Assembly: GCA_030651285.1 (NCBI GenBank)
Contig: JAUSCN010000020.1
Span: 54,106-118,105, forward strand
Direction of reading: 5' to 3'
DNA length: 64,000 bases
Source of the DNA: a bacterium
Lineage (GTDB): Bacteria > Patescibacteriota > Minisyncoccia > Phycocordibacterales > Phycocordibacteraceae
Part shown: positions 1 through 64,000 of the stretch, one piece after another
How positions within the stretch are numbered: the first letter of the stretch is position 1
Layout of the letters: each line of letters opens with the position of its first letter
Position numbers and translations under genes: made by a program
Notes under the pieces: generated by a model
The model's input: only the letters and a program-made list of their open reading frames with translations
Told to the model about the DNA's origin: nothing
Database searches by the model: none

Positions 1-1077
1 GAAACGCACATTGTCGAAAGCGATGGAGCCCTCACGCACCTCAAGCGACTTCGCACCCGGTACGTCCTGGATCGCGTGCGGCAATTCGAGTATTTCGTAC
101 ATCTCGGTCGCATCGGCAAATGCTGCGTAGAGCTGGCGCATATTACGACCAATACCCCACACGCGATCCATAAGTCCAAGCACATATACTTGAATGAGGA
201 CGAAATCTCCCACAGTCACAACGCCACGCTCCCAAAGCAGCACCGAACCAGCAAGAAGAGCGATATTGATGCCCACAGCGAAAAGGCCCTGTACCCCGTA
301 CACGAGCGCATCCGCGTTCCAAATGCGGCGTGTCGCCGCATACCATCGACCCACCACCTCTTTGAATCGCGAACGTTCGTAGCGCGCAGATGCAAATGCG
401 GTAACTGCCGAATGATTAAGCACCGTGTCCGAGAGGAAACCGGTCATCTTACTATCCTCTTCCATACGCGCCACACGCAGCGGCTGCAGTGATCGCTGCA
501 TCCTGTACTGCAGATACACGAACACGGCAGTCCACGTGAGAAGACCTGCGCCAAGCAAAATATTTTTTAACGAAAGAATGATGATGACGCCGGCCGAAAA
601 AAGGAGTGCCGAAAAGAAATCGATGACGATAGTGTTGAGTACTTGTTCAAATGCGAGCGCATAGCGCGATACGCGGCGCGTGAGCGTGCCTGTAAAATTT
701 GAAATGAAAAAATCGTGCGAATGTCCAAGCAAGTAGTCGAAAGCGTTCTGGTAGAGGTCGACCATCACTTTTGCAACAAGTGTACTGAGCGACACCACTC
801 TTATTCGCTGACCAAACCAGCCGAAGAGATTTATGGCACCGTATACCAGAAGCACGAAAAATAACTCGTGCACAACTTCAGGAGAAGGTGCACCTTTCGA
901 AAGAAGGTCGATAAATTCCCGCAAATACAGCGGGGACGTGACCCACGCAAGCTCAATACCCGTAGCGGCTATAAGCGTCACGGTCAAAAGCCACGGATAC
1001 ACGAGCACTGCCTTTCCGTATATGCGGAGCACGGACCCCACACGTGATTTTTTCTTGTCTAGAGACATTTCAATCAT
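1..1077 (-). CDS. ABC transporter transmembrane/ATP-binding protein (partial, C-terminus beyond window)
   Basis: Manual translation from ATG at 1077: MIEMSLDKKKSRVGSVLRIYGKAVLVYPWLLTVTLIAATGIELAWVTSPLYLREFIDLL...HDFFISNFTGTLTRRVSRYALAFEQV, typical ABC exporter TMD. Confidence 0.8.
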   Translation of the reverse strand, partial: MIEMSLDKKKSRVGSVLRIYGKAVLVYPWLLTVTLIAATGIELAWVTSPLYLREFIDLLSKGAPSPEVVHELFFVLLVYGAINLFGWFGQRIRVVSLSTLVAKVMVDLYQNAFDYLLGHSHDFFISNFTGTLTRRVSRYALAFEQVLNTIVIDFFSALLFSAGVIIILSLKNILLGAGLLTWTAVFVYLQYRMQRSLQPLRVARMEEDSKMTGFLSDTVLNHSAVTAFASARYERSRFKEVVGRWYAATRRIWNADALVYGVQGLFAVGINIALLAGSVLLWERGVVTVGDFVLIQVYVLGLMDRVWGIGRNMRQLYAAFADATEMYEILELPHAIQDVPGAKSLEVREGSIAFDNVRF

Positions 1078-1084
1078 CGTATCA

Positions 1085-1825
1085 CTACGACGTGAAAGCC
1101 TTAAACCCGCTCGTCATGGTGGCGATACCCTCCGCATCGATCATATACCCCTCGAAGCCGGACAGGTTTTCAATAAATACAATCCCCTTCTTTCCCATCG
1201 CAAAAGCTGCGGTCGCAAACCGATCGGCCTCGAGCACGTCTGGACCGATGACCGTAAGGCTCACAATTTCTTTTACATGCTCTTTGGGCGCATGCGGATT
1301 ATAAATATGGTCGCCGCGAATATATGATCCTGAAGTGGCAATACCTTTCCCGCGCGGATACACCACCTTAACAATTTCATTGATTTTAAAAGGATTTCGA
1401 ATACCCACACTCCAATCCTTTCCCTCAGAATTTTTCCCGCTCATAGCGATGTCGCCGCCCGCATTTACAAAATAGCCTTCATACCCCGCATCGCGTATGA
1501 GCGCCGCCACATTACGTATCGCCCACCCTTTCACAATACCTGACGGGTCGATAAGCCCGTCTGGACGACGAATATCGAAATATCCGTCCGTCTCTTTTTT
1601 TGTTTTCTCAGCAAGCGCAAAGACATCACGCATTTCATTGCTCGCCGACTCAACACATATTTCGCCACGATTGATGCGCGATATTTCACTATCTTCTTTA
1701 TAGGTACTAAACCTCTTATCGACCTCGGCAAGATATTCGAACGCCTTTTCAAAGATATCTGCCGTATCTTGAGTGACTATCTCGATCTCGATGGGCATAC
1801 CCATAATGAGTCGTACTTTCTTCAT
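1085..1825 (-). CDS. apbE: FAD:protein FMN transferase (ApbE family)
   Basis: MGMPIEIEIV...FSTYKEDSEISRIN...DPSGIVKGWAI...YFVNAGGDIAMSG; ApbE motifs. Confidence 0.9.
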   Translation of the reverse strand: MKKVRLIMGMPIEIEIVTQDTADIFEKAFEYLAEVDKRFSTYKEDSEISRINRGEICVESASNEMRDVFALAEKTKKETDGYFDIRRPDGLIDPSGIVKGWAIRNVAALIRDAGYEGYFVNAGGDIAMSGKNSEGKDWSVGIRNPFKINEIVKVVYPRGKGIATSGSYIRGDHIYNPHAPKEHVKEIVSLTVIGPDVLEADRFATAAFAMGKKGIVFIENLSGFEGYMIDAEGIATMTSGFKAFTS

Positions 1826-1891
1826 AGAGATATTCCCATGGTACTCCCCTTTACAAATCTTTCACCTCTTGTCGCCTGATATACTGGGAGG

Positions 1892-2431
1892 ATGAACAAT
1901 CTCTTCATGAAGCAATCTTCGTTTGCTCATTTCTTCACTACAAGCACGCACAGCGCACCACTTTGGTTTATCATCCGCGTATATCTCGGCTGGGAATGGC
2001 TCATGGCGGGATCCGAAAAAATCATGAATCCAGCATGGTTCGGCAGTGAAGCAGGCGCAGCATTGAATGGCTTCGTGCAGGGAGCACTCGGCAAGACCGG
2101 CGGCGCACACCCAGACGTGCAGATGTGGTATGCAGCATTTCTCAAAGCCACAGTACTCCCCCACGTCGTCACCTGGTCAAACGCAATAGCGCTTGGAGAA
2201 GTGATGGTTGGACTTGGACTTGTCGTAGGCCTCTTTACTGGTATTGCTGCCTTCTTCGGCTTCTTTATGAATCTTAACTTCATGCTTGCTGGTACCGTAA
2301 GCATGAATCCCATATTCCTTATACTTGCCCTTGGACTGATGATTGCTCGCCGTGTCGCTGGCTATTACGGCCTCGACCGCTTCGTACAGCCATTCATACA
2401 AGAAAAGTTCTTCCCTCGGCGCATTCAGTAA
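1892..2431 (+). CDS. DoxX-like membrane protein
   Basis: RVYLGWEWLMAGSEKIMNPAWFG...GLGLVVGLFTGIAAFFGFFMNLNFMLAGTVSMNP; DoxX/DoxD-like TM architecture. Confidence 0.75.
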   Translation: MNNLFMKQSSFAHFFTTSTHSAPLWFIIRVYLGWEWLMAGSEKIMNPAWFGSEAGAALNGFVQGALGKTGGAHPDVQMWYAAFLKATVLPHVVTWSNAIALGEVMVGLGLVVGLFTGIAAFFGFFMNLNFMLAGTVSMNPIFLILALGLMIARRVAGYYGLDRFVQPFIQEKFFPRRIQ

Positions 2432-2458
2432 TTTCCTGACGGCACTCACATTTCCCGA

Positions 2459-3160
2459 ATGAACAGTTATATGATGACAAGAAAAAATGGATTTGCGCCT
2501 ATCCTAATTTTAGGGATTATCGCCGTCGCATTATTGCTCAGCAGTGGCGGATATATCGCATACAAAAAAACAGGAGGAAGACCCTTTTCGGTAACAGAAC
2601 CTGTAACTCGACAACAAGAGTCTGGGCCTATCAGCGACAAAAATGTAGCTACATCTACCCAGAACTCAACTACTGACTGGCAAACTTATAGAAATGAGAA
2701 GTACGGCTTCGTGCTTCAGTATCCACCCTACTATTCCTTATCTATTAAAGAATACCCTGAAGAGTCTGTGGCAAATCTAGAGATTAAAAACAAAAGATCG
2801 GAAAGCCTTCCAGGAAATTCTTTTTACGTTTACATATGGAAAGATATTTACGATAAAGATTATTGGGATAAGAGGTTTTCTAACAAAGAGATATCATATA
2901 GAGACGGGACAGAGGGAAGCTTCGAGCCCTTAGGTACGACCACTTTTGCCGGAACTGTTGGTGGAATCACTGTAGCGTGCGTAATGGGGGGATGTTCGCG
3001 GACAGTCACTATTCCCAAAAATGGTTTTATTTTTACGGTAGATCTGTCGTCATCGGATGAGGATCCGACTTATATCTTTGGTGAGAATAATATCGCCAGA
3101 AACGAGGAGGCTGTCAAAATTCGAAAACAAATTCTTTCCTCATTTAAATTCACTCGTTAG
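2459..3160 (+). CDS. hypothetical membrane-anchored extracytoplasmic protein
   Basis: N-terminal TM helix then soluble domain (WQTYRNEKYGFVLQYPPYYSL). Confidence 0.6.
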   Translation: MNSYMMTRKNGFAPILILGIIAVALLLSSGGYIAYKKTGGRPFSVTEPVTRQQESGPISDKNVATSTQNSTTDWQTYRNEKYGFVLQYPPYYSLSIKEYPEESVANLEIKNKRSESLPGNSFYVYIWKDIYDKDYWDKRFSNKEISYRDGTEGSFEPLGTTTFAGTVGGITVACVMGGCSRTVTIPKNGFIFTVDLSSSDEDPTYIFGENNIARNEEAVKIRKQILSSFKFTR

Positions 3161-3204
3161 TTACTGATGCACCTGAGACTCCCTCCTCCACTAAAACCCT
3201 CGGC

Positions 3205-3230
3205 AAAATCCCATCGGCTGATGGGATTTT
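3205..3230. terminator. Rho-independent terminator-like hairpin
   Basis: AAAATCCCATCGGCTGATGGGATTTT. Confidence 0.7.
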
Positions 3231-3264
3231 GTTGAAACAGTGTAGAATGTAAGGCATTCACACT

Positions 3265-4278
3265 ATGAAAATTCATTATTTTTCGGGCGAGTCATGGGAA
3301 GAGGCTTTTGTGCGCGAGAAGCTTACTGGACAAGATATCAGCTTTCACGAAGGACCCCTTTCTGCACTTACTGATCTTACCGACCCAGAAGCAGAAGCTC
3401 TCTGTGTATTTATCGAGTCCCACATCGGCGAAGCAGAACTGAGCCGCTTCCCCAACCTGAAACTCCTCGCCACCCGTTCGACCGGCTTCGACCACATTGA
3501 TCTTGCAGCAGCGAAAGCTCGCGGCATCACGGTCACGAACGTACCCTTCTATGGCGAAAACACCGTCGCAGAATTTGCATTCGCGCTCCTTCTTGCACTG
3601 TCCCGCCGAATCGTAGATGCCGATGAGCGCGTACGCGAGAGTGGCATCTTCTCGCCAACAGGATTACGCGGCTTCGACCTTTCTGGAAAGACGATTGGCG
3701 TTGTTGGTACCGGACACATCGGCGCTCACCTTATCAAGATGGCACAGGGCTTCGGCATGAAGGTTGTCGGATTCGATGCGTTTCCAAATGCCGACCTCGC
3801 ACATACTCTTGGCTTCACCTATCTCCCACTTCCAGAACTCCTCGCTACTGCCGACATCATTTCCCTGCACGTCCCCTACAATGAACATACACATCACCTT
3901 ATTAATAAGGAGAACATTGGCACGATCAAGAAAGGTGCCTACATCATCAATACTGCCCGTGGAGCCGTCCTTGAAACAGAGGCGCTCATTGAAGCACTCA
4001 AGAGCGGGATTATCGCTGGAGCCGGACTCGACGTACTCGAAGAAGAGGGCGAGCTTGCTGATGAGGCAGCATTTCTCACGGCCCCGCACCCGCGCGAAGA
4101 AGAGCTCAAGATCGCGCTTGCAAATCACTACCTCATCAGTCATCCGCGCGTCATCGTGACTCCTCACCTCGCATTTAACACTCAAGAGGCTGTGGAGCGA
4201 ATCCTCAACGCAACGATTGAGAACATTCAGCACTTCGCAGCAGGCTCTCCGACAAACATCGTGAAGATGCCGGTATAA
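3265..4278 (+). CDS. D-2-hydroxyacid (D-lactate-type) dehydrogenase
   Basis: LLATRSTGFDHIDLAAAKARGI, GKTIGVVGTGHIGAHL, NTARGAVLETEAL, GLDVLEEEG. Confidence 0.9.
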   Translation: MKIHYFSGESWEEAFVREKLTGQDISFHEGPLSALTDLTDPEAEALCVFIESHIGEAELSRFPNLKLLATRSTGFDHIDLAAAKARGITVTNVPFYGENTVAEFAFALLLALSRRIVDADERVRESGIFSPTGLRGFDLSGKTIGVVGTGHIGAHLIKMAQGFGMKVVGFDAFPNADLAHTLGFTYLPLPELLATADIISLHVPYNEHTHHLINKENIGTIKKGAYIINTARGAVLETEALIEALKSGIIAGAGLDVLEEEGELADEAAFLTAPHPREEELKIALANHYLISHPRVIVTPHLAFNTQEAVERILNATIENIQHFAAGSPTNIVKMPV

Positions 4279-4285
4279 ACGCAAC

Positions 4286-4885
4286 ATGGAGCAGAAGAGA
4301 TCATCCCTCGGCAGCAAGATCGCGCTCTCGCTCGGATTGATTTTTGCATCCACTGTATACGCAGCATGGCAGCAAATCAGTGGGGAGATACATGCTGGTC
4401 CTCAACCAACAAAGGCTGAGATTACTCCTGGGCAGTCGTACAAGGATGCGAACGAAAGACTCCTGGCAACGCTCGCTGAATTAGAGCGATTGGCTGCAGA
4501 GAAAGCGGCGCGCACGGTTATAGCGACACCCGCACCATCGAAACCTCAGACGTCACCGACACCGACACTAAACCCTGCACCCACACCCTCGAGACCTGCA
4601 GGCAAATATGTCGACGGTTCTTACACGGGCGATGCTACGGATGCATATTATGGCACGGTGCAAGTGAAGGTGGCAGTGCGTAACGGACTCATCGCCGACG
4701 TACAGTTCCTTCAGCACCCGGACAGCCGCAGTACATCGCGCTACATCAACGAGCAGGCCATGCCGCTCCTGACTCAAGAGGCGGTTCAGGCCCAGAACGC
4801 ACAGGTAGACGGCGTCTCTGGGGCGACGTTCACGAGCGAAGCATTCAGACAGTCACTCGCATCAGCGCTCATCAAAGCAGCCTAG
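4286..4885 (+). CDS. Membrane-anchored FMN-binding domain protein
   Basis: N-terminal TM, Pro-rich linker, FMN_bind domain with DGVSGATFTSEAF flavinylation-type motif. Confidence 0.85.
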   Translation: MEQKRSSLGSKIALSLGLIFASTVYAAWQQISGEIHAGPQPTKAEITPGQSYKDANERLLATLAELERLAAEKAARTVIATPAPSKPQTSPTPTLNPAPTPSRPAGKYVDGSYTGDATDAYYGTVQVKVAVRNGLIADVQFLQHPDSRSTSRYINEQAMPLLTQEAVQAQNAQVDGVSGATFTSEAFRQSLASALIKAA

Positions 4886-4887
4886 AT

Positions 4888-6402
4888 ATGAATATCGTTG
4901 ATAATTTCCTGAACAAGATCACGATGTATCGCCTCGTGCTGTACTATCTTTTCGGACTCATCGTAGTCGCGACAGTCTTCGGATTCTTTAACATAATCCA
5001 CTACAGCCCAGCGAACCTGGCGTTCTCTACCCTCCTTATCCTCGCGACCTGCTGGGGCACCAACACCCTATTTGCGAAAGTATTCAAAGCAGCTCCGAAT
5101 TCTGAATCAGTGTACATAACCGGCCTGATCCTTGCGCTCATCATGACTCCTGTTGCGCCGGAGAACCATACCGGCATCGGATTCCTGATATTCGCATCGG
5201 TATGGGCGATGGCGTCGAAATACATCTTCGCTCTTGGACACAAACATATTTTCAACCCAGCAGCATTCGCAATCGCTCTTTCAGCGGTCGCCATCAATCA
5301 GTCGGCCACGTGGTGGATCGGCGGCAACCTGCCACTCCTTCCGTTCGTATTCTTCGGCGGACTCCTGATAGTGCGTAAGATCCGCAGATTCGATCTCGTC
5401 GTATCTTTTTCCGTAGTCGCACTCGTCACCATCATCTTCACAACAAGCAACACGAACTTCCTGACCCCAATCACGCAGACACTCCTCAATTCCTCCTTCT
5501 TCTTCCTTGCATTCGTGATGCTCACCGAACCACTCACGATGCCTCCCACAAGAACACTGCGCATCATTTACGGAGCGATCGTCGGGCTTCTGTTTGCACC
5601 GGACATGCACATAGGCTCTTTCTACTTCACGCCCGAACTCGCACTGCTCATAGGTAATGTGTTCGTGTATTTCGTCAGCCCAAAAGGACGATTCCTGCTC
5701 ACGCTACTCGAGAAAAATGAGATCGGGACCGGCACCTACGAATTCGTGTTCGCGCCCAATCGCGCATTCACATTCCGCCCAGGTCAGTACATGGAGTGGA
5801 CGCTCGGACATCGCTTTACCGACGATCGCGGTAATCGCCGCTACTTCACTGTCGCCTCATCCCCGACCGAAGACACGGTACGTCTCGGCGTGAAGTTCTA
5901 TGAACCGGAGAGCACGTTCAAACGAGCACTGAAAGCGATGAAACCGCATGAGACACTTTCGGTCTCGAACCTTGCGGGAGACTTCGTACTTCCAAAAGAC
6001 CCTTCACAGAAACTCGTATTCATCGCTGGCGGTATCGGCGTCACCCCATTCCGCAGCATGGCGCAATACCTGATAGATAAGAAAGAGAATCGCGCGGTCA
6101 CACTCCTTTATTCAAACAAGGTGGCGAGCGAAATCGCCTACAAAGACATATTTGATACCGCCGCCAAAGAAATCGGTATGAGAACTGTATATGCGCTCAC
6201 CGACGAAAAAACCTCGATGCCTGGTGTTCATATAGGCTTAATCGACGCTGCACTTATCATGCGCGAAATTCCCGACTATAAAGAGCGCATCTTTTACATC
6301 TCTGGCCCACACGGCATGGTCACTACATTTACAAAGACGCTGCATGGCATGGGTATTCCTCGTTCTCGCATTGAGACAGACTACTTCCCTGGATTTGCAT
6401 AA
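4888..6402 (+). CDS. RnfD/NqrB-like membrane domain fused to FNR-type FAD/NAD(P)H oxidoreductase domain
   Basis: N-term multi-TM with KHIFNPAAFAIAL; C-term FRPGQYMEWTL, RRYFTVASSP, FIAGGIGVTPFRSM, FYISGPHGMV. Confidence 0.88.
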   Translation: MNIVDNFLNKITMYRLVLYYLFGLIVVATVFGFFNIIHYSPANLAFSTLLILATCWGTNTLFAKVFKAAPNSESVYITGLILALIMTPVAPENHTGIGFLIFASVWAMASKYIFALGHKHIFNPAAFAIALSAVAINQSATWWIGGNLPLLPFVFFGGLLIVRKIRRFDLVVSFSVVALVTIIFTTSNTNFLTPITQTLLNSSFFFLAFVMLTEPLTMPPTRTLRIIYGAIVGLLFAPDMHIGSFYFTPELALLIGNVFVYFVSPKGRFLLTLLEKNEIGTGTYEFVFAPNRAFTFRPGQYMEWTLGHRFTDDRGNRRYFTVASSPTEDTVRLGVKFYEPESTFKRALKAMKPHETLSVSNLAGDFVLPKDPSQKLVFIAGGIGVTPFRSMAQYLIDKKENRAVTLLYSNKVASEIAYKDIFDTAAKEIGMRTVYALTDEKTSMPGVHIGLIDAALIMREIPDYKERIFYISGPHGMVTTFTKTLHGMGIPRSRIETDYFPGFA

Positions 6403-6405
6403 TCT

Positions 6406-7380
6406 ATGCGCTTCAAAAATAATTTGACCAAGACCTTCCCGACCAGACCGCACAAGAATCACAAAAAGCGGAACCATAAGAAAGTTCCAACACGGGCAAC
6501 TCAGCAAAGCTCGCAGGAGCTCCGACCTCGCACCGCAAGCGCCCTCGCGACATTCTGCATCATAAATGCAGCTTGCATGTCCTTCCTGACACAGAACGCC
6601 TTCTATAACCGACCGCCGTACATTCCCTCGAGCGACCAGGCAGCCTACGCTGAAATATCAACAACTTCGGCACAGACTTCGACACCCCTTGACCAATTTG
6701 CCGACAAACTCGACCTACCCATCCTGGTCTACCATATCGTCCGACCCAGCTACCCAGACGACAGCGCATCCGTGCGAGCCATCGCACTTACGCCGGAGAC
6801 ATTTGATGCGCAGATGACCTACCTGAAAGAAAGTGGGTATCACGTAGTCACGTTTACTGATCTTGAGTACTACTATAAAAACAAGAAGCCTCTATCGAGA
6901 AACCCGATCATTCTATCGTTTGATGACGGATGGAAAGATCAATTCCAGTACGCATTCCCTATCCTGAAAAAGCATGGGTACACAGCAACATTCTTCGTAT
7001 TCACCAACTCGATCGATCATAAAAGTTTCTTTTCGCTCGCTCAATTGAAGGAAATGCTTGCTGCCGGCATGATCATCGGGAGTCACTCACGCACTCACCC
7101 CTACCTCACACAGATAACCAACCAGGACGCACTATGGAGAGAAATCAGCGGCAGCAAAAAAATACTCGAAGATCTCCTCGGGGTGCGCATACACGAATTC
7201 GCATATCCGTTCGGCGCATACAACGACACCATCGTAGCGATGGCGAAAAAAGCTGGGTACCGATCCGCTCGTGGAGATTATTTCACCGGAGTCCAGTCGG
7301 CAAACCATCTCTATGAACTGAGCGCTATGAACGCACCCACCACGATGGATCTCTTCAGGAAAAAGTTTCAGCCGAAATAA
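6406..7380 (+). CDS. Polysaccharide deacetylase family protein
   Basis: LPILVYHIV, IILSFDDGWKDQF, ATFFVFTNSI, IGSHSRTHP, FAYPFGAYND. Confidence 0.92.
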   Translation: MRFKNNLTKTFPTRPHKNHKKRNHKKVPTRATQQSSQELRPRTASALATFCIINAACMSFLTQNAFYNRPPYIPSSDQAAYAEISTTSAQTSTPLDQFADKLDLPILVYHIVRPSYPDDSASVRAIALTPETFDAQMTYLKESGYHVVTFTDLEYYYKNKKPLSRNPIILSFDDGWKDQFQYAFPILKKHGYTATFFVFTNSIDHKSFFSLAQLKEMLAAGMIIGSHSRTHPYLTQITNQDALWREISGSKKILEDLLGVRIHEFAYPFGAYNDTIVAMAKKAGYRSARGDYFTGVQSANHLYELSAMNAPTTMDLFRKKFQPK

Positions 7381-7396
7381 TTCGTTGATGGGCTGA

Positions 7397-8920
7397 TTAT
7401 TCCACTCGGAACATGAACATCATTCCTGCCTCGAGATGCTCAGCGATGTGGCAATGAGCCATCCAAACCCCAGGATTTGAAGGTTCGAGGATAATGTCGA
7501 CTATCTCACCTGCTTTGACGAGTACTGTATCCTTCCAGACAAGATTCGTCTGCCTCACTCCGTCACGATACGCGACCAGGAAGCGTTGCCCGTGGAAATG
7601 AATCGGGTGCTGCATCGGATGCATCGATGCTGCCGGATTTTCGATACGGATCTTTATCGGCACATCCCTCTTCAGGGTCCAATCGATATCCATGTTCACC
7701 TTACCCGTGTCTTGGTCGACGATTTTCCACGCGACACCGCCAGCCGACATTTGGTCCATCATGACCGTATCCTCCCACTCAATGCCGCCAGGATTCTGAG
7801 ACATCAGAGGACCACCCATTGCCGACCCGTCCGGCATCATGTGAGACCCATGACCTATGTTCGCTGGCATCATGCCACTGCCAAGCGCGAGCACGAGCTT
7901 CTTGTCAGGTGCCTTTCCGAAATACGTCAGGAAGGCTGCCACACTCTGCTGTACGGCCTTATTTTCCTGCAGTGCGGCGAATTGAGCTGTATATGGCGTC
8001 GCAACTGCGTCTGTCCGCACAACTATTGTTCCGAGCACATACACAGCATTCGGCGTCTTATTCTGCAATTCATATGAACCAGCTTTTTCGAACAGAACAT
8101 CTATGATCGCTCGCTCTGACGGACCGAGTAACACACTCTCTGTGAAAAATGCTTTCTCGTATGCACCATTATCGCCTCCCACGACCTTGATCGTCGCACC
8201 AGGAATCGCCACATTGAATGGCCGTGTCGTCGCGGCATTAACGACATAGAAACGAACCACTTCTCCGGCAGAGGCCTCGAGCGAGAAATGCTCTTCCCCG
8301 TTTGTAAGAAACACGTTTCCATAACGACCCATGAGCGCATGGCTCATGTCGTTCTTGCGCAATGTTATCTTTCCATTCTCAACCGGAATATCGGAAAGGA
8401 ACAGCGGCATTTCCCGATTCACTGGAGGGAAATAATTCGCATCATTCGGAGTCACGACAAACGCACCATAGAGCCCGAGCGGCTGCTCATATGCTTCGTG
8501 TACGTGCGGGTGGTACCAGTAGATTCCGGCATCAGGGAATTTTAGCTTGTAGGAAAAAGATTCTCCGGGCGCGATTTCTTTTTGAGTGACAGGAGGAGCG
8601 CCATCGAACGGATTATCCATGCGCACGCCGTGAGAGTGCAGTGCCGCTGACAAGTCAGTCTCATTCTTGAGATTGATCGTCACTTCTGCGCCCTGCGAAA
8701 CTTTGATCGTCGGCCCGGGGATCGAACCGTTGTATGCGAGCATCTTTTGCGCTTTGCCCGCAACCACCTTAGTGACATAGCTCGCCGTCAGCGCGTAGGT
8801 ATCGCCATCTTTAAGCTCCACGAGCTGCGTATTCTGCACAGTGGGCGAAGTAGTGCCCGCAAGGAGATATATGGCCCCGAGTACCACTATGACCACTACT
8901 GCGTAAAGTATCGTTTTCAT
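7397..8920 (-). CDS. Multicopper oxidase
   Basis: HSHGVRMDNPFDG, WYHPHVHEAYEQPLGLYG, HPMQHPIHFHGQRF, MAHCHIAEHLEAGMMFMF. Confidence 0.93.
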   Translation of the reverse strand: MKTILYAVVVIVVLGAIYLLAGTTSPTVQNTQLVELKDGDTYALTASYVTKVVAGKAQKMLAYNGSIPGPTIKVSQGAEVTINLKNETDLSAALHSHGVRMDNPFDGAPPVTQKEIAPGESFSYKLKFPDAGIYWYHPHVHEAYEQPLGLYGAFVVTPNDANYFPPVNREMPLFLSDIPVENGKITLRKNDMSHALMGRYGNVFLTNGEEHFSLEASAGEVVRFYVVNAATTRPFNVAIPGATIKVVGGDNGAYEKAFFTESVLLGPSERAIIDVLFEKAGSYELQNKTPNAVYVLGTIVVRTDAVATPYTAQFAALQENKAVQQSVAAFLTYFGKAPDKKLVLALGSGMMPANIGHGSHMMPDGSAMGGPLMSQNPGGIEWEDTVMMDQMSAGGVAWKIVDQDTGKVNMDIDWTLKRDVPIKIRIENPAASMHPMQHPIHFHGQRFLVAYRDGVRQTNLVWKDTVLVKAGEIVDIILEPSNPGVWMAHCHIAEHLEAGMMFMFRVE

Positions 8921-9002
8921 ACGTTTCGAAAGTATATCAAAATCCTGCCAGAGGCAGTATTAGAAATATGGCACTCATCATGTTTGTGAAAGAGTCAAGC
9001 TT

Positions 9003-9647
9003 CTATGGAGTAACCGTATGCCCTGTGCCCGTTCGAATTTGAGCGAACACGATGACGCTTAAGATCGCCGCGAAGAAACACCATACGGAGAAAAATGTTT
9101 CGGTATAGAACCAGCCCGCGACGAGAAAGGCGACGAATATTGCCGCGCCGAGTATGCGCACGATTCTATGGCTCGATACGAAACAGCTCCCGCATGTAGC
9201 GAACAAGTAGAGAATTAAGGAGACGGTCGGATATAAGTGTGGCGAACCGTACGCGATACTGTGATTCACGATACTGGAAGTAACTGGCTCAACAATAATT
9301 GAATACAAAAGATACAGCCCTGTAAGCAGTCCAACGGCTATAAAACCGCGCAAGATTTTCCGGTGAGCAGGATCGGTTTCCATCACAAACACGGAAATCG
9401 GCAGAAAAATTGGCCATAACACATGCGAGAAAAGCGAGTAGGCGTATGTCATAACAGCATTCAGCGACGCTGATCCGAATGATAGCCAAATAACCCCTTC
9501 TATAGTTTGCTGCACTCCAAATAACAGAGGTATTGCGGCAAATGGAATTTCTTTTTTACTCTTTGCCTTAGAAAGCGTCACAGCCCCCGTAGCTGAAAGC
9601 GCTCCGCCCGCTATAAAACTAGCTGTTGCAGAAAAACACATATTCAA
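9003..9647 (-). CDS. Multi-TM membrane protein (DUF6629-like)
   Basis: [19 protein letters not shown] start and hydrophobic helices. Confidence 0.6.
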
Positions 9648-11749
9648 TCTTGATTTAAGTGCGCCTCAACCCGCCGTAATGAGACTGCATTGACCGCAAC
9701 GATGATGGATGAAGCGGACATAAGCAGTGCAGAAATTTCAGGCCGAAGCGACCATCCAAGCGACGAATAGAATGCGCCCGCAGCAACAGGGATCGCGAGC
9801 ACGTTGTAGATAGCAGCCCAGAAGAGATTCTGTTTCATCTTAGTGACCGTCGCCTTACTCAGACGGAGTGCCGCTACGATGTCGTATGGATCTGATTTCA
9901 TAAGCACGATATTGCCCGTCTCGATGGCCACGTCCGTCCCGGCACCGATAGCAATACCGATGTCTGCCCGCGCAAGCGCAGGAGCATCGTTTATACCGTC
10001 GCCCACCATCGCTACGAACTCCCCTTCATCTTGGAGCTTCTTCACATAGTTCGACTTCTCTTCTGGAAGCACTTCTGCAAAATAATGCTCGATGCCGAGC
10101 TGGCCCGCAACTGTCTTCGCGACCTGTTCATGATCGCCTGTGATCATGAACACCTTAAGTCCCATCTCCTTAAGTTTTGCTACAGCTCTCTTCGCGGAAT
10201 CGCGCACCGTATCTGCGACACCGATGACTCCTACAACTTTTCCATCGATCGCGACGATGCTAATGGTATTTCCGGTAGCCAGAAGACGGTCTATCTCATT
10301 TTTGAGTGGAGAAAGATCGATATTATTTTGAGCCATGAGCCGCTCGGTCCCTGCGATCACGGTCTTTCCATCGACCAGGGCACGGACGCCGTGCCCGCCG
10401 ATCGATTCGAATTTCTCTACTTTCTTCTCAAACGAAACATCCCTCCCTTTAGACTCTTCGATGATAGCGAGACTGATCGGGTGATTTGAATTCCGCTCGA
10501 CAGCAGAGGCATAGGCGAGCACCTCTTCCGCACTGTGGGAGGACCCCGAAACCACTTCGGTCACTTTCGGTTTCCCCTCGGTAAGCGTCCCGGTCTTGTC
10601 GAGCACGATCGCAGTTAGTTTTGATGTGTTTTCGAGTGTTGCGGCGTCTTTTATGAGTATGTTGTGCTTCGCGCCGAGCCCGGTACCCACAGCTACCGCA
10701 GTCGGCGTCGCGAGACCAAGCGCATCAGGACACGCGATGACGACCGTTGAAATAGCAAACGTAAGGGCGGCCACAAATGTTGCGCCTGCAAACACGTACC
10801 ATCCTAAAAATGCGAGAACACCAGAACCGACTGCAAGCACTACGAGCCATGCGGCAGCCTTATCCGCAATGCGCTGTCCTGGGGCTTTTGAGTTCTGTGC
10901 CGTCTCCACCATCTGGATAATCTGCGCGAGCACAGTATCGGCACCGACTTTCATCGCTTTAAAAGTGAGCGTTCCGGTCTGATTCACCGAACCACCTATG
11001 ACGCTTGCTCCAACAGCTTTTATGACAGGAATTGATTCGCCTGTGATGACCGACTCATCTACCGAGCTCTCACCCTCGACGATTTCTCCGTCGACCGGAA
11101 CTTTATCTCCAGGACGCAATACGACGATATCGCCCTGCAGTATTTCCGCACTCGGGATGATCATTTCCTTTCCATTTCTAACGACACGAGCTTGTGGCGG
11201 CACGAGATCGAAAAGCGCATGCAGCGCATCAGACGTGCCGCGCCTTGATTTCATTTCCATCCAGTGCCCGAAGAGCACGAAGGTCACGAGCATTGCAGCT
11301 GCTTCGTAGAACGCATCGCCACCGCCACTGAAAGCGAGTGCGATGCTGCCCAGATATGCGGCCAGCACTCCGGTCGCAATAAGCACTGCCATATTGAGCT
11401 TACGAGCTAAGAGCGAGTAGTAGGTGCCAGTGATGAAGATCGATCCAGTCCAGAACACAATTGGTGTCGTCAGAATGAAAAGGAGCAGATTCTTTGGAAT
11501 CGGAGATGGGAGTGATATGCCGAAAAGCATCTCTCCCATAGTCGAGTAGAGGACAATAGGAATGGTGAGCGCCAGTGATATGAAAAACCGCTTTCGCATA
11601 TCCCGCTCCATCTCTTCTGCCATCTGCGGATTGGTCATCGCCGCTTCGTGATCCATGTGACTCATGTGAGACATCACATCATGGCCCGCATGCTCATGAT
11701 GCCCCTCCCCGGCATGGTGATGGTGATTCATGACACCATGATACCCCAC
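9644..11749 (-). CDS. Copper/heavy-metal translocating P1B-type ATPase with His-rich N-terminus
   Basis: [65 protein letters not shown]. Confidence 0.93.
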
Positions 11750-11787
11750 AATGCATTTACACGACTTTCCTAATCAGAGACCTCAGT

Positions 11788-12312
11788 TTACGAACATTTG
11801 TATGTATAGATGACAGCATCAATCGACTTTCCCTCTTTCACGTGAGCGTCCTTACGGACTTCACTCCTTACAAATCCCGCATTGCTAAACAGCGCCACAC
11901 TACGCTCATTAAATGCGAATATATCTGAATGGATTGTATCCAATTTTAATTTATCATGAGCATAATCGACGACGAGCCGCACCGCTTCGGCACCGTACCC
12001 TTTTCCGCGCATATCAGCAGCTCCTATAAAAATACCGATAGGAGCAGTGCGCGACCCCGTATCAATATGATGCAATCCGATATTTCCCACATGCTCGTTC
12101 GTATCTTTAGCGACGACGCCAAATACCAAATCGGTTCGTGACTGCTCCATACTCACGACCCATTCGCGCTCCTGATTTTCAGTAAACGGAGGTTCTACGG
12201 TCAGATATTGCGTGAGTTCTGGATTATTGAGCCATGCGGTCATGCGCGGAGCATCCGCTGCTGTCAGTGGACGCAGATATATTTTCTCCCCCTGTATTGT
12301 GGGTGCTTTCAT
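11788..12312 (-). CDS. GNAT family N-acetyltransferase (RimJ/RimL-like)
   Basis: IYLRPLTAADAPRMTAWLN...GNIGLHHID...GIFIGAADMRGKGYGAEAVRLVVDYAH. Confidence 0.88.
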   Translation of the reverse strand: MKAPTIQGEKIYLRPLTAADAPRMTAWLNNPELTQYLTVEPPFTENQEREWVVSMEQSRTDLVFGVVAKDTNEHVGNIGLHHIDTGSRTAPIGIFIGAADMRGKGYGAEAVRLVVDYAHDKLKLDTIHSDIFAFNERSVALFSNAGFVRSEVRKDAHVKEGKSIDAVIYTYKCS

Positions 12313-12380
12313 AAAAATGATGTTCGATAGAAATGCTTGACCGAAAGAATAGCATTTCTACGGCACCGGTTCGCATCCAT

Positions 12381-12398
12381 ATGTCTCATGTGAGACAT
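12381..12398. repeat. Perfect inverted repeat ATGTCTCA-TG-TGAGACAT
   Basis: 8-bp arms with 2-bp spacer in intergenic DNA. Confidence 0.5.
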
Positions 12399-12452
12399 AA
12401 CATCATACCCCACAACACGTTTTTACTGAGCAGATACTCTCGACTACACGAG

Positions 12453-12938
12453 CTAAAACAGCAAATCGCTCTTATACATACGCTTCCCGACCAAGGCGAT
12501 GATATGTGTCTTGCCAGCAAGAGCTAGTGACACCGCACGATGATTCCCATCATCAATATCATATGCGCACCGCTGATACGCTTCTCGCTCTTTCTTCGGA
12601 CGAAGCTTTGAGTGCCGTATAACGCTATCCTCAAGAACGATGATTGGCACGTGCTCCGTGATAATTTCTGCAAAATTCCCAAGCTTTTCAATGTAGAGCG
12701 CTCGCTTCATCTTGGGATTCATTTTCTTTTTTCCCGAGAGATAAGGTCGAATATACTCGGCAGTATCTACGACAGTACCGGTAGTAGCAGCATCAGGTAA
12801 TTCTCCCATGCGTGGCCACACGCCACACTCGGCGAGAGGAATCATTTCAAGTCTCCATTCGGAATTAAAATAATTATCAAACCGTGGACCCCACATAACC
12901 CCTGATACCGTCAACTTCTCTAAAGGCATCTTACTCAC
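12453..12938 (-). CDS. Hypothetical protein, ParB-like DGNHR motif
   Basis: CAYDIDDGNHRAVSLALAGKTHIIALVGKR. Confidence 0.45.
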   Translation of the reverse strand: MSKMPLEKLTVSGVMWGPRFDNYFNSEWRLEMIPLAECGVWPRMGELPDAATTGTVVDTAEYIRPYLSGKKKMNPKMKRALYIEKLGNFAEIITEHVPIIVLEDSVIRHSKLRPKKEREAYQRCAYDIDDGNHRAVSLALAGKTHIIALVGKRMYKSDLLF

Positions 12939-13020
12939 CTTCTTTATTGCCGCCTCAAGACCCTTCTTCAGCTTCTTGGGATCTTTTTTAGATGGAGAAA
13001 TGGTGTCAGAAATGGTGCAG

Positions 13021-13742
13021 AAATGGTGTCAGGTACCTTTTTTCGGGCGACCTCGCTTGCGGGTCGTAAGCTCAAGACCGTAGCGTTCGACCATATACTC
13101 GACCCACCTCATAGTACCAAACGGTTTGCCTTTGTTGACCGAGATACGTATATCTTCAAGTTCATCTTCTTTGTCCGGTTGATTAATCCAGGCGCGATAC
13201 CCACTAGGCAGATCAACCGGGGAGCGGGCAAGAAGTTTCTTTTCCTCCACTGTTCCATCAAGGCGACGATAGCCACTTCCCCACTGCCAGCCCTCAACTC
13301 TTTTGGTGAGCCGAGCACGGACTGGGTTGCGCTCGACATATTTAATAGCAGCGAGGAGATAGTTATCATCCTCAACAAGAAAGGATTTGTAGCGGCCCTG
13401 GTAGACATGTCCGTAGCCGATAGTCTCGCGATATGCGTGATACTGCTGTGTGTGCGTGAGAGTAAGCCACTGCATGAAAGAGGAAAGGTCACCATCTTCG
13501 TACGAGTGAAGGATGAGGTGCCAGTGATTCGGCATGAGGACATAGGCGAGGATGCGCATACCAGTCCGGTCAACGGCTTCTTTGAGAAGTCGCTCAAAAT
13601 GACGGTAGTCATTCTCAGATTCAAAAATAGTTTGGCGACTGTTCGCTCGATTGATGACGTGATAGATTTGGCCACCAACGTCGATGCGGGGTGCTCGAGG
13701 CATTCCTCAAGGGTAGCATGTAAAAGGTACCTGACACCATTT
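13021..13742 (-). mobile_element. RAYT/IS200-like element with 21-bp terminal inverted repeats
   Basis: AAATGGTGTCAGGTACCTTTT at 13021-13041 is an exact inverted match to AAAAGGTACCTGACACCATTT at 13722-13742, flanking a Y1 transposase. Confidence 0.85.
13029..13703 (-). CDS. REP-associated tyrosine transposase (Y1_Tnp)
   Basis: YHVINRANSRQTIF, YVLMPNHWHLILH, YGHVYQGRYKSFLVEDDNYLLAAIKYVERNPVRA. Confidence 0.93.
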   Translation of the reverse strand: MPRAPRIDVGGQIYHVINRANSRQTIFESENDYRHFERLLKEAVDRTGMRILAYVLMPNHWHLILHSYEDGDLSSFMQWLTLTHTQQYHAYRETIGYGHVYQGRYKSFLVEDDNYLLAAIKYVERNPVRARLTKRVEGWQWGSGYRRLDGTVEEKKLLARSPVDLPSGYRAWINQPDKEDELEDIRISVNKGKPFGTMRWVEYMVERYGLELTTRKRGRPKKGT

Positions 13743-14110
13743 CCACCGAAAATAATGAAAAGAATGAGCAAAGAAACCAGGAATCCTAGAGCCAGAATCG
13801 CAGAATCAAGAGACAAGAACGCACTTAATAAAGTAAGGAGGAGCATCAAGACATAGAAGAAAACAAAATACTGAACATTCTTGATAAATCTACTGCTCCC
13901 TTTTTCTTTTGCGATAACTAAAATTCCAAGAAGGAAAAATATATAAGTAACGAATATTCCCATGCTTATAAAGAACTCTGCGAAACTAAGAGGGAGATTT
14001 TCTGGATAAAAACTTCGTGCGCCAGCAATAAACAGATATGGGATTACCAGAAGAAGACAAATTAATCCATGCAACTTCCCTCGGCGCACTGCTTTGAGAT
14101 TTGTGTCCAT
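13743..14110 (-). pseudogene. Membrane protein gene interrupted by the RAYT element
   Basis: Hydrophobic ORF MDTNLKAVRRGKLHGLICLLLVIPYLF... runs directly into the element end (FGGNGVRYLL). Confidence 0.55.
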
Positions 14111-14124
14111 AAAATTATGTGATT

Positions 14125-14379
14125 TTACTTGAATAAACTATAAACAAAGAGTCCTAACAATCCTACTCCAAACACCAACCACTGCATTCCTAGACTGTAT
14201 CTAGTGAACCAAATTCGCCAGCGAGGCAGCGATTTATATTTTTCCTCTAGAGTCCTGCCTTCCGTTTCCTCAACTTCATCAACGTAGTATTTTTTTGATG
14301 TAAACGTACGAATACCTGTATAAGAGAAACTTATTCCAAGTATCAGCATTACTATCTGGAGTATTAATTCTATTGGCAT
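14125..14379 (-). CDS. Small membrane protein
   Basis: 84 aa with two predicted TM segments, next to the RHS gene. Confidence 0.55.
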   Translation of the reverse strand: MPIELILQIVMLILGISFSYTGIRTFTSKKYYVDEVEETEGRTLEEKYKSLPRWRIWFTRYSLGMQWLVFGVGLLGLFVYSLFK

Positions 14380-14392
14380 AAAGTTATAGGTT

Positions 14393-15472
14393 TTATTTTT
14401 TACTAAAAGCTGATCGAACCTGGTCTATTGCTTTTGTTTGCGTAGCTGAGAGCGAAGAGACTCCAAATGACTGAGCAAGCGAAGATATAGCTGATGATTG
14501 CGTGCCAGTATAATTACTAGACACAGAGTTTCTAGTTGTATTCTGCAGTTGATTTTGATTGGTACTCGAATTCGAATACACTTGCGAACCAAAATAATGA
14601 TCCATCACGTCAAGAACTGCTGGCGCAACTTGTAAGAATGTTCTTTCTGCCACATCTTTCGTTGCCCTACCAGCTCCAAAAAGTGCCGTATCAAGACCAA
14701 TTTTGAATCCGGTCTGGAATTTCTCTTGTTTATTAAATACTTCTGGATAATCCCAAAAGACGGTCTTTGCTTCATAGAGATTTATTAGGGTTTGAGCTAT
14801 GGAATATATACCGAGTATTGGTAAGAGAGGGATGGCTTCTCCCGTTGGATCGCTATATCGTAATGGGTTATTACGAGCATATCCATATGCATTGAGAAGC
14901 TGTGGATCGGAAAGAAATTCTTGCGAAATACGTCGATTTCCTTCTTGTTGGATTTGCCCACCAATTGTCTCTGAACGGAAAGATGCATTGGGTAAGGTGG
15001 CGATTCTTGTCAGAATTTCTGTTAGTTTCGGTGATCCAAGAGCGAGAAACACCGGATCCTGTGAAAGGAACTGTCCTCTACTCCCCTCATAATAACGCGC
15101 ATTCAGGTATGAGAGCGAGGTGTCGGTATCAAAGTATTGGCCGATGTATTGGCGCTGTTCAGTACCGGTGCCTTGATTGATTCGTTTTGAACCATAGGGA
15201 TAGTAGTCGAGGGTTTGAGCGAGGATGCCAGAGGAGTCCGTGGTGACCTGAGTGGAGCCGAGGTGATCGCCGTGGTCGTATTTTGTGCTTGTTGCCATGC
15301 CATTCCCTTCGATGGTCGCGATGAGCGAATCGCCAGCGAAGATGTGGAGCGTGGTTGTAGCACCCTGGAGGGAGTAGTACTTGTCGGGGTAGTAGGTGGT
15401 GGCTACCCAACCGAGCGCTTCGCTATCGCCTGCGCCGTAAGTAATGCTGTCTCCCCAGATACCAATTTCCAT
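14393..15472 (-). CDS. RHS repeat-associated core domain protein with chimeric N-terminus
   Basis: KYDHGDHLGSTQVTTDSSGILAQTLDYYPYGS...YIGQYFDTDTSLSYLNARYYEGSRGQFLSQDP; starts MEIGIWGDSITYGAGD. Confidence 0.85.
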   Translation of the reverse strand: MEIGIWGDSITYGAGDSEALGWVATTYYPDKYYSLQGATTTLHIFAGDSLIATIEGNGMATSTKYDHGDHLGSTQVTTDSSGILAQTLDYYPYGSKRINQGTGTEQRQYIGQYFDTDTSLSYLNARYYEGSRGQFLSQDPVFLALGSPKLTEILTRIATLPNASFRSETIGGQIQQEGNRRISQEFLSDPQLLNAYGYARNNPLRYSDPTGEAIPLLPILGIYSIAQTLINLYEAKTVFWDYPEVFNKQEKFQTGFKIGLDTALFGAGRATKDVAERTFLQVAPAVLDVMDHYFGSQVYSNSSTNQNQLQNTTRNSVSSNYTGTQSSAISSLAQSFGVSSLSATQTKAIDQVRSAFSKK

Positions 15473-15479
15473 AATGAGT

Positions 15480-15821
15480 TTATTGTAACTTGCTACCAAT
15501 CTCTACGCTCGCCTTGGCGGGATTGATGAGCACCCATCCAATTCCAGCTGTGTTCTTGAACCCGAGAGTGAGGACTTCTGATTCGAATGGTCCGATTCTC
15601 TTCTTCGGGAAATTCACGACACAGCACACCAGCATCCCTAGCAGCTCTTCTTTTGTATGCGCACCGACTGCTTGCACGCTTGATACTTTGACGCCGATCT
15701 CCTTGCCGAAATCTATCTTCAGTTTAAATGCAGGATTCCGCGCCTCGGGGAAATCCTGCACTTCGAGTATCTTCCCGACTCGAATATCTACCTTCTCAAA
15801 ATCGTCGTATGAAATAGTCAT
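15480..15821 (-). CDS. csaA: tRNA-binding domain protein (CsaA-like)
   Basis: DDFEKVDIRVGKILEVQDFPEARNPAFKLKIDFG, VVNFPKKRIGPFESEVLTLG. Confidence 0.85.
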   Translation of the reverse strand: MTISYDDFEKVDIRVGKILEVQDFPEARNPAFKLKIDFGKEIGVKVSSVQAVGAHTKEELLGMLVCCVVNFPKKRIGPFESEVLTLGFKNTAGIGWVLINPAKASVEIGSKLQ

Positions 15822-16201
15822 AGATTCGCATCAAGGAATTCCTTAAGGGTCCCAATATCCTTTTTCTCGCTGTCGTAATAATAGGAGAGGATACCGACTG
15901 ACTCTGCGCCTTTAACCGCATCTGGATTGTGTTCAAAATAAAGGACATCTTCCGGTTTTAGGCCGAAATGTGCAAGCATGGTCTTAAAGTATGCTGGGTC
16001 TGGTTTGTCCGGATTATGCTTGAGTGTGAAAACCTCATAGGGCATACCGTTCAGGCCGAATTTGACCATCTGTTCATCGTTGGCGTTCGTAAGAATGATC
16101 TTTCGATTCGAGTACTTCTCGAGCAGATCGTGAAGCGGCTTATAGATGCCCTCTCCTTCTATAACTAAGGCGTCTATGGCATCAACAAGGATAGTTTTCA
16201 T
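15818..16201 (-). CDS. HAD-like hydrolase
   Basis: KIILTNANDEQM...KPEDVLYFEHNPDAVKGAESVGI. Confidence 0.7.
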   Translation of the reverse strand: MKTILVDAIDALVIEGEGIYKPLHDLLEKYSNRKIILTNANDEQMVKFGLNGMPYEVFTLKHNPDKPDPAYFKTMLAHFGLKPEDVLYFEHNPDAVKGAESVGILSYYYDSEKKDIGTLKEFLDANL

Positions 16202-16411
16202 GCGCTAAGTATAGCTTGAGTCTGGTATTCCTGCCCCCGTCTAGCTCGACCAGGACGGGAACTCGAGAACCGGTGTGGTCAGTGAGCTTCGCCAGTTCGA
16301 TTCCAGCGCCCCTGCTCAAAATCAGGGAGGGACGACCGTGATTGCAACACGAAACTATGGCTAATACGAGAATCGGAATCGAACTGGGAATATGGTGTAT
16401 CTGCTGAAAAC

Positions 16412-16437
16412 GCAAAAACCACTTTCGTGGTTTTTGC
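16412..16437. terminator. Bidirectional terminator-like hairpin
   Basis: GCAAAAACCACTTTCGTGGTTTTTGC. Confidence 0.8.
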
Positions 16438-16519
16438 TCGCTTTTCTGGCTGAACAGGGGCGCCGGTACAGTACCGACTTTGACGGGGAACGGTACTGGT
16501 TCCTGGCGTCACAACCGTG

Positions 16520-16803
16520 TTGCGGGGGCCGGAATTGAACCGGCGTCTGGAGGTTATGCTTACCACTACAATTTTCATTGCCCCTTCGGTTTGTGGTCTG
16601 GACTATGCCTTCACCCCGCGAGGGGTGTCTACCGTCTAGTCTCTACACCTTCCTTTCTCCAAAAAGAGAAAGGCTTGGCTCGGTATTGCCTTTCGCTTTC
16701 GCAAGAGGGTTCCGCCGAATTTGGCAGATGATCTTATGCGCAATTACTCGCGCACACGCCCGTATTATTCAAGCCTCCCGAGGTACCTCTCCTCTACCCC
16801 GCA
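16520..16803 (-). tRNA. tRNA-fMet(CAU), initiator-like, interrupted by a group I intron
   Basis: Exons: TGCGGGG-TA-GAGG-AGAGGTA-CCTC-G-GGAGG-CT | CAT-AA-CCTCC-AGAC-GCCGG-TTCAATT-CCGGC-CCCCGCA-A; all four stems pair. Confidence 0.85.
16559..16771 (-). other. Group I intron (~213 nt) in the tRNA anticodon loop
   Basis: Core motifs on minus strand: AAATTCGGCGGAACCC, GGCAATACCGAGCCAAGCC (P4/P6), GTGTAGAGACTAGACGGTAGACACC (P7), AAGGCATAGTCCAGACC; ends in G. Confidence 0.88.
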
Positions 16804-16844
16804 CAGAAAGTATACACAAAAAAATATGTGGGGCAACACCTTAC

Positions 16845-17414
16845 TCAAATAGCTTTAAATTCGCGGAAAACGGATGCATAGCGGGCGATAGTGCGACGAG
16901 CAAGTGTGTCTGACAAGATGAATGCCGAGCCTTCGTGCGCGATCTGGTTACGCACCTTATGCGCATCCCATGCCTCCTGAATTGACGGATAACTCACCTG
17001 ATCAACCTGCTTCAGCTTCTCGCCGACACCGACACCTGTATACCCCTGTTTCGTAAGAACATCGTCGAGCATGATGTCTGCCTCAATGATCGCCTCCTTC
17101 CACTCGCTCGAACTTGATCCGCCCGCAAGCTTTTCAATATGTTCCCAACGCGAATGTATCTCTCGCTTCGCCTCTGGAGTGAGCAGAAGCGTGTTGTAGA
17201 ACTTCCTTTCACGATCGCGCAACTCAAACAGCTGCATCGTCGTATAGATGATGATGAAAAGGCCGATGACGGAAAGTGCGTAGCCGATAATGACGATCCA
17301 GACCCAGACATTCGCAAGCAAAGCGACAAGTTGAGAATATTCAATCGAGTTGTAACACGACCCCCAAAGGCATTCATAGAGAAGCCGGTACCAATATTCA
17401 ACGTTCAGCTGCAT
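16845..17414 (-). CDS. Hypothetical membrane protein
   Basis: N-terminal TM helix plus soluble helical domain. Confidence 0.6.
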   Translation of the reverse strand: MQLNVEYWYRLLYECLWGSCYNSIEYSQLVALLANVWVWIVIIGYALSVIGLFIIIYTTMQLFELRDRERKFYNTLLLTPEAKREIHSRWEHIEKLAGGSSSSEWKEAIIEADIMLDDVLTKQGYTGVGVGEKLKQVDQVSYPSIQEAWDAHKVRNQIAHEGSAFILSDTLARRTIARYASVFREFKAI

Positions 17415-17449
17415 AGCGTATGCACTCAGTATACGCGGAAGAAAAGACG

Positions 17450-18877
17450 TTAGCGGACCTTCTCCACTGCACTACCAGCCGCAAAAAGAACCTCTTCAGC
17501 CTGGTGCGGTGCGGTGAAATGAATGCCGATCGGGAGATGCTTGCCGTCGCGCACGACAGTACCCATCGGTACAGAGATTGCTGGCATGCCCGTAAGGTTT
17601 GCAGTGACCGTGAAAATATCTTCCAGATACATCGAGAGCGGATCCCCCTTCTCGCCGAACTTAAATGCTGGGGAAAGCGTCGTCGGAAACGCGATGATGT
17701 CGGCCTTTTTGAAAGCTTCCATGTATTCGCGGCGGAGCACCGCGCGTGCGGCATCTGCCTTTCTATAATACGCATCGATATATCCTGATGAGAGCACAAA
17801 GGTGCCGAGCAATATGCGGCGACGAGTCTCTTCGCCAAAGCCCTCGGTACGAGAATTAACGTAGTCATCGAGCAGCGTCTTGCCATTTGCATGGTGTCCA
17901 TATCGAATTCCATCGAGACGCGCGAGATTTGTTGAGACTTCAGCAGGCATGATGACGTAATACGCTGCGAGCGCATGCGAACTAGTCGGAAGCTCAATAT
18001 CGACAAGCGTATGCCCTGCATCCGTAAGCTTCTTTAGTGTCGCCTCAAAAGTTTCGAGCACATCTGCTTCTACTCCCTCTCGAAACAGGTGACGTGGTAC
18101 ACCGATATGGAACTTTGCGGAAACTTCGCGCTTTTCATAGAGACCATCTGGAATGGTCGTAGAGTCGAGAGCATCTTGTCCGCGAATTGCTTCATACAAG
18201 ATTTTCGCATCTGAAACCGATTTCGTGAGCGGACCGATCTGATCGAGCGATGAGCCCATAGCGATGAGCCCCGAGCGAGAAACCGCGCCATACGTCGGCT
18301 TGAGGCCCACAAGCCCGGTAAGCGCAGCTGGCTGACGGATCGATCCGCCAGTGTCAGAACCGAGCGCTGCGATAGCGATGTGTGCAGCAACCACCGCAGC
18401 TGAACCACCAGAAGACCCTCCAGGCACGCGAATCGTATCTATCGGATTGAGTGTTTTTCCAAATGCAGAGTGTTCCGTCGACGAACCCATCGCGAATTCG
18501 TCCATGTTGGTACGACCAATGAAAAGCGCTCCGGCTTCCTTCAATTTCTTGATGACCGTCGCGTCATATGTCGCACAGTAATTCTCAAGCATCTTCGACG
18601 CTGAACTTGCGATCTTTCCTTCTATTAAAATATTATCCTTTATCGCAAGCGGTATGCCGCAGAGAGGCGGAGCTTTTTCTCCTTCAGCGTCAACGCGCTT
18701 CTGAGCAGCGTCGATCGCCGCATCGTCAGCGGGAAACAATTCTATGTACGCATTCAGCCCGGGATTCTTCTCTGCAGCAGCTGTTGCACACGCATCCCAG
18801 AGGGCGCGAACCGTGAGTTCCCGCGCGCGGAGCGCGTGGGCCGCTTCCTCGATAGTCATTTCATTCGGTCTAGTCAT
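17450..18877 (-). CDS. gatA: Asp/Glu-tRNA amidotransferase subunit A
   Basis: GIPLAIKDNILIEG, VPGGSSGGSAAVVAAHIAIAALGSDTGGSIRQPA. Confidence 0.96.
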   Translation of the reverse strand: MTRPNEMTIEEAAHALRARELTVRALWDACATAAAEKNPGLNAYIELFPADDAAIDAAQKRVDAEGEKAPPLCGIPLAIKDNILIEGKIASSASKMLENYCATYDATVIKKLKEAGALFIGRTNMDEFAMGSSTEHSAFGKTLNPIDTIRVPGGSSGGSAAVVAAHIAIAALGSDTGGSIRQPAALTGLVGLKPTYGAVSRSGLIAMGSSLDQIGPLTKSVSDAKILYEAIRGQDALDSTTIPDGLYEKREVSAKFHIGVPRHLFREGVEADVLETFEATLKKLTDAGHTLVDIELPTSSHALAAYYVIMPAEVSTNLARLDGIRYGHHANGKTLLDDYVNSRTEGFGEETRRRILLGTFVLSSGYIDAYYRKADAARAVLRREYMEAFKKADIIAFPTTLSPAFKFGEKGDPLSMYLEDIFTVTANLTGMPAISVPMGTVVRDGKHLPIGIHFTAPHQAEEVLFAAGSAVEKVR

Positions 18878-19172
18878 GTTGAATGATCTGCTTCACCGAA
18901 AGGGCATCTCCCTCACGAGCTGCAAACTGCGAGGCAATCTTTTCAGTGTACGCACCTTGCGCATGCGGCTCACCATCTGTCCGCATAATATTTCGCAGCG
19001 CCGGCTTCTCTCCCTTAAGATCTTGAGGGATTTCGAGCTTCTCGAGCTGTCCGACATAGGCAAGAATCGCATCGAATTCCTTCGTGAATTTCTCGAGCTC
19101 AGCGTCCTCCACCTTAATGCGCGCGAGCGCCGCAAGCTTTTTTACATCTTCTACTGTCGCCATTACCCGCAC
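18870..19172 (-). CDS. gatC: Asp/Glu-tRNA amidotransferase subunit C
   Basis: DVKKLAALARIKVEDAELEKFTKEFDAILAYVGQLEKLE; overlaps gatA. Confidence 0.92.
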   Translation of the reverse strand: MRVMATVEDVKKLAALARIKVEDAELEKFTKEFDAILAYVGQLEKLEIPQDLKGEKPALRNIMRTDGEPHAQGAYTEKIASQFAAREGDALSVKQIIQHD

Positions 19173-19176
19173 TCTA

Positions 19177-21174
19177 TCACGCCCCGAGCCTTATGAGGAG
19201 TTCGGCTTCCGTAAGGACCGGAATGCCGAGTTCTTTCGCATTATCGAGCTTGCTGCCAGCATTTTCACCCGCAACCACGAAGGAAGTTTTGACAGATACA
19301 GACCCTGCCGGCTTTCCGCCCGCCATGCGCACTCTTGCTTCGGCCTCTTCGCGCGAAAGAGTCGGGAGCGTACCAGTTACCACGACTGTCATACCCGTGA
19401 GCGGGCCCTGACTCGGCGCAACGACTTTCTTGAGTTTCAGATGTTTCTCAAGACGAGAAATAAGTGCTCGATTACCCGCATCCTTAAACCACTCCGCAAC
19501 CGCATACCCGATAATCGGGCCAATACCACTAATGTTTGAGAGAGATTCCTCATCAGTTGCACTAAGTTTTTCAAGAGTTCCGAAATGCGTAGCAAGAAGA
19601 AACGCAGTTTCTTCTCCCACATGCGGAATACCGAGTCCGATAAGGAATCGGTCAAGCGGAACCTCCCGCACATCTTTGATAGCCTGCACGAGCTTAGTAG
19701 CTTTTGTCTCTTCGAATCCCTCAAGCTCAAGCAACTCATCTTTTGTGAGCTCGAATATGTCATCAAAATCAGATATGAGATCATGCTCCATGAGCGTGCG
19801 GACAGTCTCGCGACCCATACCGGTTATATCGATCGCGCTCTTTCCAGAAAAGTGAGCGAGCTTGCGTGACTGCTGTTCAAAAGAGCCAGAGACCTTGCAG
19901 CGATGTGCAGCCTCTCCTGGTACGCGCTCAATACTTCCATCGCCACCGCACAGCGGCGAAGTTGTAGGAAACTTCCACCGCTTCGCCCCTTGCGGTCGCA
20001 GCTCACTAATGACCGACACAACTTCAGGAATGATATCTCCCGCCTTCTGCAAGATGACAGTATCGCCGATACGTATATCTTTTTCCGTAATGAAATCCTC
20101 ATTATGCAGCGTCGCGCGAGCGACCGTAGTTCCCGCGACAGCCACACTGCGCAAGTGCGCAACCGGTGTGAGCTTTCCGGTGCGACCGACCTGGAGCGTG
20201 ATATCTTCGATGATCGTCTGCACCTGTTCAGGCGGAAATTTGTACGCAATACCAAAACGCGGTGCCTTGCCGGTATACCCAAGAATGCGCTGCTGCTCAG
20301 GCGACTCGACCTTTAGCACAATACCGTCGATTTGATAATCGACTTTGTCGCGAGCAGAACCTTTCCATTTCTGCCAATATGCAAATACTTCCTCAAGTGT
20401 ATCAACGTGACGGTGCTCCGGATTCACCGGAAGACCTAGACCCGCTAGATATTCAATCTCTTCTGTCTGAGACTTCGGAAATGCTTCCGACGTCTGTGCG
20501 ACATCATATAAAAATACTCCAAGCGGACGTGCAGCTGCGACTGCAGGATCAAGTTGACGGATGGAGCCTGCTGCTGCATTGCGAGGATTCGCGAATAACG
20601 GTTCGCCTTGTTTCTGACGAAGCCTATTCAGCTTTACAAATCCAGAGCGGCTGAGGTATATCTCGCCTTCCGCGATAAGGTCGACAGAGCGAGCTAGTCG
20701 CTCAGGTATCTCGCGTATGGTTCTAATATTATGAGTCACATCTTCACCAATCACACCATCGCCTCGCGTCGCCGCAGTCGTCAAAACCCCTTTCTCATAT
20801 GTAAGAACTATCTTGAGTCCATCTATTTTGAGCTCAAGGTCATATGTCGGCACTGCTCCACTTACCTTACGCACCCGTTCATCAAACGCTCGTATGTCGT
20901 CTTCGGTAAACGCATCATTAAATGACCATTGGGAGATGGTGTGACGCACCTTCTTAAGAAACGGTAAGGGCGCACCTGCTACGACTTGCGTCGGCGAATC
21001 CGGAGTTATGAGTTCTGGGTATTTCTCCTCAAGCTCCGCGAGTTCATATTTGAGCGAATCAAGCGCCTCAGCCGATATCGGAGAGATGTCCTTTCCGTGC
21101 TGAAGAGCACGATATTTCGTTATCGTGCTCTTCAGCTGCTCTGCACGCTCTCGCACCTCATGTGGGACCTTCAT
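19177..21174 (-). CDS. ligA: NAD-dependent DNA ligase
   Basis: DLELKIDGLKIVLTYEKGVLTTAATRGDG; C-terminal BRCT; start taken at MKVPHEV. Confidence 0.96.
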   Translation of the reverse strand: MKVPHEVRERAEQLKSTITKYRALQHGKDISPISAEALDSLKYELAELEEKYPELITPDSPTQVVAGAPLPFLKKVRHTISQWSFNDAFTEDDIRAFDERVRKVSGAVPTYDLELKIDGLKIVLTYEKGVLTTAATRGDGVIGEDVTHNIRTIREIPERLARSVDLIAEGEIYLSRSGFVKLNRLRQKQGEPLFANPRNAAAGSIRQLDPAVAAARPLGVFLYDVAQTSEAFPKSQTEEIEYLAGLGLPVNPEHRHVDTLEEVFAYWQKWKGSARDKVDYQIDGIVLKVESPEQQRILGYTGKAPRFGIAYKFPPEQVQTIIEDITLQVGRTGKLTPVAHLRSVAVAGTTVARATLHNEDFITEKDIRIGDTVILQKAGDIIPEVVSVISELRPQGAKRWKFPTTSPLCGGDGSIERVPGEAAHRCKVSGSFEQQSRKLAHFSGKSAIDITGMGRETVRTLMEHDLISDFDDIFELTKDELLELEGFEETKATKLVQAIKDVREVPLDRFLIGLGIPHVGEETAFLLATHFGTLEKLSATDEESLSNISGIGPIIGYAVAEWFKDAGNRALISRLEKHLKLKKVVAPSQGPLTGMTVVVTGTLPTLSREEAEARVRMAGGKPAGSVSVKTSFVVAGENAGSKLDNAKELGIPVLTEAELLIRLGA

Positions 21175-21186
21175 GCAGACAGTATA

Positions 21187-21221
21187 CGTTTTTTTTCGTT
21201 GGTACTCCAACAAAAAAAACG
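21187..21221. terminator. Hairpin upstream of ligA, probable bidirectional terminator
   Basis: CGTTTTTTTTCGTTGG TACT CCAACAAAAAAAACG. Confidence 0.65.
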
Positions 21222-21279
21222 CGTCGGGAATGGAGTCCATCGCGTTATTATGTAAGAGAATCACGCACTAGATACCTGC

Positions 21280-21810
21280 TTATTGATAACTAGCATTAAT
21301 GCCGCGAGACATGAAACGCACCTTCCCTGGGTTCGCTATCGTCGCACAAGGGATGTTATACCCTCGCGAGAAGAGATACGTCCTTAGACCTGCGCTGGGA
21401 TCTGGTTTATAGATCGTCACATCTGCACAAAGTCTCCCCGAATCAATGGAGACCCGTTCTGAAACAACCCACTGATTCGCATTCCACGAATCTATAGATG
21501 AAGAAACTGCCCCAACTCCATCGCACGTCAACGAAGGAGCAGACGAGGGTACCGGAGTGGTGTGGACAAAAAGATTCAGCTTCTGGTCTGCATAGAGCAA
21601 ACACTCGAGCGCAGCATCAGCCGCATAGAACGCATTCTGTGACTCTATGGCCGAAGAAGCAAGTATCTGCTGCTTATAGCCAAGCGAACTAAGCGTTATG
21701 CCGAACACGAGCATCACTGACATGAAAATTATTGCAACGAAAAGCGCGAAGCCTCGTGAAGAATCCGCTCTTCGTATTTCCCGCGCACTGTTTCTATTTT
21801 TTATTGCCAT
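21280..21810 (-). CDS. Type IV pilus-associated protein (PilX-like)
   Basis: GFALFVAIIFMSVMLVFGITLSSLGYKQQILASSAIESQNAFYAADAALECLLYA. Confidence 0.7.
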   Translation of the reverse strand: MAIKNRNSAREIRRADSSRGFALFVAIIFMSVMLVFGITLSSLGYKQQILASSAIESQNAFYAADAALECLLYADQKLNLFVHTTPVPSSAPSLTCDGVGAVSSSIDSWNANQWVVSERVSIDSGRLCADVTIYKPDPSAGLRTYLFSRGYNIPCATIANPGKVRFMSRGINASYQ

Positions 21811-22445
21811 GGCGTGAGATGGTCAGTAACTGTTACCGACTGTGTAACCCCATGGAAATCCCACGAAGTTCTAGACACTACACGCACCTCGGTAGGACTT
21901 GCCGCGGCATCTGGCACACTGAACACCTGAATCGTGCGCGTGTATGGCGTACGAGTGTTGCCCGTCTGCTGCTGTGTATACACCCCATCATTTCTCCGAT
22001 AAAGTGGCGTGCAGCCTGCTCCCGAGCAAGCAGTAAACGGAGAACCCGCGACCTGCACAGGATCAAGCGTACAGGTCAAAGGCGCTGCAGATGTACCCCG
22101 ACACTGAGTTACTGACGCTGTACCCGCACCTGAAATAAACTCGTTCCATGCGTCCGTCGATACGTTTGCTCCACCAATTCGATATGCATCAAGATACGAA
22201 TCATCACGCATCTCGCGCACATATTCGATTCCCTCCTGAGCGAGATATGTAGCGATTAGCTTGCCCTCGGCAGACTGCGCCGCAACCAAGGAGCGACTCG
22301 CAGAATACAGTGGCCCCGCGACCGATAATGTGACAATTGTGATCGCAATAAGAGTCTCGACCAGGGTGAATCCTGACACCCATCTTCGAGGGTTGCTCTT
22401 GGAATTTCTGCCTATCATATAAGGTTCATATTTTTTCATACTCAA
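21801..22445 (-). CDS. Prepilin-like protein (PilV-like)
   Basis: GFTLVETLIAITIVTLSVAGPLYSASRSLVAAQ. Confidence 0.8.
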   Translation of the reverse strand: MSMKKYEPYMIGRNSKSNPRRWVSGFTLVETLIAITIVTLSVAGPLYSASRSLVAAQSAEGKLIATYLAQEGIEYVREMRDDSYLDAYRIGGANVSTDAWNEFISGAGTASVTQCRGTSAAPLTCTLDPVQVAGSPFTACSGAGCTPLYRRNDGVYTQQQTGNTRTPYTRTIQVFSVPDAAASPTEVRVVSRTSWDFHGVTQSVTVTDHLTPWQ

Positions 22446-23065
22446 ATATCGGTGCCGCGCATCGTTGAGCCCGTCTGAACGTAGAAACGATCGGTGTTCA
22501 GTGCACTTGAACTAACCGTCCCCGAAACAACCATCAGCACACGTGGCTGCTGATAATCGTTCACTGACGTTTTCGCCGTACCGACGACATAGAACCGGAG
22601 CAAAGAGACGTTCACTGACGCATCAGTAAGCGTTCTCGTTTCAGTTCCTTTTATCTCTTGTATCGTGTTTCCGACAAGACTATAGGTTATCGGTACCGTT
22701 GCACCGTTCACATTAGCATCAAATGAAAAAGTGTTTCCTCCGTTTGCGCAGTCACTTGCAAAATCGCAACTATAGTTGACGCCGGTACGCATGTTGCGCG
22801 TCATGACCTCCAGCGCAAAAGAGAGGTTGTCGACGCCGGTCGATAATCCTTGCGCTTTCCGAGTTATACCGATCATCATGAGGTATGCACCTGAGGCCAA
22901 GAGCATGATGATCGAGAAAAGTCCGAGCGCGACCATAAGCTCGATAAGCGTGTAGCCACGTGTAGGGTTCATGATGGACATGGGGAAGCATTCGCAGTTA
23001 TCGCCCCTGACGCCTCGACCCAGACGGAACGCGAGCCGCCCTGAGTAGAAGCAAGAGCGACACAT
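22442..23065 (-). CDS. Prepilin-like protein (PulJ/PilW-like)
   Basis: RGYTLIELMVALGLFSIIMLLASGAYLMM; true start probably an internal ATG near MSIMNPTRGY. Confidence 0.78.
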   Translation of the reverse strand: MCRSCFYSGRLAFRLGRGVRGDNCECFPMSIMNPTRGYTLIELMVALGLFSIIMLLASGAYLMMIGITRKAQGLSTGVDNLSFALEVMTRNMRTGVNYSCDFASDCANGGNTFSFDANVNGATVPITYSLVGNTIQEIKGTETRTLTDASVNVSLLRFYVVGTAKTSVNDYQQPRVLMVVSGTVSSSALNTDRFYVQTGSTMRGTDI

Positions 23066-23706
23066 GCTCTTGAGCCCGTCACATTGATGAAAGGGTCGGG
23101 ATTGGGTCGTGCGAAAACAATATCGAGCGTAGTCAGGCCATCACTCGCACAAGACCAACTTCCTGACTCATAGACGCAAAAATTAGTCATGTAGATTGAA
23201 TTCCCTATATTGTACTCTTGAATCTTTTCATCCTGAGAGGGGGTATACATACAATCGCCGGGTACGGCATTAGGTGCACCCGCACCTCCAGATGGTAACC
23301 CATGGCAATTTGGACTAGGGTCTGTGTCGGCAAAGAGAGTGAATATATGGTTCGGAGCGGTTTGAATATGAATGCCGTACCCGACATTTGTGTTGCCATT
23401 TACCACACGACTGCTGATGCCGTATGTTTCAGCCGAACGGAACGTTAGAGCAATATCATACGCCGTATTCGCAAGGATGAGCGACTTATTGAAAGAGGTC
23501 TGACTATTCATGGTGATCGCAGTAATGACCATGATGATCGCAGTGACGACCAGAAGCTCTACTAGAGTAAACCCCATTGGAGATGGGGCACGTTTTCTAT
23601 TCACAACACCTTTAGGGCGGGTCTCTGTCGGGACAAAAGCTCCCACTCCCATCATCATGGAGCTATCTGACGAATCAGGAGTTCGGTGAGAGCGAAAGGA
23701 TTCCAT
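22969..23706 (-). CDS. Prepilin-like protein (GspH/FimT-like)
   Basis: MGFTLVELLVVTAIIMVITAITMNSQTSFNKS; start uncertain. Confidence 0.8.
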   Translation of the reverse strand: MESFRSHRTPDSSDSSMMMGVGAFVPTETRPKGVVNRKRAPSPMGFTLVELLVVTAIIMVITAITMNSQTSFNKSLILANTAYDIALTFRSAETYGISSRVVNGNTNVGYGIHIQTAPNHIFTLFADTDPSPNCHGLPSGGAGAPNAVPGDCMYTPSQDEKIQEYNIGNSIYMTNFCVYESGSWSCASDGLTTLDIVFARPNPDPFINVTGSRACVALASTQGGSRSVWVEASGAITANASPCPS

Positions 23707-24431
23707 TGCGTAAAGTAAGCGAGGAGAAAGCCGGCGGCCAAATATGGCGCGAACGGGACCTCAACCCCCATTCTAGAACCCTTAGGCCTCCGCGCCAATA
23801 TGATTATCCCACTTACCGCGCCTATCCAGAACGAAAATATAAATCCAGAAAATGCAGCTCCGCCGACGAGCATCGAGAGTCCGAACGCGAATGGAGCATC
23901 CGCAAAACCCATGGCGCGCCCTTGGGAGAGTATATGGATGAGTGCGAGACTCGCCGCGATCAGGACAGCTGCGACAAGCGTGCCCATAAAATCTGATTGA
24001 GGTTGGGATGCCACACTTGCCGCAATGCTCATCGCCACGAACGGATACAGCAGCGATGAGGGCAATATCTGGTGCGAGAGATCGTACAGAACGAGCGCGA
24101 GGACCAAAGCCATCGACACAAACACGAGCGGAAGTGCGATACTAAGACCGATCTTGCTATACGCAAGCACGAACAGTCCGCCCAAGAAGATTTCAGTCAA
24201 CGGGGCTTGATAGGATATTTTTGCACCACAACACTGCGCCTTGCCGCCCGAAGCAAGATAAGAAATGATTGGTACGAGCATGAGTGACGAAAGCGTCGTA
24301 TCGCATATATCGCAGCGGGAGCGGCCAGAAAAAATGCTTTGCCCAGTATTGAGACGGGCGACGACTACCCCGATAAAACTAGCGACGATCGCACCCAACA
24401 AAAATATCGCCACCGATATCGGAGAAAACAT
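23655..24431 (-). CDS. pilD: Prepilin peptidase (A24 family)
   Basis: GRSRCDICDTTLSSLMLVPIISYL, YQAPLTEIFLGGLF, polytopic. Confidence 0.9.
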   Translation of the reverse strand: MFSPISVAIFLLGAIVASFIGVVVARLNTGQSIFSGRSRCDICDTTLSSLMLVPIISYLASGGKAQCCGAKISYQAPLTEIFLGGLFVLAYSKIGLSIALPLVFVSMALVLALVLYDLSHQILPSSLLYPFVAMSIAASVASQPQSDFMGTLVAAVLIAASLALIHILSQGRAMGFADAPFAFGLSMLVGGAAFSGFIFSFWIGAVSGIIILARRPKGSRMGVEVPFAPYLAAGFLLAYFTQWNPFALTELLIRQIAP

Positions 24432-24442
24432 GCACGCATCAT

Positions 24443-24477
24443 AGCAGAAACCCGCGGGATACCCGCGGGTTTCTGCT
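24443..24477. terminator. Terminator-like hairpin
   Basis: AGCAGAAACCCGCGGGATACCCGCGGGTTTCTGCT. Confidence 0.8.
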
Positions 24478-24498
24478 CTTTCCCCCTTAAGAAGAAGA

Positions 24499-25002
24499 TT
24501 ACTTACTCGTGACGCACGAGCAGGTAGGAGTGGTGAACGTCACAGAGCTTACTCCGCAACGATTACCTGCCCCGTCGGCGCACCAATATGCCGATGTGGT
24601 CGAAGCGACATCTGCAGGTCGTGACACCGCAACTACGTATGCGGAGTTCGTCGAGAGACAGACTGCTGAGCCGCCTGATGAGTCGGTCACAGCCGCTTCA
24701 ATCGCTCTTGCGATGGTCGATTCATGGAACACAGTAGCTCCCGCAGTTCCTGGTACCGGACATGCTGCAGCGCCCGTAGCGGTACCGTCATTGAAGATAC
24801 CGTACGCGTTGTTGTTGTCCGAAAGGAAGAGGGCTGCTTGAGTGCTTATAGAACTGAGGTTAGCCTTCACACCAGCATCGTTACCCTTCGAACGTGCACT
24901 ATTAAGAGATGCGAGCACGACAGCCGCAAGAACGCCGATGATCGCAATCACGACGAGAAGTTCGATAAGAGTGAACCCGCCTGATGCTTTTTTAGTGTTC
25001 AT
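24499..25002 (-). CDS. Type IV pilin
   Basis: GGFTLIELLVVIAIIGVLAAVVLASLNSARSKGND. Confidence 0.92.
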   Translation of the reverse strand: MNTKKASGGFTLIELLVVIAIIGVLAAVVLASLNSARSKGNDAGVKANLSSISTQAALFLSDNNNAYGIFNDGTATGAAACPVPGTAGATVFHESTIARAIEAAVTDSSGGSAVCLSTNSAYVVAVSRPADVASTTSAYWCADGAGNRCGVSSVTFTTPTCSCVTSK

Positions 25003-25029
25003 GTCTGAATATCTAGAGATGCGCCGAGA

Positions 25030-25506
25030 TTAAGGGCAAACAGCAAGGGTACCAGCCGCTGCAAGGTTTGCCGTCGTTGCTGCTGGTATCGCCTTTGAGG
25101 TACCAGTGTAGTCTACGCACCAATAACCTCCACCAACGAGGTCAGCGGCAATAACGTAGGTAGTTGCGGTTGCTGCGCAACCGATTGCACCTGCACCATT
25201 TGCGGTATTAGCTGCATCGATAGCTCGTTTTATAGTAGTGTCACCAACTACAGACGTACCTGCTGCAGCCGGACAACTTGCAGTTGTCCAAGCAAGATCA
25301 ACAGTAGCGTACACGTTGCCAGCATTACCGTAGTAGATCTCAGCCTGTGAGAGCATACCCGCAAGGTTCGACTGAACCGCTGCGTTATTACCCCTTGTGC
25401 GAGCAGTATTAAGAGATGCAAGCACGACAGCCGAGAGGACACCGATAATAGCGATCACGACGAGAAGTTCGATAAGAGTGAAACCTTTTGAACGATTGTT
25501 ATACAT
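25030..25506 (-). CDS. Type IV pilin (tandem paralogue)
   Basis: KGFTLIELLVVIAIIGVLSAVVLASLNTARTRGNN. Confidence 0.92.
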   Translation of the reverse strand: MYNNRSKGFTLIELLVVIAIIGVLSAVVLASLNTARTRGNNAAVQSNLAGMLSQAEIYYGNAGNVYATVDLAWTTASCPAAAGTSVVGDTTIKRAIDAANTANGAGAIGCAATATTYVIAADLVGGGYWCVDYTGTSKAIPAATTANLAAAGTLAVCP

Positions 25507-25626
25507 AAAATATTATTTGGGCTAATGCCGAAATTGTACGCTGAGAGCGGCAGGAGCGGAAGCGGGGGTGTGGATAGCGTCACCCCTACGTACTATACCT
25601 TTTAGGTTCTAGGAGAATTGCAGAAA

Positions 25627-26832
25627 CTAGAATGACCCTGCCATGTTATAGATCGGAAGCAACACCGCCGCAAGCAGCACGCCAACGCCGAGACCAAGGA
25701 GGACAATCATGGCTGGTTCAATGAGGCTGACGAGCGTATCGACAGCATTCGTCACTTCGCGATTATAGAATTTTGCGAGCGTAGTGAGGATCTTGCCAAG
25801 CTCGCCTGTTTCCTCACCCACTCTGGTCATGGCGACCATGATGCCCGGAATTTCCGCATGCTTGCCGAACGAATCCGAAATAGACGATCCTCCTTTTACG
25901 CTCGCGCCAACATCTTTAAGAACTTCCGCATATGCGGCATTTCCGACAACTGAGCTGGTAATCTCGATCGCCTCGACGACCGAGACTCCTGAGAGGAGCA
26001 TTGTAGCGAAGTTGTCTGCAATACGAGAAAGATACAATTTCTTGTAGAGATCGCCCAAATACGGGACACCGAGCTTGAAACCATCAAGAAAGAGCTTCCC
26101 GCTCTCAGTTTTCCCAAGCCTCCACACATAAAAACCGGACGCGATAAGCGCAATGAGTATGAAGATGCCGTATTGCACTAGGAAGTTCGAAAAGCCGATG
26201 ACGATTTTTGTGTACATTGGAACTTCTTGACCCGAATCAAGCAGGACGGCACTAATTTTTGGAATCACGAGCGTGAGCATCAGCGCCATGACACCAAAGA
26301 ATACGGCGATGACGAATGCCGGATAGATAAGGGCGTTTTCAGCCTTACTGACGAGCTCATACGAACGATCAAGATAGTCTGCGAGATAATTGAATGTCTC
26401 AGAAAGCTTTCCTGATTCTTCCCCAGCCCGAACCATGTTTACATAAAAAGTCGAAAACACTTTGGGGTGGCGCGAAAGCGCTTTACTAATCGGGCTTCCT
26501 CCTTGAAGATCATCTCCGACCGTCGTAAGAATGGATGCTAGACTCTTATTTTCAACTTCGGACGCGATGAGCCGAAATACACGCAATGCCGAGACCTGCG
26601 CCTCGAACAGGGTGGCTATTTGGCGAGAAAGAATGACGATTTCTTTATTGGATACTCTGTCGAAAAACGCGAGATTCATCTCGAATACCGACTTCTTATC
26701 GGCAGACTCGATCGCCGAAATAATGAGACTGCGGCGCTGCAGGGCGGAAATAGCTATTTCTTGCGAGGGGGCTTCTATGGTCCCCTCTCGCTCGTGCCCA
26801 TCCTGATCGATAGCGTGATATTTAAATAGCAT
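25627..26832 (-). CDS. pilC: Type II secretion/pilus inner-membrane platform protein
   Basis: FRLIASEVENKSLASILTTVGDDLQGGSPISKALSRHPKVF...RVGEETGELGKILTTLAKFY. Confidence 0.93.
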   Translation of the reverse strand: MLFKYHAIDQDGHEREGTIEAPSQEIAISALQRRSLIISAIESADKKSVFEMNLAFFDRVSNKEIVILSRQIATLFEAQVSALRVFRLIASEVENKSLASILTTVGDDLQGGSPISKALSRHPKVFSTFYVNMVRAGEESGKLSETFNYLADYLDRSYELVSKAENALIYPAFVIAVFFGVMALMLTLVIPKISAVLLDSGQEVPMYTKIVIGFSNFLVQYGIFILIALIASGFYVWRLGKTESGKLFLDGFKLGVPYLGDLYKKLYLSRIADNFATMLLSGVSVVEAIEITSSVVGNAAYAEVLKDVGASVKGGSSISDSFGKHAEIPGIMVAMTRVGEETGELGKILTTLAKFYNREVTNAVDTLVSLIEPAMIVLLGLGVGVLLAAVLLPIYNMAGSF

Positions 26833-26837
26833 AGGCG

Positions 26838-27899
26838 TTAGATATAGTGCTCGAAGGTCTTCGGATCCATCGCGTGTTCATAAGCATGCTCGACAGTAAC
26901 TTCCCCACGATGCACAAGCTCTGCGAGCGAGCGATCCATATCGATCATTCCCTCCTGCGATGAAGTCTCAATGACGGAACTTATCTCATGGGTTCGCGCA
27001 TCGCGAATGAGCGTACTCACTGCATTGTTGTTGATAAGAAGCTCGTAGGCCGGAATGAGACCGCCCGAGATGCGAGGGATGAGACGCTGAGAGAAGATAC
27101 CAATGAGAGATCCTGCTAGCTGCACACGGACCTGATCCTGCTGCTCCGAGGGGAACATGTCGATGATGCGGTCGATGGTCTGTGCGGCATTATTAGTGTG
27201 GAGCGTGGAGAGCACGAGGTGGCCGGTCTCAGCCGCGGTCACCGCCGAAGAGATCGTCTCATAATTGCGCATTTCGCCGACCATAATCACGTCTACATCT
27301 TCTCGGAAAGCTCCTTGCAGGGCCGTGTGGAAATCGGCCGTATCGACGTTTACTTCGCGCTGATGAATGAGCGATTTCTTCGGCATGAAGATATATTCAA
27401 CCGGATCCTCGATGGTGAGGATATGTTCCGCACGCGAATCATTGATGCGATCAACCATTGCAGCGAGCGTCGTCGACTTCCCTTGACCCACCGGTCCCAC
27501 CACCAGAAAGAATCCCTGCTCGCGCTGTGTGAACACTTCGAGGATCGGAGGGAGGTTGAGTTCCGTGAATGTGCGAACAGAATGCGGAATCAAGCGGAAC
27601 GCGAGCGCTACTGACCCTTGCGCGCGATACCCATTCACGCGAAATCGTGCGTCGGATTTGTGTGCATATGAAAGGTCGATGCTCTGGTTTTCCTTGAAAG
27701 AATTCCAGCGATCCTCCGGAACGATGCTCTTCAACATTTCTTCGGTCTCTTTCTCGGTAAGTGCAGGATATTTGCTGAGCGGCACGAGCGCACCTGACAC
27801 CCGGATGACCGGGGACCCGCCTGCAAAAAGATGGAGGTCCGACCCACCCTCTTTTACGACGGTATCGAGGAATTCTGCGAGGCGTTTGTCGATGGTCAT
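26838..27899 (-). CDS. pilT: Twitching motility ATPase
   Basis: VVGPVGQGKSTTLAAMVDRIN, LTIEDPVEYIF, REDVDVIMVGEMRNYETI, HLVLSTLHTNNAAQTIDRIIDMF. Confidence 0.95.
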   Translation of the reverse strand: MTIDKRLAEFLDTVVKEGGSDLHLFAGGSPVIRVSGALVPLSKYPALTEKETEEMLKSIVPEDRWNSFKENQSIDLSYAHKSDARFRVNGYRAQGSVALAFRLIPHSVRTFTELNLPPILEVFTQREQGFFLVVGPVGQGKSTTLAAMVDRINDSRAEHILTIEDPVEYIFMPKKSLIHQREVNVDTADFHTALQGAFREDVDVIMVGEMRNYETISSAVTAAETGHLVLSTLHTNNAAQTIDRIIDMFPSEQQDQVRVQLAGSLIGIFSQRLIPRISGGLIPAYELLINNNAVSTLIRDARTHEISSVIETSSQEGMIDMDRSLAELVHRGEVTVEHAYEHAMDPKTFEHYI

Positions 27900-27903
27900 G
27901 GTG

Positions 27904-28296
27904 CTAGTTAGATTTTTCTGTCTTTATAATACGCAATGTCTCGGTAAATACTTCCGAGGGAATCGCGGACGCCTTGATGATGTACCCATCTACACCGAGC
28001 TTCTTCGCTTTCTCAATGTCGGAATCCTGACCCTGATTTGAAAGGATGATTATCTTCGCGCCTTTCGCGAGGTTATCTTTCCGTATCATCTCAAGAGCAC
28101 CGAACCCACCGATACCCGGCATGATGACATCGAGCAGGATGGCGTCCGGCATGACTGCATCTTTCTTCCGGAGAGCCGCAACGAGATCCTCCCCACTACC
28201 GAACACACTCACCTCATGGTCGGCATTCTTAAACTTAACTGCGTAGAGGTCGAGAAGGAACTTGTCGTCGTCGACAATAAAAATACGGTATGCCAT
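27904..28296 (-). CDS. Single-domain response regulator
   Basis: IFIVDDDKFLLDLY, DAILLDVIMPGIGGF, IIILSNQGQ, DGYIIKASAIPSEV. Confidence 0.93.
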   Translation of the reverse strand: MAYRIFIVDDDKFLLDLYAVKFKNADHEVSVFGSGEDLVAALRKKDAVMPDAILLDVIMPGIGGFGALEMIRKDNLAKGAKIIILSNQGQDSDIEKAKKLGVDGYIIKASAIPSEVFTETLRIIKTEKSN

Positions 28297-28310
28297 TACC
28301 GATTAGTATA

Positions 28311-30116
28311 CTACGCATCCCCCACAGGGTCCGTATCCATCTCGGGGAAAAGATCGCCGCCAAGCGTATTGATTTCCTCAAAAGGAATGTCTTGCGAAAG
28401 AGCCTTCACAATCGCACTTTCGCGCATCGTGAGCATGCCGTTCATACGTGCCGCCGCGTAGATTTTTTCCTCAACCGGCTCCTTGAGCACGACCTGTTCA
28501 AGATCTTTGTTCATATGCAATATCTCGAACACTGCGGTACGACCGCGTGTACCATTCGCACACTCGGACGTCGGGGTCGCCGTATAAAATTCCTTGAATG
28601 GCGGGAGCTTGCTGCGGTATTGCTCCGGCAAATCTGAAAACTGCTGATCAAGAGACATCTTCACACTCTCAGTGATTGGCAACGCTTTACCTGCCCCTTT
28701 GCAAAGTTTTCGAACCAGGCGTTGTCCGATAACTCCAACCAATGTCGGCGCAATAAGAAACGGATCGACACCCATGTCGATGAGACGCGGGATAGCTCCT
28801 GAAGCGGTATTGGTGTGAATGGTTGAAAACACGAGGTGGCCCGTAAGCGCTGCCTGCACCGCAAGCGCAGCCGTCTCCTTGTCGCGAATCTCTCCGACCA
28901 TGATCACATCAGGGTCTTGGCGCAGAATGGAGCGCAGACCAGTCGCGAACGTGTACCCGATTTCGGGTCGCACCTGGCTTTGCGACACGTTCGGTATTTC
29001 GTATTCAACCGGATCCTCAAGCGTAACGACATTCGATGTCTCACGATCAAGCTCGGAGAGCATAGCGAAAAGCGTCGTCGACTTTCCCGACCCTGTCGGG
29101 CCAGCGATGAGAATGATGCCGTACGGAACTTTCATCATAGTGCGCACCTCTTCAAGATGTTCGCCGGAGAACCCTACCGACTCAAGCGTCGCACTCGCAT
29201 CTGACTGATCGAGAATACGCATCACCACCTTCTCGCCGTTTTCTGTTGGAAAGGTGGAGACACGGAAATCGATTCGACGACCTTCAACGGTGGCCGAGAA
29301 ACGACCATCTTGCGGCTTACGTTTCTCATCAAGACGCAGTTTCGCGAGAATCTTTATGCGCGCGACAACCGCCTCGTGCACTTTCACCGGCAACTCGATC
29401 GAAGTATGCAGATCGCCATCCATACGGAAGCGAACACGAGTCCTCGTATGCATAGGTTCGATATGAATATCAGACGAGTGACCTTCGATGGCATATCTCA
29501 GTATCGTCGATACTATTTTCGTCACTGGCGCATCTTCTTTAAGAGCCTCGTGCGGGCCCGAAAGATTAAGCTTTTCTTCGGTCAGCATCGGCGACTCGTC
29601 AGAAGAAGCTGCTACACCCGAAACAGCATTATTTACCACAGGAGCTTTTCCCTCCGTCTCAAACTCAGACAGTGCCTTACCAACCTCTCCAGAAATAGAA
29701 TGGTAGCTTTCGATCACGCGATCAAAATCTTCCTTGGTGATAAGAAAGATTTTGTATGGCATGCCTACCCGAGTCGAGATGAACTGCAGCGCATCAAACG
29801 CCTCGATATTGTCGGGATCGATAAGACCGACCTCGAGTGCACCTTCATTGACCGTAAGGGGGACGAATCCGTAGTGGCGAGCTGAATCGATTGGAATATA
29901 CTCCAACGCCTGCTCCGAAACGGGAGGATCACCGAGAACTCTCACGGGGAATCCGTACTCTTTCCCTGCCTCTCCCAATGCATCTTCAAGCTTGATTCCC
30001 TGTTCGGAAAGAGCGTCCGAGAGCGAACGCGTCTTCTTTGCAAGATCAGCCTCAACAGCCGCGCGCGCACTCGCAGTGAGAATTCCTTTGTCGACAAGAA
30101 ATCCGAGGAGATTCAT
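28311..30116 (-). CDS. pilB: Type IV pilus assembly/GspE ATPase
   Basis: DIHIEPMHTRTRVRFRMDGDL, IAGPTGSGKSTTLFAMLSEL, VTLEDPVEYEIPNVSQSQV, DPDVIMVGEIRDKETA. Confidence 0.95.
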   Translation of the reverse strand: MNLLGFLVDKGILTASARAAVEADLAKKTRSLSDALSEQGIKLEDALGEAGKEYGFPVRVLGDPPVSEQALEYIPIDSARHYGFVPLTVNEGALEVGLIDPDNIEAFDALQFISTRVGMPYKIFLITKEDFDRVIESYHSISGEVGKALSEFETEGKAPVVNNAVSGVAASSDESPMLTEEKLNLSGPHEALKEDAPVTKIVSTILRYAIEGHSSDIHIEPMHTRTRVRFRMDGDLHTSIELPVKVHEAVVARIKILAKLRLDEKRKPQDGRFSATVEGRRIDFRVSTFPTENGEKVVMRILDQSDASATLESVGFSGEHLEEVRTMMKVPYGIILIAGPTGSGKSTTLFAMLSELDRETSNVVTLEDPVEYEIPNVSQSQVRPEIGYTFATGLRSILRQDPDVIMVGEIRDKETAALAVQAALTGHLVFSTIHTNTASGAIPRLIDMGVDPFLIAPTLVGVIGQRLVRKLCKGAGKALPITESVKMSLDQQFSDLPEQYRSKLPPFKEFYTATPTSECANGTRGRTAVFEILHMNKDLEQVVLKEPVEEKIYAAARMNGMLTMRESAIVKALSQDIPFEEINTLGGDLFPEMDTDPVGDA

Positions 30117-30224
30117 CTTGTCAGAAGATGGTCGTAGCTACACGACCTAATTATGCGGCTAAATGATACGTGCATTTCCATACTTCTGTCATTCTACTAC
30201 ATCACGTACGGTCTTCAGCGAGAT

Positions 30225-30524
30225 TTACCTCCTGCCTGTGTTTGAAACTCCAGAAATAGTCGCAAACGGATCGATGCGTCCAGCAGTCTCTGGAGCAACC
30301 TGCGTCGTAAGATCTACGAGCACACTGAAGCGAGGGTCATCAAATATTTTCGTGTCGAACGAACCAGGAAGCTTGACGATAAGCTCTCGGAATTTCGTCT
30401 GATCGACGTTTTCTGTCACGCTTGTCGTAAGAGGCGCCTCGTTCCCTGTACCGGTAAAAAAGTACCAATACGCGCCGGCAGCGATCAGAAGCGTTGCGAT
30501 GATGAAAGTTGTGTTTGATTTCAT
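30225..30524 (-). CDS. Small membrane-anchored pilus-locus protein (possible PilP analogue)
   Basis: TM then short soluble region; sits between pilB and pilO-like. Confidence 0.55.
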   Translation of the reverse strand: MKSNTTFIIATLLIAAGAYWYFFTGTGNEAPLTTSVTENVDQTKFRELIVKLPGSFDTKIFDDPRFSVLVDLTTQVAPETAGRIDPFATISGVSNTGRR

Positions 30525-30548
30525 AATAAGAAAATATGGGGCTGGCAA

Positions 30549-31109
30549 TCAACGGAGCCAGAAGAGGCGGATCTTCATCCGATAACTATACACACCAGTA
30601 TCGGAACCAGTGACACCAAGATCTCGCACTTCGAGTATGCGAGCACTCTTCTCTACTCCCACCAGAAATGTTTGCAGGGAAGAATACGTACCCACCGCAG
30701 AAAGAGATAAGTCGACTGAACCGACTGGATCAACCTTGGCAGCCGGCGTCGCACTCCGTGCTGGAGCATTTGTTGAAGCCGTATCTGTCGTAACATCGAC
30801 ATTAGAGAGTACGATTCCTGAGCGCGCAGCGAGCGCGTTCAGATCGAGAATGAGCCCAACATTGTCGACCGAATCGGGAAGAAAGACGGACAGTCTTTCG
30901 AGGTTTGCCGGGTCGATCGCACTGCGCGCAGATGCAAGTTGATTTTGCTTCGCTGAGTATGCGCTGGACGCCTCAAGCGCCTGATTATCCGCTTCGATCG
31001 AGGCTTTCGTTTCAGCTATTACTCCCGTCCATGCCGGATGAACATACCCAAAGAAAATACCGGCTGCGGCTAGGAAGGCGAATAGAGGGATGATACGGTC
31101 TGCCATCAT
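30549..31109 (-). CDS. pilO: PilO-like protein
   Basis: Short N-terminal TM, coiled region, position after PilN-like. Confidence 0.65.
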   Translation of the reverse strand: MMADRIIPLFAFLAAAGIFFGYVHPAWTGVIAETKASIEADNQALEASSAYSAKQNQLASARSAIDPANLERLSVFLPDSVDNVGLILDLNALAARSGIVLSNVDVTTDTASTNAPARSATPAAKVDPVGSVDLSLSAVGTYSSLQTFLVGVEKSARILEVRDLGVTGSDTGVYSYRMKIRLFWLR

Positions 31110-31738
31110 AATGGTGTAGTGGTTGAGGTTTCTATAGAAGATGCGTCCTGTGCAGGCTCGCCCACGGTAAACTCGATAAGCTTCTGATCTAACGAGGCTG
31201 AGAGCGCGAAAGCAACAGAGCCATTGACCGGACTGACAACAAGGCTCGAGAAGATGGCGTCCCTGATGCGTCCATCAGCGGCAAAAGCCGACGACACTGC
31301 CGCCAGCGCATTGAAATTTCTTGCTACGCCAGCCCCGCTAAGTTTCGCCCCTCCTTTTTCGCCCAAGGTGATATTTAGTGATGAGAAGCGCACAGTGGAA
31401 GGAATAATCCTCTCAAGAAGAGAGAAGAAATTCGAGAACGCGATATGCTTTGAAAGAAGTTTTTGCCCTGAATCAAGACGATCATGCAGTCTGACGAAAT
31501 TTTCGATTGTTGCGGAGTCGATCCCGCCTTTAGCCTTAGCAAGCTCCGCATCCCTGCTCGCCTGCGTGCTTGCCAAAATACGCCCGTAAAAGAAAACTCC
31601 GGCTGCAAGCGCAATAACGATGCCGAGAATTATGTAGATGACCACACCGAACACTCCAGTCAGGTCCCTACTTGCGCGGCGTGGTGCGCCGCCTAGCGGA
31701 TGAGGAACGAAGGATGTTGGAATCGACGGAGGAAGCAT
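31106..31738 (-). CDS. pilN: PilN-like protein
   Basis: Single TM, ...VRLHDRLDSGQKLLSKHIAFSNFFSLLERIIPSTVRFSSLNITL. Confidence 0.65.
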   Translation of the reverse strand: MLPPSIPTSFVPHPLGGAPRRASRDLTGVFGVVIYIILGIVIALAAGVFFYGRILASTQASRDAELAKAKGGIDSATIENFVRLHDRLDSGQKLLSKHIAFSNFFSLLERIIPSTVRFSSLNITLGEKGGAKLSGAGVARNFNALAAVSSAFAADGRIRDAIFSSLVVSPVNGSVAFALSASLDQKLIEFTVGEPAQDASSIETSTTTPL

Positions 31739-31773
31739 TTACGTTCAGTATACGATACTCACGCAAGCTTCGT

Positions 31774-31806
31774 GCAACTCATCTGTGTAAAACACAGATG
31801 AGTTGC
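31774..31806. repeat. Perfect hairpin between pilM and pilN
   Basis: GCAACTCATCTGTGT AAA ACACAGATGAGTTGC. Confidence 0.7.
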
Positions 31807-31835
31807 GTTTTGCAATGTGGAAAAATTCTTATGTT

Positions 31836-32927
31836 CTAGACTTCCTCAAGCTTTCGCAATGCAATACCGACAGCGACTGCGAACTCCGGACCGATCTCCT
31901 GAAGGACCGACCGCATAAACGCCGGAGCCTCGGTTTTTTTAAATGGATCGGCGACCTGTACATCTATAGAGAAGACACGTTTCGCATACGCACCGAGCTC
32001 TTTAGTAACGCCGCCACCGCCCGTGAAGATAATCGAGGTAACTGACTTCTTATGTGCTGTTTCATACTGAATGAGCACGCGCCGTGCTTCAGAAAAGATA
32101 CGTGAGAAGACGAGTTCGGGAGAACTGTGCGTAGTCCCCTCCCCTAATCCTTCTTTCTTTTTCAGTGCCTCTGCTTGAGAGATGGACACGTTTCCGGAAA
32201 TCGATATCGCACGAGTAATGTCCTGACTTCCGGTACCGACAGCATGCGAAAGTGCCACGACCCCATGCTCGATGACATAGGTCTTTGTTGATGATGCGCC
32301 AACATCAATAACCATGACCGGCTTTACCGGTTCATCAACCGCAGCACGGATGGTGCTGAAAATCTCGAGTTCGTAGAAACTTGCCGAAAGCCCTGCGCCG
32401 GCGACAATATTCTGTAGCACAGCAAGCTCATCATTATGAACCGCCACAAGGAGTACTTCGACTTTGTCTTTTTTGGGCGCTTCTTTATTATCTTCGGAGA
32501 ACTGAGTTGCATCCGCCGAGGGCACAACAAACCACTCAAGCTGCACTTCACTCACCGGCACGGGAATATACTTACGAGCCTCGAGCTCGACGACGGTCTT
32601 TTGTTCCTGCGGATCCGCACGGTATGGGAGATCGACCAGAGTGAGAAGCGACCGTGCGAACGGTATGGAGACACCGCAGCTTTTTGTGGTTACTTTCGCC
32701 TCACGCAGCAGGTCTTTCAGAGACTCCGCAATCTGTTCCGGAGAAAGATTGGTCGCGAGCCCGACTTCTGAGCCGCCATAAGGGCCGAGCGCAAGTTCGC
32801 CATAGGTTTCGAGCACTGCCTGACCATGCTCCTTGCGCAACTGTACGACCTTCAGCGAGGACGACCCGATGTCCACGCCCAAGACGCTTTGCTCCTTTTT
32901 CGCAAAGAGACTATCGAGAAACGACAT
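31836..32927 (-). CDS. pilM: Type IV pilus assembly protein PilM
   Basis: SVLGVDIGSSSLKVVQLRKEHGQ...VVELEARKYIPVPVSEVQLEWFV...PVMVIDVGASSTKTYVIEHG. Confidence 0.92.
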   Translation of the reverse strand: MSFLDSLFAKKEQSVLGVDIGSSSLKVVQLRKEHGQAVLETYGELALGPYGGSEVGLATNLSPEQIAESLKDLLREAKVTTKSCGVSIPFARSLLTLVDLPYRADPQEQKTVVELEARKYIPVPVSEVQLEWFVVPSADATQFSEDNKEAPKKDKVEVLLVAVHNDELAVLQNIVAGAGLSASFYELEIFSTIRAAVDEPVKPVMVIDVGASSTKTYVIEHGVVALSHAVGTGSQDITRAISISGNVSISQAEALKKKEGLGEGTTHSSPELVFSRIFSEARRVLIQYETAHKKSVTSIIFTGGGGVTKELGAYAKRVFSIDVQVADPFKKTEAPAFMRSVLQEIGPEFAVAVGIALRKLEEV

Positions 32928-32941
32928 GAGAGAATAATACC

Positions 32942-33559
32942 ATGGTGTCTATACGTAACTGGCTGGACCTGCTTTTCCCGCCCCGCCCCGATGAACTTGT
33001 CGTACGGGAAATATCTACCGACACATTTATCGCCTCTCTTACCCCGAAACTTGCCACAGTCACGCGCCCAGAAACGGTCGTGCTTTTCTCCTTTTCTGAC
33101 CCTGCTGTACGCTCAACGATTCACGAAGCTAAATATCACGGTAGCGAACAGGCTTTTGAACTACTAGCAACGGCACTCGCTGAATATCTACAAGAAAGGA
33201 ACGGCAGTGGGGTGGAAACGATCATTGTGCCAGTACCACTTGGGGAAAAACGTTTCCGGGAACGTGGATTCAATCAGGTCGAAGAAGTGATCCGACGTGC
33301 CACCAGACGTACCGGACAAACAGTCGACGCTACGATCCTCCAGCGAATACGCGAGACCGAGTCCCAGATAGCGCTTCCGCGCCACGCCCGCGAAGAAAAC
33401 ATGCGCGGCGCCTTCAAGACCAGGCACTCAATAGACCCCACATACACTTATATGGTAATAGATGACGTTGTAACCACTGGCGCCACCCTCCAGGCCGCCA
33501 TTGACGCCCTTAAAGAAGCTGGCGCGAAACATATCATCCCTCTCGCCCTCGCACACTAA
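32942..33559 (+). CDS. comF: ComF family phosphoribosyltransferase
   Basis: IVPVPLGEKRFRERGFNQVEEV, TYMVIDDVVTTGATLQAAIDALKEAGA. Confidence 0.88.
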   Translation: MVSIRNWLDLLFPPRPDELVVREISTDTFIASLTPKLATVTRPETVVLFSFSDPAVRSTIHEAKYHGSEQAFELLATALAEYLQERNGSGVETIIVPVPLGEKRFRERGFNQVEEVIRRATRRTGQTVDATILQRIRETESQIALPRHAREENMRGAFKTRHSIDPTYTYMVIDDVVTTGATLQAAIDALKEAGAKHIIPLALAH

Positions 33560-33567
33560 AAACGACT

Positions 33568-33590
33568 GGCCGTCCAGATTCTGGACGGCC
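33568..33590. terminator. Terminator-like hairpin
   Basis: GGCCGTCCAGATTCTGGACGGCC. Confidence 0.65.
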
Positions 33591-33595
33591 GTGCA

Positions 33596-33982
33596 TTATC
33601 CCTCTAATGGGCGATTGTGGTCCATAAGCTCCTGAAGCGTGTACCAGCCTGCGAAACTTAAAAACATTTGGACCGCAGCAAGATGGCTGCCCATCTTTCG
33701 CTGTTTCCTCGGATTTCCTGCAAACTCTTTCACCCCATCACACAGATAGTGCGCATGAGCGAGTATTTCGAACATGTTAAGCGACTCACATGTTCGGCGT
33801 GGATCCATTTTGTTTTTTGGAATTCCAGCACCACGCAAGCGACACTCATATCCCTCGATAATGGCAACTACCGCCTCTTTTGGTGTTCCTTTCGTCGGTA
33901 CCATACCTCCCTCCTTTTTTTTATAAAAGACCCCTACTGCCAAGACCTTACCATACAAACAGACATGCTCGCCCTCGAGCAT
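33596..33982 (-). CDS. Hypothetical protein
   Basis: 128-aa ORF between comF and tRNA-Ser. Confidence 0.5.
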   Translation of the reverse strand: MLEGEHVCLYGKVLAVGVFYKKKEGGMVPTKGTPKEAVVAIIEGYECRLRGAGIPKNKMDPRRTCESLNMFEILAHAHYLCDGVKEFAGNPRKQRKMGSHLAAVQMFLSFAGWYTLQELMDHNRPLEG

Positions 33983-34007
33983 TAAATTTGATATTGTGGC
34001 GCAATAC

Positions 34008-34096
34008 GGAGGGGTCGCATAGAGGCCTAGTGCGGCGGGTTGCTAACTCGCTATACGGGTAAAACCGTATCGAGGGTTCGAATCCCTCCCCCTCCG
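34008..34096 (+). tRNA. tRNA-Ser(GCU)
   Basis: GGAGGGG acceptor, long variable arm, anticodon GCT in GGTTGCTAACTC, T-arm GAGGGTTCGAATCCCTC, 3' CCCCTCC-G. Confidence 0.93.
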
Positions 34097-34102
34097 CATC
34101 GC

Positions 34103-34131
34103 TTGACAATACATTATTAATATGCTATCAT
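34103..34131 (+). promoter_or_regulatory. sigma70-like promoter TTGACA-17-TATCAT
   Basis: Consensus -35 and near-consensus -10, 17-nt spacer. Confidence 0.7.
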
Positions 34132-34201
34132 AGCCTTAGTAACTACTTGAGCCATTCTGGCCCAAAAACAGCACATTTTCATCTCAACAAAGGAGAGTTG
34201 C

Positions 34202-34516
34202 ATGTATCACAACACTATTGCGCTACCTTCGAAAACAACATTGCTCGAACGTCTGTTGCAAGTGGACGAAGATGTTAACTTTCAAATGCTCCTCTACCCA
34301 AAGATTCTCGAATCCGCTGGGCAGCAAAAAACGGCGATGAAGGTGGTACTGCTGTTGCGAATCGCCATCAACGATTATGCCGGGGGAGCGCCTTTGATAG
34401 AAGCGTCCGTACTCGTTCGGATGCATGAATTCATTGACGCCCTCATTCTCGATAAAGGAGTCGCGGAAGAGGCGAAGATGTACTTCGAGAAAGAGATGGC
34501 TATGGCAAGTAGATAA
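34202..34516 (+). CDS. Orphan small protein
   Basis: 104 aa; SD AAGGAG; own promoter and terminator. Confidence 0.7.
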   Translation: MYHNTIALPSKTTLLERLLQVDEDVNFQMLLYPKILESAGQQKTAMKVVLLLRIAINDYAGGAPLIEASVLVRMHEFIDALILDKGVAEEAKMYFEKEMAMASR

Positions 34517-34522
34517 TCAGTT

Positions 34523-34559
34523 AAAGAGCGCACGACCCCATGGGTACGGCGCTCTTTTC
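34523..34559 (+). terminator. Rho-independent terminator
   Basis: AAAGAGCGC...GGCGCTCTTTTCT. Confidence 0.75.
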
Positions 34560-34577
34560 TTTTGTCGAAGGCCGTGA

Positions 34578-35216
34578 TTATGCGTTTACGTCTGATCTGA
34601 TTTCACGCACCTCTTTACTCGTTTTGTGACCTTCCTGGTCCACATCGTACACAACGATTGCACCGAAAAGCATCTCGACATTCTTCGCCTCTTCCGGTGG
34701 GATGGATTCGATATACATCATGAGCGCACGAAGCGAATTTCCATGAGCAACCACGAGGACATTCTTCCCTTCCAAAAGAAACGGAAGAATCTTTGTTTTA
34801 TAAAACGGCACGACACGCTCATATACCATCTTGAGCGTCTCTCCGTTTGGAATAGGGCAATCCCAATCGCGACGCATGCGATCGAATTCCGCTTCTCCGA
34901 CAAGTGACTTCATGTCCCACTTGTTCTTTCCCGTATAGTCACCATAGTCGCGCTCATTGAGCTCCTTTGCGTGCTCAGTCGGGACACAGTGCAAGTCGAG
35001 CGTCATGAGCATGCAGGCAAGCGTCTCGATAGTGCGCACTTGCATCGACGTGAACGCCTGGTCGATATGAATATCTTGGATCACACGACCCATGTCTTCC
35101 GCCTTCTCAAAACCGTACTCAGTCAGATGTACATCGCGCGTGCCGGTCCAGAGACCCTTCTTATTCCATACCGACTCATGGTGACGAGCGATGAGAAGCT
35201 TTCCAGTCGTGCTCAT
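34578..35216 (-). CDS. gpmA: 2,3-bisphosphoglycerate-dependent phosphoglycerate mutase
   Basis: LLIARHHESVWNKKGLWTGTRDVHLTEYG, LNERDYGDYTGKNK, VVAHGNSLRALMMYIE. Confidence 0.92.
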   Translation of the reverse strand: MSTTGKLLIARHHESVWNKKGLWTGTRDVHLTEYGFEKAEDMGRVIQDIHIDQAFTSMQVRTIETLACMLMTLDLHCVPTEHAKELNERDYGDYTGKNKWDMKSLVGEAEFDRMRRDWDCPIPNGETLKMVYERVVPFYKTKILPFLLEGKNVLVVAHGNSLRALMMYIESIPPEEAKNVEMLFGAIVVYDVDQEGHKTSKEVREIRSDVNA

Positions 35217-35230
35217 GTTTATTTTATATC

Positions 35231-36469
35231 TTACGCGGCTAGACGGTTCTCAATCTCTATCAAGCGATCGTATTTGGCCGTGCGCTCAGGCTTCGTCGGT
35301 GCTCCTGCTTTGATGTAATCGCATGAGAGTCCTGCAGCGAAATCGGAGATGAACGTATCCAGCGTCTCGCCTGAGCGATGCGATGCGAACGCCTTCCAAC
35401 CAGCCTTGCGAGCCGCGAGAACAGCATCGATACTCTCCGTCACCGACCCAATCTGGTTCGGCTTGATGATACAAGCATTCGCCGCATCCTTCTCTACTGC
35501 CATACTGATGCGCTCGATGTTTGTCACCGTGAGGTCGTCGCCGACAATACTGAGCGAGCCGAGCGTCTTCTTAAGCGCAACAAATCCTTCCCAGTCATCT
35601 TCGGAAAGACCGTCTTCGATCGAAATGATCGGATATTTCGCAGCCATCGCGGCATACCACTCGACAAGCTCCGAACTGGTCAGCGAGCGCTCGCCGCCTG
35701 ATCTGAGAACATATTTCCCCTCCTCGTAGAACGAGCTTGATGCGACATCGAGAGAGATCTTCACCTGCTCGGTCGTGTATCCGGCTTTTTCGATCGCAGT
35801 CACGAGCAAGCTGAGCGCTTCATCATTTGTCTCAAGAGCGGGGGCGAAACCTCCCTCATCTCCCATCTCCGTGCTGCAATTCTTCTGCTCGAGAAGAGTC
35901 TTGAGTTCGGCCATACACTTCTTCGCGACTTCTACCTGCTCTTTCATACTTGTGAAGCCGACAGGCGCAAGCATGCACTCCTGAATATCGATACCTGCTT
36001 TTGCATGCTTTCCACCATTCAACACATTGAAGAGCGGGACCGGAAGAGAAAAGGTGTTCTGGCCAGCGAGCGAGCCGAGATATTCGTACAACTCAACTCC
36101 GCGCTCCTGCGCCGACGCACGGGCGAAAGCAATCGAAATTCCGAGAATGGCATTTGCGCCGAGGCGACTCTTATTCTTCGTACCATCGAGTGCGCACAAA
36201 AAGGTGTCTAGGGATTTCTGGTCGAATTCCTTGCCGACAATCGCAGGAGCGATCTCGTCATGAATCTGTGCGATCGCTTTCGAGACGCTTTTAGGGTTCG
36301 CTGCACCTGCACCATCGCGCAACTCGACCGCTTCGTGCACCCCGACACTTGCGCCCGACGGGACCGATGCGACACCCATCCCGCCCGCGATTTCTACCGT
36401 CACCTCGATGGTTGGAGTACCGCGAGAATCCAAAACTTCCTTGCCTTTCACCGACTGTATTGTTGCCAT
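35231..36469 (-). CDS. eno: Enolase
   Basis: KEVLDSRGTPTIEVTV, GDEGGFAP, PIISIEDGLSEDDWEGF, SHRSGET. Confidence 0.97.
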   Translation of the reverse strand: MATIQSVKGKEVLDSRGTPTIEVTVEIAGGMGVASVPSGASVGVHEAVELRDGAGAANPKSVSKAIAQIHDEIAPAIVGKEFDQKSLDTFLCALDGTKNKSRLGANAILGISIAFARASAQERGVELYEYLGSLAGQNTFSLPVPLFNVLNGGKHAKAGIDIQECMLAPVGFTSMKEQVEVAKKCMAELKTLLEQKNCSTEMGDEGGFAPALETNDEALSLLVTAIEKAGYTTEQVKISLDVASSSFYEEGKYVLRSGGERSLTSSELVEWYAAMAAKYPIISIEDGLSEDDWEGFVALKKTLGSLSIVGDDLTVTNIERISMAVEKDAANACIIKPNQIGSVTESIDAVLAARKAGWKAFASHRSGETLDTFISDFAAGLSCDYIKAGAPTKPERTAKYDRLIEIENRLAA

Positions 36470-36572
36470 TTCAAATCAAAATATTCGTAACGTGTCCGCC
36501 AACTATATCACCTTGGTACAAACTGTGAGAACTACCCACTTCAAAATACTGTGTCTAAAAGAAGAGGTTTGC

Positions 36573-36618
36573 GCAGAAAAGAAAATCCGGCACCCAGGTG
36601 CCGGATTTTCTTTTCTGC
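36573..36618. terminator. Long perfect hairpin, bidirectional terminator-like
   Basis: GCAGAAAAGAAAATCCGGCAC CCAG GTGCCGGATTTTCTTTTCTGC, 21-bp stem. Confidence 0.8.
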
Positions 36619-36639
36619 ATGAATTTGAGTATGCCAAAT

Positions 36640-36876
36640 TCACATCCCCGAACCGGAAACATCGCACACGCGACAATCCTTCCTATGAGAGAACAGGACG
36701 ATGAGCGCCGAGAGCCCGACGAGCACGTACACGAGGTTTATCAGCGCTGGCCAAGCTCCAAAAAGAAACGACACGAGATTCCAATCGCTGCCCATATACA
36801 TCCCAAGCCCGATGAGACCCCAATTGATCCCGCCGATCGCAAGCAATGCGAACGCTACGATATGCAATGACTTCAT
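36640..36876 (-). CDS. DUF378-like small membrane protein
   Basis: ALLAIGGINWGLIGLGMYMGSDWNLVSFLFG...LINLVYVLVGLSAL. Confidence 0.8.
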   Translation of the reverse strand: MKSLHIVAFALLAIGGINWGLIGLGMYMGSDWNLVSFLFGAWPALINLVYVLVGLSALIVLFSHRKDCRVCDVSGSGM

Positions 36877-37002
36877 ACGAGTAAAAAGTTATTAATGCGG
36901 GGTGATGTATCCGCTGCCTACAGTATGGACCTTCTAAAGACGGTTGGGAGGCCACCTGTGCAAAACACCACCTTCGCACTTTTAACAAAAAATAAACCTA
37001 AC

Positions 37003-37176
37003 TCAGAGCGCGCCGGTCATTTTCGCCAGTTTGAAACCGACCCAGATACCCGCAAAGCCTCCGATGGCGCCCCAGATCGCATATTCGATCAAGTCTCCAC
37101 CCCAGAGATACGGAATGAACTGACCAATCGTCGAACCGACAAGCATTCCGCCCCAAATGACAGACTTGCCGCTCAT
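37003..37176 (-). CDS. 57-aa membrane protein
   Basis: MSGKSVIWGGMLVGSTIGQFIPYLWGGDLIEYAIWGAIGGFAGIWVGFKLAKMTGAL; start codon overlaps stop of upstream ABC ATPase (ATGA). Confidence 0.7.
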   Translation of the reverse strand: MSGKSVIWGGMLVGSTIGQFIPYLWGGDLIEYAIWGAIGGFAGIWVGFKLAKMTGAL

Positions 37177-37847
37177 GCGCGCGAGCTCGATATAATCTTC
37201 CCATCGTCGAGTTTCACGATGCGTTCGGCGAATCGCGCGAACTCTTCCTCATGCGTAACCATAATAATGGTCTGTCCGCCCTTATGAAGCTCCTTGAAGA
37301 TATTCATCACGATCGCGGATGACTCCTTATCGAGGTTCGCGGTCGGTTCATCTGCAAAGAGAACGTCTGGCGTGTGTGCGATAGCGCGCGAGATGGAAAC
37401 ACGCTGCTGTTCGCCACCCGAGAGTTGACTTGGAAGATTGTCGAGACGCTTCCCAAGACCTACGCGTTCGAGCGCTGCGGCCGCTTTCGCATCAGCGGCA
37501 GTGCGCGAAGCACCCTGCATGTAGAGTGGCAAGGCGACATTCTCAAGCGCCGTGAGCTCCGGCAGAAGCGCATAATCCTGGAACACATATCCGAACTCGG
37601 CGAGACGGAACAACATCTTTTCATGCTCGCTCATCGAGTGAGTATTCTGGCCATTGATGCGTATTTCGCCTGAAGTCGGCTCGTCGAGGAGTGATATCTG
37701 GTACAGAAGAGTACTCTTTCCCGCTCCCGAACGACCCATGATCGCGATGAATTCTCCGGCTTCGGCAGTGAAGTCGATACTCTTCAATACCCGCGTCTCG
37801 ATCGGGCCGTCCTTGAAAGTCTTTACGAGATTTTTTACTTCGATCAT
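37173..37847 (-). CDS. ABC transporter ATP-binding protein (MacB/LolD type)
   Basis: IMGRSGAGKSTLLYQISLLDEPTSGEI, LSGGEQQRVSISRAIAHTPDVLFADEPTANLD. Confidence 0.95.
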   Translation of the reverse strand: MIEVKNLVKTFKDGPIETRVLKSIDFTAEAGEFIAIMGRSGAGKSTLLYQISLLDEPTSGEIRINGQNTHSMSEHEKMLFRLAEFGYVFQDYALLPELTALENVALPLYMQGASRTAADAKAAAALERVGLGKRLDNLPSQLSGGEQQRVSISRAIAHTPDVLFADEPTANLDKESSAIVMNIFKELHKGGQTIIMVTHEEEFARFAERIVKLDDGKIISSSRA

Positions 37848-37856
37848 ATATACATA

Positions 37857-39113
37857 TCAGCCTCGACCGAGGATGGAATCGAGCGTGTTCTTGCGCACAA
37901 TCATGCGTGACGGCAAGTATCCCGCGATGACAGTCGTGAGTACCAACAGCCCGATGCGTATCGCAGTACCGTCGATCGGTGCGACCAGGATACCGTCACT
38001 GAACGGGAAATCGATCGGATGCGCTGCGACCGCCGGCACCAAGACTCCATAGAGAACAAGTAGCCCTATCGAAGAACCGATGATCGCATAGAAGAGGGAT
38101 TGGAATATATACGATATCTCGATCGCTTCGCCCGTGATCCCAATCCCTTTCAAGATGCCGATGAATTTGCGGCGTGTGATTGCATTGATGAAGATCACTA
38201 TGAATATAGTGATCGCCGCCACGACAAGCCCAATCGAGCTGAAGCCGTTCCCGAGCATCGCAAACGTGGTTTTGATATCGGCGACACCATTCGGGATCGA
38301 GTCAGTAAACGTCTGCACTTTCGCTTTCTCTCCAATGCCGCTCCTGAGGAGAAGGTCTTTGAATGCAACTGGATCGGCCCCTGGCGTGAGCCGTATCGCT
38401 ATCTGTGCGACATTCTGATCGGTGCGCCCCATGAGCGTACGGAGTTCAGAAGCAGGCATAAAGATGCTGGTCGCAAGCAGAGCGACCTTGCTCTTCACGA
38501 CACCTTTCACGATCACTTCGCGCGTGGAGCCGTTTATAGTGAGCCGCACCTTGGTGCCAGGCTCAACATCGGTAAGCGGCGTGAGGCCAGGCTGCTGACC
38601 GAAGGCATATTTCGCAAGCAGATAATTCCCAACGAGGACCTGATCATAATCACCCTCTGCGAGATACGAGCCGTCGATTACCTTTGAAGAGAGGTTAGTA
38701 AAAGCATCTTCCGCCTCTGGACCGATACCAATCACCTGTGCGCCAGTAGCATTTGGCTTTTCCGTATCGCTTGTGCGCGTAAGATAGTTCGCCTCAATGG
38801 TGCCTCCCGATTGATAACGCTCCGTCACCATCGACACCTGCGACAATGTCTTCAGAAACGCGATGATGCTCGGAGTGTCTTGTATGTAATTCTTCGTCGC
38901 GAGCTCTGAAAGGATTACATCCCCCGTGTATTGCGTGCGGTAGCTTTCGTTTATGCCCTCAATAAGACCCACTAGAATTCCGGTAACGACAACTAAGTTT
39001 AGAAACGTGAGGAGCATCACGAACACGATGAGTCCCGTGGTCCACAAACTAGCGCGACGGAGCTGCCGCGTAGCGAGATAGAAACCGACGCGAATATTCA
39101 GAAAAGAGAGCAT
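37857..39113 (-). CDS. ABC transporter permease (FtsX/MacB type)
   Basis: N-terminal TM, large extracytoplasmic domain, three C-terminal TMs incl. INAITRRKFIGILKGIGITGEAI. Confidence 0.9.
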   Translation of the reverse strand: MLSFLNIRVGFYLATRQLRRASLWTTGLIVFVMLLTFLNLVVVTGILVGLIEGINESYRTQYTGDVILSELATKNYIQDTPSIIAFLKTLSQVSMVTERYQSGGTIEANYLTRTSDTEKPNATGAQVIGIGPEAEDAFTNLSSKVIDGSYLAEGDYDQVLVGNYLLAKYAFGQQPGLTPLTDVEPGTKVRLTINGSTREVIVKGVVKSKVALLATSIFMPASELRTLMGRTDQNVAQIAIRLTPGADPVAFKDLLLRSGIGEKAKVQTFTDSIPNGVADIKTTFAMLGNGFSSIGLVVAAITIFIVIFINAITRRKFIGILKGIGITGEAIEISYIFQSLFYAIIGSSIGLLVLYGVLVPAVAAHPIDFPFSDGILVAPIDGTAIRIGLLVLTTVIAGYLPSRMIVRKNTLDSILGRG

Positions 39114-39116
39114 GCG

Positions 39117-40646
39117 CTACTCTGCGGGAGCGAGCAAGATGACGTCACCGGCAGAAAGTCCTGAAAGAATGTGCGCCTGTCCGAGCGCAGGAGACGGGCC
39201 CATAACGACCGTGCGGGAAACCATCACGTCGCCACTGATGACGGACACATAAGGAACGCCATCTCTCATACCGACCGCACCCGAAGGAATGACAATTGAA
39301 TCGTGCAGCACCCCTGTCACGATAGTGACATTCGCGGTCATGCCGCTCCGTATGCGGGTATCCGCCCTCTGAAACACAAGTGTCGTCTTGTAAGTAGGCA
39401 CGCCATCCTTCAACGTCTCTGCCGGATCGACCGCAATGACCGTCGCAGGAAATATTACCGCCGAACCATAGGCATCAAGCGTCGTACTCGCTGAATTCCC
39501 CTGAGCGATGCGGGCAATATTTACTTCAGGAATGTACGTCTCAATCTCAAAGACTCCGTTGCTTTGCATTGAGATCTCTGAAGTCGTCGGCGAGATTATT
39601 TCTCCAACTTTCGCATCCATACGTGTAACGGTGCCAGAAAATGGAGCAACCACCCGCGTAGCAGCGAGCTTGGACTGAGCGGAGCGGACATCGGCAGCAG
39701 CCACAGCAACAGCCGCTTCTTGTGCTGCAATAGACTCACTTGTGGGGCCTGCTTTCTTGAGTGTAAGCGAGGACCCTGCAGCCTCAAGTGCAGAAACATT
39801 GGCGGCAAGATTCGTCGCGGCAGTGTTTACATTCGTGCGTCCCGTAGCAAGCGTCGTCCCATATGTAGAGAGCGTCGCAGCGGAAGTAGATTGGTCTGGT
39901 ATGCCTTGATTGAGTGCCCTGTTCGCATCAGCAAGAAACGCTGTGACCTGTGCGAGATGTTTCTGAGACTGCGTCGCCGTAGCTGCGACATTCTCGTTCG
40001 AGAGCTTCACGATCGACATCCCCCAATTCGTAAGCACGGACTCTATTTCTGCCCGTTCGCGCTCGACCAATAACTTAAGCGCCGCATCTGAGACGTTGAA
40101 TGAAAGTTTTGGACTGGTGCGCGGATTTGTGAAGAAAGAATCGATCCGGTTATGCACCGCATCGTCACTCACAGTGTATGCATTCTGTATCGTACTTACG
40201 AGCGCTGATTTCGCATTGTCGACCGCAACGGACGCGACAGCAACCTCTTCAGCACGTGTGCCGGCGTGGAGTACAGCAAGATTGGCCTGCGCCTGTGCGA
40301 GGGCAGCCTGCTTCTGCGTGAGTGCCGCAGCAAGGTCACCATTCTCCGTCTCTGCAAGGATCGCACCCGCTCCGACATATTGCCCGACTTTCGCGTAGAT
40401 GCTGGCGATGCGTCCACTGGCCGCAAACCCCAGATCGACATCCTGCGCCGCAATGACCGTACCAGACACGCTTACCTGCTCCTTAAAATCACCAGGTGAA
40501 ATAGTTAACGTAGCGCCCACATTCGTCCCACTCGAGAAATAGAAATACCCGACACCTACAAGAATAATGCTAATCCCGACCGCCAGTCGCCAGTACGAAA
40601 CTGCGAATTTCCACATACCCGTACTCATTACGGGAGAGTGTAACAC
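39117..40646 (-). CDS. HlyD/MacA-family efflux adaptor
   Basis: VSGTVIAAQDVDLGFAASGRIASIYAKVGQYVGAGAILAE; coiled coil; VVAPFSGTVTRMDAKVGEI. Confidence 0.92.
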   Translation of the reverse strand: MLHSPVMSTGMWKFAVSYWRLAVGISIILVGVGYFYFSSGTNVGATLTISPGDFKEQVSVSGTVIAAQDVDLGFAASGRIASIYAKVGQYVGAGAILAETENGDLAAALTQKQAALAQAQANLAVLHAGTRAEEVAVASVAVDNAKSALVSTIQNAYTVSDDAVHNRIDSFFTNPRTSPKLSFNVSDAALKLLVERERAEIESVLTNWGMSIVKLSNENVAATATQSQKHLAQVTAFLADANRALNQGIPDQSTSAATLSTYGTTLATGRTNVNTAATNLAANVSALEAAGSSLTLKKAGPTSESIAAQEAAVAVAAADVRSAQSKLAATRVVAPFSGTVTRMDAKVGEIISPTTSEISMQSNGVFEIETYIPEVNIARIAQGNSASTTLDAYGSAVIFPATVIAVDPAETLKDGVPTYKTTLVFQRADTRIRSGMTANVTIVTGVLHDSIVIPSGAVGMRDGVPYVSVISGDVMVSRTVVMGPSPALGQAHILSGLSAGDVILLAPAE

Positions 40647-40666
40647 TCGGGTATACTAAGCGCATC

Positions 40667-41374
40667 ATGCCTCCACTTGAACTCATTGCCATCACACTTG
40701 TCGCAATCGGTGTCGTCCTCATCATGCGACCGAAGCGATTCTATTTCATCCGTCACGGCGAAACACTTTTAAACGCCAAACACATAAAACAGGGTGCCGA
40801 GGGAGCATTAAGTGAATCAGGGAAACAGCAGGCGGCGGCCGTCGGAGAACTGCTTGCGCCACTCGGTATCAAGAGGATTATCGCCAGCCCCTACGAGCGA
40901 GCGAGAGAGACCGCAACAATTATCGGCGAGAAGGTACGTGCGCCAATCATGTATACCCCCCTCCTTGTTGAGCGACGCAATGCGACCGAACTCATCGGCA
41001 AAAGCACGCGCGACCCAGAAGTGATACGTATCGTCGACGAGATGGACCTTGCGTACCATGAAGATGATTATCGCTACTCAGACGAGGAAAACTTTCAGGA
41101 CCTGAAGATCCGTGCGCACAAGTGTCTGCTCTATCTCGCAAAAACTGGCAGGGCACAGACCTGCGTCGTCACGCATCACGCATTCCTTAAAATGATTCTC
41201 TCGTACATGCTCTACCGCGAAGACCTGCATCTCCCGGGATATGTGAAGCTCTCGTTCTTTAATACATCGGATAATGGAGGTATCAGTGTCTGCGAATTTC
41301 ATCCGTGGAAGATATTCTCAAAGACGCGTGGCTGGGAAATCCTGAGCTACAACGAACAGTCGAGCGCTCATTAA
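40667..41374 (+). CDS. Histidine phosphatase family protein
   Basis: FYFIRHGETLLNAKHIKQGAEGALSESGKQQA, VVTHHAFLKMIL. Confidence 0.9.
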   Translation: MPPLELIAITLVAIGVVLIMRPKRFYFIRHGETLLNAKHIKQGAEGALSESGKQQAAAVGELLAPLGIKRIIASPYERARETATIIGEKVRAPIMYTPLLVERRNATELIGKSTRDPEVIRIVDEMDLAYHEDDYRYSDEENFQDLKIRAHKCLLYLAKTGRAQTCVVTHHAFLKMILSYMLYREDLHLPGYVKLSFFNTSDNGGISVCEFHPWKIFSKTRGWEILSYNEQSSAH

Positions 41375-41379
41375 AAAAG

Positions 41380-41418
41380 AACATACCCGCGAGGTGGTGA
41401 CCACCTCGCGGGTATGTT
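41380..41418. terminator. Terminator-like hairpin between convergent genes
   Basis: AACATACCCGCGAGGTGGTGACCACCTCGCGGGTATGTT. Confidence 0.8.
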
Positions 41419-41442
41419 CTGCGGTTATTTCTGAGACGGGTG

Positions 41443-43399
<1,957 letters not shown>

Positions 43400-43483
43400 A
43401 AAGATTCTTATATAGATGAATAATTGCGCCCAAAGTCACACAGGTAGCGAAAGTATAAGAAAAGTTACCCACACTGCAAAGAC

Positions 43484-43512
43484 TTGACAATATATGTATA
43501 GCGTGATATCAT
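43484..43512 (+). promoter_or_regulatory. sigma70-like promoter TTGACA-17-TATCAT
   Basis: Same -35/-10 hexamers and spacing as 34103-34131. Confidence 0.7.
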
Positions 43513-43552
43513 ACTTTCAGCTTGATCTTAACCCTGGATAAGGAGGTCTGCC

Positions 43553-43705
43553 ATGGAACCCATCACAATGGCCCGTGTTGCTGAAGCATTTGCTGCAATG
43601 TCACTGATGGAGATTGGTGCACTTTTTACCCTCATGACCTGTTTGGCAATCATGGGAATTTGCAAAGTGTCGCCAACCCCCCGACCCAACAAACATATCC
43701 ATTAA
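43553..43705 (+). CDS. Orphan 50-aa membrane-like protein
   Basis: MEPITMARVAEAFAAMSLMEIGALFTLMTCLAIMGICKVSPTPRPNKHIH; SD AAGGAGGT. Confidence 0.7.
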   Translation: MEPITMARVAEAFAAMSLMEIGALFTLMTCLAIMGICKVSPTPRPNKHIH

Positions 43706-43714
43706 CATAGCCAT

Positions 43715-43748
43715 GCCGCGAGAAAACTTCTCGCGGCGCTATTTTTTA
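43715..43748 (+). terminator. Rho-independent terminator
   Basis: GCCGCGAGAAAACTTCTCGCGGC then T-rich tract. Confidence 0.85.
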
Positions 43749-43805
43749 TATACAGGACCCTTACACCAAGAACCCCGACTGCGACTTGCGCCCCATTCCC
43801 CGCCC

Positions 43806-44066
43806 ATGGTAGTCTACCTGGTACAGATGGAGGCACTCGTATCGGCACTGCCCTACGCGGAAATCATCCTCTCAGTACTCCTCGTCGTCGGTATCGTGCT
43901 TCAACAGCGCGGTGCGACACTCGGTGGAGCCTTCGGAGGCGATAACTTCGCGTCAACCTTTTACAAGCGCAGAGGCGCCGAGAAATTCCTGTTCAATGCG
44001 ACAATCGCTATCGCAGTCATACTCATTCTCACCGCGATAGCAAACTTCCTTCTGGCAGGCTCTTAA
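43806..44066 (+). CDS. secG: Preprotein translocase subunit SecG
   Basis: VLLVVGIVLQQRGATLGGAFGGDNFASTFYKRRGAEKFLF; start may be 43827. Confidence 0.85.
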   Translation: MVVYLVQMEALVSALPYAEIILSVLLVVGIVLQQRGATLGGAFGGDNFASTFYKRRGAEKFLFNATIAIAVILILTAIANFLLAGS

Positions 44067-44123
44067 ACCTCCCGTTAGAAATAACGGAGAGGCGGCCGGT
44101 GCGTACGGCACATACTCAGAGGC

Positions 44124-45905
44124 ATGGAACCATCCACACAAACAAACTCACATTTGATTTCTAACGAGGTACCCACTGCAGAAAATCGCGGAGCGATTCC
44201 TTTATGGCGAGAACGCCTTACCCGCTCACGTGGTGTCCGGTTCTTTGAATACCTGCACGAACGCCTCGATACCTTCTCGCCAAGCGACCGAGTCATTTTC
44301 TACACGCTTTCTGCCCTAGTCGGTATCGCATCCCTTTCCGGACTATATACCCTCGAACAATCCCTTCTCGTAGAAGTGCCTGCGTACGGCGGAAGCCTTA
44401 AGGAGGGTACGGTCGGAAGTCCTCAGTTCATTAATCCTCTTCTTGCAATAAGTGATGCTGATCGCGACCTTACCGCACTCGCATATGCCGGACTCATGGG
44501 GCTCTCGGGGTCAGGGTCGCTTGTACCAGTGCTTGCTGAAAGCTACACGATGTCTGAAGACGGAAAAATGTATACGTTCGTACTGCGCAAAAATGCGAAA
44601 TTCTCAGATGGCACGCCGGTCACTGCAGATGATGTTGTCTTCACGATACAGAAAGCACAGAATCCCGCGCTCAAGAGTCAGAAATATGCTGATTGGTCGG
44701 GAGTGAGCGTACGAGCGATCGATCAGCAAACAGTGCGGTTTACCCTCGCGAAGCCGTACGCACCATTCCTCGGAATCACCACTCTCGGAATCCTTCCTTC
44801 ACGCCTCTGGCAAAATATGTCGAATGAAGAATTCCCCTTCTCCACTCTTCAGACAAACCCTATCGGTGCGGGACCGTTCAAGGTCACGAACGTTTCGCGA
44901 GATGCATCGGGTCTGATAAAGAGCGTATTATTCACTGAGAATTCTCTGTATGTGCTCGGCCGCCCCTACCTCGATGACATCCGCTTCGACTTCTACTCGA
45001 GAAACGAAGATCTCGTGCGCGCACTCTCGGACGGGACCGAAGAGAGTTCGTACAACATTCCGACACAAGGAGCGCTGACCGCTCCCTATGCTCGCGTCTT
45101 CGGAGTTTTCTGGAACCAAAACGAGAAAAAAGTGTTCACGCGCCTCGAAGTCCGCAAAGCATTATCTCTCGCCCTCGACCGGCAAGGCATCATTGATTCG
45201 ATGCTTGGTGGCTACGCAACGGCGATCATGGGACCTGTGCCACCAGGAGAGAACGTAGATCAGGTAGCAGTACCCCAATCGAAGAATCCGGTCGCTGACG
45301 CAGCCGCCGTACTTCAGGCGGCCGGATGGGCATACGATGGCACCCAGCATGTCTGGAAGCATGCAGCTGCGAAGCAGACACTCGACCGCATCACTCTTCG
45401 CACCTCGAACGTACCAGAATTGAAGAACGTCGCGAGCGCCGCAAAAGCGCAGTGGGAGAAACTCGGCATCCATGTCGACATCGAGCTCTACGAACCAGGC
45501 GACTTGTCCCAGAACGTCATACGTCCGCGCAAATACGAAGCACTTCTCTACGGCATGGTGATAGGTCGCGACCAGGACCTCTACGCATTCTGGTCGTCTC
45601 AGGAGCGGAACGATCCCGGACTTAATATCGCCTTATACGCGAACAAGACCGTCGACGAGCTTCTTGAGAACGTGCGCGGCTCTGCCGACCAGAAAACGCG
45701 CACTGCGGATCTTCAGAAGATCGAGGACACCATTGCGGCCGAATACCCCGCCGCGTTTATTTACGCGCCAAGCTTCACCTACGCAGTGCCAAACGATCTG
45801 AAGGGTGTTATCCTGCCACAAATAATCACCCCGGCAGACCGCTTCGCGACAGTCGCGACCTGGTATCGGGCGACCGATGCAGTGTGGCCGTTTTTTACAA
45901 AGTAG
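44124..45905 (+). CDS. Peptide ABC transporter substrate-binding protein (SBP_bac_5)
   Basis: LAESYTMSEDGKMYTFVLRKNAKFSDGTPVTADDVVFTIQ, NPIGAGPFKV, VRKALSLALDRQGII. Confidence 0.92.
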   Translation: MEPSTQTNSHLISNEVPTAENRGAIPLWRERLTRSRGVRFFEYLHERLDTFSPSDRVIFYTLSALVGIASLSGLYTLEQSLLVEVPAYGGSLKEGTVGSPQFINPLLAISDADRDLTALAYAGLMGLSGSGSLVPVLAESYTMSEDGKMYTFVLRKNAKFSDGTPVTADDVVFTIQKAQNPALKSQKYADWSGVSVRAIDQQTVRFTLAKPYAPFLGITTLGILPSRLWQNMSNEEFPFSTLQTNPIGAGPFKVTNVSRDASGLIKSVLFTENSLYVLGRPYLDDIRFDFYSRNEDLVRALSDGTEESSYNIPTQGALTAPYARVFGVFWNQNEKKVFTRLEVRKALSLALDRQGIIDSMLGGYATAIMGPVPPGENVDQVAVPQSKNPVADAAAVLQAAGWAYDGTQHVWKHAAAKQTLDRITLRTSNVPELKNVASAAKAQWEKLGIHVDIELYEPGDLSQNVIRPRKYEALLYGMVIGRDQDLYAFWSSQERNDPGLNIALYANKTVDELLENVRGSADQKTRTADLQKIEDTIAAEYPAAFIYAPSFTYAVPNDLKGVILPQIITPADRFATVATWYRATDAVWPFFTK

Positions 45906-45979
45906 CGTCAGCCATTTTCGTACGGGTTTTCTTTTATTAGCAATTTTTACAAGCCCGAAACACATTAATCACAACACTT

Positions 45980-47908
45980 ATGAATCCAGCACCTGCACCA
46001 GCTCCAGCTCCCGCATCAGCCCCGAAAGAAGGAGCTCATCCGGCAGCACACCCAGGCAACGTCCGCCCGCCGAGAAGTTTCGACCGAGGCGGTCGCCCCT
46101 CTCCCGGGGGTCGCGGTGGAGTAAGACGCCCAGGAGGCGCATCACGCCGCATCCAGCGCATACTCCGACGACCAACCTCCACCCCGACTCGAACGATTCG
46201 AACCGCGGACTATTTCCCTGAGCCAGCGGGTCCGACAACGGTCCGCATCATCCCTCTCGGAGGCGTCGAGGAAGTGGGCCGCAACATGCTCGCTATTGAA
46301 GTCGGCGCGACTGGCGACATTCTCGTATTCGACGCGGGCTTCCAGTTCGTCTCTGAAGACTCGTCTCCGGGCGTCGATTACATCCTCCCGAACACAAAAT
46401 ATCTCGAGAAGAACGCAGACCGCGTGAAAGGAGTCATCATCACTCACGGGCACCTTGACCACATCGGCGGCATTCCGTTCACACTTCCACGATTTGGCAC
46501 GCCACCTATCTACACACAGAACCTCACATCGATCATGATTCAGCGACGCCAGGAGGAATATCCCGACGTTCCTAAATCAGAGATGATCACCGTTGAGGTG
46601 GGACAGTCTGTGATCATCGGAAAGACGCGTGTAAAGTTCTTCCCTGTCACACACTCGATCCCTGACTCAATGGGCTGCTCGATCGAGACTCCACAAGGAA
46701 ACGTTGTCATCACTGGCGACCTCAAGCTCGACCACAATGATGGCATACCTACGGACCGCGAAGTGACGACCTGGGGCACCCTCGCGAAGGACAAGAACAT
46801 CTTCTTCATTGCTGATTCTACGAACGCGGAGAAGGACGGATTCTCAATCCCTGAGAAACGCGTCATTCAGACCCTTGAAGACATCATCAAGACCGTCTCG
46901 GGACGCCTCATCATCGGCACGTTCGCATCACAGTTCGAGCGTATGATCCACATCATGACCGTCGCTGAAAAGCTCGGCAAGAAGATCGTCACTGAAGGCC
47001 GATCCATCAAAAACAACCTCGAGATCGCAGAAAAGACCGGCCTCCTTACGATCAAAAAGGACACACTCATTCCGGTGCAAGACATCAATAATTATCCGCC
47101 AGACAAGATTGTTATCCTCTCGACCGGTGCACAGGGAGAAGAGTTTGCAGCGCTCATGCGCATTGCGACCAAGCAGCACAAGTACATCACACTGAACGAG
47201 CGCGATACGATCGTACTTTCCTCATCGGTCATCCCTGGCAACGAGATCGCCGTACAGAAACTGAAGGACAACCTCTACCGTCATGGTGTGAGCCTCCTCC
47301 ACTACCGCTCGTCTGACGTGCACTCGACTGGTCACGGCAATACCGGGGAGCTCATATGGATCAACAAGCAGGTGGGCGCGAAGTTCTTCATGCCAGCCTA
47401 CGGCTATCGATCGATGACCACCTGCCACGCGAAAGCGCTTGAGCAGTCAGGCTTCCCGCGTGAAAACATCATCATTCCAGATAACGGCACAGTGATCGAC
47501 ATCGAGGATGGAGAGCGTATGAACGTGCACAAGCAGAAAGTGCCGTCTGCACCGATGGTCGTCGACGGATTCACTATTGGCGATATCCAGGAAGTCGTCA
47601 TCCGCGACCGCCAGTCGCTCGCCAAGGACGGCATGTTCGTCATCATCGCGAGCGTGAACCTGAAGACTGGCAAGCTGCGCAAGTCGCCAGACATCATCAG
47701 TCGCGGATTCATTTACCTGCGCGAGTCACAAAACCTTCTGAACGAAGCTCGAGTACTCATAAAGAAAACGATCGAGGACTCGACGCAGAACATGAACCCT
47801 GTTGATCTCGACTACGTGAAGAACAACCTCACGGACGTGATAGCAGGATTCCTCTTCACTCGCACCAACAAAGCCCCAATGGTGATTCCAGTATTGATCG
47901 GAATGTAA
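45980..47908 (+). CDS. rnj: Ribonuclease J with Pro/Ala/Arg-rich N-terminal extension
   Basis: IIPLGGVEEVGRNMLAIEV, VIITHGHLDHIGGIPF, HSIPDSMGCSIETPQGNVVITGDLKLD. Confidence 0.95.
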   Translation: MNPAPAPAPAPASAPKEGAHPAAHPGNVRPPRSFDRGGRPSPGGRGGVRRPGGASRRIQRILRRPTSTPTRTIRTADYFPEPAGPTTVRIIPLGGVEEVGRNMLAIEVGATGDILVFDAGFQFVSEDSSPGVDYILPNTKYLEKNADRVKGVIITHGHLDHIGGIPFTLPRFGTPPIYTQNLTSIMIQRRQEEYPDVPKSEMITVEVGQSVIIGKTRVKFFPVTHSIPDSMGCSIETPQGNVVITGDLKLDHNDGIPTDREVTTWGTLAKDKNIFFIADSTNAEKDGFSIPEKRVIQTLEDIIKTVSGRLIIGTFASQFERMIHIMTVAEKLGKKIVTEGRSIKNNLEIAEKTGLLTIKKDTLIPVQDINNYPPDKIVILSTGAQGEEFAALMRIATKQHKYITLNERDTIVLSSSVIPGNEIAVQKLKDNLYRHGVSLLHYRSSDVHSTGHGNTGELIWINKQVGAKFFMPAYGYRSMTTCHAKALEQSGFPRENIIIPDNGTVIDIEDGERMNVHKQKVPSAPMVVDGFTIGDIQEVVIRDRQSLAKDGMFVIIASVNLKTGKLRKSPDIISRGFIYLRESQNLLNEARVLIKKTIEDSTQNMNPVDLDYVKNNLTDVIAGFLFTRTNKAPMVIPVLIGM

Positions 47909-47927
47909 TCAGAGGTTGAAAATACAT

Positions 47928-47958
47928 AAAAACGCGCCGAAATATTCGGCGCGTTTTT
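47928..47958 (+). terminator. Rho-independent terminator
   Basis: AAAAACGCGCCGAAATATTCGGCGCGTTTTT. Confidence 0.9.
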
Positions 47959-47998
47959 ATTTTTATCCCCAAAAAATTCATTTTTGACCAAAAAATGC

Positions 47999-48026
47999 TT
48001 GACTCTCAGTGTGAATGCTCTATAAA
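47999..48026 (+). promoter_or_regulatory. sigma70-like promoter TTGACT-16-TATAAA
   Basis: Near-consensus hexamers upstream of orphan ORF. Confidence 0.6.
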
Positions 48027-48095
48027 TGCAACAGGAAGAAAATAAGTTCTAGGTTTTAAAGCAAGTTGTCCCTTTCACAAAAAAGGAGGTTACCA

Positions 48096-48272
48096 ATGGA
48101 TAGAGAAATTTCTGATCCGGGCAAGGACACTCCCGCCTCATGTGCACAGTGCGGGAAAGCGGGCGCCAGAAGACCGCCAGGAATAACCGGAAGTACGACC
48201 GTGAAATGTTCGCGCTGCGGACAAAAAATTTTCCTGTCCCCCCTGGCCCCGAATCTTTTGAAGACCGCTTGA
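48096..48272 (+). CDS. Orphan small zinc-ribbon protein
   Basis: MDREISDPGKDTPASCAQCGKAGARRPPGITGSTTVKCSRCGQKIF (two CxxC); SD AAGGAGGT. Confidence 0.75.
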   Translation: MDREISDPGKDTPASCAQCGKAGARRPPGITGSTTVKCSRCGQKIFLSPLAPNLLKTA

Positions 48273-48278
48273 TCTTTT

Positions 48279-48309
48279 AACTGGGTGGAGACTCTATGTC
48301 CACCCAGTT
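48279..48309 (+). terminator. Terminator-like hairpin
   Basis: AACTGGGTGGAGACTCTATGTCCACCCAGTT. Confidence 0.75.
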
Positions 48310-48315
48310 TTGCTT

Positions 48316-49164
48316 TCAGTCCGCAAGCGAGTACGTACTACCCTTGACTCTCACAAGACCCTCAACAAGAAGCGCCGCAAGTGCCTCAAGTATTTGGGTG
48401 CGCCGCGAAACACGAAATAGACCCTCAATGCGTTTCTTTGTGGCAGAGCCATCAGCAAGGAGCCGCAAAATAGCACCCCGCACTTCTCGTAAAGAGCCAG
48501 AAAATTTCGACTGTTTTGTGTATTGCTTAGTACGTGCATTGTGTGAAATACCCGAGCGTTTCAAGTAGCTGCCGTAATCCATGAGTGCGCTATACCATTC
48601 TCGCGACCTCTTCTTTGGCAGTGCCTGTATGAGTATTTTTTCTATCTCCGTGTCTGATACTTTTTTCTTTTTCGGAAAGAAATAGTGAATGATCACTGTC
48701 CGAACATTCGTTTCAATGACTGGCACATCCTGATTAAAAGCGAACGCGGCTACGGCGCGAGCGGTGTACGGACCGACACCCGATAGCGACTCGATTTCTT
48801 CAACGCTCTGTGGGAAGCGATTCTCGAACCGCCCGACGATATCTTTCGCTGCCTGCTGCAGCATTTTTGCACGACGATTATAACCGAGTCCTTGCCAGTT
48901 TTTAAGCACCTTAGAAAGTGGCGTGCGTGCAAGATCAGCGGCTGTGGGAAATTCTTTCAGGAAGCGCTCGTAAAAAGGAATCACACGATCCACCTGCGTC
49001 TGCTGTAGCATCACTTCGGAGACGAGTATGCGGTACGGGTCATTATTCGTTCGCCACGGAAGATCATGCCTTCCAGATTTCTTATAATGCGCCCATACGA
49101 CCCTCCGAAACTTAGGAATGTCGTTCTGTGCGCGGACTCCGGCACTACGAGCCCTGGATTTCAT
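48316..49164 (-). CDS. mutY: A/G-specific adenine glycosylase-like protein lacking Fe-S cysteines
   Basis: HDLPWRTNNDPYRILVSEVMLQQTQVDRVIPFYERFL, LSGVGPYTARAVAAFAFNQDVPVIETNVRTVI; start taken at 49164. Confidence 0.9.
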   Translation of the reverse strand: MKSRARSAGVRAQNDIPKFRRVVWAHYKKSGRHDLPWRTNNDPYRILVSEVMLQQTQVDRVIPFYERFLKEFPTAADLARTPLSKVLKNWQGLGYNRRAKMLQQAAKDIVGRFENRFPQSVEEIESLSGVGPYTARAVAAFAFNQDVPVIETNVRTVIIHYFFPKKKKVSDTEIEKILIQALPKKRSREWYSALMDYGSYLKRSGISHNARTKQYTKQSKFSGSLREVRGAILRLLADGSATKKRIEGLFRVSRRTQILEALAALLVEGLVRVKGSTYSLAD

Positions 49165-49921
49165 AAATAACATCCTTTCGCTCCACAACAATCTCCCACC
49201 CTCTCCGCTTCGCATGCGCATACAGCCGCTGATTCGGATTGAATGCAATCGGACGATCAACCATCTCGAGCATCTGGATATCGTGCTCAGTATCACCCAC
49301 CCCGACCGAGCCTTCGAGCGTGAGATTTTCTTTACGTACGACACGCTGAACAATCGCTGACTTGTTTTCAATGATGTCTTTATCTTCGACTTCTCCGGTG
49401 AAATTTCCCGATGCTCCAGAAGTGAAGAACATGCCGTATGATTTATCAAATCCCGCTTCATGCGCAAAACCGTCGACGATGAATTTCGGCGAACGTGAGA
49501 TGGCGAGCAAAAAATATCCCTTACGTTTTAGGTCTCGAATTAGATCGCGCGTATAGGTATACACATGATGACGCTGTTCCTCAATTATTTCTCCCGCAAT
49601 GTCCGCCACGGCCTGATATGGAACGCCCTTTATCCGCCGATGAAATACGCTCGCCACCTTGTCTATATATGACTTGTAGTCGCCCCTTCTCTCAATCCAA
49701 CGACGATACTCTTCTTCATATGAATCCTTCTCTTCCCACGGGAAGACTCCTTCCTCAATGAGCCGGTCCACAAGCTCAATCGCGAGCGAAGAACGGAACA
49801 ATGTGCCGTCTATATCAAATACGGCAATCTTTCGCTTCTTTACCCCGGCAGAGGCGCCACGACGCTCCGTGCTCGTTTTAACGATCCTACGAGAGTCTCT
49901 GCCGGGGCTCATACCTCCCAT
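49145..49921 (-). CDS. HAD-IB family hydrolase
   Basis: IAVFDIDGTLFRSSLAIELVDRL, LLAISRSPKFIVDGFAHEAGFD, GVGDTEHDIQMLEMVDRPIAFNPN. Confidence 0.88.
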   Translation of the reverse strand: MGGMSPGRDSRRIVKTSTERRGASAGVKKRKIAVFDIDGTLFRSSLAIELVDRLIEEGVFPWEEKDSYEEEYRRWIERRGDYKSYIDKVASVFHRRIKGVPYQAVADIAGEIIEEQRHHVYTYTRDLIRDLKRKGYFLLAISRSPKFIVDGFAHEAGFDKSYGMFFTSGASGNFTGEVEDKDIIENKSAIVQRVVRKENLTLEGSVGVGDTEHDIQMLEMVDRPIAFNPNQRLYAHAKRRGWEIVVERKDVIYEIQGS

Positions 49922-49927
49922 AGTACC

Positions 49928-50596
49928 TCAATTAGCTTTAGGCCAGCGGCGTGCCGCCTGAGGCCATATTTTCGTTAGGGAGTGCCCACTGCAATCATGC
50001 GGGCGAGCTGGACACACGTAGCGGCCATAGAGCACGAGTCCGTTGTTCACGAATTTCCAGTCCTTTTTGGGTATGAGCGCCTCGAGATCTTTTGAGATTT
50101 TCTTCAGATCAGTTTGAGTAGTAAGATCAAATCGTTTCGCAAAACGCTTCACATGCGTGTCAGTTGCAATACCTTCCCATACGCCATACAGCTCGCCAAG
50201 AATGACGTGTGCGGTCTTGTAGCCAACGCCCGGAAGCGCAACGAGCTCCGTCTCTGTGCGCGGCACGATTCCCTCGTGCCGCGCCTGAATCACTTCTGCC
50301 GCGCCGATGATGGCTTTCGCCTTATTACGGAAGAATGTCACAGAAGAGATCTCTTTCGTAAAAGTTGCCAAATCCGCTTTCGCGAAGTCCTTCGGCGTCT
50401 TGTATTTTTTAAATAACGTCGCCGTCACCTTGTTTACTGCCTTGTCGGTGCACTGCGCAGAAAGCATGACAGCAACAACAAATTGGAACGGGGTCGTGTG
50501 CACGAGCTCGCTCTTCGGTTCTGGATAGACCTTCTTCAGATATGAAACAATCTTTTTCGCACGCTTCTGCCGCTCTTTTTGGTTTACTGAAATCAT
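49928..50596 (-). CDS. nth: Endonuclease III
   Basis: TPFQFVVAVMLSAQCTDKAVNKVTATLF, LPGVGYKTAHVILGELYG, ATDTHVKRFAKRF; Fe-S motif partly lost. Confidence 0.92.
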   Translation of the reverse strand: MISVNQKERQKRAKKIVSYLKKVYPEPKSELVHTTPFQFVVAVMLSAQCTDKAVNKVTATLFKKYKTPKDFAKADLATFTKEISSVTFFRNKAKAIIGAAEVIQARHEGIVPRTETELVALPGVGYKTAHVILGELYGVWEGIATDTHVKRFAKRFDLTTQTDLKKISKDLEALIPKKDWKFVNNGLVLYGRYVCPARPHDCSGHSLTKIWPQAARRWPKAN

Positions 50597-51045
50597 CGAA
50601 CAAGATCTTTTAGATCTGCAATGACTTCTGCCGCATGCTTCTCCGGCTTCACTTTTTCATATACCTTTGCGATCTTCCCTTCAGGATCAATGAGAAACGA
50701 GGTACGCATGGTGCCCACATATGTCGCCAACACGCCATAAGCTCCCACAACTTCTTTATGTTCATCTGCCAAAAGAGTGAATGGCAATTGATATGCGTCT
50801 ACAAATTTCTTATGGCTCGCAACACTATCAGTCGAAACACCAAGCACATTCACGCCGATGGTAGTGAAATCCTTGAATTGATCTCGTATAGTGCACGCCT
50901 CGATCGTACACCCTGGCGTATCATCTTTCGGATAGAAGTAGAGAAGTACCCAGCTCCCCTGATACTCCGCAAGCGAATGCATCTTCCCATCTTGATCTGG
51001 AAGAGTAAATTCTGGAGCTTCTGTGCCTACCTTCGGTATCTCCAT
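50593..51045 (-). CDS. bcp: Peroxiredoxin (Bcp/PrxQ)
   Basis: GTEAPEFTLPDQDGKMHSLAEYQGSWVLLYFYPKDDTPGCTIEACTIRD. Confidence 0.95.
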   Translation of the reverse strand: MEIPKVGTEAPEFTLPDQDGKMHSLAEYQGSWVLLYFYPKDDTPGCTIEACTIRDQFKDFTTIGVNVLGVSTDSVASHKKFVDAYQLPFTLLADEHKEVVGAYGVLATYVGTMRTSFLIDPEGKIAKVYEKVKPEKHAAEVIADLKDLVR

Positions 51046-51052
51046 AGGGCGA

Positions 51053-52222
51053 CTATAGCATTTCCGAAGTACGCTCCTCGTGCGGGAATGCAAAGTTAAA
51101 GAAGATGGTCAGAAGCGCACCTGCAGAGAATATCGTCAGGAAAAACAGGAGAAGTGGGCCAGCACCCGGGACAAGAGTGATGAGAGAGAGAGCGAGCATG
51201 CCGAGAACGCCATCGCGCCATAGCACTGCCTCACGCTTCAAGAAGCGTCGTGCAAACATGTTGCCGAGCAGGATACCTGCATATAAAAATGAGAATAGCG
51301 CGAGCAAGGCATACAATAGGACGAGCAGGATGGAGAGACCGATACCGACAAACGTAAGCGCAAGAAGAATGATTAAGACTGGCGCCGCGACAAGTATCGC
51401 GAAACCAAGCAGCATCGTAAGCAAGAGACTGCGCAAATGATCTGTATGCGCGCGTTCAGAAACCGCTTCGGCCAACTTTGGAAATAGACCTGCAAGAAGT
51501 CCCGCCAGAATAAGTGCACCCAAGATACGCGCAAAAAGGAAGAAGCCGAGACTTACGAGCGCAAGAATGCGCGATGTGCCGACATCAGGCAAGTACGAGG
51601 CGCTCGTATATTTGATACCGCCAATAACCGTCGCAGACTCGGGAATCGTTGCTGTATCTGGAGCTTCATATATCAACTTTCCACGAATCACCGTATCTGG
51701 AGCAAGCGTCACGCGGCCACTCGCAACAATATCGACATCTCCTCTGAAATCACCCGAGAGAGCGATGTTGTTCCCATAGATTGTGACCGGGCCTGAAGCT
51801 CCATTATCGAAAACAGCATTCGCAGCGATGATGAAAGAATTGCCAGAAACACGACCTGAATTGTTCACCGAAAGACCTAAGGCGATTAAGTCACCCAGAA
51901 CAGTCTCTTCTACAGAAATACTTCCTCCCAATACCCGCAGATCACCCGCGACTTTAGCTCGTGAACTTACCGAGCCAGCAACAAGTAGTCCATCCCCAGA
52001 AACCGGAGCCGCAGTAACGATCGAACCACCAAAGGCAGAGAAATCTCCGGCGACAGGCGCAGTAAGCACAACAGAAGCTCCGGCAGCATATGCATTCCCT
52101 GGTGAGGAGCTCGCTGCGAGAAGAGAACGCGCAGCGATAAAAGATGCGTGCGCACCTGCAGCAGACGCGCTCGCCGGAAGGAAGATACTCGAAGCGAGAA
52201 AAATAAAAAATATGCGTGACAT
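51053..52222 (-). CDS. Secreted/membrane bactofilin-like beta-helix protein
   Basis: Signal peptide; repeated APVAGDFSAFGGSIVTAAPVSGDGLLVAGSV...GDLRVLGGSISVEETVLGDL; C-terminal TMs. Confidence 0.75.
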   Translation of the reverse strand: MSRIFFIFLASSIFLPASASAAGAHASFIAARSLLAASSSPGNAYAAGASVVLTAPVAGDFSAFGGSIVTAAPVSGDGLLVAGSVSSRAKVAGDLRVLGGSISVEETVLGDLIALGLSVNNSGRVSGNSFIIAANAVFDNGASGPVTIYGNNIALSGDFRGDVDIVASGRVTLAPDTVIRGKLIYEAPDTATIPESATVIGGIKYTSASYLPDVGTSRILALVSLGFFLFARILGALILAGLLAGLFPKLAEAVSERAHTDHLRSLLLTMLLGFAILVAAPVLIILLALTFVGIGLSILLVLLYALLALFSFLYAGILLGNMFARRFLKREAVLWRDGVLGMLALSLITLVPGAGPLLLFFLTIFSAGALLTIFFNFAFPHEERTSEML

Positions 52223-52233
52223 ATTTGAATTAA

Positions 52234-52707
52234 TTACGTTGCAGGCGGCAGAGGGATGCGCGTCTCAAGAAGATCTTGCGGGACACTTCTCCGCAACGGC
52301 TCAATGAAACCCGCACAGATCACTATGAAAAGCGCGATGACGGCAGATACGAGGCAATAGATACAGAATGCATTGATAACGAAAACCTGAACCAGTGTGA
52401 AATACAGTGAAGCAAGGACCCCGATGAGGGAAACTGCCTGAATGAGGCGGCGTACGAGCTGATTAAGCACAACAAGCTCAAGGGCAGCGAGGAAGAAAAT
52501 GATGCCGTAGAAAAAGGCACCGTATGCGGCTAGCGGGATACCAAACAAGTAAGAGTACGAACTTGAGACGACGACATTGCATCCAGAGAGGTTGTTAATG
52601 TCACAAATGAGCGGCGTACTATTTATCTCGTGCTGAAGGATGTAGACCGAATCTGTGAGTCCACAGAAAGCGAGAATCAAGATAGCCACAATATATGCAC
52701 GCTTCAT
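52234..52707 (-). CDS. Vitamin K epoxide reductase (VKOR) family protein
   Basis: SGCNVVVSSSYSYLFGIPLAAYGAFFYG, FCIYCLVSAVIAL. Confidence 0.9.
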   Translation of the reverse strand: MKRAYIVAILILAFCGLTDSVYILQHEINSTPLICDINNLSGCNVVVSSSYSYLFGIPLAAYGAFFYGIIFFLAALELVVLNQLVRRLIQAVSLIGVLASLYFTLVQVFVINAFCIYCLVSAVIALFIVICAGFIEPLRRSVPQDLLETRIPLPPAT

Positions 52708-52784
52708 AGCGCACAGGATACGCGCCCTACTACCCATATGCAACCATCACGAATCATTGTGTGATCAGGTGCTAAAATGCACCC

Positions 52785-53150
52785 ATGAAAGACCTGACGC
52801 CTGAAGAGCTTCATGTAATGCGAGAAGGCGGGACTGAGGCACCCTTCTCTGGAAAATACATCGACCATTACGAGAAAGGAATGTATCTCTGCCGATCGTG
52901 CGGAACTACCCTATTTAGCTCAGGCGCAAAGTTCGATTCAGGCACCGGCTGGCCATCCTTCACCGATCCAGCAATCGAAAAAAACATAGGCACTCGAGAT
53001 GATGATTCTCATGACATGCACCGTACGGAAGTATTCTGCAAAAACTGCGGCGCGCATTTGGGTCACGTATTCGATGATGGCCCAGACGAAAAGGGAGGCA
53101 AACGATACTGCATCAATTCAGTCTGTCTCGATTTTGAGAAGAAAGACTAG
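52785..53150 (+). CDS. msrB: Peptide-methionine (R)-S-oxide reductase
   Basis: GTEAPFSGKYIDHYEKGMYLCRSCGTTLFSSGAKFDSGTGWPSF, GKRYCINSVCLDF. Confidence 0.96.
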   Translation: MKDLTPEELHVMREGGTEAPFSGKYIDHYEKGMYLCRSCGTTLFSSGAKFDSGTGWPSFTDPAIEKNIGTRDDDSHDMHRTEVFCKNCGAHLGHVFDDGPDEKGGKRYCINSVCLDFEKKD

Positions 53151-53177
53151 CCCCACTCCTTGGATCCCCAAGAAAAA

Positions 53178-53657
53178 TTAGATGTGACACACGACGCGAC
53201 CAGGATGCTTTTCAGCGTAGTGCTGATGATATTCTTCTGCCTTCCAGAAAACCTTCGCCGGCTCGATTGACGTTGCGATCGTGTTAGGAACATACTGTTG
53301 CGCAAGATCCTTTTTTATTTTTTCAGCGATCTCTTTCTGTTCCGGTGAGTGATAGAAAATGACTGATCGGTACTGTTCACCTACATCTGGACCCTGACGA
53401 TTCAGCTGAGTCGGGTCATGCAGTGCAAAAAACTTCCGCACGAGCGTTTCGTACGAGATCTTCTCTGGATTAAACGTAATCTCTACTGATTCCGCGTGAC
53501 CCGTATCCCCTTCGCACACCTGCTCGTAGGTAGGATGCTCGAACTGTCCTCCCGAATATCCAGAAACCGCGTCTTCCACACCAAGAAGCGCGAGGAACGA
53601 TGCCTCGACACCCCAGAAACAGCCCGCTGCGAACGTCGCTTTTTTTTGCGTATTCAT
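53178..53657 (-). CDS. msrA: Peptide-methionine (S)-S-oxide reductase
   Basis: TFAAGCFWGVEASFLALLGVEDAVSGYSGGQFEHPTYEQVC. Confidence 0.97.
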   Translation of the reverse strand: MNTQKKATFAAGCFWGVEASFLALLGVEDAVSGYSGGQFEHPTYEQVCEGDTGHAESVEITFNPEKISYETLVRKFFALHDPTQLNRQGPDVGEQYRSVIFYHSPEQKEIAEKIKKDLAQQYVPNTIATSIEPAKVFWKAEEYHQHYAEKHPGRVVCHI

Positions 53658-53736
53658 GCGTCTATTTTATCACTCGACGGTAGTACATCACCCATCCCAA
53701 GGACTCCGCCACATCTGCTAGAATAACTAGGTTCTC

Positions 53737-54363
53737 ATGCCTTCCTTCGATTTACTTTCGCAATTCATTGGCGGCGCAGCGAGCAGCTCGGTCTCCCTAT
53801 CGCTCGCCATAATTCTCGGCACCTTCATTCTCGAAGACCCGACAGCTGTTATTGTGGGATTACTCGCAGCTAACGGCATCATCGGGGTTCCGCTCGCACT
53901 CATTTCACTCTATGCCGGCATCATACTCGGTGATCTTGGCCTATATTGCCTCGGATGGTTCGCGAGCACGCATCCGAAACTCAAGCTCTATCATGACCGC
54001 AACATCACCCTTCCTCTCCGAGCATGGCTCGAGAGCAGGTTCGTCCTCACTATCTTCTGGGCACGATTCATACCCGGATCTCGCCTTCCCACCTACGCCG
54101 CAAGCGGCTTCTTCCGCTCTCCTCTTTCCACATTCATGTACACCATCATCGCCGCGACTTCGGTATGGACGACGTTTCTTTTCTTTATTTCGTACTGGTT
54201 CGGAGACATAACTTCCGAATGGATGGCGTACGAGCGGTGGAGTATCGTCGCAGCATTCTTGCTCGCACTCTTCTTCATTGGGCGACACAATCTTCTTGCG
54301 TACCGGGCTAAACAAGAGGCAGCAGATGCTGAAACTACAGCTGCAGTCGTAAAAATAAACTAG
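53737..54363 (+). CDS. DedA/VTT domain membrane protein
   Basis: GLYCLGWFASTHP, FWARFIPGSRLPTYAASGFF. Confidence 0.85.
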   Translation: MPSFDLLSQFIGGAASSSVSLSLAIILGTFILEDPTAVIVGLLAANGIIGVPLALISLYAGIILGDLGLYCLGWFASTHPKLKLYHDRNITLPLRAWLESRFVLTIFWARFIPGSRLPTYAASGFFRSPLSTFMYTIIAATSVWTTFLFFISYWFGDITSEWMAYERWSIVAAFLLALFFIGRHNLLAYRAKQEAADAETTAAVVKIN

Positions 54364-55088
54364 CGAAACGTCTGCTGCCAGCGCTTATATAGTGCAGCAG
54401 TGGCAATAAGATCCCCGGCATTGTAGCGAGCGATATCAAGATATTTCTTTTCCTTATATAGAGTCGCCACATCATCACCAGTCGTGCCCGACGCTTTCGG
54501 ACTCTGTATGCCGAGTGCGCGGCAGAACAAGTGAAGGCTCTTGCGAAAACGTGCGGCCCCATAAAACGTGAGCTGATCCATGAGGTCGATATGAACAGCA
54601 CCTCGCTGCATCGAAAGATATCGGTTGCTAAGCAAATCCTTCGTCGGGACGACATTGTGCACCATCGAACGAATAACGAGGAACGGCGCATCGAAGCTGC
54701 GGCCATTGAAGGAGACAAACTCTGTACAGACCGCGGCAACCTTCCAGAATTGCTCAAGCATTGCTTTCTCGTCCATCGCTTCATACTTAATGCCGTTCTC
54801 TTCCCTATTCTTAATTTCTGCATCTGACACCTCGTCACCCTGTTGAGGGTATGGAGCTGAAAAATACACAGCACCCTTCTCACGCTCAGTGTCATACACT
54901 CCGATCGCGACAATGCTTCCTGTGAGCGGAGAGAGCCCCATCCCCTCTCTGAGCTCTTTCATCTCATATTCGTACTCTTCGTCATTCTTCGACGATTCGC
55001 GCAAATACCATGAAAGATTATGTTGGGTTGTCTCATCAAGCAACTCCCACGACTCGCCAACCGTTTCAATATCAAACACAAGCGCCAT
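54360..55088 (-). CDS. Predicted 3'-5' exonuclease (PolB-exonuclease-like)
   Basis: ALVFDIETVGESW, EFVSFNGRSFDAPFLVIRS, YNAGDLIATAALYKRW. Confidence 0.85.
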   Translation of the reverse strand: MALVFDIETVGESWELLDETTQHNLSWYLRESSKNDEEYEYEMKELREGMGLSPLTGSIVAIGVYDTEREKGAVYFSAPYPQQGDEVSDAEIKNREENGIKYEAMDEKAMLEQFWKVAAVCTEFVSFNGRSFDAPFLVIRSMVHNVVPTKDLLSNRYLSMQRGAVHIDLMDQLTFYGAARFRKSLHLFCRALGIQSPKASGTTGDDVATLYKEKKYLDIARYNAGDLIATAALYKRWQQTFR

Positions 55089-55111
55089 GAACACAGTATA
55101 ATACCCGACAC

Positions 55112-56023
55112 ATGAATCAAAAAATGATCCGTGCAATTATCGCACTTATACTCACGCTCGCGGCAGGAACCGCTGGATACTCGGCAGGAAGCGGCCAAGT
55201 ACGAGACACGAACATAAGCATTCCCGCTCAAACCATCTCAGTCCCCGCAGTAGGTACGACACGAATTATCTACAGCCTCGATGCAAAACAGAATGATCAG
55301 GAACTCATCGCGCTAATCGACAATGCCGAGGACCATATCTATTTCGCTATCTATACGTTTACCCTCACTGACGTTGCAGACGCCCTTGTAAAAGCGAAAG
55401 AACGCGGAGTCGTCGTAAAAGGACTTATGGACTCCGAACAAAGCCGAAGCAGTTACAGTGCACCTATCATTGCGAAGTTCAAGGACGCTGGAATATCTGT
55501 CCTCACAGAGAAACATGCGAGTGGGAACGGCATCATGCACATCAAGCTCCTGGTGACAGAAAAAGCATACGCATTTGGCAGCTATAACTGGACAAGCTCT
55601 GCAACGAAGATTAACGATGAAATCCTTGAAGTCGGTACCGATCCGAGCACCCGACAAGCTCATGAAAATATTTTGAAACGGCTCTTTGAGGAATATCGAA
55701 CTAGCGCGGCCGCGGGAGCGGCCGCGAGCGTTTCAAACGACACATACGACTACACTGACGCGTCCGAGCACGTCGGGGAATATGCCTCCGTGCGCGGCAC
55801 ACTCATCAAGACTTACACATCAAAAACTGGCACGGTCTTCCTCGACTTCTGCAAAGAGTATAAAAACTGCTCTTTTTCTGGCGTCATCTTCGCCGATGAC
55901 GCGAAAAAATTCGGTGACCTATCCCGCCACGTCGGAACCAGCGTTACCCTGACAGGAAAGATTTCCTTGTATCAAAATAAAGCGGAAATAATTCTCTCCG
56001 ATCCGAAACAGATTTCTAATTGA
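55112..56023 (+). CDS. Secreted phospholipase D-like nuclease fused to OB-fold domain
   Basis: N-terminal TM; HIKLLVTEKAYAFGSYNWTSSATKINDE; C-terminal YASVRGTLIKTYTSKTGTVFLDF...VTLTGKISLYQNKAEIIL. Confidence 0.85.
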   Translation: MNQKMIRAIIALILTLAAGTAGYSAGSGQVRDTNISIPAQTISVPAVGTTRIIYSLDAKQNDQELIALIDNAEDHIYFAIYTFTLTDVADALVKAKERGVVVKGLMDSEQSRSSYSAPIIAKFKDAGISVLTEKHASGNGIMHIKLLVTEKAYAFGSYNWTSSATKINDEILEVGTDPSTRQAHENILKRLFEEYRTSAAAGAAASVSNDTYDYTDASEHVGEYASVRGTLIKTYTSKTGTVFLDFCKEYKNCSFSGVIFADDAKKFGDLSRHVGTSVTLTGKISLYQNKAEIILSDPKQISN

Positions 56024-56048
56024 CACTAATGGATTATCATGCTTAAAT
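56020..56048 (+). promoter_or_regulatory. Possible sigma70-like promoter TTGACA-17-TTAAAT
   Basis: Consensus -35 overlapping stop codon of the PLD gene; weaker -10. Confidence 0.45.
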
Positions 56049-56104
56049 AATACTAGTCATCCAGTTCCATAAATAATCACACTTCAATTCCGTAAGGAGG
56101 TTGT

Positions 56105-56605
56105 ATGTCTGCGAAAACGTTCGAACTGCCAAGCTGCCTGACGAAGAGGATCGTCGGAGAAGCAGTAATATCTGCACTTGCATCAACAGCAAACCCTTTT
56201 TGGCAAGAAATCTTGGAGTATCCGAAACTGCACATCGTGGTGCTAGTGCAAAAAAGAGTGGTCAGCTCTCGGAAGCATTCGCCTGGCACAATTCTGCCGC
56301 ACATATTGTTCGAGCACAGTCACAGCGGCAGACCTGAAGGTCTCCAGACCGCTCGGAATCAGGCGTTCCAACACTGGAGCGGGTGTGCCAATAGCGGCAC
56401 CAATGCAGTAGCCCACCTTCTATTCTCTGATAGCAGTTCTCGTTGTGGCAGCGTAAAGGAGGAAGGTCTTGTGGTCGCATGCTATGGCGCCCCCTCCCAT
56501 TATGCAAAAATGATCGCTGGATTCATCGCCCATTCATGCATCGCACTCTCCCAGGATAAACTTCTAAAGAATCGAAAGAAAGTAAGTGGGGACCACGCTC
56601 ACTAA
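56105..56605 (+). CDS. Orphan hypothetical protein
   Basis: 166 aa; SD AAGGAGGT; followed by terminator. Confidence 0.65.
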   Translation: MSAKTFELPSCLTKRIVGEAVISALASTANPFWQEILEYPKLHIVVLVQKRVVSSRKHSPGTILPHILFEHSHSGRPEGLQTARNQAFQHWSGCANSGTNAVAHLLFSDSSSRCGSVKEEGLVVACYGAPSHYAKMIAGFIAHSCIALSQDKLLKNRKKVSGDHAH

Positions 56606-56634
56606 CTCGACAACACTGCTCATTCAATAAACCC

Positions 56635-56667
56635 AAATCGCGTCGGCACCCAGCCGACGCGATTTTT
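56635..56667 (+). terminator. Rho-independent terminator
   Basis: AAATCGCGTCGGCACCCAGCCGACGCGATTTTT. Confidence 0.92.
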
Positions 56668-56723
56668 CTATATCATTGCGCTCCACCGTCTTTTTATGCT
56701 ATAGTATCGGCACTTCCCTTCCA

Positions 56724-57305
56724 GTGTCTACCGACCGACTTCGCATAAATAATGAGATTCGCGCACAGGAGCTGCGCGTGATTGGCGCAAACGGTGAAAA
56801 CCTCGGCGTTCTCTCGCTTTCGGCAGCTCTCGAGGCGGCGAAGACTGCAGGACGCGATCTGATCGAAATCTCGCCTTCAGCCGTCCCGCCCGTTGCGAAG
56901 ATCATGGATTATGGTAAATTCGAGTACGAGCGTAGTAAGAAGGAAAAGGTAGCAAAAGCGAAGGTAAAAGTGTCTGAAACCAAGGAGGTCCAGATCAAGG
57001 TCGGCACTGGCGACCACGATATGGGCCTTAAGGCCAAAAAGGCAGCTGAATGGCTTGCTGAGGGGCACCGAGTACGCGCTGAGCTTTTCCTGAAAGGCCG
57101 CTATAAAGGCATGGAGGAGGTATTCTTGAAGGAACGTCTTGGAAGGTTCCTCAAGCTCATCCCTTGTGCTTACAAGGTCGCTGAGCCAGTCGCCCGGAGC
57201 CCGAAGGGCTTCGCCGCAGTCATCGAGCGCGATCTCATAGCTCAAGCGAAACGCGACAAGAATCACCCAGTAGATGTTTCTGCTGAAACAAAACCCACAA
57301 CATGA
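56724..57305 (+). CDS. infC: Translation initiation factor IF-3
   Basis: RINNEIRAQELRVIGANGENLGVLSLSAALEAAKTAGRDLIEISPSAVPPVAKIMDYGKFEYE; GTG start inferred. Confidence 0.95.
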   Translation: MSTDRLRINNEIRAQELRVIGANGENLGVLSLSAALEAAKTAGRDLIEISPSAVPPVAKIMDYGKFEYERSKKEKVAKAKVKVSETKEVQIKVGTGDHDMGLKAKKAAEWLAEGHRVRAELFLKGRYKGMEEVFLKERLGRFLKLIPCAYKVAEPVARSPKGFAAVIERDLIAQAKRDKNHPVDVSAETKPTT

Positions 57306-57493
57306 AAACCAACAAATCATATTCAAAGAGAATCCGCGTAACTCGCAACGGGAAGCTTATGGCGCGCGCAAAAGGCCAGAACCATTTCAATGCCAAGGCG
57401 AGCGGATCAGAGCGCAACAGCAAGCGCCGCCCTGTTGCGATCACTTTGACAAAGAGCGTCCGTCGCCGCTTCCTTCCAGGCACTGGTGCATAA
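57302..57493 (+). CDS. rpmI: 50S ribosomal protein L35
   Basis: MKTNKSYSKRIRVTRNGKLMARAKGQNHFNAKASGSERNSKRR. Confidence 0.92.
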   Translation: MKTNKSYSKRIRVTRNGKLMARAKGQNHFNAKASGSERNSKRRPVAITLTKSVRRRFLPGTGA

Positions 57494-57521
57494 TTAATCT
57501 GAGTTTACTAACCATTTTCGT

Positions 57522-57869
57522 ATGACAAGAATCAAAGGAGGTGTAATGGCGCAGAAACGCCGCAAGAACGTCCTCGAGCGAGCCAAGGGCTATCGCGGGG
57601 TACGCTCCAAGAAGGAGCGCTATGCGCACGAAGCGCTCATGCGCGCAGGTCGCTACGCGTTTGCCCACCGACGCGACAAGAAGACCGACTTTCGCCAGGT
57701 TTGGATCGTCCGACTCAATGCTGCTGTCCGTGAAAACGGTCATAAGTCCTACAGCACCTTTATCGCAAAACTGAAGAAGACTGGTTTTATGCTCGACCGC
57801 AAGGTCCTCGCACAATTCGCTTCCGAGCACCCAGAAGTTTTCACCCGCATCGCAAAACAAGTAGTGTAG
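57522..57869 (+). CDS. rplT: 50S ribosomal protein L20
   Basis: MTRIKGGVMAQKRRKNVLERAKGYRGVRSKKERYAHEALMRAGRYAFAHRRDKK. Confidence 0.97.
   Translation: MTRIKGGVMAQKRRKNVLERAKGYRGVRSKKERYAHEALMRAGRYAFAHRRDKKTDFRQVWIVRLNAAVRENGHKSYSTFIAKLKKTGFMLDRKVLAQFASEHPEVFTRIAKQVV
57836..57869 (+). repeat. Direct repeat copy 1: 3' end of rplT
   Basis: AGTTTTCACCCGCATCGCAAAACAAGTAGTGTAG (VFTRIAKQVV*). Confidence 0.9.
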
Positions 57870-57871
57870 AG

Positions 57872-57898
57872 AAATGCCCCGCAGACCGCAGGGCATTT
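57872..57898. terminator. Terminator-like hairpin
   Basis: AAATGCCCCGCAGACCGCAGGGCATTT. Confidence 0.75.
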
Positions 57899-57916
57899 TC
57901 GTAAAGAAGGAGAGGT

Positions 57917-58732
57917 TTACCGATACATCGCTCGCTCAAGCTCACACAGACGTGCAAGCCCCATAAGAAGCGAGAGTTGTTGGATACCACTGTCCACATT
58001 GTGCGGGCTCAGTCGATATCCATGGGATGGACCCTCGTATGAACCACTACCGAAGGAAGGATCAAGACCACAAGCGTTGCCAGGGACCGATAGATGAATC
58101 GCTGTCGGTCCTGAAAAATTCACTTTAAATTGCAGTGGGAATAGTGAGTCTTTTTTTCGGTCTGGCCGCCACATATGTTCATCAGCAATTTGCATCGCAC
58201 TCCGAATCAATTCAAGTGAACCCTTCTCCGGACTAGACAGGAATGGATTCATTCCTGGAGTAACGATCGCCGATAAGGCACCACTGTTTAAAGCCTCTTG
58301 CACCATCAAACCCTCAACGATAATGAGTTGAGGAGTATCACAGTCCGTATCCTCATCGGGATAAGACCCTAAAGACATGAACAGCACATTCAAGGAGGCA
58401 CGTATGGCAATCGCCCAACCTCTACCGGACGCGTCTTTCTCCCAACGTTTCCTGTAGACAGGGAGCGGACAATGATATGACACCCAACCTTTTTCACCCG
58501 ACACGCACTGAATAACTCCTCCGAAGCCCCAACGTTCCTTTTTTGATAAGACAAAAGGAGGAACTTCTAACCTCCTGTTGTAATCCCGAATGATGGGTGA
58601 ATCCAGACTCACTCGGTCGAGCAGAGACAGCGCTTTCGGGTGAACACTAATGACAAGTGTCTTTCCATCATGAATTCCTAATTCGTACCATGCAGGGATT
58701 ATGTCCCTCCAAGGAAGTCGTATTTCGCCCAT
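57917..58732 (-). CDS. Orphan hypothetical protein
   Basis: 271 aa; SD AAAGGAGG; lies between rplT and its duplicated 3' end. Confidence 0.7.
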   Translation of the reverse strand: MGEIRLPWRDIIPAWYELGIHDGKTLVISVHPKALSLLDRVSLDSPIIRDYNRRLEVPPFVLSKKERWGFGGVIQCVSGEKGWVSYHCPLPVYRKRWEKDASGRGWAIAIRASLNVLFMSLGSYPDEDTDCDTPQLIIVEGLMVQEALNSGALSAIVTPGMNPFLSSPEKGSLELIRSAMQIADEHMWRPDRKKDSLFPLQFKVNFSGPTAIHLSVPGNACGLDPSFGSGSYEGPSHGYRLSPHNVDSGIQQLSLLMGLARLCELERAMYR

Positions 58733-58772
58733 ACCTGCCTCCTTTGCAATAAGTTAAAGGACTCCCGGTAGG

Positions 58773-58800
58773 AGTATTACCTAGGTCCGAAAATTGCACA
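58773..58800 (-). promoter_or_regulatory. Possible promoter TTGTGC-16-TAATAC
   Basis: Upstream of the 57917-58732 ORF. Confidence 0.4.
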
Positions 58801-58820
58801 ACTGGAGGAAAAGGGACTGC

Positions 58821-58854
58821 AGTTTTCACCCGCATTGCAAAGCAAGTAGTCTAA
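58821..58854 (+). repeat. Direct repeat copy 2: displaced rplT 3' end
   Basis: AGTTTTCACCCGCATTGCAAAGCAAGTAGTCTAA, still encodes VFTRIAKQVV*; 4/34 differences, all at third codon positions. Confidence 0.9.
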
Positions 58855-58859
58855 ATAAC

Positions 58860-59204
58860 TTAAAAACCAGTTGCCACGACGCCTACAATGACAGGGAATA
58901 TGAACAGGACACATGCCGAACCCAGAAATGCACTAAATCGAAATTCAGAACCGTATTTTTTACCCACCCACAAAGGTGTGATGATAAATGACAATATTGC
59001 CAAAATAGGAAAAAGAAAGACAAACGCTTCCAATGCTATAAAAAAATAGGCTCTAGGATCGATATATCCAATAGGAGTGGAATAATTTTTTAATAAATTT
59101 TCTGCTAAATTTACAATGACTATTGCATAAAACGCAGCAAAAAGTGTGATGCCGAACGGGATACAACCCCCTAATAAAAAGCTTTTAAATTTAAGATTTT
59201 TCAT
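58860..59204 (-). CDS. Hypothetical multi-TM membrane protein
   Basis: Hydrophobic helices, 114 aa. Confidence 0.6.
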   Translation of the reverse strand: MKNLKFKSFLLGGCIPFGITLFAAFYAIVIVNLAENLLKNYSTPIGYIDPRAYFFIALEAFVFLFPILAILSFIITPLWVGKKYGSEFRFSAFLGSACVLFIFPVIVGVVATGF

Positions 59205-59223
59205 ATTGAATGAAAAAATTCAA

Positions 59224-60609
59224 TCACACCATTTTCACCGAATCTTTCGTAATCTCCCAGGTCTGACCAAGCTCAGGGACGACAGTGCGGACGCCGAGAT
59301 AGTCATAAATACGCTGAGCAAGGAATCGCTCTGCAGACGGCTCGCCGATCGCCACGAAAATGGCCTTCGTCTTAGGGAGCGTCGCCTCTGCAAATTTCAG
59401 TAACTCATCGCGATCAGCATGTGCCGACCACCCTCCGAGCACCTCGACTGTTGCATTCGCAGCAATCTCTTCGCCATTCACTCGCACCTTGCGAGCACCT
59501 TCCTGAATGCGGCGACCTGGACTTCCTGGTGCCTGATAACCAACAATAAGAAGTGTAGTTTTTGGATCAGGTAAGTAGCGCGCCTCCCATCCGCCAATCC
59601 GACCACCATGACTCATGCCTGCACCAGCAATGATGATCTTCGGATTCGGTGTCTCCTCTATTTTCGACGATTCTGTTCTCGAAGAGGTCATCTTCAGGAA
59701 TGGAAATTCGAAAATACTCCCCTCCCTCCTCATTTCATCTTCAGTTTCAGGTTTAAAGTATGAGGAACCCCATTTCTCGTATACACTCGTCACCTTGATC
59801 GCGAGCGGTGAGTCCAAAAATACTGGTACCTTCGGAAGCGATCCGTCCGAAAAGAAATTCGAAATCTCATAGAGCATAAGCTGCGTCCTCTCGAGCGAGA
59901 AAGCGGGAATGAGAACTGTGCCGCCACGCTTGAGCGCGCGATGCAAGGCGTCCTTCAAAGCTGCGGTGCGACCCGATAGTAGAGGATGCAACCGATCGCC
60001 GTATACACTCTCCATGACGAGAGCATCCGCATCAGTCACTGGCTCCCAATTCGGCAAAAGTGGCGAAGGCGAATTGCCGATGTCGCCCGTAAGCGCGACC
60101 GAAACCCCCTCTTCATCAGTAATGCGCACGCTTGCCGATCCGAGTATATGTCCAGTATTGCGCAAATACACCGAGAGACCTGGAGCAACTTCTTTTTCAA
60201 TGTGGTAGTCGAGCGTTTCGACGAGAGAAAATGTCTTATCGACATCTTCTGCAACATACAAAGGAGATATGCCGCGAACGTCTGCCTCTTCACTGAGAAT
60301 TCCGATCGAGTCATGCAAGATGAGCTCGGCAAGATCTTTCGTCGGAGGCGTCATATATATCTTCCCGCGGAAACCATCTTTTACGAGCTTCGGGATGCGG
60401 CCAACATGATCGAGATGCGCATGCGTAATGACAAGAGCGTCGATAGTCTTCACATCATATGGAAACGGCCCATACACGCACTCTTCGCAGACATGGGCCC
60501 CTTGTTCAACACCACAATCAACAAGAACTCTTCCCTGCTTCCCTTCAATAAGAAAATTGGAGCCAGTGACCTTTCCAGCTCCACCATAAAAACTCAGTCG
60601 CAATGCCAT
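59224..60609 (-). CDS. MBL-fold beta-CASP RNA metallo-hydrolase (CPSF-like)
   Basis: FYGGAGKVTGSNFLIEG, VITHAHLDHVGRIPKL, GHILGSASVRI, MSHGGRIGGWEARYLPDPKTTLLIVGYQAPGSPGRRI; start at 60609. Confidence 0.93.
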   Translation of the reverse strand: MALRLSFYGGAGKVTGSNFLIEGKQGRVLVDCGVEQGAHVCEECVYGPFPYDVKTIDALVITHAHLDHVGRIPKLVKDGFRGKIYMTPPTKDLAELILHDSIGILSEEADVRGISPLYVAEDVDKTFSLVETLDYHIEKEVAPGLSVYLRNTGHILGSASVRITDEEGVSVALTGDIGNSPSPLLPNWEPVTDADALVMESVYGDRLHPLLSGRTAALKDALHRALKRGGTVLIPAFSLERTQLMLYEISNFFSDGSLPKVPVFLDSPLAIKVTSVYEKWGSSYFKPETEDEMRREGSIFEFPFLKMTSSRTESSKIEETPNPKIIIAGAGMSHGGRIGGWEARYLPDPKTTLLIVGYQAPGSPGRRIQEGARKVRVNGEEIAANATVEVLGGWSAHADRDELLKFAEATLPKTKAIFVAIGEPSAERFLAQRIYDYLGVRTVVPELGQTWEITKDSVKMV

Positions 60610-60628
60610 GTCTGAAATGTACCATGAG

Positions 60629-60717
60629 TAGCGCGCCAGCAATACAGAAAAGGAGGGCAAAGACTCGGCCTTAGTGGCCCGGAACGCACTCCTTTTCTGT
60701 ATTGCTGGCGGGCGCTA
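60629..60717. repeat. Long inverted repeat (~27-bp arms, ~33-nt loop)
   Basis: TAGCGCGCCAGCAATACAGAAAAGGAG ... CTCCTTTTCTGTATTGCTGGCGGGCGCTA. Confidence 0.9.
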
Positions 60718-60727
60718 AATATAAAAG

Positions 60728-60761
60728 CATGAAAAGCCGCTCATAAGAGCGGCTTTTCATG
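60728..60761. terminator. Bidirectional terminator-like hairpin
   Basis: CATGAAAAGCCGCTCATAAGAGCGGCTTTTCATG. Confidence 0.85.
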
Positions 60762-60933
60762 GAGCTGTCCCCTTAAAGCAACTTAAATTTGCCAAGTGGG
60801 TGCAACAACGATGCCTATCGGATTTCCTCACGGAATTCGCCTAGCACATCTAAATGCAGAGCTCCCGATATATTAGCAAGTTGCGTTTTTAAGAACAGCT
60901 CCGTTTCAATTATATCACCGACAACATATCGGG

Positions 60934-61539
60934 CTAGCCGATAAGACTCCTCATGTCGGCATCGTACAGTGTCGCTTCATGAGGTACCCGATAGCTTATG
61001 AGTTCAGTGTGAGAAAACCAGAGCGGAATCTCCTTCTGAGCCTCAGGAATAGTGCCGGAGGCATGAATGAGGTTGCGTATAGCACGAGCGTCCCCATCAG
61101 CCATCTGATACGAATCAAGCACAAAATCTCCCCGAATGGTGCCGACACCTGCGCTGCGCGGTTCGGTGCCACCCGTAATCTTCCGCACGAGCTCAACAGC
61201 ATGTGCACCTTCCCATACCATCGCAATGACCGGTCCGCTTGTCATGTATTTCTTTAGATTCTCAACCACGGCCTCCGCCACTTTAATCGGGTCGCTATTT
61301 GGAGGAGTTTCCCCTTTCTTTACATAACTCGCAATCGCTTTTTCCCCCACATTCTTCTTCCAATTCGGATCGATCAAGTAATGATTCTCGATCATCGATT
61401 CGGTCGGCACCATCATCTTGAGACCAACAAGCTTGAGACCGAGCCGTTCGTAGCGCTTCATGATTTCGCCAATGAGCGCACGCTGAATGCCGTCTGGCTT
61501 CACAATGACGAGCGTCCTTTCAGTTTTCGGATGTGTCAT
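60934..61539 (-). CDS. ndk: Nucleoside-diphosphate kinase
   Basis: ERTLVIVKPDGIQRALIGEIMKRYERLGLKLVGLKM, NLIHASGT; internal insertion relative to canonical Ndk. Confidence 0.95.
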   Translation of the reverse strand: MTHPKTERTLVIVKPDGIQRALIGEIMKRYERLGLKLVGLKMMVPTESMIENHYLIDPNWKKNVGEKAIASYVKKGETPPNSDPIKVAEAVVENLKKYMTSGPVIAMVWEGAHAVELVRKITGGTEPRSAGVGTIRGDFVLDSYQMADGDARAIRNLIHASGTIPEAQKEIPLWFSHTELISYRVPHEATLYDADMRSLIG

Positions 61540-61541
61540 GG

Positions 61542-62306
61542 TTACGCTGTAATGATACGCGCACCATTTTTTTCTATCAGAATCGTATGCTCGAAATGCG
61601 CAGAGCGCGAACCATCTTTAGTGCGATACGTGTATCCGTCGGGAGCGAGCACGACTGACGCCTTCCCTGCGGTAGAAATCGGTTCGAGCGCGAGCACCAT
61701 CCCCTCCTCAAGAACCTCCCCCTCACCAGGGCGACCGAAATTCGGAATGAACGGCTCCTCGTGCACAAGATCACCGACGCCATGACCACCAAGCTCCTTC
61801 ACCACCTTGAATCCCGCACTTTCAATCTCTTTCTGTATCGCATTTGCAATATCGCCGATATGATTCCCCGGAATCGCTTTTGCAATACCTGCAGCGAGCG
61901 AACGCTCGGTTACCTTGAGAAGATTCTTTGTTGCTTCATCTACCTCACCCACCGGTACCGTAATTGCCGCATCGACGATCACGCCATTATGCTTCAGACC
62001 GAGATCAAGCCCGACAATATCTCCCTCCTTCAGTATTTTTGGCGATTCGTTCGGAATACCGTGCACGACCTCATCATTTATCGAAACACAGAGCGTTGCT
62101 GGGTACGGGCGCTGCGCACCCTCGGGCGTGTAACCAAGAAAACATGGCTCATCGCCACCATCACGAATCATCTGCTCTGCAAAATCATCAAGATCCTCAG
62201 TTGAAACACCGGGGGCAACTTTCTTCTTGAGCGCAGCAAGCACGGCAGCAAGTCGCTTCCCTGCTTCAAGCAAATTTGCACGCTCGTTATCATTTTTAAT
62301 AGTCAT
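61542..62306 (-). CDS. map: Type I methionyl aminopeptidase
   Basis: TLCVSINDEVVHGIPNESPKILKEGDIVGLDLGLKHNGVIVDAA, ELGGHGVGDLVHEEPFIPN. Confidence 0.97.
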   Translation of the reverse strand: MTIKNDNERANLLEAGKRLAAVLAALKKKVAPGVSTEDLDDFAEQMIRDGGDEPCFLGYTPEGAQRPYPATLCVSINDEVVHGIPNESPKILKEGDIVGLDLGLKHNGVIVDAAITVPVGEVDEATKNLLKVTERSLAAGIAKAIPGNHIGDIANAIQKEIESAGFKVVKELGGHGVGDLVHEEPFIPNFGRPGEGEVLEEGMVLALEPISTAGKASVVLAPDGYTYRTKDGSRSAHFEHTILIEKNGARIITA

Positions 62307-62869
62307 TTTTTATCAAGTGCTGCATGTATATCTTCTGAGATACGTTCCGGTGATTGCTCTCCCTGTATCTCGACAAGTACCCCTGCTTCACGGAATATCT
62401 GAATGGCAGGCTCGGTGTACTCATAATATTCCTTCAATCGCTCATCGACAGCCATATCATCTGCACGCCCCTCGACCACTTTACGACCAGCAAGGCGACG
62501 ACGAATCTCTTCATCTGAAACTACTATATTGAAAACCTTGAATGGCCGATCGAGCCATCGGAGCGAATTAATGACGAGTTCAGCCTCTGGAACCTTGCGA
62601 TTGAATCCATCAAAAATAGCGCCTGACTCGTGAGAAATCGAAAGCAGCGAATCAAGGTAGAGATGCATCGCGAACCAATACGGCGCGAGCATACCGGCCT
62701 CATTCTCGGTTTTTATCTTTCGCCCGACAGGAGTGTCGGCTTTCGCAATCTCACGAAAGAGAGCACCCGATGCAAAAATCGGCCAGCCGGTTTTTCCCGA
62801 GAGCAGTTTCGCCTGCGTCCCTTTCCCGCATCCCGGCTTTCCAATGAAGAAGATGGTATTTGCTTCCAT
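62303..62869 (-). CDS. adk: Adenylate kinase family protein
   Basis: IFFIGKPGCGKGTQAKLLSGKTGWPIFASGALFREIA, IFDGFNRKVPEAE. Confidence 0.88.
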   Translation of the reverse strand: MEANTIFFIGKPGCGKGTQAKLLSGKTGWPIFASGALFREIAKADTPVGRKIKTENEAGMLAPYWFAMHLYLDSLLSISHESGAIFDGFNRKVPEAELVINSLRWLDRPFKVFNIVVSDEEIRRRLAGRKVVEGRADDMAVDERLKEYYEYTEPAIQIFREAGVLVEIQGEQSPERISEDIHAALDKK

Positions 62870-62917
62870 GCCGCCCACTCTAGCATCACTTTATGATTGA
62901 GGTAAGTATATAAAAGT

Positions 62918-62948
62918 GAAAGCCGCTCCCATCATCGAGAGCGGCTTC
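62918..62948. terminator. Terminator-like hairpin
   Basis: GTGAAAGCCGCTCCCATCATCGAGAGCGGCTTCAT. Confidence 0.75.
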
Positions 62949-62962
62949 ATTCTTTTCATTTT

Positions 62963-63112
62963 TCAGAACATACTCAAACGTAACGGTTCCCCACCCATAT
63001 TTTTGAGCCGTACCTCGCGTCTACTGAAGAAGACGAACTTAAAGAATACTGCCAAGAAAAGCAAGATGAAGATAAAAAACTCGAACACATAATTAACAAA
63101 CCTCCTCAACAT
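62963..63112 (-). CDS. Orphan 49-aa single-TM protein
   Basis: MLRRFVNYVFEFFIFILLFLAVFFKFVFFSRREVRLKNMGGEPLRLSMF; SD GGAGGT before the ATG at 63112. Confidence 0.65.
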   Translation of the reverse strand: MLRRFVNYVFEFFIFILLFLAVFFKFVFFSRREVRLKNMGGEPLRLSMF

Positions 63113-63154
63113 GGCAGCACCTCCATTTGATTGCGCCAAACTATATCCAGATAT

Positions 63155-63182
63155 ATGGTACACTAAACATATAAAATGTCAA
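63155..63182 (-). promoter_or_regulatory. sigma70-like promoter TTGACA-16-TACCAT
   Basis: Consensus -35, near-consensus -10 upstream of the 49-aa ORF. Confidence 0.6.
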
Positions 63183-63198
63183 CTTTTGTCGACAGGAA

Positions 63199-64000
63199 CT
63201 ACCTCCCCAACACCACCCTCACCCTCGCAATCACTGCAGTATCTGCTCCGAAGGACTGGAGGAGAGCGATGATCGAGTCTGCCTGTGCCGGAGTGAGCGT
63301 GGAGGTAGAGGCATAGGAAGAGGAGGTGCCGTTTAGTTTGGCCCGAGTCTTGGCACCCACCATGCCATAGCCGGTGGAGGTTTGGGTGCCGGAGCAGACG
63401 ATGTTTTGGGCGCACTGATACTTCTGGACAGCGGCTCTAGTGAGCGCACCATAGAAGCCGGTGGTGTTGTTTGGGGCGAGGTAGTTGTTCTGGATGAGGA
63501 AGGTCTGGAGGTTCTTCACATCAGTGCCTTTGGTGCCTTGGTAGAGGGTGCGGGTGAGGGAGGGGGTGATGGCGGGTGAGGTTGGGGTAGTTTGAGAGGA
63601 TGGCGGGGTGTATGTGCTGCTGGTTGCAGGGGTGGTCGTCGTGCTGGCGAAACTTCCGGAGGATCCGCCTGCAGGTGAGGTGGTGTTAGGGGTAGAGGTG
63701 TTTGTCGAAGCGGGTGTATTGCTCGTCGTGGGAGTTGATGGAGTGGCGGGTGTAGCAGGGGGTGTCACGACCACTGCTTGGGTGGTGGCGCTTGCAGAGG
63801 AAGATTGTACCGAGGCATTCCCTGCTGCGTCATATGCGGCAACGGTATATGAATAGGTCGTTGAAGGTGAGAGAGTGGTGTCGGCGTATGACGTTGCGGT
63901 TGTGGTGGTGAGCTGAGCGCCATTGCGGTATATGCGGTATCCACTGACAGCAACATTGTCAGTTGCCGCACTCCAAGAGAGGTTGATTTGAGTAGAAGAG
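63199..64000 (-). CDS. Fibronectin type III plus peptidoglycan-binding domain protein (5' end beyond window)
   Basis: STQINLSWSAATDNVAVSGYRIYRNGAQLTTTTATSYADTTLSPSTTYSYTVAAYDAAGN; Thr/Pro/Ser linker; TLYQGTKGTDVKNLQTFLIQNNYL...GFYGALTRAAVQKYQ. Confidence 0.88.
   Translation of the reverse strand, partial: SSTQINLSWSAATDNVAVSGYRIYRNGAQLTTTTATSYADTTLSPSTTYSYTVAAYDAAGNASVQSSSASATTQAVVVTPPATPATPSTPTTSNTPASTNTSTPNTTSPAGGSSGSFASTTTTPATSSTYTPPSSQTTPTSPAITPSLTRTLYQGTKGTDVKNLQTFLIQNNYLAPNNTTGFYGALTRAAVQKYQCAQNIVCSGTQTSTGYGMVGAKTRAKLNGTSSSYASTSTLTPAQADSIIALLQSFGADTAVIARVRVVLGR

Follow-up and report, generated by a model that had tools for sequence, protein, structure and literature searches.

The question raised by this locus is whether an initiator tRNA gene of a CPR bacterium, split within its anticodon loop, carries a true group I intron and, if so, whether the host has any other gene with which to begin translation. 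On the minus strand, from 16803 to 16520 of the window (the whole 64,000-nt stretch of Phycocordibacteraceae DNA that was analysed), the sequence reads as an initiator tRNA(CAU) gene in two exons with a 213-nt insert (Table 1). The 5' exon, TGCGGGGTAGAGGAGAGGTACCTCGGGAGGCT, has GGAGGCT as its last letters; the intron begins with TGAATAATAC and ends with GTGGTAAG; and the 3' exon starts with CATAACCTCCAGAC (its start is also given as CATAACCTCC) and finishes with CCCCGCAA, CCA not being encoded. Joined, the exons form a complete cloverleaf with the anticodon loop C32 U33 C34 A35 U36 A37 A38, and we set the splice point between U33 and C34 because this placement yields the 7-nt loop and the terminal G together. 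A preliminary description had proposed just such an insertion into the anticodon loop CU-CAU-AA, about 213 nt long and ending in G; the length is exactly 213 nt, and the terminal G before CATAA is invariant across all aligned introns.

Table 1. Coordinates of the split initiator tRNA gene, the helices of its intron and neighbouring features (positions in the window)
Feature	Position	Strand	Details
3' exon, tRNA-fMet	16520..16558	-	Anticodon CAU, A37 A38, stem, 4-nt variable loop, T arm, acceptor 3' strand, A73; from sequence, ARAGORN with introns, relatives' loci
Group I intron	16559..16771	-	213 nt, between U33 and C34, terminal G
P9, inner hairpin closed on GAAA loop	16562..16597	-	Covariation helices
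P7 3' strand UAGUC	16601..16605	-	Covariation helix
P8 hairpin	16612..16627	-	97.9% paired; C-G to U-A changes
P3 3' strand	16628..16633	-	Covariation helix
P7 5' strand GACUA, guanosine site	16637..16641	-	Pairs with 16601-16605; invariant in 18 introns
P4 (outer strands) and P5 region	16680..16718	-	P5 has GAAA loop; covariation helices
P3 5' strand	16723..16728	-	Pairs with 16628-16633; 98.1% paired
P2 hairpin	16735..16756	-	Both-side changes at 7/7 pairs
P1 3' strand, internal guide sequence CGGGC	16758..16762	-	Covariation helix
P1 5' strand	16770..16774	-	Exon G31 C32 U33 and intron U1 G2; pairs with 16758-16762; U33.G wobble at splice site; 97.8% of cells paired
5' exon, tRNA-fMet(CAU)	16772..16803	-	Acceptor 5' strand, D arm, anticodon stem 5' strand, C32 U33; from sequence, ARAGORN with introns, identical exon in intact relatives
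Promoter-like site TTGCCC-16-TATACT	16809..16836	-	Just upstream of tRNA; 9/12 consensus matches, consensus match only
gatA-like ORF, 475 aa	17450..18877	-	Marks orthologous locus; name from sequence resemblance

The insert was recognised as a group I intron by a family model, by a gene finder and by its pattern of covariation. Against Rfam Intron_gpI (RF00028), the search that the preliminary description had proposed, it scored 51.6 bits (E 3.4e-10), barely above the gathering score of 50, in a match that runs from 16780 to 16566 and spans the full model (1-253); the only other RNA-family match of Rfam in the window was one tRNA-Ser. With introns allowed, ARAGORN recovered the gene and its 213-nt intron, and in its default run it missed the tRNA-fMet gene; in intron mode the splice point was misplaced, which gave the incorrect anticodon label 'tga'. 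The P7 (GACUA/UAGUC), P4/P6 and 3' core motifs quoted in the preliminary description are all present, and the intron appears, judged by motif only, to resemble the IC3 tRNA introns. Its longest open stretches are 41 codons in the sense and about 70 in the antisense direction, none of them endonuclease-like by eye, in agreement with the earlier claim that no endonuclease ORF is present. The predicted RNA fold, calculated over a range one base off the intron boundaries, reaches -74.3 kcal/mol (z -4.39), and none of 200 shuffles was as low.

For the covariation analysis, we compared 18 introns, those of 17 of the 18 genomes of the host family with an intron at this site (hereafter site A; all but G103) and that of G353 (L166), a member of another family of the same order with an intron at the same site. 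The consensus from RNAalifold was set aside, P3 and P4 being mispaired because the core is a pseudoknot, and the structure P1-P9 was therefore named by hand, written from the window's sequence with the alignment not fitted to it. Across the 18 introns, 93.4% of the cells are paired, a level reached in none of 500 shuffles and set against 33-42% when the partner strand is slid, a control over which the structure is somewhat favoured because it was written from the window's sequence. Both sides have changed in 27 of the 60 pairs (0/500 shuffles reach this value), most of the compensatory changes sitting in P2, the P6 extension, P8 and the inner hairpin of P9. Chance is excluded as a source of the intron signal. 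The 5' splice site pair in P1 is U33.G in 17 of the introns and C-G in one, and the window's own intron has two nonstandard pairs, one in the P1 extension and one at the edge of P4. In some relatives (L091, L111, L134, L151, L085), C33 replaces the near-universal U33 of tRNA-fMet; G059 is among these C33 relatives, and its intron pairs C33 with G in P1.

The interrupted gene also has uninterrupted counterparts in the same place. An intact tRNA-fMet gene in a relative (G031) matches the window's 5' exon fully, and its 3' exon and downstream flank are 84.7% identical to the window over 275 nt; the two matches are contiguous in the relative and exactly 213 nt apart in the window, a clean empty site. 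A second clean empty site is provided by G019, with the intron, and G047, with none, which are 81% identical over 1.4 kb upstream. In 79 of the 82 family genomes in which both genes could be located, tRNA-fMet lies within 4 kb of gatA, and the alleles therefore occupy one orthologous locus. Our family sample comprised 106 genomes, 84 of them with a recognisable fMet 5' exon: 47 have an intact gene, 17 an intron at site A (33/34), 19 an intron at site B (36/37) and one, G103, is mixed. Counting this last genome and the window's own, an intron at exactly U33|C34 is found in 18 of the 106. Site B holds a different group I intron, inserted at U36|A37, 3 nt from site A (for example, in loci L089, L098, L103 and L126), with the guide sequence GTG, complementary to CAU, and with P4 and J6/7 sequences that likewise differ from those at site A. 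Lengths are 205-302 nt at site A and 243-341 nt at site B, and among the family loci no fMet gene with both introns was seen. The orthologous locus beside gatA comes in three alternative alleles, and the window's intron is one of them.

How these alleles came to be scattered is harder to say than what they are. On a GatA tree of 81 genomes, a quick, single-gene tree from a gene adjacent to the tRNA and thus a source of rough change counts, the three states require 31 changes, with a mean of 31.7 for shuffled labels, and site A alone requires 15, nine of them forced by well-supported branches. Close pairs in unlike states (G019/G047, G032/G066 and G005/G012) are independent of the deep branches. 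At the same time, of the 17 family site-A introns tested, 16 fall into one clade (100/98), and that of G005 lies outside; the introns are therefore mostly of one source, with a patchy distribution. The single clade is what would be expected if the introns were old and had been lost, repeatedly and precisely, rather than transferred between species, and so is the scarcity of homing machinery, no endonuclease ORF having been seen within the family introns at these lengths, and a PDDEXK_5 protein, the family of I-Ssp6803I, being present in only one of the 106 genomes and unlinked to fMet. Repeated loss is possible on these grounds, although we consider it doubtful: the number of changes is like that of shuffled labels, close relatives differ in state, the intron of G005 falls outside the main clade, and sites A and B, only 3 nt apart, would both need to be old.

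Our tentative alternative is that in this CPR genus the one initiator tRNA gene switches quickly between the empty state and either intron at a fixed locus, the introns spreading between species without an endonuclease of their own. They could do so by reverse splicing, through a trans-acting endonuclease of another family or by natural transformation, and the site-A and site-B introns would be mutually exclusive because each destroys the other's target. An endonuclease of the I-Ssp6803I family acting in trans was dropped as a candidate, being absent from the host genome; the sole PDDEXK_5 protein of the family (in G028) lies upstream of tRNA-Ser. Whichever route was taken, the initiator tRNA gene of this group seems to gain and lose two different introns very often. 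Turnover of alleles at an essential single-copy gene is, we think, the part worth following, and a three-state locus in about 80 sampled species of one genus lends itself naturally to measuring how introns are gained and lost in such a gene.

Group I introns at this one fixed site of tRNA-fMet recur in many bacterial phyla. A scan of GTDB species genomes for the site-A 3' splice junction in a CAU tRNA returned at least 119 stretches, of which 80 were fetched; among the matches listed, 77 of the 80 have the motif of the P7 3' strand upstream at a suitable spacing, and a 5' exon ending at U33 could be located in about 60. By record title, at least 14 non-CPR phyla and several CPR groups have a site-A group I intron, the phyla among the matches listed including Cyanobacteriota, Bacteroidota, Omnitrophota, Nitrospirota, Rhodothermota, Acidobacteriota, Chloroflexota, Planctomycetota and others, with counts that are indicative, many of the records being metagenome bins. 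The junction is uncommon across the Patescibacteria as a whole, where 9 of 384 genomes have it, compared with 18 of 106 in the host family; the phylum-wide pattern allowed variable loops of 4 and 5 nt (4 nt in the host family, 5 nt in most bacteria). In several phyla, and in a CPR contig (L174), site-A introns of 640-695 nt encode a protein of about 150 aa; one such protein matches PDB 2ost, which we take to be I-Ssp6803I, with an E value of 3.9e-61, and that of the CPR contig matches Pfam PDDEXK_5 (6e-45). The tRNA-fMet introns encoding this PD-(D/E)XK homing endonuclease thus share the insertion site of the window's intron, whereas the latter has no ORF of the I-Ssp6803I type, and no PDDEXK_5 match was found in the host genome. 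A Yanofskybacteria contig (L172) has a 789-nt site-A intron with an antisense open frame of 173 codons, for which no Pfam match was found.

An intron of this kind is a known type. According to PMC8450103 and PMC1995217, which cite Biniszkiewicz 1994 and Paquin 1997 as the primary reports, group I introns in the tRNA-fMet of cyanobacteria (Synechocystis PCC 6803, Gloeobacter and others) have been known since 1994, and they self-splice, as these papers and PMC3984707 relate. The tRNA is the same as in the window, and Nostoc, Trichodesmium, Oscillatoria and other cyanobacterial loci (L171, L175, L181, L195, L196, L202 and others) have the identical U33|C34 site and the same core motifs, a comparison drawn on the loci fetched here. 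The Synechocystis intron is 655 nt long and has an endonuclease ORF (PMC1995217), whereas that of the window has 213 nt and a CPR host; in the intron tree, those of the family form a clade of their own, well apart from the cyanobacterial ones, with the same site and core. In being small group I introns in a CAU anticodon loop without an endonuclease, the Azoarcus-type tRNA-Ile(CAU) intron and the site-B introns of the family are also like the window's. Introns in the same kind of host are on record as well: Lui et al. 2021 report group I introns in some tRNAs of circular CPR genomes (PMC8172020), and CPR rRNA introns are well described (PMC11270868); neither the tRNA-fMet site nor its allele turnover is described in the sections of these two that were consulted, and in the open-licence literature we found no description of the fMet site in CPR or of a three-allele locus. 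The special standing claimed for the locus is thus only partly upheld, the intron being a compact, endonuclease-free CPR case at a site that bears introns in many phyla, in hosts whose tRNA introns are already published; it is the allele turnover that is less expected. Two further observations concern other introns of the group. On contig C13 of the host genome, a sub-threshold group I match (L047:398-674, 25.7 bits) sits within an insertion in the 3' part of the 23S rRNA gene. In relatives (L049, L051, L053, L054, L067, L071, L075 and others), tRNA-Asn(GUU) genes are interrupted between U35 and U36 by group I introns, some of which contain an upstream HNH-like ORF, and several of these genes are misassigned by ARAGORN to Thr, Leu or Asp.

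Does the host have another initiator gene? Its genome (G000; 855 kb in 30 contigs, 96.7% complete, estimated contamination 5%) contains 45 tRNAs by RF00005, and neither this model nor ARAGORN with introns allowed found an intact second tRNA-fMet among them, an observation that would have counted against the preliminary description. The fMet 5' exon pattern occurs once in the genome, as it does in all but one of the 17 other site-A genomes. The exception, G103, has two copies on two contigs, each with its own gatA, so two strains in one bin are the simplest reading. Since no intact copy was found, formyl-methionine initiation probably depends on splicing of the intron, as judged from copy number in an incomplete assembly. 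It is highly improbable that the intron is inactive and the gene a dying copy, with an intact tRNA-fMet in the unassembled part of the genome; at 96.7% completeness and in 30 contigs a second copy could exist, but both exons and the tRNA body are intact and conserved relative to the uninterrupted genes of relatives, the catalytic core shows no less conservation than in other species, and the interrupted copy is the only one in 16 other site-A genomes, among them one rated 100% complete (G003). The preliminary description had all initiation depend on splicing if this copy were the only one; we keep the dependence as probable, given the recurrence of a sole interrupted copy, and soften the 'all' in view of the incompleteness and contamination of the assembly. 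In some CPR species, the decoding of start codons thus probably rests on a ribozyme. Intron-split fMet genes are overlooked by default ARAGORN and the Rfam tRNA model, and genomes with such genes seem to be without an initiator tRNA because of this; the tRNAscan-SE 2.0 paper (PMC8450103) reports 36 bacterial genomes in which group I introns make fMet or Ile2 appear to be missing.

The identity of the tRNA appears typical of an initiator, if not perfect: the purine 11-pyrimidine 24 pair is present as A11-U24 in the D stem, and the loop CUCAUAA fits, as does the remainder of the tRNA body. Of the other hallmarks, the lack of a Watson-Crick pair at position 1-72 is not seen, as U1 and A72 can pair, and A29-U41, G30-C40 and G31-C39 make up the anticodon stem at 29-31:39-41, where three G-C pairs are usual. 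Weak U-A pairs at 1-72 are tolerated by the initiators of E. coli. Most relatives have A1 or C1 opposite A72, with the same tRNA body in intact genes, and the A29-U41 stem is a lineage trait because it recurs in most intact fMet genes of the host family. An elongator-type Met(CAU) and a tRNA-Ile(UAU) sit elsewhere in the host genome, and hence no other tRNA could be the initiator. That the gene is instead a tRNA-Ile2(CAU) or an elongator Met, as the CAU anticodon common to all three, the U1-A72 pair and A29-U41 might suggest, is extremely improbable and was rejected on account of the D-stem pair and the genome's other tRNAs, the loop, the whole body and the intact relatives also being in favour of the initiator identity first proposed.

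Taken together, the best explanation, to which we give a probability of about 0.93, is that a group I intron of the type known from cyanobacterial tRNA-fMet, without an ORF, sits at U33|C34 of what is apparently the host's only initiator tRNA gene and is presumably spliced. It is preferred because of the full-model Rfam match, the recovery by ARAGORN in intron mode, the covariation with an invariant P7 and terminal G, the clean empty sites, the intact and conserved exons, the failure to find an intact fMet gene, and the presence of the same site and core in many phyla, including cyanobacteria, whose introns self-splice. The gene would be transcribed as one precursor. Comparative evidence from relatives shows that the intron adopts the fold P1-P9, with the end of the 5' exon held by the U33.G wobble of P1. 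Following the chemistry established for such introns, guanosine in the P7 site would attack after U33, and the freed 5' exon would then attack after the terminal G, joining the exons into the loop CUCAUAA; with no intact copy at hand, formyl-methionine initiation would need this reaction. The preliminary description was right in what it observed and essentially right in how it interpreted it.

Two neighbours of the gene deserve mention. Directly 3' of tRNA-fMet, the stretch 16410-16519 on the minus strand (GGTTGTGACGCCAGGAACCAGTACCG ... GGTACTGTACCG, followed by a terminator-like hairpin) recurs in conserved form in many relatives irrespective of intron state; it had no Rfam match and could be a small structured RNA. 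It is single copy in the host genome, lies about 200 nt more distant from tRNA-fMet in G021 and is present in two copies at loci L050 and L136. Farther downstream, the ORF at 14393-15499 on the minus strand has, judged by eye, an RHS-repeat-like core, LSYLNARYYEGSRGQFLSQDP.
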